From Candidatus Baldrarchaeum yapensis (GTDB taxonomy: Archaea > Asgardarchaeota > Baldrarchaeia > Baldrarchaeales > Baldrarchaeaceae): a stretch of DNA of 24,680 nucleotides. A program made the translations under genes and the position numbers. How positions within the stretch are numbered: position 1 is the stretch's first letter; each line of letters opens with the position of its first letter. This document shows positions 1-24,680 of this stretch, one piece after another. The notes under the pieces were generated by a model. The model ran no database searches. It saw only the letters and a list, made by a program, of their open reading frames with translations, and was not told the origin of the DNA. The stretch covers positions 1 to 24,680 of the forward strand of contig JAEOSH010000030.1 in NCBI GenBank assembly GCA_016840465.1, in the 5' to 3' direction.

Positions 1-1
1 C

Positions 2-823
2 GAAGTTCCCTACTTCGGCACACGCGACGAGTGGGTCCACTACTCCCCCGCCAAGAAGTGCTACGTGCACAGGTACGTCGTGGCAGCCGCCATCGACGGC
101 CCACGGAAGATCCCACTCTCCATAAGGCCCATCTCCATGTTCGACAGCCGCGCCGACGCCGTGGAGGCGGTGCTTCGTGACATCGAGAGGCTGGGGCTCG
201 AGGTCGAGGGGGTCTACATGGATTGTGGCTTTTTCTCGGTGGAGGTCATGGAGGTTCTCGCGAGAAGGAACATCCCGTTTGCGATCGCCGCTAGGAGGAC
301 GGCGGGTATAAGGAGGGTTCTGGAGGGGCTGAGCGGCGACGGTCCACACGTTGTTCCGTACGTTGTGAGCGCGGGCGATGGGGGGAGGCAGATTAGAGTT
401 GATCTCGTTGTTTACTGGCGCGGTGGGAGGCGGATTGTGGTAGTGTGTCGCGGCATGTCGTTGGGCAATGCATTGGAGTACTGGCGGAGGTGGGGCGTTG
501 AGACGTGCAATCAGATGGTGAAGGCGCGGAGGGCGCGGACGTGCTCACGCAGCGTCGCGCTTAGATGGTTTTTGTTGCTTGTTTCCGCGGTCATTTATCT
601 TTCATACGTTTACCTTATTTCGCGATGCGATTCAGCCCCGGCGAGCTACACGTGCTTTCTCGGAGCGCTTGTTTTGCACTTCTTCGAGTTTGTGGTTGAT
701 AGGGCCCGCCCCCGGCTGATGTTCAGGATCTGCATGGTATTGCTTAGGGTTGCGCCCGCCGTACCGTATTTCGGTCGCCCGCCGGTGTGCGTTTCGCCGC
801 AGGGTGGGAGGTGGTGTGAATGA
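2..823 (+). CDS. ISH3-like DDE transposase, 5' end cut off by the window edge
   Basis: The frame is open from base 2, so the gene starts outside the window; an in-frame GTG at 65 is not a convincing start because homologous-looking sequence (EVPYFGTRDEWVHYSPAKK) continues upstream of it. About 273 residues are visible. The pattern resembles the ISH3/IS4-type transposases of archaea: a PYFG segment that in the family follows closely on the first catalytic Asp (probably just outside the window), YMDCGFFS with the second catalytic Asp, and WGVETCNQMVKARRARTCSRS, which looks like the Y-R-E region with the catalytic Glu, followed by a hydrophobic stretch. The gene is clearly richer in G and C than its neighbours, consistent with recent arrival. 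Terminal inverted repeats could not be defined because the left end is missing. The family call is made from motif memory; whether the element is active is unknown. Confidence 0.72.
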   Translation, partial: EVPYFGTRDEWVHYSPAKKCYVHRYVVAAAIDGPRKIPLSIRPISMFDSRADAVEAVLRDIERLGLEVEGVYMDCGFFSVEVMEVLARRNIPFAIAARRTAGIRRVLEGLSGDGPHVVPYVVSAGDGGRQIRVDLVVYWRGGRRIVVVCRGMSLGNALEYWRRWGVETCNQMVKARRARTCSRSVALRWFLLLVSAVIYLSYVYLISRCDSAPASYTCFLGALVLHFFEFVVDRARPRLMFRICMVLLRVAPAVPYFGRPPVCVSPQGGRWCE

Positions 824-824
824 G

Positions 825-849
825 GGAATAGACCATAAATGTCCATTCC
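825..849. terminator. Short inverted repeat after the transposase
   Basis: GGAAT at 825-829 pairs with ATTCC at 845-849, and GAC with GTC just inside, giving an eight-pair stem with one mismatch and a seven-base loop. It begins two bases after the transposase stop and lies between two convergent genes. It could be a transcription end signal or part of the element's right end. Confidence 0.35.
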
Positions 850-904
850 TCAGAAAGTTTCAGAAGTACTATCTTCAAAAACCGTGTGAGAAGAATATTG
901 AAAA

Positions 905-1873
905 TCACAACACAACGAGGTCGGCAAGGTCTTCGCCATAATCTCCCATCTTCTTAAGTGTATTTATGACGGAATTTATAACGACAATATCCCTCCCGTT
1001 TTTCAAGGCTGTAGCACTCGCATCCTCAAGCAAACGGTAAAATTTCTGCTTCTTCTCTATTATCGTATCTGCTAGTTGTTTGTCCCGATTGTAAAAGGCA
1101 TCAAACGCCGTCTTGTGCATCTCGTAGGCACTATTGCTTAACATCCTTATTTTGTCCCTAATATCGGTGGATAGCATCGCCGGCGCCTCAATTGCCCGCT
1201 CACATATTTCAACGGCACAGTCCGCAAGAGACTCGATTATTTTCACTGCAAGACGATAGTCAAGACATTCAAGAGGTGATAAATTGAGCTTCCGCGCAAC
1301 GTGAGGGTCCATAACGGCCACTCTCAATTGCCGCACCAGCAAGAAGTAGAGCCTGTCAACCTCATCGTCTCTATTTATAACGTTCTTGGCAAGTTCCTCA
1401 TCTTGATTAAGAAAGGCGTCCACAGCATCCATATGCATCCTAGACGCCATCATATAAATTCTCTTAAGAGACTTCTTCACTGGGAGCGCCACGGGCGATA
1501 GTAGACACTGAAGTGTTATTTTTTTGGAATCCTCATCAACTATTTCAACCCCTACGAGTTTCTGCACGGTTGCCTTCACCTTCATCCGTTGCTCATAAGT
1601 TATTCTGTCTTTAGCCACCAACTGTATGATGTCGTATCCAAGCAAATATTTGGCAACTATCTCCCGGAAAAGATCCTTTGCATCGATGTTTATCGTTGCA
1701 ACGCTCCGCTCCGCCTCCCTCTCATGCCTCGGATCAAGTAACAAAGATCCGTCCTTTGTCACAAATATCGCTATGGGATCGCCCTGCTTTAGCCCCATGC
1801 GCTCGACCCATTCTTTCGGTAATGATATCAGGTACGTGCTCCCGCCTGTCTTCTGCAACTTCCTTACTTCCAT
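905..1873 (-). CDS. PhoU-domain regulator with N-terminal AbrB/SpoVT DNA-binding domain
   Basis: The protein has 322 residues from the ATG at 1873, which is preceded by a GGTGG ribosome site and gives the family-like start MEVRKLQKTGGSTYLISLPK. Residues 1-45 form an AbrB/SpoVT swapped-hairpin DNA-binding domain (STYLISLPKEWVERMGLKQGD). The rest is helical with two PhoU-like repeats (for example SRMHMDAVDAFLNQDEELAK and NRDDEVDRLYFLLVRQ, then SAYEMHKTAFDAFYNRDKQLAD). In archaea this architecture is annotated as a phosphate-uptake regulator; direct DNA binding through the AbrB part is known for the fold. No phosphate transporter gene is nearby, so the phosphate link is only by family. The open frame extends further upstream to 1957, but those residues look non-family. 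It is divergent from the DUF429 gene. Confidence 0.85.
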   Translation of the reverse strand: MEVRKLQKTGGSTYLISLPKEWVERMGLKQGDPIAIFVTKDGSLLLDPRHEREAERSVATINIDAKDLFREIVAKYLLGYDIIQLVAKDRITYEQRMKVKATVQKLVGVEIVDEDSKKITLQCLLSPVALPVKKSLKRIYMMASRMHMDAVDAFLNQDEELAKNVINRDDEVDRLYFLLVRQLRVAVMDPHVARKLNLSPLECLDYRLAVKIIESLADCAVEICERAIEAPAMLSTDIRDKIRMLSNSAYEMHKTAFDAFYNRDKQLADTIIEKKQKFYRLLEDASATALKNGRDIVVINSVINTLKKMGDYGEDLADLVVL

Positions 1874-1982
1874 ACTCGAACCACCACTATAAAATTCGCG
1901 ATGAAAATTTAAAGACTTGCTCATATCTTTGGTAATGGTTCGGTAATAATTCAACAAATATAAAGTCTATATTAATACCTTC

Positions 1983-2618
1983 ATGCAGATAAAAATTGTA
2001 ACTAACTATATAGTTTTGGTGACCAGCGTGAAGTGCCAGCGCATCAGAGTTGTAGGCGTGGATCTCGCAGGATCTGAGAGAAGAGAAACCGGGTGGGCCT
2101 TACTAGATGGAAGAACGCTTACCGTTAAGAAATTATTTTCGGACGATGAAATAATAAGGGAAACACTAGATGCTCATCCTCTCGTGGTTGCAATAGATGC
2201 CCCACTTTCGCTACCGACCTCTGGTAAAATGCGCAGAGCCGATAGGGAGATGCATAGATTCGGGCTCCCAGTGCTGCCACCGCTTTTTCCGCACATGAGA
2301 ATGCTGACATACCGAGGTATTAGAATAGCACGCATCCTCAGATCACACGGCTTAAAAGTCATAGAGGTTCATCCTACATCAACACGAAAAATACTCGGAC
2401 TGCCCCCAAGAAAAGATCCTATGGTTATCCAAGATGCCATTACGAAATTGGGCTACAACGGGGACGTAAGGAGAAAAAGCCTGTCAATGCATGAGGTAGA
2501 CGCTATACTTGCGGCAATAACTGCAGAACTTTACATTCGGGGGCTGACCACAGAGGTTGGAGATCCGATGGAGGGAGTAATAATAATACCCCGTAGGAGT
2601 GATGAGCGCATTGAGTGA
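1983..2618 (+). CDS. DUF429 family protein (predicted RNase H-fold nuclease-like)
   Basis: About 211 residues. The conserved core includes VVGVDLAGSERRETGWALLD, VVAIDAPLSLP and HEVDAILAAITAELY, which match the DUF429 pattern: a GVD-A-G glycine-rich strand, an IDAPL motif and a terminal D-A--A helix. The fold is related to RNase H, and the acidic residues are candidates for metal binding; the family's substrate is not established. The start is uncertain. ATG 1983 lies close to where a transcript would begin from an AT-rich TATA-like sequence near 1957-1967. In-frame GTG codons at 2019 and 2028 would remove an N-terminus that looks unlike the family. The stop overlaps the start of the DP1 gene, so the two are probably co-transcribed. 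Confidence 0.75.
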   Translation: MQIKIVTNYIVLVTSVKCQRIRVVGVDLAGSERRETGWALLDGRTLTVKKLFSDDEIIRETLDAHPLVVAIDAPLSLPTSGKMRRADREMHRFGLPVLPPLFPHMRMLTYRGIRIARILRSHGLKVIEVHPTSTRKILGLPPRKDPMVIQDAITKLGYNGDVRRKSLSMHEVDAILAAITAELYIRGLTTEVGDPMEGVIIIPRRSDERIE

Positions 2619-3984
2619 GAATAATATTGCTCTTAAAATAGTGAAAAGACTCCTAAAAGAGGGATTGCACATAACTCCAGAGGCTCTCGATCTGCTTATT
2701 AAGACCGATAATCCCGAAGGCGCTCTCAACACTCTTCTCGAAAAACTAAAAGAAATGAAAGAGTTGCCAATAGTCGTTGATGTACCCCATCTGAGCAATA
2801 TCATACACCCGCCGGAAAAAGAGTTTCCGGAACGTGAGGAGATCACCATTGAAGAGTTTTCGATATTACGCCAGCCATCTTGGGACTCCTTTATGGGAAC
2901 AAATATGAACGCACGTGTAAATTACCTGAAGTCGAGATATGAGAAGTTAAAGTCCATATTCACGCAGCAATACGAGCACGTAAGTATTGCAGAGGCTAAG
3001 AAGTTCAAAAAAGGAGAAGTTGTTTCATTGGTAGCAATGATTACGGGTGTCAATCGCGAGGATGAGAAAGTAACAATGATGTTGGAGGACGAGTCCGGTG
3101 CGGTTCTAGCAATCGCTGATCTGAAGAATATGACCATATTTCCGGTGCCAGATATTGTCATTTATGTTAAAGGGGAAGTTGAAAGTCCAGATACCATAAT
3201 TGTAAAAGAAGTAAATCTGCCACCAGAAGACTTCGAAAAACGTCAATCACTTAAACCACCTTCCACAGTGTTTGCAGTGCTGATTTCTGATATACATGTA
3301 GGAAACCCGAATTTTGCTGAGGAACAGTTCAAAAAGTTGTTAAGGTGGATATCGCACAACCACAAATCCCTTAACATAAAATATATCATAATCGCGGGAG
3401 ATGTAGGAGAATTTTCACCAAGTTCCCCATACACTCCCTATGAAAGATTCTCACAACTTATCTCTCAGATACCATCGGAGATAAGAATAATAATCATACC
3501 TGGAGATAGCGATAGCCTCATCCCGACACTTCCACAGATTCCCCATAAGTTCATCCAGAAAATTGAGAAGTTGAGAAATAATATGCATGTGTTTGGAAAC
3601 CCTACACTTATCTCGCTATTAGGAGTGAAGATTTTTGTATACCATCCAATCGGACTCGAGAAGGTTGCATTATCGTTACCAGGCGTCACACGTCCCTCGC
3701 AAATTGTCGAATATCTAATAAAAACTCGATGCATGGCCCCCTACCTCGAAAAAGTTCCTGTATTGCCCCATAAGGATGATATCTTCGTACTAGAAGACGT
3801 TCCCGATGTCATACACTTAGGGCATCTACACTCCGCAGACTCCGGCCGCTATAAGAACCTGGTATATGTGTGCTCCGGTTCTTGGATAAAAAACGACCCC
3901 GGAAAACTGCCATTCTCACCATCCACATGCGTTGCACATCTCCTAAACCTAAAAACATTGGAAGTTCACGAAATTACCTTTTGA
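2602..3984 (+). CDS. polB: DNA polymerase II (PolD) small subunit DP1, with altered nuclease motif III
   Basis: About 460 residues. PolD is the archaeal replicative polymerase, and DP1 carries the MRE11-like 3'-5' proofreading exonuclease. Order seen: an N-terminal helical region (residues 1-50), an OB-fold (about 140-205), and a calcineurin-like phosphodiesterase domain (about 225-460). Motifs I (SDIHVG), II (AGDVG), the later His (FVYHP) and GHLH with SGRYKNLVYVCSGSW are all present. Motif III, normally GNHD, reads GDSD (bases 3502-3513), losing the Asn and the catalytic His; YHG reads YHP. Exonuclease activity is therefore doubtful (inference). The start overlaps the DUF429 stop: GTG 2599, ATG 2602 and TTG 2611 all lie near the weak site GGAG at 2596. 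The last 11 bases overlap the 3' end of cdc6. No DP2 gene is in the window. The symbol polB follows common archaeal usage. Confidence 0.9.
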   Translation: MSALSENNIALKIVKRLLKEGLHITPEALDLLIKTDNPEGALNTLLEKLKEMKELPIVVDVPHLSNIIHPPEKEFPEREEITIEEFSILRQPSWDSFMGTNMNARVNYLKSRYEKLKSIFTQQYEHVSIAEAKKFKKGEVVSLVAMITGVNREDEKVTMMLEDESGAVLAIADLKNMTIFPVPDIVIYVKGEVESPDTIIVKEVNLPPEDFEKRQSLKPPSTVFAVLISDIHVGNPNFAEEQFKKLLRWISHNHKSLNIKYIIIAGDVGEFSPSSPYTPYERFSQLISQIPSEIRIIIIPGDSDSLIPTLPQIPHKFIQKIEKLRNNMHVFGNPTLISLLGVKIFVYHPIGLEKVALSLPGVTRPSQIVEYLIKTRCMAPYLEKVPVLPHKDDIFVLEDVPDVIHLGHLHSADSGRYKNLVYVCSGSWIKNDPGKLPFSPSTCVAHLLNLKTLEVHEITF

Positions 3985-5221
3985 GAACCGAGGATGGTAA
4001 ATTAAAATCACTCAATTTTCTGAGAAACGGGTCCTCGTTCAGGACCTCCTTTATCAACTCCAACGGAACCGTCAATGTTATCTTCTTGGTCCTGCCGTAC
4101 CGCCCCTTACTTATAACTCTTGCGTTTATTAGCCCTAACATGTCCAAATCGTTAAGAAGATCACTCATCCTGCGTTGCGTCACAGGATCTATTCTCAAGA
4201 ACTGACAAACTTCCTTATACGTTTCGTATATGAGACCTGTTATCGCCTCCGCAACCTTTGCCCTTTTAAGCAGATAAATGCTGAATAGAACCAACTTTGA
4301 TTGTAATGGTAACGTGCGCACGGTCTCCCTCACAGTATCTCTCTCTATCTCCCTCAAAGCTCTCCAAACATGATCCGTCGTAACCTTACTGGCTCCCTCC
4401 CTCTCCGCAATTTCCCCAGCAACCCGCAGGAGATCTAAAGCTCTTCTAGCATCGCCATGCTCCCTCGCAGCGAGCGCTGCACAGAGATTTATCACGTCAT
4501 CTCCCACGACCCCATCATTAAAACTTATTTTCACCCTCTGCAACAATATGTCCCTTAATTCGTCTGCAGTATATGGGGGGAAGAAGACTTCTTCCTCACT
4601 TAAGCTACTAAGAACACGAGGATCGAGATAATCCTTAAACATCATGTCATTCGAAATCCCGATCACACAAACGCGTGCCTGAGAAAGATGCGAGTTTATC
4701 CTAGTGAGATTGTACAAAACGTCATTTGCAATGTCTTTATTCTTTTTTATCAATCTGTCTAACTCATCTAAAACTATTATCATTAGATTTGATGTTCTAT
4801 CAAGGTAAGCCTTGAACTTCTCGTAAAGCGTGTCGGTGGGTAACCCGGTGAAGGGAACTTTCCCACCAACTTCTTCACAGAGGCGTGCCAACACCCTATA
4901 ACACGTATCCACAATCCTACAATTAATATATGCGGTCAAGGGCTTTGAAACACCTAATTTGTCACATACGTTCTCTAAATACTTGAGAACATAAAGTGCA
5001 ACAGCGGTTTTTCCGGTCCCCGTCTTCCCGTATAAGAACGCGTTTGAGGGCGTCCCGCCCTTGAGTGCAGTGGCAAGGATCGCACCCAACTTTGTTATCT
5101 GCTCCTCGCGATGAGGAAGTTCATCAGGAACATAACTAGGCCTTAATGCGTCCCGGTTCTTGAACAGAGATGGCGATGACAGTATCTGCTTGAATAGATT
5201 ATCGAGAATGCTGCTCTTCAT
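3974..5221 (-). CDS. cdc6: Orc1/Cdc6 replication initiator
   Basis: AAA+ ATPase that binds origin recognition boxes and helps load MCM. From the ATG at 5221 the protein has 415 residues. This start is chosen because GGTGAG lies just upstream and because SSPSLFKNRDALRPSYVPDELPHREEQI then falls at the N-terminus, as in the family; the frame extends to 5293 without family-like sequence. Walker A GKTGTGKT is at about residues 65-72, Walker B VLDELD at about 150-155, sensor 1 GISND at about 188-192 and sensor 2 GDARRAL at about 256-262. A C-terminal winged helix ends in GRYGRTKKITLTVPLELIKEVL. The gene is transcribed away from the ORB cluster that begins about 1 kb beyond its start, and it converges on DP1 with an 11-base overlap. 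Placement next to an origin is typical. Confidence 0.96.
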   Translation of the reverse strand: MKSSILDNLFKQILSSPSLFKNRDALRPSYVPDELPHREEQITKLGAILATALKGGTPSNAFLYGKTGTGKTAVALYVLKYLENVCDKLGVSKPLTAYINCRIVDTCYRVLARLCEEVGGKVPFTGLPTDTLYEKFKAYLDRTSNLMIIVLDELDRLIKKNKDIANDVLYNLTRINSHLSQARVCVIGISNDMMFKDYLDPRVLSSLSEEEVFFPPYTADELRDILLQRVKISFNDGVVGDDVINLCAALAAREHGDARRALDLLRVAGEIAEREGASKVTTDHVWRALREIERDTVRETVRTLPLQSKLVLFSIYLLKRAKVAEAITGLIYETYKEVCQFLRIDPVTQRRMSDLLNDLDMLGLINARVISKGRYGRTKKITLTVPLELIKEVLNEDPFLRKLSDFNLPSSVLKR

Positions 5222-5387
5222 GCCGCTACTCACCACTAACTGCAATTCGGTTTTCAGAACATGATTCACTTCCACTCTCAAGATTTCTTCCATCTCTTAA
5301 ATATCCTCATATTACGTTTAACATAATAGCCCATGACGATCCTCTCAACTCCCGTTTAATGTCAACACCGATATCTCACGATAAAAG

Positions 5388-5403
5388 GTGGCCCAAGGGA
5401 CCC
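5388..5403 (+). repeat. GC-rich 16-bp box, copy 1
   Basis: GTGGCCCAAGGGACCC. Two further copies lie at 6476-6491 (same strand) and 8194-8209 (opposite strand), differing only at the two central bases. The box is an imperfect palindrome, which fits a dimeric DNA-binding protein. Confidence 0.7.
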
Positions 5404-5557
5404 ATTTTTAATCTCCTTAAAGGATCTGAAAATGCTGACTTTATACTTTATACTCTGTCAAAAACTTCATGACTCGATTAACAATCAGGGAGTTTCTACC
5501 TAGCGAACCGCATACCTCCCGATTTGCCATCCCAAAAAATTAACATCTCCTGTTAGC

Positions 5558-5567
5558 AAAATATATA
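5558..5567 (+). promoter_or_regulatory. TATA box of the HTH-CBS gene
   Basis: AAAATATATA is centred about 26 bases upstream of position 5589, so the transcript should begin within a few bases of GTG 5591 or ATG 5597. This predicts a leaderless or nearly leaderless mRNA, common in archaea, and fits the absence of a Shine-Dalgarno sequence. Confidence 0.55.
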
Positions 5568-5590
5568 CACGATCCATCCTACGGAGTCGT

Positions 5591-6187
5591 GTGTCGATGA
5601 GTGAATTCAAGATACCGGAGCTTCCCACCGCCGAGGATATAAAGAGACTCAGAAGAATGGTCAAATTAACACAAGCAGAATTGGCAAAACTAGCAGGCGT
5701 AAGTCAGTCACTCATTGCTAGGATAGAAAAGGGATCCGTGGATCCTAGGCTCTCAACGTTGAGAAAAATCATAGAGGCGATTAAAAAAGCCGAAAAGAAA
5801 AACCTTGAAAAGAAAAAAGCCAGCGATGTCATGTATAAGGGAGTTATTACCGTCAGAAAGAATGATACCGTGAAAAAAGCCGTAGAACTTATGGAAAAAT
5901 ATGCAATATCGCAGTTACCGGTCGTTGATGAGAACGGATACCCAGTGGGCGGAATACAGGAATCCACGATACTTAAGAAATTGCTCGATTACGATCCGAA
6001 CGAGTTATTCGAAATGAAGGTGGAGGAAATCATGGAAGAGTGCTTTCCGCTCGTATCGCCATCTACAAGCATAGATACCGTCTATGAACTAATCCTAAGT
6101 GGGCACCCCGCAGTACTTGTTATGGACAAAGGGAAGCTCGTTGGCATAATCACGAAAATCGACCTTATTTCTCATGCGAAGAAGTAG
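5591..6187 (+). CDS. XRE-type HTH regulator with paired CBS domains
   Basis: 198 residues. An XRE/Cro-type helix-turn-helix occupies about residues 15-70 (LRRMVKLTQAELAKLAGVSQ and SLIARIEKGSVDPRLSTLRK). A short lysine-rich linker follows, then two CBS motifs (about 76-130 with VMYKGVITVRKNDTVKKAVE, and about 138-195 ending KLVGIITKIDLI). CBS pairs bind adenine nucleotides, so this is probably a DNA-binding protein tuned by energy charge (inference from domains). The promoter predicts a leaderless message; GTG 5591 and ATG 5597 are both possible starts. The stop is within 6 bases of an 18-bp palindrome (6193-6210) and 26 bases of the first ORB, so it is the gene closest to the origin core. Its targets are unknown; the palindromes nearby are candidates. 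Confidence 0.88.
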   Translation: MSMSEFKIPELPTAEDIKRLRRMVKLTQAELAKLAGVSQSLIARIEKGSVDPRLSTLRKIIEAIKKAEKKNLEKKKASDVMYKGVITVRKNDTVKKAVELMEKYAISQLPVVDENGYPVGGIQESTILKKLLDYDPNELFEMKVEEIMEECFPLVSPSTSIDTVYELILSGHPAVLVMDKGKLVGIITKIDLISHAKK

Positions 6188-6192
6188 TGTTC

Positions 6193-6210
6193 TTGTTAAT
6201 TTTGTAACAA
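6193..6210. repeat. 18-bp palindrome, copy 1
   Basis: TTGTTAATTTTGTAACAA: seven-base arms with a four-base spacer and one mismatch. It matches the reverse complement of copy 2 (6368-6385) at 17 of 18 positions. It lies between the HTH-CBS stop and the first ORB and looks like a binding site for a dimeric protein. Confidence 0.65.
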
Positions 6211-6212
6211 GA

Positions 6213-6241
6213 GACCCCCTCCTTTTCTTCCACTGGAAGTT
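6213..6241 (-). promoter_or_regulatory. Origin recognition box A
   Basis: Read on the minus strand this gives TTCCAGTGGAAGAAAAGG followed by a G-run and T. The dyad TTCCAGTGGAA followed by a G-string matches the archaeal ORB pattern bound by Orc1/Cdc6. The G-string points away from the AT-rich centre. Confidence 0.8.
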
Positions 6242-6367
6242 TCCAAAAGAAGTATTGTTACTTTATTAGGGATAATAATATAACCCCCCATTATTTCTTT
6301 CATAGGTCAAATAAAAAATTCACACTAAAAAATTATGAAGAAATTTTCAAGAAATTTTGATAGACTT

Positions 6368-6385
6368 TTGTTACAAAAGTAACAA
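6368..6385. repeat. 18-bp palindrome, copy 2
   Basis: TTGTTACAAAAGTAACAA: perfect seven-base arms around AAAA. A lone half site TTGTTAC also occurs at 6255-6261. It lies about 23 bases left of ORB B. Confidence 0.7.
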
Positions 6386-6407
6386 ACAAAAGATCGTCTA
6401 TACACGT

Positions 6408-6433
6408 GTTCCAGTGGAAATAGAGGGGTGGGG
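6408..6433 (+). promoter_or_regulatory. Origin recognition box B
   Basis: TTCCAGTGGAAATAGAGGGG at 6409-6428, continuing with TGGGG. It has the ORB dyad and a doubled G-string, in the opposite orientation to ORB A. Confidence 0.82.
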
Positions 6434-6475
6434 TCGTCATACGTTGCTTTTTAAGTAATAAACGGGAATATAGGG

Positions 6476-6491
6476 GTGGCCCGGGGGACCC
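6476..6491 (+). repeat. GC-rich 16-bp box, copy 2
   Basis: GTGGCCCGGGGGACCC. It directly abuts the ribosome site GGTGG of the next gene, so a protein bound here could block both transcription and initiation of that gene. Confidence 0.7.
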
Positions 6492-6501
6492 GGTGGTTGG
6501 A

Positions 6502-6939
6502 ATGATACGACTTGTGGTGTTTTGCTTCCATTTTTCGTCAAAGCCAAGTGACCCGAGGGATTTAAAAAGATGGTCCGTTAAAAAGACAAAATTCTACCGC
6601 GAACTTTATGGTGCCGACGTGAAGAACGTGAGGCGCAGGAAGGATGGAACAGTAACTGAAAGAGTATATCACGTACGTGGCCTTCTTGACGGAATACCGC
6701 ATATAAAACTTGATAGGAGCGTGTTTGCAGTCCCACCGGAGTTTGCGGCACGAGTTAGGAGTTTCTTTGAGAAGTATGCCGATGAAGTCGACTTTTGCAC
6801 TTTTATCGGATTATTTGATGAGGACATTATCAGGAAGAATTGCGATGGTGGAGAACTTTTACGGTTTATCACAAAAAATTTAGGAGATTTTACGAACAAG
6901 GAAAAGAATGGGAAAAATTATGAGAGTACTAATCTGTAG
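6502..6939 (+). CDS. Uncharacterised archaeal protein encoded at the origin
   Basis: 145 residues from ATG 6502, which follows GGTGG at 6492-6496 with five-base spacing; an in-frame GTG lies at 6493. I do not recognise a named family. The body is basic and compact: FHFSSKPSDPRDLKRWSVKK, KFYRELYGADVKNVRRRKDG, GLLDGIPHIKLDRSVFAVPP and ARVRSFFEKYADEVDFCTF. The GLLDGIPH---DRSVFAVP segment looks conserved-protein-like, and the lysine-rich C-terminus looks disordered. No membrane segment or signal peptide is present. The basic character and the position inside the origin locus allow a nucleic-acid role, but nothing seen proves it. Its 3' end overlaps the convergent winged-helix gene by 22 bases. 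Confidence 0.7.
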   Translation: MIRLVVFCFHFSSKPSDPRDLKRWSVKKTKFYRELYGADVKNVRRRKDGTVTERVYHVRGLLDGIPHIKLDRSVFAVPPEFAARVRSFFEKYADEVDFCTFIGLFDEDIIRKNCDGGELLRFITKNLGDFTNKEKNGKNYESTNL

Positions 6940-7142
6940 TAGATTTTAGGTCGTCCTCTTCTTCCATCCCTGAGTGCGTATTTTTCGACCTTGCCTTCAA
7001 GTATCAGCTTTGTGAGGAGGTCGTACAGTGTGGTTCTTGGGATTCCTGTTATTTTTGACAGTTCATTTCTGGTTATTGGCCCCCGTTCCTTGAGAACCTG
7101 TAGCACCAATTGCTTTTTCTCCTCAACGTTTCTCTTAGCCAT
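6918..7142 (-). CDS. Small winged-helix transcriptional regulator
   Basis: 74 residues, essentially one winged-helix domain: helices KKQLVLQVLKERGPITRNEL and SKITGIPRTTLYDLLTKLIL, then a wing with EKYALRDGRRGRPKIYYRLV. The pattern resembles MarR/TrmB-type archaeal regulators, but no effector domain is present, so it may act as a simple dimeric repressor. The start at 7142 is supported by a strong site, GGAGGT, eight bases upstream. The gene converges on the origin-encoded unknown protein with a 22-base overlap. The next upstream gene on the same strand is another winged-helix protein about 90 bases away, so they could share a transcript. Confidence 0.85.
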   Translation of the reverse strand: MAKRNVEEKKQLVLQVLKERGPITRNELSKITGIPRTTLYDLLTKLILEGKVEKYALRDGRRGRPKIYYRLVLS

Positions 7143-7234
7143 GCGTCATAACCTCCTTTGTAGCGCTTCTATCCTTTAGGTCGGACTTTGTAGAAAATAG
7201 TAACATATGTTTTTGAACTTTTTCATATCAACCG

Positions 7235-7651
7235 TCACATATTTTTAATGGCATTTTCAATAAGTCTATACTCTCTATTTAATCTGGCCCCCCTCCTATC
7301 GAGAATTCCCTCCTCGTAGAACCTTGCCAGGTAAGTTGCGACAGTGCTTGCCTTTATTTCCTCACCAAACTGCCGTTCATATTCTTCTTTCACGTCGGAG
7401 GACCGGAACCATCCGTATTTGAAATTGTTTTTGATGATATGTAGAAGTCTATCCTTTATAGTCAGTGACTCCAACTCGGTGGGCTCCTGTAACTCGGTCC
7501 CTCCCTCCCTTGGCACTTGGAGAAGTACAGCTTCTATGTATTTTTTCACCTCGGAGGGATCCTCTAATACCCACTGTCCCTTAATCGATAGCCTTACTTC
7601 CCCCTTCCCAGGGAGTTTGAGTTTCACTTCAATTTCGGGACCTTCTGGCAC
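7235..7651 (-). CDS. Winged-helix DNA-binding protein
   Basis: About 138 residues from GTG 7651, which has GGTGG six bases upstream and gives the N-terminus (M)PEGPEIEVKLKLPG; a GTG at 7660 is an alternative. The N-terminal 50 residues look like a small beta-rich domain (EVKLKLPGKGEVRLSIKGQW). The C-terminal 70 are a winged helix: TIKDRLLHIIKNNFKYGWFR, SSDVKEEYERQFGEEIKAST, VATYLARFYEEGILDRRG. I do not recognise the exact family. With the HTH-CBS protein and the 74-residue winged helix it makes three DNA-binding proteins beside the initiator gene, which suggests local regulation or origin control. No effector site is visible. Confidence 0.78.
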   Translation of the reverse strand: MPEGPEIEVKLKLPGKGEVRLSIKGQWVLEDPSEVKKYIEAVLLQVPREGGTELQEPTELESLTIKDRLLHIIKNNFKYGWFRSSDVKEEYERQFGEEIKASTVATYLARFYEEGILDRRGARLNREYRLIENAIKNM

Positions 7652-7944
7652 ACATGCCACCTTTTATAATTACACGGGAAGCGTTGCGAATTCGCGAAAT
7701 AGATTCTCATGTAGAATTGTGAAATGGTGAATAAAAAAGTTACTGCATATTACAGTATCACGCATAATTATGAGAAATGCCATGTTATTTTTTGAGAATG
7801 TCTCATTTGTCATCATAATATTGCAAAAATAGGTGAAATTTTCGATATTTAATAAAGAAATCGGAACTTTCCAATCGCATTATTCACACAATTTCACAGG
7901 TTTGTGAAAAAGCGCAATGGAGAAATCTTATTAAACATCTCAGA

Positions 7945-7966
7945 TTTCCAGTGGAAACAAAGGGGT
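7945..7966 (+). promoter_or_regulatory. Origin recognition box C
   Basis: TTTCCAGTGGAAACAAAGGG at 7945-7964, continuing GT. This is the best match in the window to the ORB consensus of other archaea (dyad, AAAC-AA spacer and GGGGT). It lies 1.5 kb from ORB B, with no inverted partner seen close by. Confidence 0.85.
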
Positions 7967-8193
7967 TCGGAAATCATATGTGAAATGGTACATAATGTGA
8001 TTCAATGGCGTTGCGAATTATTGTTTGAGGAATATGAGCGTGAAGTTATATACACAGGATGGCGCCATGAGAGAACATGTTAATTGTACATGTATGGGCA
8101 GTCCCATCACATAACTGGTTGCATGCGTGCGGAACATGCTGGGGCATCAGCACTAGAGGTCTCCGTTCTGCCACCGTATATGTAATATCAGTT

Positions 8194-8209
8194 GGGTCCC
8201 CTGGGCCAC
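8194..8209 (-). repeat. GC-rich 16-bp box, copy 3
   Basis: On the minus strand, GTGGCCCAGGGGACCC. It is upstream of the nitroreductase operon and marks the right edge of the origin locus, while copy 1 marks the left edge in the opposite orientation. Confidence 0.7.
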
Positions 8210-8405
8210 GTCCTTGGTTTTCTTCATTTACAGACAGTAGTTTATATGAAAAATGACGGGTCGAATTGTATCAAAGCTTGTGACGGTCAGAGTTGATGGT
8301 ATACAAACATTGGAGGAGGGGTCACAAATTTATAGGAATCAGTACATTGAACTTAAGTGGTATCTTCTTCGGATGGGCAGATGCAATAAATGGAGGGTAT
8401 TTACG

Positions 8406-9104
8406 TTGGACGTCTTCGAGGCGATATACACGCGCCGATCGATCAGAGAGTTTGACAAAACAAAGAAGGTACCCGACTGGATGGTAGAGAAGATATTAGA
8501 TGCAGCAAGGTATGGCCCATCTCCGGAAAATGTACAGCCATGGCGCTTCATAGTAATCAGGGATGAGGAGAGCAAAAGATTCTTGGCAGATATGGCGCAG
8601 GAGACGAGTTCGGGAGCGTTTGGGATGACGAGATATGAAATGACATCAGACAGAATCTGGTACGTGTCTGAGGAGGCGAGAGTGGACGTTGTAGAGAGAA
8701 TGTTCGATGGTAGGCTTTTCAGATATCCTGAGGAGGCGGATGTCGTAATACTCGGATGCACCAGTGATCACTGGTATGATATGCCGACCATTCCTGCATC
8801 AATTAAGGAGATAACTGACATGGCATTTGCGATGGCGGTGCAGAACATGTGGCTTGCAGCAACCGCACTTGGACTCGGTGCAGGATGGGATAGTTTCGTG
8901 TGCATAGGTGATGAGAGAAGGCGCGAAATGGTCGCGAGGTACTTTGGCATACCCAGAAACTGGAGGCCTATAACGGCATTCTGCATAGGCTGGCCAAAGC
9001 GTGCAAGGATACTTGGTCCATCTAGGTATCCGATAGAGGCTATAGCGTTTGAAGAGTATTGGGGTCGTCCCTATTTAAGACAGGCGTTTAGAAAGAAGAG
9101 GTGA
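8406..9104 (+). CDS. Nitroreductase-family FMN oxidoreductase
   Basis: 232 residues from TTG 8406. That start follows GGAGGGT (8392-8398) with seven-base spacing and puts DVFEAIYTRRSIREFDKTKK at the N-terminus, as in the family; the frame runs back to 8253 without family-like sequence. TRRSIREF is the FMN phosphate-binding start, and AARYGPSPENVQPWRFIVI is the flavin-contacting loop. The centre has an insert containing RYEMTSDRIWYVSEEARVDV. The C-terminal part, MAVQNMWLAATALGLGAGWD and RPITAFCIGWPK, forms the dimer/flavin site. These enzymes reduce nitro compounds, quinones or flavins with NAD(P)H; the substrate cannot be told here. It is the first gene of an apparent four-gene operon; GAGGTGA at its 3' end serves the next gene. 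Confidence 0.85.
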   Translation: MDVFEAIYTRRSIREFDKTKKVPDWMVEKILDAARYGPSPENVQPWRFIVIRDEESKRFLADMAQETSSGAFGMTRYEMTSDRIWYVSEEARVDVVERMFDGRLFRYPEEADVVILGCTSDHWYDMPTIPASIKEITDMAFAMAVQNMWLAATALGLGAGWDSFVCIGDERRREMVARYFGIPRNWRPITAFCIGWPKRARILGPSRYPIEAIAFEEYWGRPYLRQAFRKKR

Positions 9105-9109
9105 TTTGC

Positions 9110-9400
9110 ATGTCTCTGTCTATAGAACTTCCAGAGGAAGTTAGAGCGAAAATAGAGGAGTTTGCTAAGAAAATAGGTATAAATGTCAGCGAATTCTGCA
9201 AGATAATCTTGGAACTATGGATAAAGCATGAAGGAAGAATAGTTCCTGGCAGGGTTAAGGGAGGTATTCAGAGAATAGCGGTGGAGTTTCCGATGGGCTT
9301 TGTCCTTCTTGAAAAGGGGCCTGAAGGTATCAAAGAAATAGAGAAGAAGGTTGGTGTATTTACTACGAGAGTTAATGAGCAAAGTTACTGGGAGGTGTAA
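9110..9400 (+). CDS. Small ribbon-helix-helix-like protein
   Basis: 96 residues from ATG 9110, preceded by AGAGGTGA. The first 42 residues, SLSIELPEEVRAKIEEFAKK followed by GINVSEFCKIILELWIK, have the beta-strand, helix, turn, helix pattern of MetJ/Arc-type DNA-binding proteins. The remaining half (RVKGGIQRIAVEFPMGFVLL, KGPEGIKEIEKKVGVFTTR) is a small mixed domain I do not recognise. It may be a regulator or a scaffold; the ribbon-helix-helix call is from pattern only. It sits five bases after the nitroreductase stop and three bases before the next gene, so the genes should be translated together. Confidence 0.7.
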   Translation: MSLSIELPEEVRAKIEEFAKKIGINVSEFCKIILELWIKHEGRIVPGRVKGGIQRIAVEFPMGFVLLEKGPEGIKEIEKKVGVFTTRVNEQSYWEV

Positions 9401-9403
9401 TTA

Positions 9404-9658
9404 ATGAGTGAGTTCCTCGGTAAGGTTGAGATAAAGGAAGAAGACCTTCCAATGTGGCTCAGAAGTAAAGATTCGGCATTCATGGGGAGCATAGTGAAGT
9501 GGTTCCTCGAAGAGATGTTAATGCGCATAGAGATAGTGCTTCCAAGGGACCTCCAGAAGAAGTTTGAAGAAAAGGTTCAGAAGATTTATGGGAAGGTAAG
9601 CGCGGCGAACATAAGAAGAGCGGCCCTTCAGGCGATAAAGGAATGGTGTGAGAAATAA
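9404..9658 (+). CDS. Small protein with C-terminal ribbon-helix-helix-like segment
   Basis: 84 residues, with a good site (GGAGGTG) upstream of ATG 9404. The N-terminal part (EIKEEDLPMWLRSKDSAFMG, SIVKWFLEEML) is helical and unassigned. Residues 40-84 (MRIEIVLPRDLQKKFEEKV, then VSAANIRRAALQAIKEW) again look like one strand and two helices of a ribbon-helix-helix fold. The gene lies between another such protein and an SCP2-like protein, with 3 and 15 base gaps. A partner role with its neighbour, perhaps as a heterodimer, is possible but is inference. Confidence 0.65.
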   Translation: MSEFLGKVEIKEEDLPMWLRSKDSAFMGSIVKWFLEEMLMRIEIVLPRDLQKKFEEKVQKIYGKVSAANIRRAALQAIKEWCEK

Positions 9659-9673
9659 TAGGGGGAAATTGAT

Positions 9674-10039
9674 ATGTCTGCGGAGAAGATAATGGACGCG
9701 TTTAAGAGAATAATTGACGCGATTAATAAGAACGAGAAGGCAAAAGAGTTCCTGAAGAAATGGAATGAGGGCTACGTTGGCAAAATAATAAACTTTAAGA
9801 TTGGTGATAAGGCGTTCCACTTAATCTTTACGGCTGAAGAGGCTAGGTTTGAGGAGGGCGAGTATCCTGCACCGGATCTAATGATAATAACGGATCCTGA
9901 GAGTTGGACAGCGATGGCAACAATGAAAAAGAAGTGGAGCGAACTGCTTGCGGAAGGAAAATTGATGATAATAGGGAATGCTCACGAACTTGCAACGCTT
10001 ACGAGGTTAATCATGCTCACAGGAATTATGCCGATTTGA
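9674..10039 (+). CDS. SCP2-like (sterol carrier domain) protein
   Basis: 121 residues; GGGGGAAA ends about six bases before ATG 9674. A single SCP2-like domain is suggested by NEGYVGKIINFKIGDKAFHL, EARFEEGEYPAPDLMIITDP and LLAEGKLMIIGNAHELATL, which follow the usual order of beta strands forming a hydrophobic pocket and the G-L-I-G segment near the end. SCP2 proteins bind lipids or other hydrophobic molecules; in archaea the ligand is unknown. As the last gene of the nitroreductase operon it could bind the substrate or product of that enzyme, which is inference. No signal peptide is seen, so it is cytoplasmic. Confidence 0.75.
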   Translation: MSAEKIMDAFKRIIDAINKNEKAKEFLKKWNEGYVGKIINFKIGDKAFHLIFTAEEARFEEGEYPAPDLMIITDPESWTAMATMKKKWSELLAEGKLMIIGNAHELATLTRLIMLTGIMPI

Positions 10040-10088
10040 TAAATATACAGAACAATACTTTTTATTTTTTAGATCCTCACTCTTTCTG

Positions 10089-12443
10089 GTGTGGTTTTTG
10101 GGATCTCGCGCCGACATTCTCGTTTATGGTGCTGTCCAAGGAGTCGGTTTTCGTCCTTTTGTTTATAGATTAGCTATGATGCTCGGACTGAAGGGATATG
10201 TTCGGAATCTCGGAAATGGTAGTGTGAAGATAGTAGTTGAGGGTAATAAACGGGAAATAGAGAAGTTTATTCGATACTTAAGAGAGAAAAAGCCACCAGC
10301 TGCAAGATATACACGTTTTCAGGTAAAATGGGGAAATGCTACGGGGGCTTTTGATGATTTTCAAATACTGAAAAGTAAAGTCTCCGACACTTTTTCCGAA
10401 TATTCGTATATACCGCCGGACATAGCAATATGTGATGATTGCATTCGTGAACTTTTAGATCCAAGTGACAGAAGATACAACTATCCTTTAATAGCTTGTT
10501 CACATTGTGGTCCGCGGTTTACGATAATATGTGATTTTCCTTATGATAGGGATAGAACCACAATGGTAGATTTTCCGATGTGTCCTACGTGCAGGCGAGA
10601 GTATGAAGATCCGGCGAATAGGAGATTTCACGCACAGGTCATTGCCTGTCCGGCTTGCGGGCCCAAGATGACCCTGTACAATAAAGATGGAGAGGCAATC
10701 GAATGTTCAGATCCGGTGGCCGAGGCCGCACGTCTGATATTAGAGGGTTATATTGTAGCGATCAAAGGAGTTGGTGGCATTCATCTTGCGGCAAAGACAA
10801 CTGATGATGATATTGTTTTAAAACTTAGAAAAAGAAGAAGACGCCCAAGCCAGCCGTTTGCTGTAATGTCTCCTGATGTGGATGCAGTTAAAAAGTACGC
10901 TGAAGTTACACCATTAGAGGAGGAACTACTCAAGTCTTTCAGGCGTCCGATCGTTCTATTAAAGAAAAGGGAGGATTTTTGTCTTAGTGAGTGGGTATCT
11001 CCGGGTTTACATACGATAGGTGTTATGCTTCCATACACGGGCATACACATTCTGCTATTCAAACATATTAGAGAGGAACCCGCTGTTATTATGACGAGTG
11101 GAAATTATCCTGGAGAACCTATGGTAATCGACAACGATGAGGCATTCATAAGGCTTGGAAGGGTAGCGGATTACTTTCTTCTTCACAATAGGAGGATATT
11201 TCAGCGGTGTGATGATAGCGTGATAAGGGTTGTGGACAATAGTGTTCGGATAATAAGGAGATCGAGAGGGTACGTTCTTGAGCCAATAGAAATACCATTT
11301 TCATCACCTAACATTGTACTTGCGACGGGCCCGGAGTTAAGAGTCACCGGGGCCATTATTAAAGGGGCTAAGTGCTACCCAACTCAGCATATTGGTGATG
11401 TGGACAAATTAGAATCTCTGGAGTTTTTACGCAATGCACTTGTGCATTTACTTAGAGTGCTGAAAGTACCAAAAGTGAATGTTGTGGCATGTGATCTTCA
11501 TCCTCTCTTCTTGACGACACGTCTCGCCTCAGAGCTATGCGAGGAAATGAGATGTGAAGTCATAAGGGTGCAACATCATCACGCTCACATGGCATCTCTG
11601 ATGGTCGATAGTGGTGTTAATATCGATGAACATGTGGTTTGCATAACTGCAGACGGTGTTGGCTATGGTACTGATGGAAATGCGTGGGGTGGAGAGATCC
11701 TCTTGGGGGGATATGACGGGTTTGAACGAGTCGCCCACTTAGAGGAACACCTGATGCCAGGTGGGGATTTAGCAGTCAAATATCCGGCAAGGATGGCGGC
11801 TGGGATTCTTAGTAAGGTGTTGTCTAGGGAAGAGTTAATTGAGTTCTTAATGAAAAGGTGCTTGGACGGATTTGAGCGTGGTTCCCTTGAAATTCAGTTT
11901 GTGGTAAAACAAATTTATGATAGAATCAATGTTGCAAAGACGACGAGCACCGGGAGGTTCTTAGACGCAGTTGCTGCAATTTTAGGGATATGTTTTAAGA
12001 GAACATACGAGGGGGAGCCAGCAATGAAGCTTGAAGCAGTAGCTGCAAGAGCAAAGGGTTTGCCGCAAATGTGCTCAGCAAAGATTGTTGATGACGTTAT
12101 TAACTATAAGAGAAACGGGGTAGTGGAGATAAAAACCTCTACAATATTAGAGAACATCTTAGAAGGTCTTAACAAGCAGAAATCCGAGGAATTAGCATTC
12201 TTTGCACATTACGTGATAGCAAGGGCATTTGCTCGCGTGGCAGTGGAAGTTGCAAAAGAGAATGGTGTGGGGAAGGTGGGATTCACCGGTGGGGTTGCGT
12301 ATAATGAGATAATTTCTCGAATTATAAGGGAAGAGGTCGAAAAAGAGGGTCTGAAGTTTTTACCGCATAACGGGGTGCCGCCGGGGGATGCGGGAGTATC
12401 TATCGGTCAGGGGGTTATTGCAGCAGTTCTTTATAAAAAATGA
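10089..12443 (+). CDS. hypF: HypF carbamoyltransferase (hydrogenase maturation)
   Basis: 784 residues, normal for the family. HypF uses carbamoyl phosphate and ATP to make the thiocarbamate on HypE that becomes the CN ligands of [NiFe]-hydrogenase. In order: acylphosphatase domain (about 8-95, GAVQGVGFRPFVYRLA), two zinc-finger-like repeats (about 118-195, CDDCIREL--IACSHCGPRF and CPTCRREY--IACPACGPKM), YrdC-like domain (about 205-385, KGVGGIHLAAKTTDDD, RRPSQPFAVM), and Kae1-like domain (about 400-780, QHHHAHMASLMVD, ADGVGYGTDGNAWGGEILLG, FTGGVAYNEI). All key motifs look intact. The start GTG 10089 has no clear ribosome site but lies about 30 bases after an AT-rich TATA-like stretch, so the message may be near-leaderless. 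No other hyp gene or hydrogenase is in the window. Confidence 0.97.
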   Translation: MWFLGSRADILVYGAVQGVGFRPFVYRLAMMLGLKGYVRNLGNGSVKIVVEGNKREIEKFIRYLREKKPPAARYTRFQVKWGNATGAFDDFQILKSKVSDTFSEYSYIPPDIAICDDCIRELLDPSDRRYNYPLIACSHCGPRFTIICDFPYDRDRTTMVDFPMCPTCRREYEDPANRRFHAQVIACPACGPKMTLYNKDGEAIECSDPVAEAARLILEGYIVAIKGVGGIHLAAKTTDDDIVLKLRKRRRRPSQPFAVMSPDVDAVKKYAEVTPLEEELLKSFRRPIVLLKKREDFCLSEWVSPGLHTIGVMLPYTGIHILLFKHIREEPAVIMTSGNYPGEPMVIDNDEAFIRLGRVADYFLLHNRRIFQRCDDSVIRVVDNSVRIIRRSRGYVLEPIEIPFSSPNIVLATGPELRVTGAIIKGAKCYPTQHIGDVDKLESLEFLRNALVHLLRVLKVPKVNVVACDLHPLFLTTRLASELCEEMRCEVIRVQHHHAHMASLMVDSGVNIDEHVVCITADGVGYGTDGNAWGGEILLGGYDGFERVAHLEEHLMPGGDLAVKYPARMAAGILSKVLSREELIEFLMKRCLDGFERGSLEIQFVVKQIYDRINVAKTTSTGRFLDAVAAILGICFKRTYEGEPAMKLEAVAARAKGLPQMCSAKIVDDVINYKRNGVVEIKTSTILENILEGLNKQKSEELAFFAHYVIARAFARVAVEVAKENGVGKVGFTGGVAYNEIISRIIREEVEKEGLKFLPHNGVPPGDAGVSIGQGVIAAVLYKK

Positions 12444-12487
12444 TAGCAAACTTGTTTCTAATGTAGCAAGTAGCAAGTACTTCTCGA

Positions 12488-13840
12488 TCACTTCTTCAGG
12501 TACTCTTTTTCAATCGTTGCTATGTTTCTTTCCAGAATTTCGAGGGCGATATCAACCAAATCTCTATCTATGATTAACGGTGGGCAAATTCTTATTGTTG
12601 ACACTCCGGCAGTTATTATGGCCAATCCCTGCTTCCAGCATCTTATCATAACTTCTTCTGCCTCCTTCTTTGCGGGGGTCTTTTTTCTGCGGTCGCGAAC
12701 CAATTCTACTCCTATCATGAGGCCTTTGCCTCTAACGTCTCCGATGATCTCGTATTTATCCTGCATTTCTCTCAACCGGGCCATTATGTAAGTACCTTGC
12801 TTTTCAGCGTTTTCCAGCAGGTTCTCCTCCTCTATGACGTTAATCACCTCGATGGCAGCCGCACATGCAACAGGATTTCCACCAAAGGTTGTGGCATGTG
12901 CACCTCTTTCCCAATCCATAACCTCAGCTCTGGCAACAGTTGCACCAAGGGGGAGCCCTGAAGCAAGTGCCTTTGCTATACATATAACATCAGGCACAAC
13001 ATCCCAATGTTCAATGGCAAACCAGCGTCCAGTTCTTCCCATACCGCTCTGGACTTCATCCGCGACGAGCAAGATGTCATACTTGTCTGCAAGCTTTTTC
13101 AGTCGTTGGAAGAACTCAGGAGGCGGCACAACATATCCTCCCTCCCCGAGTATTGGTTCGAAGAAGAACGCCGCGACCTCTTCGGGTGGCACGTACTTTC
13201 CTAGCACCCACTCCTCTATGTAATCTATACACCAATAGTCACAATCCGGGAATTCCTGCTTGAAAGCACATCGGTAGCAGTAAGGATACGGCACATGAGT
13301 TACTCCAGGCACTAACGGGAAGAAATACCTTCTTTGTACGGGTTTACTCGCCGTTAATGAAAGTGCTCCATAGGTACGACCGTGAAATGCTCCTATGAAC
13401 GCAATAATGCGGGGCCTTCTTGTATGCCATCTTACTAATTTTATTGCTGCCTCCACACTCTCAGCACCGCTGTTTCCGAAGTATACGCGCTTTTCGAAGT
13501 CCCCAGGGGTTATCTGAGTTAGTTTTTCCGCTAACGTAATCGACACTTCATAGTAAAAGTCGGTGTTTGAGTAGTGGAGAAGCTTTTCCGCTTGGCGTTT
13601 TATGGCCTCAACGACCCGAGGATGGCAGTGACCCACCGCCAAGACGGCAAGACCGCTGTTAAAGTCTATATATACGTTTCCATCAACATCCTTTATCAGG
13701 CAACCTCTACCCTCTTCTACAACGAGGGGATACCATCGGACGTAGGAAGGGGACAGGAACTTCTCGTCTTTCAAGAGCAACTCTCTTGCGCGTTTGCCCG
13801 GTGGTGTCACTATAATCTTAGGCACTTTCTCCTCCATCAT
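12488..13840 (-). CDS. Class III PLP-dependent aminotransferase (4-aminobutyrate aminotransferase or amino acid racemase group)
   Basis: About 450 residues from ATG 13840; an ATG one codon later and a TTG at 13849 are alternatives, and the ribosome site is weak. Fold-type I signature: FGNSGAESVEAAIKLVRWHT (PLP phosphate), FIGAFHGRTYGALSLTASK, FFFEPILGEGGYVVPPPEFF, LLVADEVQSGMGRTGRWFAI (Asp for the pyridine N) and ICIAKALASGLPLGATVAR with the PLP lysine. The insert PYPYCYRCAFKQEFPDCDYW, with several Cys, is seen in archaeal members annotated as GabT, some of which in Thermococcales were shown to be amino acid racemases. Aminotransferase and racemase cannot be separated by eye. It is convergent with hypF, 44 bases apart. 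Confidence 0.9.
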   Translation of the reverse strand: MMEEKVPKIIVTPPGKRARELLLKDEKFLSPSYVRWYPLVVEEGRGCLIKDVDGNVYIDFNSGLAVLAVGHCHPRVVEAIKRQAEKLLHYSNTDFYYEVSITLAEKLTQITPGDFEKRVYFGNSGAESVEAAIKLVRWHTRRPRIIAFIGAFHGRTYGALSLTASKPVQRRYFFPLVPGVTHVPYPYCYRCAFKQEFPDCDYWCIDYIEEWVLGKYVPPEEVAAFFFEPILGEGGYVVPPPEFFQRLKKLADKYDILLVADEVQSGMGRTGRWFAIEHWDVVPDVICIAKALASGLPLGATVARAEVMDWERGAHATTFGGNPVACAAAIEVINVIEEENLLENAEKQGTYIMARLREMQDKYEIIGDVRGKGLMIGVELVRDRRKKTPAKKEAEEVMIRCWKQGLAIITAGVSTIRICPPLIIDRDLVDIALEILERNIATIEKEYLKK

Positions 13841-13996
13841 GATTCCCAACTCTCAGTATTTGAACAATTGAACCTTCGCTGCCATTTGATATTAATATGA
13901 TGGTTGCGCTCATCGTAATTTGCCATTACGTTTATAGGCGGATACATAATTAGCAGGTTTGAAGTCTAAGGGTGCTAAATTTGAGGTGAAACGAAA

Positions 13997-14494
13997 ATGG
14001 GTGTTGAGGGTTTAAAAATCGAAGTGGTGACTGTGGAAAAGCCAGAGGACGTTAATGTAATCATCGGTCAGTCTCATTTCATAAAGACCGTTGAGGACCT
14101 TTACGAGGCTCTTGCGGAGTCAGCGCCAAATATAAAGTTCGGGATAGCTTTTTGTGAATCTTCCGGTCCATGCTTAGTGCGAGTTGAAGGAAATGATGAG
14201 GAACTGAAGGAGTATGCGGCGAAAAATGCATTTAAAATTGCGGCTGGGCATTGTTTTATAATAATGATAAGGAACGCATACCCCATAAACGTCTTAAATA
14301 GAATAAAGCAAGTATCGGAAGTCTGTAGAATATTTTGTGCAACTGCAAATCCATTGCAAATAATAGTTGCGGAAACTGGTCAGGGGCGCGGGATTTTAGG
14401 AGTTATAGATGGCTATCGGTCGAAAGGTATCGAAAAGGAGGAAGATGTGAAGGAGAGGAAGGAGTTCTTGAGGAAGATAGGTTATAAACTTTAA
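13997..14494 (+). CDS. Adenosine-specific kinase (DUF355 family)
   Basis: 165 residues, start supported by GAGGTGA seven bases before ATG 13997. It matches the small archaeal/bacterial DUF355 family, named adenosine-specific kinase after structural and binding work on a Pyrobaculum member: [79 protein letters not shown] and [17 protein letters not shown] are all in the expected order and length. The in vivo role of the family is still poorly defined. The gene stands alone; its last codons contain the TATA-like sequence that may drive the C/D RNA just downstream. Confidence 0.88.
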
Positions 14495-14519
14495 TAACGA
14501 TGAAGTGTAGAGATAACAT

Positions 14520-14590
14520 GGTAACTATGTGATGAGTCTAGCCCCAACTGAAGGCTCAAGCCGATGATGAGGATCTTGAGTGCTGATAAG
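14520..14590 (+). ncRNA. Box C/D guide sRNA candidate
   Basis: All four boxes are present in order with ideal spacing: C box GTGATGA (14529-14535), 12-base guide GTCTAGCCCCAA, D' box CTGA (14548-14551), 11-12 base spacer, C' box ATGATGA (14564-14570), 12-base guide GGATCTTGAGTG, D box CTGA (14583-14586). Two 12-base guides separated by this spacer are typical of archaeal sRNAs that direct 2'-O-methylation through L7Ae, Nop5 and fibrillarin. By the N+5 rule the D' guide would target the third G of the run in TTGGGGCTAGAC, and the D guide the second C in CACTCAAGATCC. The target RNAs are not identified. A TATA-like TTATAAAC at 14482-14489 would give a start near 14511. Confidence 0.78.
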
Positions 14591-14835
14591 ACGTAATGTT
14601 ACATATTGGAAATTATCGTTTATATCGATTTTCTACATGCTCTATTTTTGACGAACTACTTATTCAAGTCTTATTCTCCTTTCCTAACGATTTAATTGAA
14701 AATTCGATGATGGTTAACAAAAACTTGAAGCATATAAAAGATTGGAAAGAATGCACGATAATGGGCCAAAGAAGTATCATCAATATGACCCTTTAGGAAA
14801 TTAGAGCAAATAGGATCAGTCAAATGGCCGAAAAT

Positions 14836-14846
14836 CTTTATATATC
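14836..14846 (+). promoter_or_regulatory. TATA box of the trp operon
   Basis: CTTTATATATC lies about 50 bases before the trpA ATG, predicting a start near 14868 and a short leader of about 20-25 bases. The leader is too short for a classical attenuator, and no leader peptide with Trp codons is seen. Confidence 0.55.
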
Positions 14847-14890
14847 GCTGTTTATGGAAATCTGCTTGGAAATACAAAAGTACGGGGTGT

Positions 14891-15676
14891 ATGGGCATTC
14901 GACTTCCAATGGAAATTAAACGACCAACTCTAGGTATCTATATGACCTTAGGGTACCCTGATGTTTCCAAATTTTCCGAGATTCTTGAAAATCTTGCTCC
15001 TTATGTGGGCTTCTATGAGATAGGGATACCAACGAGAAACCCGAAATACGATGGTCCGACAATACGTACAACTCATTACCATATGGTAAGAAGTGGAATC
15101 ACAGGATTGGAGGCGCTAAAACTTTTAGATAAGATCGAGATCATCAAGCCATTCACGATAATGGCCTATTTAAGCGAATTTATTGCTCAATTACGCCTTT
15201 TCTTAGAGGAAGCGGCAGCAGTGGGTGCACTCTGTGTGCTTTTTCCAGATTTGGCGTTCGAATATCCCGAGATGATTGACAAGTATATTGAGGAATCTGA
15301 AAGAGTCGGATTACGCACGTGCTTTTTTGCCTCCAGTAGATTTCCTCACCAGTGGCTCAGACTTTATGCTGCACTAAATCCTCTGTACATATATCTTGGA
15401 CTTCAACCGGCAACGGGCATTAAGTTACCAATATTCGTCGAGAAAAATGTTCGAATTGCCCGATTATTGATTGGAGATCGATATTTAGTCGTAGGATTTG
15501 CTATACGAACACCGGAGGTCGCATTATCGTTGATCAAGAATGGTGCGGATGCAATTGTCATCGGTTCCGCAATTATCGAACGTATTATTAATAACGATGT
15601 CAAAGGTGCCGTCGAACTTGCTCACAAAATACACGCCTCGATAAACATCAAAAATCATCCAACTGGATGCAGGTGA
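14891..15676 (+). CDS. trpA: Tryptophan synthase alpha subunit
   Basis: 261 residues. TrpA cleaves indole-3-glycerol phosphate to indole and glyceraldehyde-3-phosphate and passes indole to TrpB. The (beta/alpha)8 barrel shows MTLGYPD, FYEIGIPTRNPKYDGPTI with the catalytic Glu and Asp (the usual PFSDP reads PTRNP, as in some archaeal enzymes), FPDLAFEYPEMIDKYIEE, LGLQPATGIKLP, VVGFAIRTPEV and GADAIVIGSAII (phosphate site). It is first in the operon and follows the TATA element by about 50 bases. GGGGTG is too close to ATG 14891 to be an ideal site; ATG 14909 is an alternative. The next gene starts five bases after the stop. Confidence 0.95.
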   Translation: MGIRLPMEIKRPTLGIYMTLGYPDVSKFSEILENLAPYVGFYEIGIPTRNPKYDGPTIRTTHYHMVRSGITGLEALKLLDKIEIIKPFTIMAYLSEFIAQLRLFLEEAAAVGALCVLFPDLAFEYPEMIDKYIEESERVGLRTCFFASSRFPHQWLRLYAALNPLYIYLGLQPATGIKLPIFVEKNVRIARLLIGDRYLVVGFAIRTPEVALSLIKNGADAIVIGSAIIERIINNDVKGAVELAHKIHASINIKNHPTGCR

Positions 15677-15681
15677 TCGCA

Positions 15682-16974
15682 ATGACCTATTTACCGAGCT
15701 ATTGGTATAACATTGTTGCGGATCTCCCCGTGCCATTACCCCCCTTACTTGATCCACCTGAGTACGAATCCTCTAGGATTGCGCAACTAACAAAGATATT
15801 ACCATCACGAATCATCGACGAAGAGTATACATTGAATCGGTTAATAAGAATACCGGAGGAAGTTCGGGCAGTATATCGAAAAATAGGACGTCCAACTCCA
15901 CTTATACGAGCTGAAGGTTTTGAAAAAGCATTAGGGGTTCATAGAGTGGTCACGATTTATTATAAGTACGAAGGTGCACTTTTAGCGGGCAGTCATAAAC
16001 TGAATACTGCCGTGCCTCAAGTTTATTATGCTAAAACCGATGGAGCCAGTGAGGTCGTAACAGAGACTGGTGCAGGGCAATGGGGACTTGCAGTATCGAT
16101 GGCCGCAGCAATGTTAGGAGTTAAGGCGGCCATTTTCATGACAAGAAGTAGTTATTTAAGTAAGGTGTCACGCCGAATTGCGATGGAAGCTCTTGGGGCT
16201 AAGGTTATACCAAGTCCGAGCAGACGGACCAAAACGGGTAAGAATGCCCTCTACAGAAATGCGCATCATCCAGGTACCTTGGGGTTAGCAATAACCGAGG
16301 CAGTGGAGTACGTCCTCGCATCACCTTATCGGCGTTATGTGGCCGGATCGGTACTTGAGAGCGTTATAACTCATCAAACAGTAATAGGTCAGGAAGTTTT
16401 GCATCAAATGCCGGAAGAACCAGATTATATGGTGGCATGCGTTGGCGGCGGTAGCAATATGGCGGGATTCACGTATCCTGCCATCGGCATGAAACTTCGT
16501 GGTGAAGGGTTTGAGAAGACAAAATTTATTGCCGCAGAATCTGCAGCAGCCCCACGATTAAGCAGAGGGGAATATCGGTATGACGGGCTTGACACGGGTC
16601 TAGTTCTTCCTTTGGCGAAAATGTATACGTTAGGTAGGGAATATGTTCCTCCACCAATCCATGCTGCGGGTCTTCGGTACCATGGCGCATCCTCAAGCTT
16701 ATCGCTTCTTCGAAAGTTAGGATATATCAAGGCGGTAGCTTACGAGCAAGAGGAGGTTTTACGAGCGGCTATATTGTTCGCGAGGAGTGAGGGCATAATA
16801 CCGGCACCTGAAAGTGCACATGCTATTAAAGCCGTCATAGATATCTCCCACAAAGCACCTAAGGGAAGTGTAATAATTTTCAATTTGAGCGGTCACGGTC
16901 TCTTAGACACCGATGCTTATGAGTCGATATGTAATGAACTTGTTACTGGTGAAATTTCTGTTTTTAATGATTAA
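15682..16974 (+). CDS. trpB2: Tryptophan synthase beta subunit, TrpB2 type
   Basis: 430 residues from ATG 15682, which is preceded by AGGTGA; an ATG at 15667 would overlap trpA. It condenses indole with serine using PLP. The sequence is of the TrpB2 type rather than TrpB1: a long N-terminal extension, YYKYEGALLAGSHKLNTAVP with the PLP lysine, VVTETGAGQWGLAVSMAAAM with the catalytic Glu, ACVGGGSNMAGFTYPAIGM as the phosphate loop, and GIIPAPESAHAIKA. It is the only trpB here and sits directly behind trpA, as in Sulfolobus, where a TrpB2a is the operon enzyme and interacts only weakly with TrpA. Free-indole handling may therefore differ from the classical channelled complex (inference). Confidence 0.95.
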   Translation: MTYLPSYWYNIVADLPVPLPPLLDPPEYESSRIAQLTKILPSRIIDEEYTLNRLIRIPEEVRAVYRKIGRPTPLIRAEGFEKALGVHRVVTIYYKYEGALLAGSHKLNTAVPQVYYAKTDGASEVVTETGAGQWGLAVSMAAAMLGVKAAIFMTRSSYLSKVSRRIAMEALGAKVIPSPSRRTKTGKNALYRNAHHPGTLGLAITEAVEYVLASPYRRYVAGSVLESVITHQTVIGQEVLHQMPEEPDYMVACVGGGSNMAGFTYPAIGMKLRGEGFEKTKFIAAESAAAPRLSRGEYRYDGLDTGLVLPLAKMYTLGREYVPPPIHAAGLRYHGASSSLSLLRKLGYIKAVAYEQEEVLRAAILFARSEGIIPAPESAHAIKAVIDISHKAPKGSVIIFNLSGHGLLDTDAYESICNELVTGEISVFND

Positions 16975-16994
16975 TGTCGCATGGGGGAGTTATT

Positions 16995-18023
16995 GTGGAT
17001 CCGATGAATGTTCTTGAAAAATTGCTTGAGAGAGTAAGGATAAGCTTTTTGGAGGCGTACCAGATTGCAAGAGCAATAATTGATGGCAAATTTGACGAGA
17101 CAATTATTGCAGCGTTGCTTGTAGCACTTAGAGCGCATGGTGAGACTCCTGATATAATAGCGGGATTTGCTAAGGCTTTGCGCGAAGCTAGTTTGAAGGT
17201 AAATACGAGAGGGCTAAGCCCGATAGATACAGCTGGTACAGGAGGTGATGGTTTCCACACGATAAACGCTTCCACAGCAGCAGCGCTCGTAACTGCGAGT
17301 CTTGGCGTTCCTACGCTTAAACATGGAAACAGAAGTGTAAGTAGTCGGAGTGGGAGTGCCGATTTCTTAGAAGCACTAGGTTATAAAATAGATCACGGGC
17401 CGCATGAGGCCGAGTTCATGTTACGGAAAGTAGGTTTTGCCTTTCTTTATGCTCCAAGGTACCATCCAGCACTTAAAAGAGTGATGCCTATTAGGCGTAA
17501 GCTTGGTATAAGGACGATTTTCAACCTCATAGGTCCTCTCGCGAATCCAGGTAGTATTCGAATTCAAGTGTTGGGAGTTGCAAGCCCTAAACTTTTAGAA
17601 GTAATGACAACAGCTGCCTTGATGCTGAACTATGATAGAGTCCTTGTGGTTCATGGAAAACCGGGAATAGATGAGGTTAGTATCAGTGGGGAAACTGAAG
17701 TTTTCGAATTGAGGAGGAAATCTTTGGACAGGTATACGATATCACCGGAAGATTTGGGTTTACGTAGATATAGAATTGAGGATTTACGCGTATCGTCGCC
17801 TAATGAAAGTGCTAAAAGGTTCCTAGCGGTAATTAATGGTCACGGAAGCCCGGCAGACAGGGATTTTATAGCAGCAAATGCCGGGGCGGCGCTTTACGTC
17901 GCAGAACGTGCATCTGACATTCGTGATGGTGTAGAGATGGCCCTTCAGGCGATTGAAGAAGGAATAGTTGCGAAGTTTATAGATACTCTATGTGAGGTAT
18001 CGAAATATGCGGGATTGCGTTAA
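16995..18023 (+). CDS. trpD: Anthranilate phosphoribosyltransferase
   Basis: About 342 residues from GTG 16995, chosen because GGGGGAG lies five bases upstream and the product then begins DPMNVLEKLLERV, close to family N-termini; an ATG at 16974 overlapping the trpB2 stop is an alternative. The enzyme joins anthranilate to PRPP. Motifs: DTAGTGGDGFHTINASTAAA (PRPP glycine loop), KHGNRSVSSRSGSADFLEAL, KRVMPIRRKLGIRTIFNLIG with the anthranilate-binding arginine region, GPLANP and VVHGKPGIDEVS with the metal-binding acidic pair. Length and motif order are normal. Its end overlaps trpF by 17 bases. Confidence 0.96.
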   Translation: MDPMNVLEKLLERVRISFLEAYQIARAIIDGKFDETIIAALLVALRAHGETPDIIAGFAKALREASLKVNTRGLSPIDTAGTGGDGFHTINASTAAALVTASLGVPTLKHGNRSVSSRSGSADFLEALGYKIDHGPHEAEFMLRKVGFAFLYAPRYHPALKRVMPIRRKLGIRTIFNLIGPLANPGSIRIQVLGVASPKLLEVMTTAALMLNYDRVLVVHGKPGIDEVSISGETEVFELRRKSLDRYTISPEDLGLRRYRIEDLRVSSPNESAKRFLAVINGHGSPADRDFIAANAGAALYVAERASDIRDGVEMALQAIEEGIVAKFIDTLCEVSKYAGLR

Positions 18024-18702
18024 GGTAAAGATTTGTGGAATTACTAACCATAGGGATGCGGAGTTTGTGGATGGTCGCGTTGACTATGTTGGGTTCATTG
18101 TCTCGAAGTTCAAAATTAGCCCCAGAGTGTTGACTTTAAAAGAAGCAAGAAGCCTTGCAGAGGACATTCATTATAGTCGAAGAGTACTTGTCGTACATGG
18201 TTACGATTCTAAGGCTACTCTAAACATAGCCTCAAGATTGGAAGTCTTCGAAGTTATTCAATACCATCATGCAGAAAAGTTCGAGAATTTGCTATCTCTT
18301 GCGAATGATCTTAAACTCATAGGTATGAAAGTAGCTCCTGTTGCATTGTGGAGCGGTAATGGCTGGATTTCTCAAAACCCGTATATTTTGGCCAAGTTGC
18401 CAAATTACGAGTATTTGTTAATCGATGCTATCAAGACGGGAGGACAACGGTATGAGATGGGGTTACGTGTACCCCTCAAAGTATTCCGGAAACTTTCAGC
18501 TTGCCTGAAGAAAGTGGGAGCTGCTGGAGGAATAGATCCAACAAATGTGCATTTGGTAGTTTCTACAGGAGTATACATGGTTGATGTTAACAGTGGCATT
18601 GAAAGAAGTCCGGGCCGTAAAGATCCTGTCAAGACACTTAAGTTTCTGGAGGTGGTGAGAAATGCTACCATTAAGGACAACTATTTGGGAAGAGGCTCGT
18701 AA
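18007..18702 (+). CDS. trpF: Phosphoribosylanthranilate isomerase
   Basis: 231 residues from ATG 18007, with GAGGT eight bases upstream inside the end of trpD. It catalyses the Amadori rearrangement of phosphoribosylanthranilate to CdRP. The general base Cys is in VKICGIT, and the general acid Asp is in YLLIDAIKTGGQRY. The phosphate sites are AAGGIDPTNV and VDVNSGIERSPGRKDPVKTL. The usual VGFxF stretch reads YVGFIVSKFKISPRVLT. It is a somewhat divergent but complete TrpF. The last 41 bases overlap trpE, a sign of tight translational coupling. Confidence 0.94.
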   Translation: MRDCVKVKICGITNHRDAEFVDGRVDYVGFIVSKFKISPRVLTLKEARSLAEDIHYSRRVLVVHGYDSKATLNIASRLEVFEVIQYHHAEKFENLLSLANDLKLIGMKVAPVALWSGNGWISQNPYILAKLPNYEYLLIDAIKTGGQRYEMGLRVPLKVFRKLSACLKKVGAAGGIDPTNVHLVVSTGVYMVDVNSGIERSPGRKDPVKTLKFLEVVRNATIKDNYLGRGS

Positions 18703-19972
18703 AATTCCATTGAGTCATGCTCCAGATCCCTACCACCTGGTTGCATGGGCCGAAGAACAGACCTGTCATGTAGCGCTTCTAGAGGGATATTGTGGTCTTA
18801 GTGGTTGGTCCCGGTATACAATAGTAGCGTATGGAAAAAAGCATAAGGTTGAGGAAGAAAACCCATTTAAGGCATATAAAGCCTTAGAAAAGATTACATC
18901 GGCGAATTATAAAAGTGTACCATGTCCGGATATGGTTTTTGGCGTTGTTGGATATGAGGCAGTTGTATCAGTAGAGCCGTGGTTAGGTAGCATGTTAAAA
19001 AGACACAGATGGCCAGTAGTTATTGCATTTAAGCCGGAAGTTTTAGTAGTCTATGACAAATTACTAGGAAACGTAATAATTTATCCGGAAGATACGGATT
19101 TGGGTAAAAAGGATATAAATGGATGGAGGCCGGCACAAGGGCCAATTTACGAGACTCCAAAAGAAACCTTTGAGGAATGGGTTAAGGAAGCATTAACACT
19201 TTTGGATAAAGGAGAATTTTTGCAAATTGTGCTGTCGAGAGTTGAGCAATACGAGTATCAAGGCGAGCCACTGGCTCTCTATAAAAGACTTGCTCAGAAG
19301 AGCCCATCGCCATATATGTTCTATATGCGGTTCGATGACAGATGGATACTAGGGTCAAGTCCTGAACTACTAGTCAAAATGGAGAATGGCCGCCTAGAGA
19401 CTTGTCCAATAGCGGGTACAAGGCCCCGTGGGGTGACGCCCGAAGAGGATCTTGCGTTAGAAGAGGAATTGCTCAGAGATGAAAAAGAGATAGCTGAACA
19501 CCTTATGCTCGTAGATCTTGCAAGGAACGATTTAGGAAGGGTAGCACGTCCAGGTACCGTTAAGGTATTGAAGTTCATGGATGTAGAAAAATATAGTGGT
19601 GTACAACACATAGTAAGCCGTATTGAGGCGGATGCGCACCTAGGAGTAACATATATCGATGTACTCGCATCAATGAACCCTGCTGGAACGGTATCTGGGG
19701 CGCCTAAACCGAGAGCCATGGAGGTTATTGCCAAACTTGAGGATGAACCGCGGGGCCCTTATGCCGGTGCTGTTGGCATGTACTCAAAATATGCTGGGGA
19801 GACTGCTATAACAATACGAAGCTTGTGGAATATCGATGACAGCACAATCGAAGTAAGGGCTGGTGCAGGAATAGTTTATGATTCCAAACCGTATCGCGAA
19901 TATTTGGAAATTAAGTACAAGTTAAATGCGATATATCAGGCGCTTGGAATAAACGTGGAAAAAATTTTCTGA
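18662..19972 (+). CDS. trpE: Anthranilate synthase component I
   Basis: 436 residues from ATG 18662, with GGAGGTGG upstream. With TrpG it converts chorismate and glutamine to anthranilate. The chorismate-binding domain is complete: FLQIVLSRVEQYEYQG, PSPYMFYMRFDDRWILGSSP, PIAGTRPRGVTPEEDLALEE, EHLMLVDLARNDLGRVARPG, NPAGTVSGAPKPRAMEVI and RAGAGIVYDSKPYREYLEIK. The N-terminal LLES motif that binds tryptophan for feedback inhibition in characterised enzymes reads LLEG here (residues 39-42, Gly codon at 18785), so regulation may be altered (inference). Length matches archaeal TrpE (about 420-440). Confidence 0.96.
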   Translation: MLPLRTTIWEEARKIPLSHAPDPYHLVAWAEEQTCHVALLEGYCGLSGWSRYTIVAYGKKHKVEEENPFKAYKALEKITSANYKSVPCPDMVFGVVGYEAVVSVEPWLGSMLKRHRWPVVIAFKPEVLVVYDKLLGNVIIYPEDTDLGKKDINGWRPAQGPIYETPKETFEEWVKEALTLLDKGEFLQIVLSRVEQYEYQGEPLALYKRLAQKSPSPYMFYMRFDDRWILGSSPELLVKMENGRLETCPIAGTRPRGVTPEEDLALEEELLRDEKEIAEHLMLVDLARNDLGRVARPGTVKVLKFMDVEKYSGVQHIVSRIEADAHLGVTYIDVLASMNPAGTVSGAPKPRAMEVIAKLEDEPRGPYAGAVGMYSKYAGETAITIRSLWNIDDSTIEVRAGAGIVYDSKPYREYLEIKYKLNAIYQALGINVEKIF

Positions 19973-19985
19973 TGGAGGCAAAAAT

Positions 19986-20576
19986 ATGGCATATGACACT
20001 CTCGTTCTGATAATCGACAATTATGACAGTTTTGTTTATAATCTAGTTCATGTACTAGCAGAATTTGGTGCGCGTTGCATCGTTGTGCGCAACGACGAAA
20101 TATCAGTATCGGGGATAAAAAGAATAATGCCGGACCGCATAATAATATCTCCGGGTCCCGGGTCTCCGACAGTTCCTCGTGATATTGGCATATCGCTCGA
20201 AGTTGTTCGTAAACTGGGAGAAGAGGTACCAATACTAGGAGTATGTCTGGGTCATCAAGTGATAGGGATCGCATATGGTGCAATTGTAAGACGTGCTAAG
20301 AGAGTATTGCACGGAAAAATAGACAATATAGAGCACTATGGAGATAAGCTATACCGTAATGTTCCTAAGGTGTTTACTGCCGTGCGATATCATAGTCTGG
20401 TTTTAGATAACATTCCTGAGGAGTTAATAGTAACCGCTAGAAGCAAGACCGATGGTGAAATCATGGGACTGAGCCATGTGGAACATCCTATCTGGGGGGT
20501 TCAGTTTCATCCAGAGAGCATAGCTACGCCCATCGGTCCAACAATATTGAAAAACTTTCTCGACAATCCATGGTGA
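19986..20576 (+). CDS. trpG: Anthranilate synthase component II (glutamine amidotransferase)
   Basis: 196 residues, with GGAGGC six bases before ATG 19986. It supplies ammonia from glutamine to TrpE. The class I amidotransferase triad is intact: nucleophile Cys in ILGVCLGHQVIG, and His and Glu in WGVQFHPESIATP. The N-terminal IDNYDSFVYNLVHVLAEFGA and oxyanion segment SPGPGSPTVPRDIG are typical of TrpG. The product lacks any fusion to TrpD or TrpC, the common archaeal arrangement. It sits 13 bases after trpE and 8 bases before the preferred trpC start. Confidence 0.96.
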   Translation: MAYDTLVLIIDNYDSFVYNLVHVLAEFGARCIVVRNDEISVSGIKRIMPDRIIISPGPGSPTVPRDIGISLEVVRKLGEEVPILGVCLGHQVIGIAYGAIVRRAKRVLHGKIDNIEHYGDKLYRNVPKVFTAVRYHSLVLDNIPEELIVTARSKTDGEIMGLSHVEHPIWGVQFHPESIATPIGPTILKNFLDNPW

Positions 20577-20584
20577 AGGAAAAA

Positions 20585-21373
20585 ATGGAACGGAAGGGCT
20601 TCTTAAGATCGGCTTTTCTGCGCAGTGTAGAGAGAATAAATTTATTAAGAAATCCACCGAGGCCGTATGGTCTTCGTAGGATTATAAAACATATAAGAGA
20701 GGTTGAGAAAAGGCCTGCAATGATAATAGAATATAAGCGTTGCGGGCCACGAGGATTTTTGAAACACTACACTCCATGGGACTACATTCGTAAAACAATC
20801 TCCATTGCCGATGCTTATTCCGTGTTAGTAGAACCGTACTGGTTTTGTGGAAGTCTAGAATTGATTCCATGGTTTGCACAATATCGCCCGGTTCTGGCAA
20901 AAGACTTTGTTGTCTCATTCCAACAACTTTTAACATACAGACAAAAGGGAGCATCGGCGGCACTTCTCATATTGGATATGCTTGGCTGGGAAATGTTAGA
21001 TGACCTATACGCTGATGCCATGGACATAGGCATTGAAGTGGTAATCGAGACGAGTAACGCAAATGATGCACTGGAGGTTATGCATAGTTACCCTAATGCT
21101 ATGATCGGGTTAAATGCTCGAGATTTAAAGACTCTTAATGTCAACTTTACAAAACTGCTAACAGAAATATCTAAAGTGGTATCTCAGAAACCGTCTAATG
21201 CTTTATTAATTGCAGAAAGTGGTATAGACTCCTTAGATAAGGCGTTGAAGCTTGCTGAACTCGGAGTGGACGGTATGCTTATAGGAACTTGGGTTATGAA
21301 AGACCCATCAACTGCATCGAAAAAACTCGTATTGCTTAAGAATAAGGAACGAAACCATGTAGAACATGGATAA
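20585..21373 (+). CDS. trpC: Indole-3-glycerol phosphate synthase
   Basis: About 262 residues from ATG 20585, preceded by GGTGA; ATG 20570, overlapping the trpG stop, is an alternative. It closes the indole ring of CdRP. Catalytic residues known from the Sulfolobus enzyme can be matched: Glu/Lys in IIEYKRCGPRG (the usual SPSG reads GPRG), Lys in VLAKDFVVSFQQ, Glu in VVIETSNANDAL, Asn in MIGLNARDLKTLNV, Ser in LIAESGIDSLDK. The barrel ends with GVDGMLIGTWVMKD. It is the last gene of the operon; no strong terminator hairpin is seen in the about 60 bases before the convergent alba gene. Confidence 0.95.
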   Translation: MERKGFLRSAFLRSVERINLLRNPPRPYGLRRIIKHIREVEKRPAMIIEYKRCGPRGFLKHYTPWDYIRKTISIADAYSVLVEPYWFCGSLELIPWFAQYRPVLAKDFVVSFQQLLTYRQKGASAALLILDMLGWEMLDDLYADAMDIGIEVVIETSNANDALEVMHSYPNAMIGLNARDLKTLNVNFTKLLTEISKVVSQKPSNALLIAESGIDSLDKALKLAELGVDGMLIGTWVMKDPSTASKKLVLLKNKERNHVEHG

Positions 21374-21432
21374 AATTTAGAATTTAAATCGTTGAAAAAT
21401 AAGTAAGGCGAAATCTTAAACTGAAATGCTAC

Positions 21433-21720
21433 TTACTGTCTCTCTAGCACTATTTCTATCGCTGATACATTTATCTGCTTACCATCGGGAGTTGTAAGGG
21501 TTTCCGTTCCGGTCTTTATATCCTTAACTTCTAAGTTAAATCCAAGCCTCTTTCTGAGAATCTCCGCAATATCGACAGCCCTGCTTATTGCTCTTCCACG
21601 GGCTTTTAAGACTATTCTCTTTGCACCCTCATTTAGTTGTGTTATTGCAGCAAGTATGTAGCTCGATAACGGCTTCTTGCCCACAAATACAACGTTTTCC
21701 GTTGGCGCCTCTTCAGACAT
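21433..21720 (-). CDS. albA: Alba chromatin and RNA-binding protein
   Basis: 95 residues. Alba dimers coat DNA and RNA in archaea. The sequence follows Sulfolobus Alba closely: [20 protein letters not shown] with the lysine pair (Lys16 is the known acetylation site in Sulfolobus), [31 protein letters not shown] and the beta hairpin [20 protein letters not shown]. The start at 21720 has GGGGGT six bases upstream. A minus-strand TATA-like CTTTTATAAAGC is at 21780-21791. It is convergent with the trp operon. No histone gene is seen in the window. Confidence 0.96.
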
Positions 21721-22034
21721 GTGAGTACCCCCTGGCTTGTTGTGCTACTGTAAGAGGTTATTGGATGTTCAACTGCATAGCTTTATAAAAGTTTTCGGGC
21801 ACATTTTCTCGAATTTTTGTAACGCTGATGACAGAATCCTTTTCCACACGCAGATCGAAAAGAGTGGTTCTCAGATATTTGGTATCAAAAGTGAGACACA
21901 AATGTTTATCATTGAAAAAGCCCCATATAGTCAATAAAATTATTCGGGAAAATCGGGAAAAACCATTTATGAGTATACATTGGAATTATAAAATCAATAT
22001 TTGAAGAGAGAAGAAATTACCAAAAAACCATCCA
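21721..22034. other. Intergenic region between pgk and alba
   Basis: About 314 bases without a credible gene. Apart from the alba TATA element near 21780-21791, only AT-rich sequence is seen. A lone C-box-like CTGATGA near 21824 has no suitable D box, so no RNA is called. Confidence 0.5.
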
Positions 22035-23261
22035 CTACTTCCCCTTAAATCGCTGAGCGGCACGTTTTAGAGCCTCAATCACTGGAAGTTTCTCTCCGGA
22101 GAGGAGAGCCATCATGGCACCACCACCCGTACTTATGTGGCTTATTTTTGATTCTATTCCCATTTCGACGGCTAATGCTCCAAGATGCCCCCCACCAATT
22201 ACCGAAAATGCGTTCACATTTGCAATTGCCTTGAGAATCTCATTTGTTCCACGCGAATATTGTTCCTCCTCAAATACTCCCATTGGGCCGTTTGCAACAA
22301 TGGTTTTCGCAGATCTTAGGATTTCCGCGTATTTTACTATTGTGTTTTGCCCAATATCCTTAATCCTTCCCTTTGCGGGAAGATCAGTAATTGATATTTC
22401 TTGACGAGTTCCATCAACCTCGACAGCGACATCGTCAGGGAGTTCTATGAATTCCCGATATTTGCTGAATATTTCCATTGCCATGTTGACAACTTGGTCA
22501 AACTTCCTAATTGCGCGCTTATTTTCTTCGCCTATATTGTATCCCGCTGCTATTAAGAAAACATTAGCCACTAACCCGCCAAGAATGATCTTGTCAACGC
22601 GTGAATTTTCAATTGCACTCTTCATCACCCTTATTTTGTCCTCAATCTTTGCTCCCCCGAACACAAAAACACATGGACGTTCAGCCGCCTCCAGTAATCT
22701 TTGTAAAGCCTTTAATTCCCTCTCCATAACTCTACCAGCAACTGTCGGTAATATTTCGGCAAATCCCACCAACGACGGCTGTGAACGATGCGCGGCCGCA
22801 AAGGCATCGTTCACGAAGAGGTCAAATAATGGTGCAAGCCTTCTAACGAGGTGAGTTCGCACAAGGAATTCCGGAGGTCCCTCCAATACCTCCTCCGAGC
22901 AGAATCGAACATTCTGGAGCATCAGTATTTCTCCGTTTTCTAATTCCTGAATTGCGTGTCTTGCGGCCTCCCCGATGACATCATCGACAAATTTTACTGG
23001 CCTGTTCAAATACTTTTCAAGAATTTCTGCATGTGGCTCGAGAGTTGTAAAGTCTTTCTCACCGGGGCGCCCCTGATGCGCTAATATCACAACCTTTGAA
23101 TCCTCTAATTCCTTCAACGTTGGAATTATGGCTTTGATTCTCCAATCATCTAGAATCTCCATGGTTTCTGGATTTATGGGAGAATTTATGTCAACACGCA
23201 ATAAAATACGCTTTCCTGCGGTTTCAACATCATCAAGGGTCAAAAAGTCAATCCCTCTCAT
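22035..23261 (-). CDS. pgk: Phosphoglycerate kinase
   Basis: 408 residues, the usual archaeal length. It transfers phosphate between 1,3-bisphosphoglycerate and ADP in glycolysis or gluconeogenesis. Motifs: RILLRVDINSPINP, ILAHQGRPGEKDFTTL, MLQNVRFCSEEVLEGP and FVNDAFAAAHRSQPSLVGFA (substrate-binding N-domain), FVFGGAKIEDKIRVMKSAIE, ILGGLVANVFLIAAGYNIG, TIVANGPMGVFEEEQYSRGT (nucleotide site) and GGGHLGALAVEMG with STGGGAMMALLSGEKLPVIE at the end. The start at 23261 has GAGGG about nine bases upstream, and a TATA-like ATTTTATAACG lies about 60 bases further out. All key residues seem intact. Confidence 0.97.
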   Translation of the reverse strand: MRGIDFLTLDDVETAGKRILLRVDINSPINPETMEILDDWRIKAIIPTLKELEDSKVVILAHQGRPGEKDFTTLEPHAEILEKYLNRPVKFVDDVIGEAARHAIQELENGEILMLQNVRFCSEEVLEGPPEFLVRTHLVRRLAPLFDLFVNDAFAAAHRSQPSLVGFAEILPTVAGRVMERELKALQRLLEAAERPCVFVFGGAKIEDKIRVMKSAIENSRVDKIILGGLVANVFLIAAGYNIGEENKRAIRKFDQVVNMAMEIFSKYREFIELPDDVAVEVDGTRQEISITDLPAKGRIKDIGQNTIVKYAEILRSAKTIVANGPMGVFEEEQYSRGTNEILKAIANVNAFSVIGGGHLGALAVEMGIESKISHISTGGGAMMALLSGEKLPVIEALKRAAQRFKGK

Positions 23262-23420
23262 CGTTAATCCCTCGTCCTTAAGGCATTAACAAAGCGAGCC
23301 CAGGAACTCTTATAGACTTTTAGCGTTATAAAATTATCCGGCAATAAGCAGAAATAGCTTTAAACCACGAGGTTCAGAATTGGAAGCTTGAATTTCAATT
23401 TACGTACCATAGTGATAATG

Positions 23421-23566
23421 TGGTGCCGGGGCCGGGATTTGAACCCGGGACCTCCGGATCTCTCAGATGGCAACCCTATGAGTTTCACCCGCCGATCTGA
23501 TAATCGGCAACCGGCGCTCTAACCAGGCTGAGCTACTCCGGCCGCGGGTATGCCGCGGTCCCCGGC
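23421..23566 (-). tRNA. tRNA-Met (CAT), probably elongator, with three introns
   Basis: The mature tRNA (75 bases plus encoded CCA) is assembled from four exons: 23566-23560, 23535-23511, 23483-23477 and 23459-23421. It has acceptor GCCGGGG/CCCCGGC, D arm GCTC/GAGC, anticodon stem CCGGA/TCCGG with loop CTCATAA, and T arm CCGGG-TTCAAAT-CCCGG. Intron 1 (23559-23536, 24 bases) lies at 7/8, intron 2 (23510-23484, 27 bases) at 30/31 and intron 3 (23476-23460, 17 bases) at 37/38. Introns 2 and 3 form full BHB motifs: bulges GG|T and AA|A around CGCC/GGTG, and TA|G and AG|A around CTCA/TGAG. Intron 1 has bulges GG|A and AG|T around CCGG/CCGG, with a CCGCGG hairpin but a poor outer helix. tRNA-Ile2 (CAT) is not excluded. 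Confidence 0.88.
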
Positions 23567-23840
23567 GCACTTCTGGCCCCGGCTGTAAATAGAATACCTT
23601 ATATGCGTTATAAAACTTTTCTTAGGAACTCTAAGGTAGCGATATGATATGAGAGTTCAAGTGAATGGAAAACTAGATGTAGGAAAAACGATTTCCGAAC
23701 ATCTCTTCGTTGTCCCTGTCGTTCGGCTAAAAAATCTGATACGACGAATATGAAACCATTTACTTTTTCTGCTGGATGCATGAACTAACGAAAAACTTAT
23801 TTGACACCCATAATCATATTCTACAACGTGGATAATGCGT

Positions 23841-24008
23841 GGGGCCGTAGTCTAGCCAGGTAGGACGGCAGAACCCTGGGTCTCAGGGTTCCGTTAAGGG
23901 CTCCAGAAGAGTGATCTACAACGGGTTTACCGACCGTACGGGATGAAGAACTTCTGGAGCGCTAGAGAAACCCGTTGATCGCGGGTTCAAATCCCGCCGG
24001 CCCCACCA
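23841..24008 (+). tRNA. tRNA-Trp (CCA) with two introns
   Basis: Exons 23841-23869, 23898-23906 and 23970-24008 give a 77-base tRNA with encoded CCA: acceptor GGGGCCG/CGGCCCC, D arm GTCT/GGAC, anticodon stem GCGGG/CCCGT with loop CTCCAGA, T arm GCGGG-TTCAAAT-CCCGC, A73. Intron 1 (23870-23897, 28 bases) is at 28/29, with an eight-pair hairpin GAACCCTG/CAGGGTTC, bulges GC|A and AA|G and central helix GACG/CGTT. Intron 2 (23907-23969, 63 bases) is at the usual 37/38 site, with bulges AG|A and AA|A; its central helix has one mismatch. Intron 2 also looks like a methylation guide (separate entry). Confidence 0.9.
23907..23969 (+). ncRNA. tRNA-Trp intron as a degenerate box C/D methylation guide
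   Basis: Inside the 63-base intron, ACAACGGGT (23919-23927) pairs with ACCCGTTG(T/A) of the 3' exon and is followed by a D'-like CCGA; the fifth base upstream of that box faces position 39. CTTCTGGAGC (23951-23960) pairs with GCTCCAGAAG of the anticodon loop and is followed by CTAG in D-box position; the fifth base upstream faces C34. C-like GTGATCT (23911-23917) and C'-like GGGATGA (23940-23946) complete the order C, D', C', D. In euryarchaea the tRNA-Trp intron guides methylation at exactly 34 and 39. The boxes here are degenerate, so function is uncertain; the second pairing could instead be a rival fold. Confidence 0.5.
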
Positions 24009-24028
24009 AAACTATTTCTTATACACGT

Positions 24029-24156
24029 GGGGCCGTGGTCTAGCTTGGTATGATGCCAGTGCCGTAAATCTCACGGCGGTGAAGCTTGGGACCTGGTGGA
24101 CCGGAGGACGAGTCCTCCGGGCCAAATCCCGGGTTCAAATCCCGGCGGCCCCACCA
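24029..24156 (+). tRNA. tRNA-Pro (TGG) with two introns
   Basis: Exons 24029-24059, 24084-24099 and 24127-24156 give a 77-base tRNA with encoded CCA: acceptor GGGGCCG/CGGCCCC, anticodon stem CCAGG/CCTGG, loop CTTGGGA, T arm CCGGG-TTCAAAT-CCCGG. Intron 1 (24060-24083, 24 bases) is at 30/31, the same site as in tRNA-Met, with bulges AG|T and AA|G, central helix TGCC/GGTG and inner stem GCCGT/ACGGC. Intron 2 (24100-24126, 27 bases) is in the variable loop at about 46/47, with bulges GG|A and AA|T, central helix TGGT/GCCA and an eight-pair inner stem CCGGAGGA/TCCTCCGG. It starts only 20 bases after tRNA-Trp. Confidence 0.9.
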
Positions 24157-24204
24157 TTCAGAAACTTTTTAAAATCTAGGAACGGGATAATAAGCCAAGA
24201 TATA

Positions 24205-24278
24205 GCCGCCGTAGCTCAGCCTGGTGGAGCGGCGGGCTTGTAACCCGCCGGTCCCGGGTTCAAATCCCGGCGGCGGCT
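24205..24278 (+). tRNA. tRNA-Thr (TGT), no intron
   Basis: Uninterrupted cloverleaf: acceptor GCCGCCG/CGGCGGC, D arm GCTC/GAGC, anticodon stem GCGGG/CCCGC with loop CTTGTAA (anticodon 24239-24241), T arm CCGGG-TTCAAAT-CCCGG, discriminator T. Unlike the other four tRNAs here, CCA is not encoded. Confidence 0.96.
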
Positions 24279-24505
24279 TCACTTCGTAGCTTTGTTTTTA
24301 TTTGGGCTACTGTGGAGTTCGGCTCGTCATTAATTCGGTAAAAACTCGCATCTGGATTGTGTATAGTTTTATTCTTTAAATAATGGCATTTAATTTGATA
24401 GTAGTCTCCAATGAGATGTATTTAGAAATTGCTTGAAGACATCTTCTGATGAAAATTTGCTCAGATAAACTGTGAATGTAGTATACCGATTTAGTGAGGA
24501 ATTAC

Positions 24506-24610
24506 TGGTGCGGGGGGTGGGATTTGAACCCACGCAGGCCTGCGCCAGCGGATCTTAAGTCCGCCGCCTCTGGACATCTAGCCCCATTGTCCGGGCTCGG
24601 CCACCCCCGC
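24506..24610 (-). tRNA. tRNA-Leu (TAA) with an intron in the D loop
   Basis: Class II tRNA with encoded CCA: acceptor GCGGGGG/CCCCCGC, anticodon stem GCGGA/TCCGC with loop CTTAAGA, a variable arm with stem GGC/GCC, and T arm GTGGG/CCCAC. The D arm is normal only if 17 bases (24586-24570) are removed, leaving GCCG-AGCCCGGACAA-AGGC. The splice motif has bulges AA|T and AG|A around GGAC/GTCC, with a ten-base loop and no inner stem. The intron lies at about 21/22 and has the same size and layout as the 17-base intron at 37/38 of tRNA-Met. Confidence 0.88.
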
Positions 24611-24680
24611 ACTATATAACGCTACGATCTTAGCGTTAATTAATTTTTCTTAATTTTCATAAGTGGAGATGTTCAAGAAT

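Follow-up and report, generated by a model that had tools for sequence, protein, structure and literature searches.

tRNA genes crowded with introns have been described in the Asgard lineages Atabeyarchaeia and Freyarchaeia, in which 92-95% of tRNA genes are interrupted, often by multiple and non-canonical introns (Valentin-Alvarado et al., 2024; PMC11291895). Multi-intron tRNA genes are also known from Thermoproteales (Sugahara et al., 2008, as cited in PMC4090602 and PMC4033280). The pre-tRNA-Trp intron of the Haloferax volcanii type contains an archaeal box C/D guide (reviewed in PMC4090602), and a Crenarchaea-specific loop of the splicing endonuclease has been tied to relaxed substrate recognition and diverse introns (PMC12397907).

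We analyzed a window of 24,680 nucleotides (G000:C51:1-24680) from a 2.27-Mb assembly of 100 contigs that is 96% complete. The source genome (G000) is an Asgard archaeon of the order of Baldrarchaeota Yap30.bin4.67. The phosphoglycerate kinase (PGK) gene adjoining its tRNA cluster exhibited 64% identity to PGK of Baldrarchaeota Yap30.bin4.67 (G003) and of Odinarchaeota AUK032 (G001), both of which belong to the same order as G000 and to a different family. The window also contains Cdc6 and Alba genes, as well as a DP1-type gene for the small subunit of PolD (2599-3984). A run of tryptophan biosynthesis genes (14891-21373) adjoins the cluster; TrpA was identified by Pfam and its neighbours by eye, with TrpB having a TrpB2-type look.

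An earlier reading of this DNA without database searches (the sequence-only reading) had held the intron density of the cluster to be notable in a PolD-bearing archaeon. The DP1-type gene bears out PolD, but the implied rarity is outdated by the 2024 Asgard report (PMC11291895) and by denser introns in close relatives; since crowded Asgard tRNA introns were published there, the locus is a new example rather than a new phenomenon. Like Atabeyarchaeia and Freyarchaeia, G000 is an Asgard archaeon in which many tRNA genes are interrupted more than once and at non-canonical sites, some of the introns being missed by standard scans. In contrast to the 92-95% given for those lineages, 25 of its 46 parsed tRNA genes (54%) are interrupted, and its order is not mentioned in the available parts of PMC11291895. 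Crowded non-canonical tRNA introns are thereby extended to a Baldrarchaeota-related Asgard branch.

Five tRNA genes and eight introns

tRNA genes were identified using a custom-written parser that starts from the T-arm, walks 5' through up to four introns, and scores stems and conserved bases. Each intron was required to have ends forming a bulge-helix-bulge (BHB) motif, with a central helix of 4 bp between two 3-nt bulges, each cut between its second and third bases. The parser was run with a high intron penalty and a minimum exon length. This independent approach returned all eight introns that the sequence-only reading had placed, site by site, in four of five clustered genes, i.e., three in tRNA-Met, two each in tRNA-Trp and tRNA-Pro(TGG), one in tRNA-Leu(TAA) and none in tRNA-Thr(TGT).

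The elongator-type tRNA-Met(CAT) gene lies on the minus strand (23424..23566; parser score 41.8) and encodes its 3' CCA (23421-23423). Its introns are found at 7/8 (24 nt, ACCGCGGCATACCCGCGGCCGGAG, 23536..23559; BHB score 7.9), 30/31 (27 nt, 23484..23510; 7.7) and 37/38 (17 nt, 23460..23476; 6.2). On the plus strand, tRNA-Trp(CCA) (23841..24005; score 36.8; encoded CCA at 24006-24008) is interrupted at 28/29 (28 nt, 23870..23897; 6.5) and 37/38 (63 nt, 23907..23969; 4.8), and tRNA-Pro(TGG) (24029..24153; score 36.7; encoded CCA at 24154-24156) at 30/31 (24 nt, 24060..24083; 6.4) and 46/47 (27 nt, 24100..24126; 6.5). The intron-free tRNA-Thr(TGT) (24205..24278, plus strand; score 42.1) was called by ARAGORN, Rfam and the parser. 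Finally, tRNA-Leu(TAA) on the minus strand (24509..24610; score 36.7; encoded CCA at 24506-24508) has a single intron at 21/22 (17 nt, 24570..24586; 4.9, with four central pairs). BHB scores averaged 6.4 over the eight introns, and the largest mean among 2000 shuffles was 1.6. Seven of the sites have a central helix of four pairs; at Trp 37/38 it has three, and the one mismatched pair noted there earlier was seen as CTCC/AGAG.

Removal of the introns restored a canonical tRNA cloverleaf by both the parser and ARAGORN, as had been claimed for each removal, and ARAGORN named the four spliced sequences Met-CAT, Trp-CCA, Pro-TGG and Leu-TAA. Minimum-energy folding was uninformative as a test: the spliced Met alone adopted a cloverleaf, with Trp, Pro and Leu folding otherwise. 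Unspliced, the same four sequences gave no tRNA with ARAGORN or, when introns were allowed, Gly, Pyl, Thr and Asp. When run on the window, ARAGORN detected Thr-TGT alone, and Rfam detected Thr together with a 119-nt match at the Met locus; a whole-genome Rfam search added a 125-nt match at the Pro locus. Both tools therefore see the cluster incompletely, which agrees with the earlier expectation that scans would miss or misname these genes. In practice, annotation of Asgard tRNA sets needs a search for multi-intron genes; otherwise errors will enter, and tRNAs that read certain codons will be falsely scored as absent.

The intron calls for the cluster are confirmed, with Met 7/8 the least certain of the eight. 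We are highly confident that all five tRNA genes of the cluster are functional and that four are interrupted by BHB introns, which would be spliced by the endonuclease and would be mostly neutral, Trp 37/38 excepted. A flexible parser can assemble cloverleaves from random DNA, in which case the inserts would be chance output of the search and only tRNA fragments would be present. The observed scores, however, were never reached by 160 dinucleotide shuffles of the sequence upstream of the four type-I genes (maximum 28.0), or by T-arm look-alikes at non-tRNA positions elsewhere in the genome (20.9 or less). Given also that ARAGORN, which was not tuned here, correctly names the spliced products, a chance origin is scarcely credible. 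It is likewise very improbable that the interrupted genes are decaying pseudogenes backed by intact copies elsewhere. Although a few genes may be unseen in an assembly of 100 contigs and 96% completeness, the 46-gene census of G000 contained only a single gene each for Trp, Pro-TGG, Leu-TAA and GCCGGGG-type Met, and selection is suggested by the compensated stems, by the encoding of CCA and by the sites shared with orthologues in relatives.

The 7/8 insert of tRNA-Met

The insert at Met 7/8 is quite probably an intron. Both the central and the inner helix of its BHB form all four pairs, and the BHB score of 7.9 is near the maximum of 8.4. Read as an intron, it yields GCCGGGG exactly as in L207, L208, L013 and L014, and relatives are contiguous at this position (GCCGGGGTAGCTC). 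Alternatively, the other seven introns would be real and the 7/8 insert would be a structured long leader, with RNase P cutting before GCCGGAG and an A6-C67 mismatch being kept. ARAGORN does accept this form of the tRNA, with its one-mismatch acceptor stem. Moreover, part of the exon-intron repeat, namely CCGG, is imposed by the palindromic central helix, so that the repetition counts for little by itself. However, a leader would forgo both the exact match to the four relatives and the near-maximal BHB, and it would leave the TATA-like box TTTATAAC too distant, at about -72, a spacing that fits badly with other tRNA genes. We consider the leader unlikely.

If the insert is an intron, its length may be either 24 or 41 nt because GCCGGGG is repeated: it stands twice before the intron, which ends with GCCGGAG. 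The 41-nt alternative starts from the upstream GCCGGGG copy, has a BHB score of 5.1 and gives an identical mature tRNA. Only if the intron is present, with an upstream GCCGGGG copy as exon 1, does the TATA-like box lie at -48 or -31. Both values are inside the broad range of TATA-like positions of other tRNA genes, and promoter spacing, which was tried as a means of choosing between the two lengths, fits either. An origin of the intron by tandem duplication of GCCGGGG is not claimed, given that the self-complementarity of the central helix already dictates four of the repeated bases, CCGG. The extra GCCGGGG (window 23567-23590) lies 17 nt upstream of Met exon 1 and could be an alternative 5' exon.

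The Met exons match those of the Met genes of L208 (in G062) and G003. In L208 the exon runs from GCCGGGG to the anticodon without a break, and an intron follows at 37/38. At 30/31, L207 and L208 are contiguous and G003 has a different intron. The 37/38 site is common to G003 and L208. The G003 Met gene carries introns at 30/31 and 37/38, both differing in sequence from those of G000; a third interrupts its T-loop, and its 7/8 site is intron-free. This three-intron gene (L173:956-1160; G003:C13:66680 onward; also L013 and L014), in which the T-loop intron follows TTCGAAT, is thereby hidden from searches based on the T-arm.

A putative guide intron in tRNA-Trp and the splicing endonuclease

The Trp 37/38 intron keeps the known box C/D guide architecture and is predicted to direct 2'-O-methylation of positions 34 and 39. 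Its D' guide CAACGGGTTTA and D' box CCGA (23919..23933, plus strand) form ten consecutive pairs with the exon, and the fifth base from the CCGA box pairs with Trp position 39. Downstream, a C' box GGGATGA, the guide TTCTGGAGCG and a degenerate D box CTAGA occupy 23940..23966 on the same strand; this guide opposes the anticodon and, provided that CTAGA acts as the D box, C34 falls at the +5 position. Compared with consensus, the C' box is good, the D' box is one base off, the C box is weak or degenerate and the D box is degenerate.

A homologous intron with the same arrangement is present in G001 and G003, with boxes TTGA and GTGA, and other Asgard genomes show CTGA, GATGA/GGATGA and TTCTGGAG in like order at Trp 37/38. 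Pairing of the D' guide with position 39 is kept in the order of G000 and in L264; it was not found with the gene's own position 39 in L249-L253 and L256, where the D' and C' boxes and the anticodon guide are kept. The intron resembles that of Haloferax volcanii in its length (about 65 nt in the latter), its 37/38 site and its guides to 34 and 39 by the +5 rule. It differs in that position 39 is C here and U there, and in that its D and D' boxes are degenerate. At 28/29, G003 Trp has no intron and carries one at 21/22 instead, with 37/38 common to both genomes.

Genes for a heteromeric splicing endonuclease, proposed earlier as a check on the intron calls, are present: G000 has two PF01974 genes (C56:16145-16384 and C53:4158-4412). 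The 193-aa subunit retains the active-site Tyr, His and Lys; the 195-aa subunit has neither the catalytic His nor the loop. The former is closest to the PDB entries for the catalytic subunits of Aeropyrum pernix, Sulfolobus tokodaii and Pyrobaculum aerophilum. Its RKPK aligns with EKPR of A. pernix (K44-P45-R46), which belongs to the Crenarchaea-specific loop. A K-P-[KR] loop of GIRKPK type was found in the N-terminal part of all 30 Asgard catalytic subunits compared (L211-L240; 25 tallied by script and five by reading the sequences), as RKP[KR] in 29 and as PKPR in L227. The predicted enzyme is thus like the (alpha-beta)2 endonuclease of A. pernix in having two genes, a Y/H/K catalytic subunit and a K-P-[KR] loop, and differs in being known here from its genes and in carrying the loop in Asgard archaea, for which the name 'Crenarchaea-specific' does not fit. 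A text search of PMC12397907 gave no mention of Asgard archaea, so that, as far as the open-access literature goes, the phylum-wide loop may be unreported.

Splicing would follow the usual archaeal BHB route, with a heteromeric endonuclease. The two-subunit enzyme of G000 most likely cuts the BHB introns, after which the exons would be ligated, and its loop-bearing catalytic subunit appears to resemble the broad-specificity crenarchaeal enzymes. Most introns are probably neutral to selection and tolerated by such an enzyme wherever a BHB can form, the likely exception being Trp 37/38 with its box C/D guide architecture. Here, among the closest archaeal relatives of eukaryotes, intron crowding is paired with a loop thought to relax recognition. 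An evenly balanced possibility is that a loop-bearing, broad-specificity two-subunit endonuclease is ancestral to Asgard archaea rather than peculiar to crenarchaea, was inherited before eukaryotic TSEN, and permitted ongoing gain and loss of introns at many sites, including 7/8 and 8/9.

Intron turnover among related genomes

The 25 interrupted genes of G000 contain 35 introns, with more than one in nine genes, as compared with 52 introns in 28 of 33 parsed genes in G002 and 53 in 28 of 38 in G003; all of these counts are lower bounds, given that the parser missed the three-intron Met gene of G003, whose T-arm is split by an intron. Genes for Asn and Ile2 tRNAs were missing from the G000 set. 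Because G003 is 9% contaminated, its genes without introns may in part come from other organisms. The intron density of the window is above the G000 average and only moderately unusual for the order.

The cluster is partly syntenic in G003, where Trp, Met, PGK and Thr stand together and Pro and Leu lie further on. Site by site, the insert of G000 is missing in relatives or another intron is found there. The Pro-TGG 30/31 intron is absent from G002 and G003, which have a D-arm intron instead; the 46/47 site is common to Pro-TGG of G002 and G003 and to Pro-CGG of G000. The Leu paralogues of G000 are contiguous at 21/22. Orthologues of the intron-free Thr-TGT carry two introns each in G002 and G003. 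With exons conserved and sites empty or differently occupied, two families within a single order differ through gain or loss of intron sites, i.e., rapid turnover is visible within a partly syntenic cluster.

As in Thermoproteales, single genes carry as many as three BHB introns, and the endonuclease is heteromeric with an extra loop. In that other phylum, however, similar introns occur in different tRNAs and point to transposition, whereas within G000 the most similar pair of introns reached 0.60, none exceeded 0.6, and no convincing relationship between introns of different tRNAs was seen.

Several further genes of G000 were recorded in the course of the census. The same tRNA-Phe gene occurs at the ends of two contigs (L109, G000:C66:6-89; L121, G000:C78:56-139), which probably reflects an assembly overlap, and was counted once. 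Two tRNA-Thr(GGT) genes (L130, G000:C89; L100, G000:C53) have differing bodies, one being intron-free, and L130 may be a contaminant of the bin. The tRNA-His(GTG) gene (L122, G000:C78) has introns of 22 nt each at 8/9 and 29/30 (BHB score 7.4), the former being the second junction-site intron in this genome.
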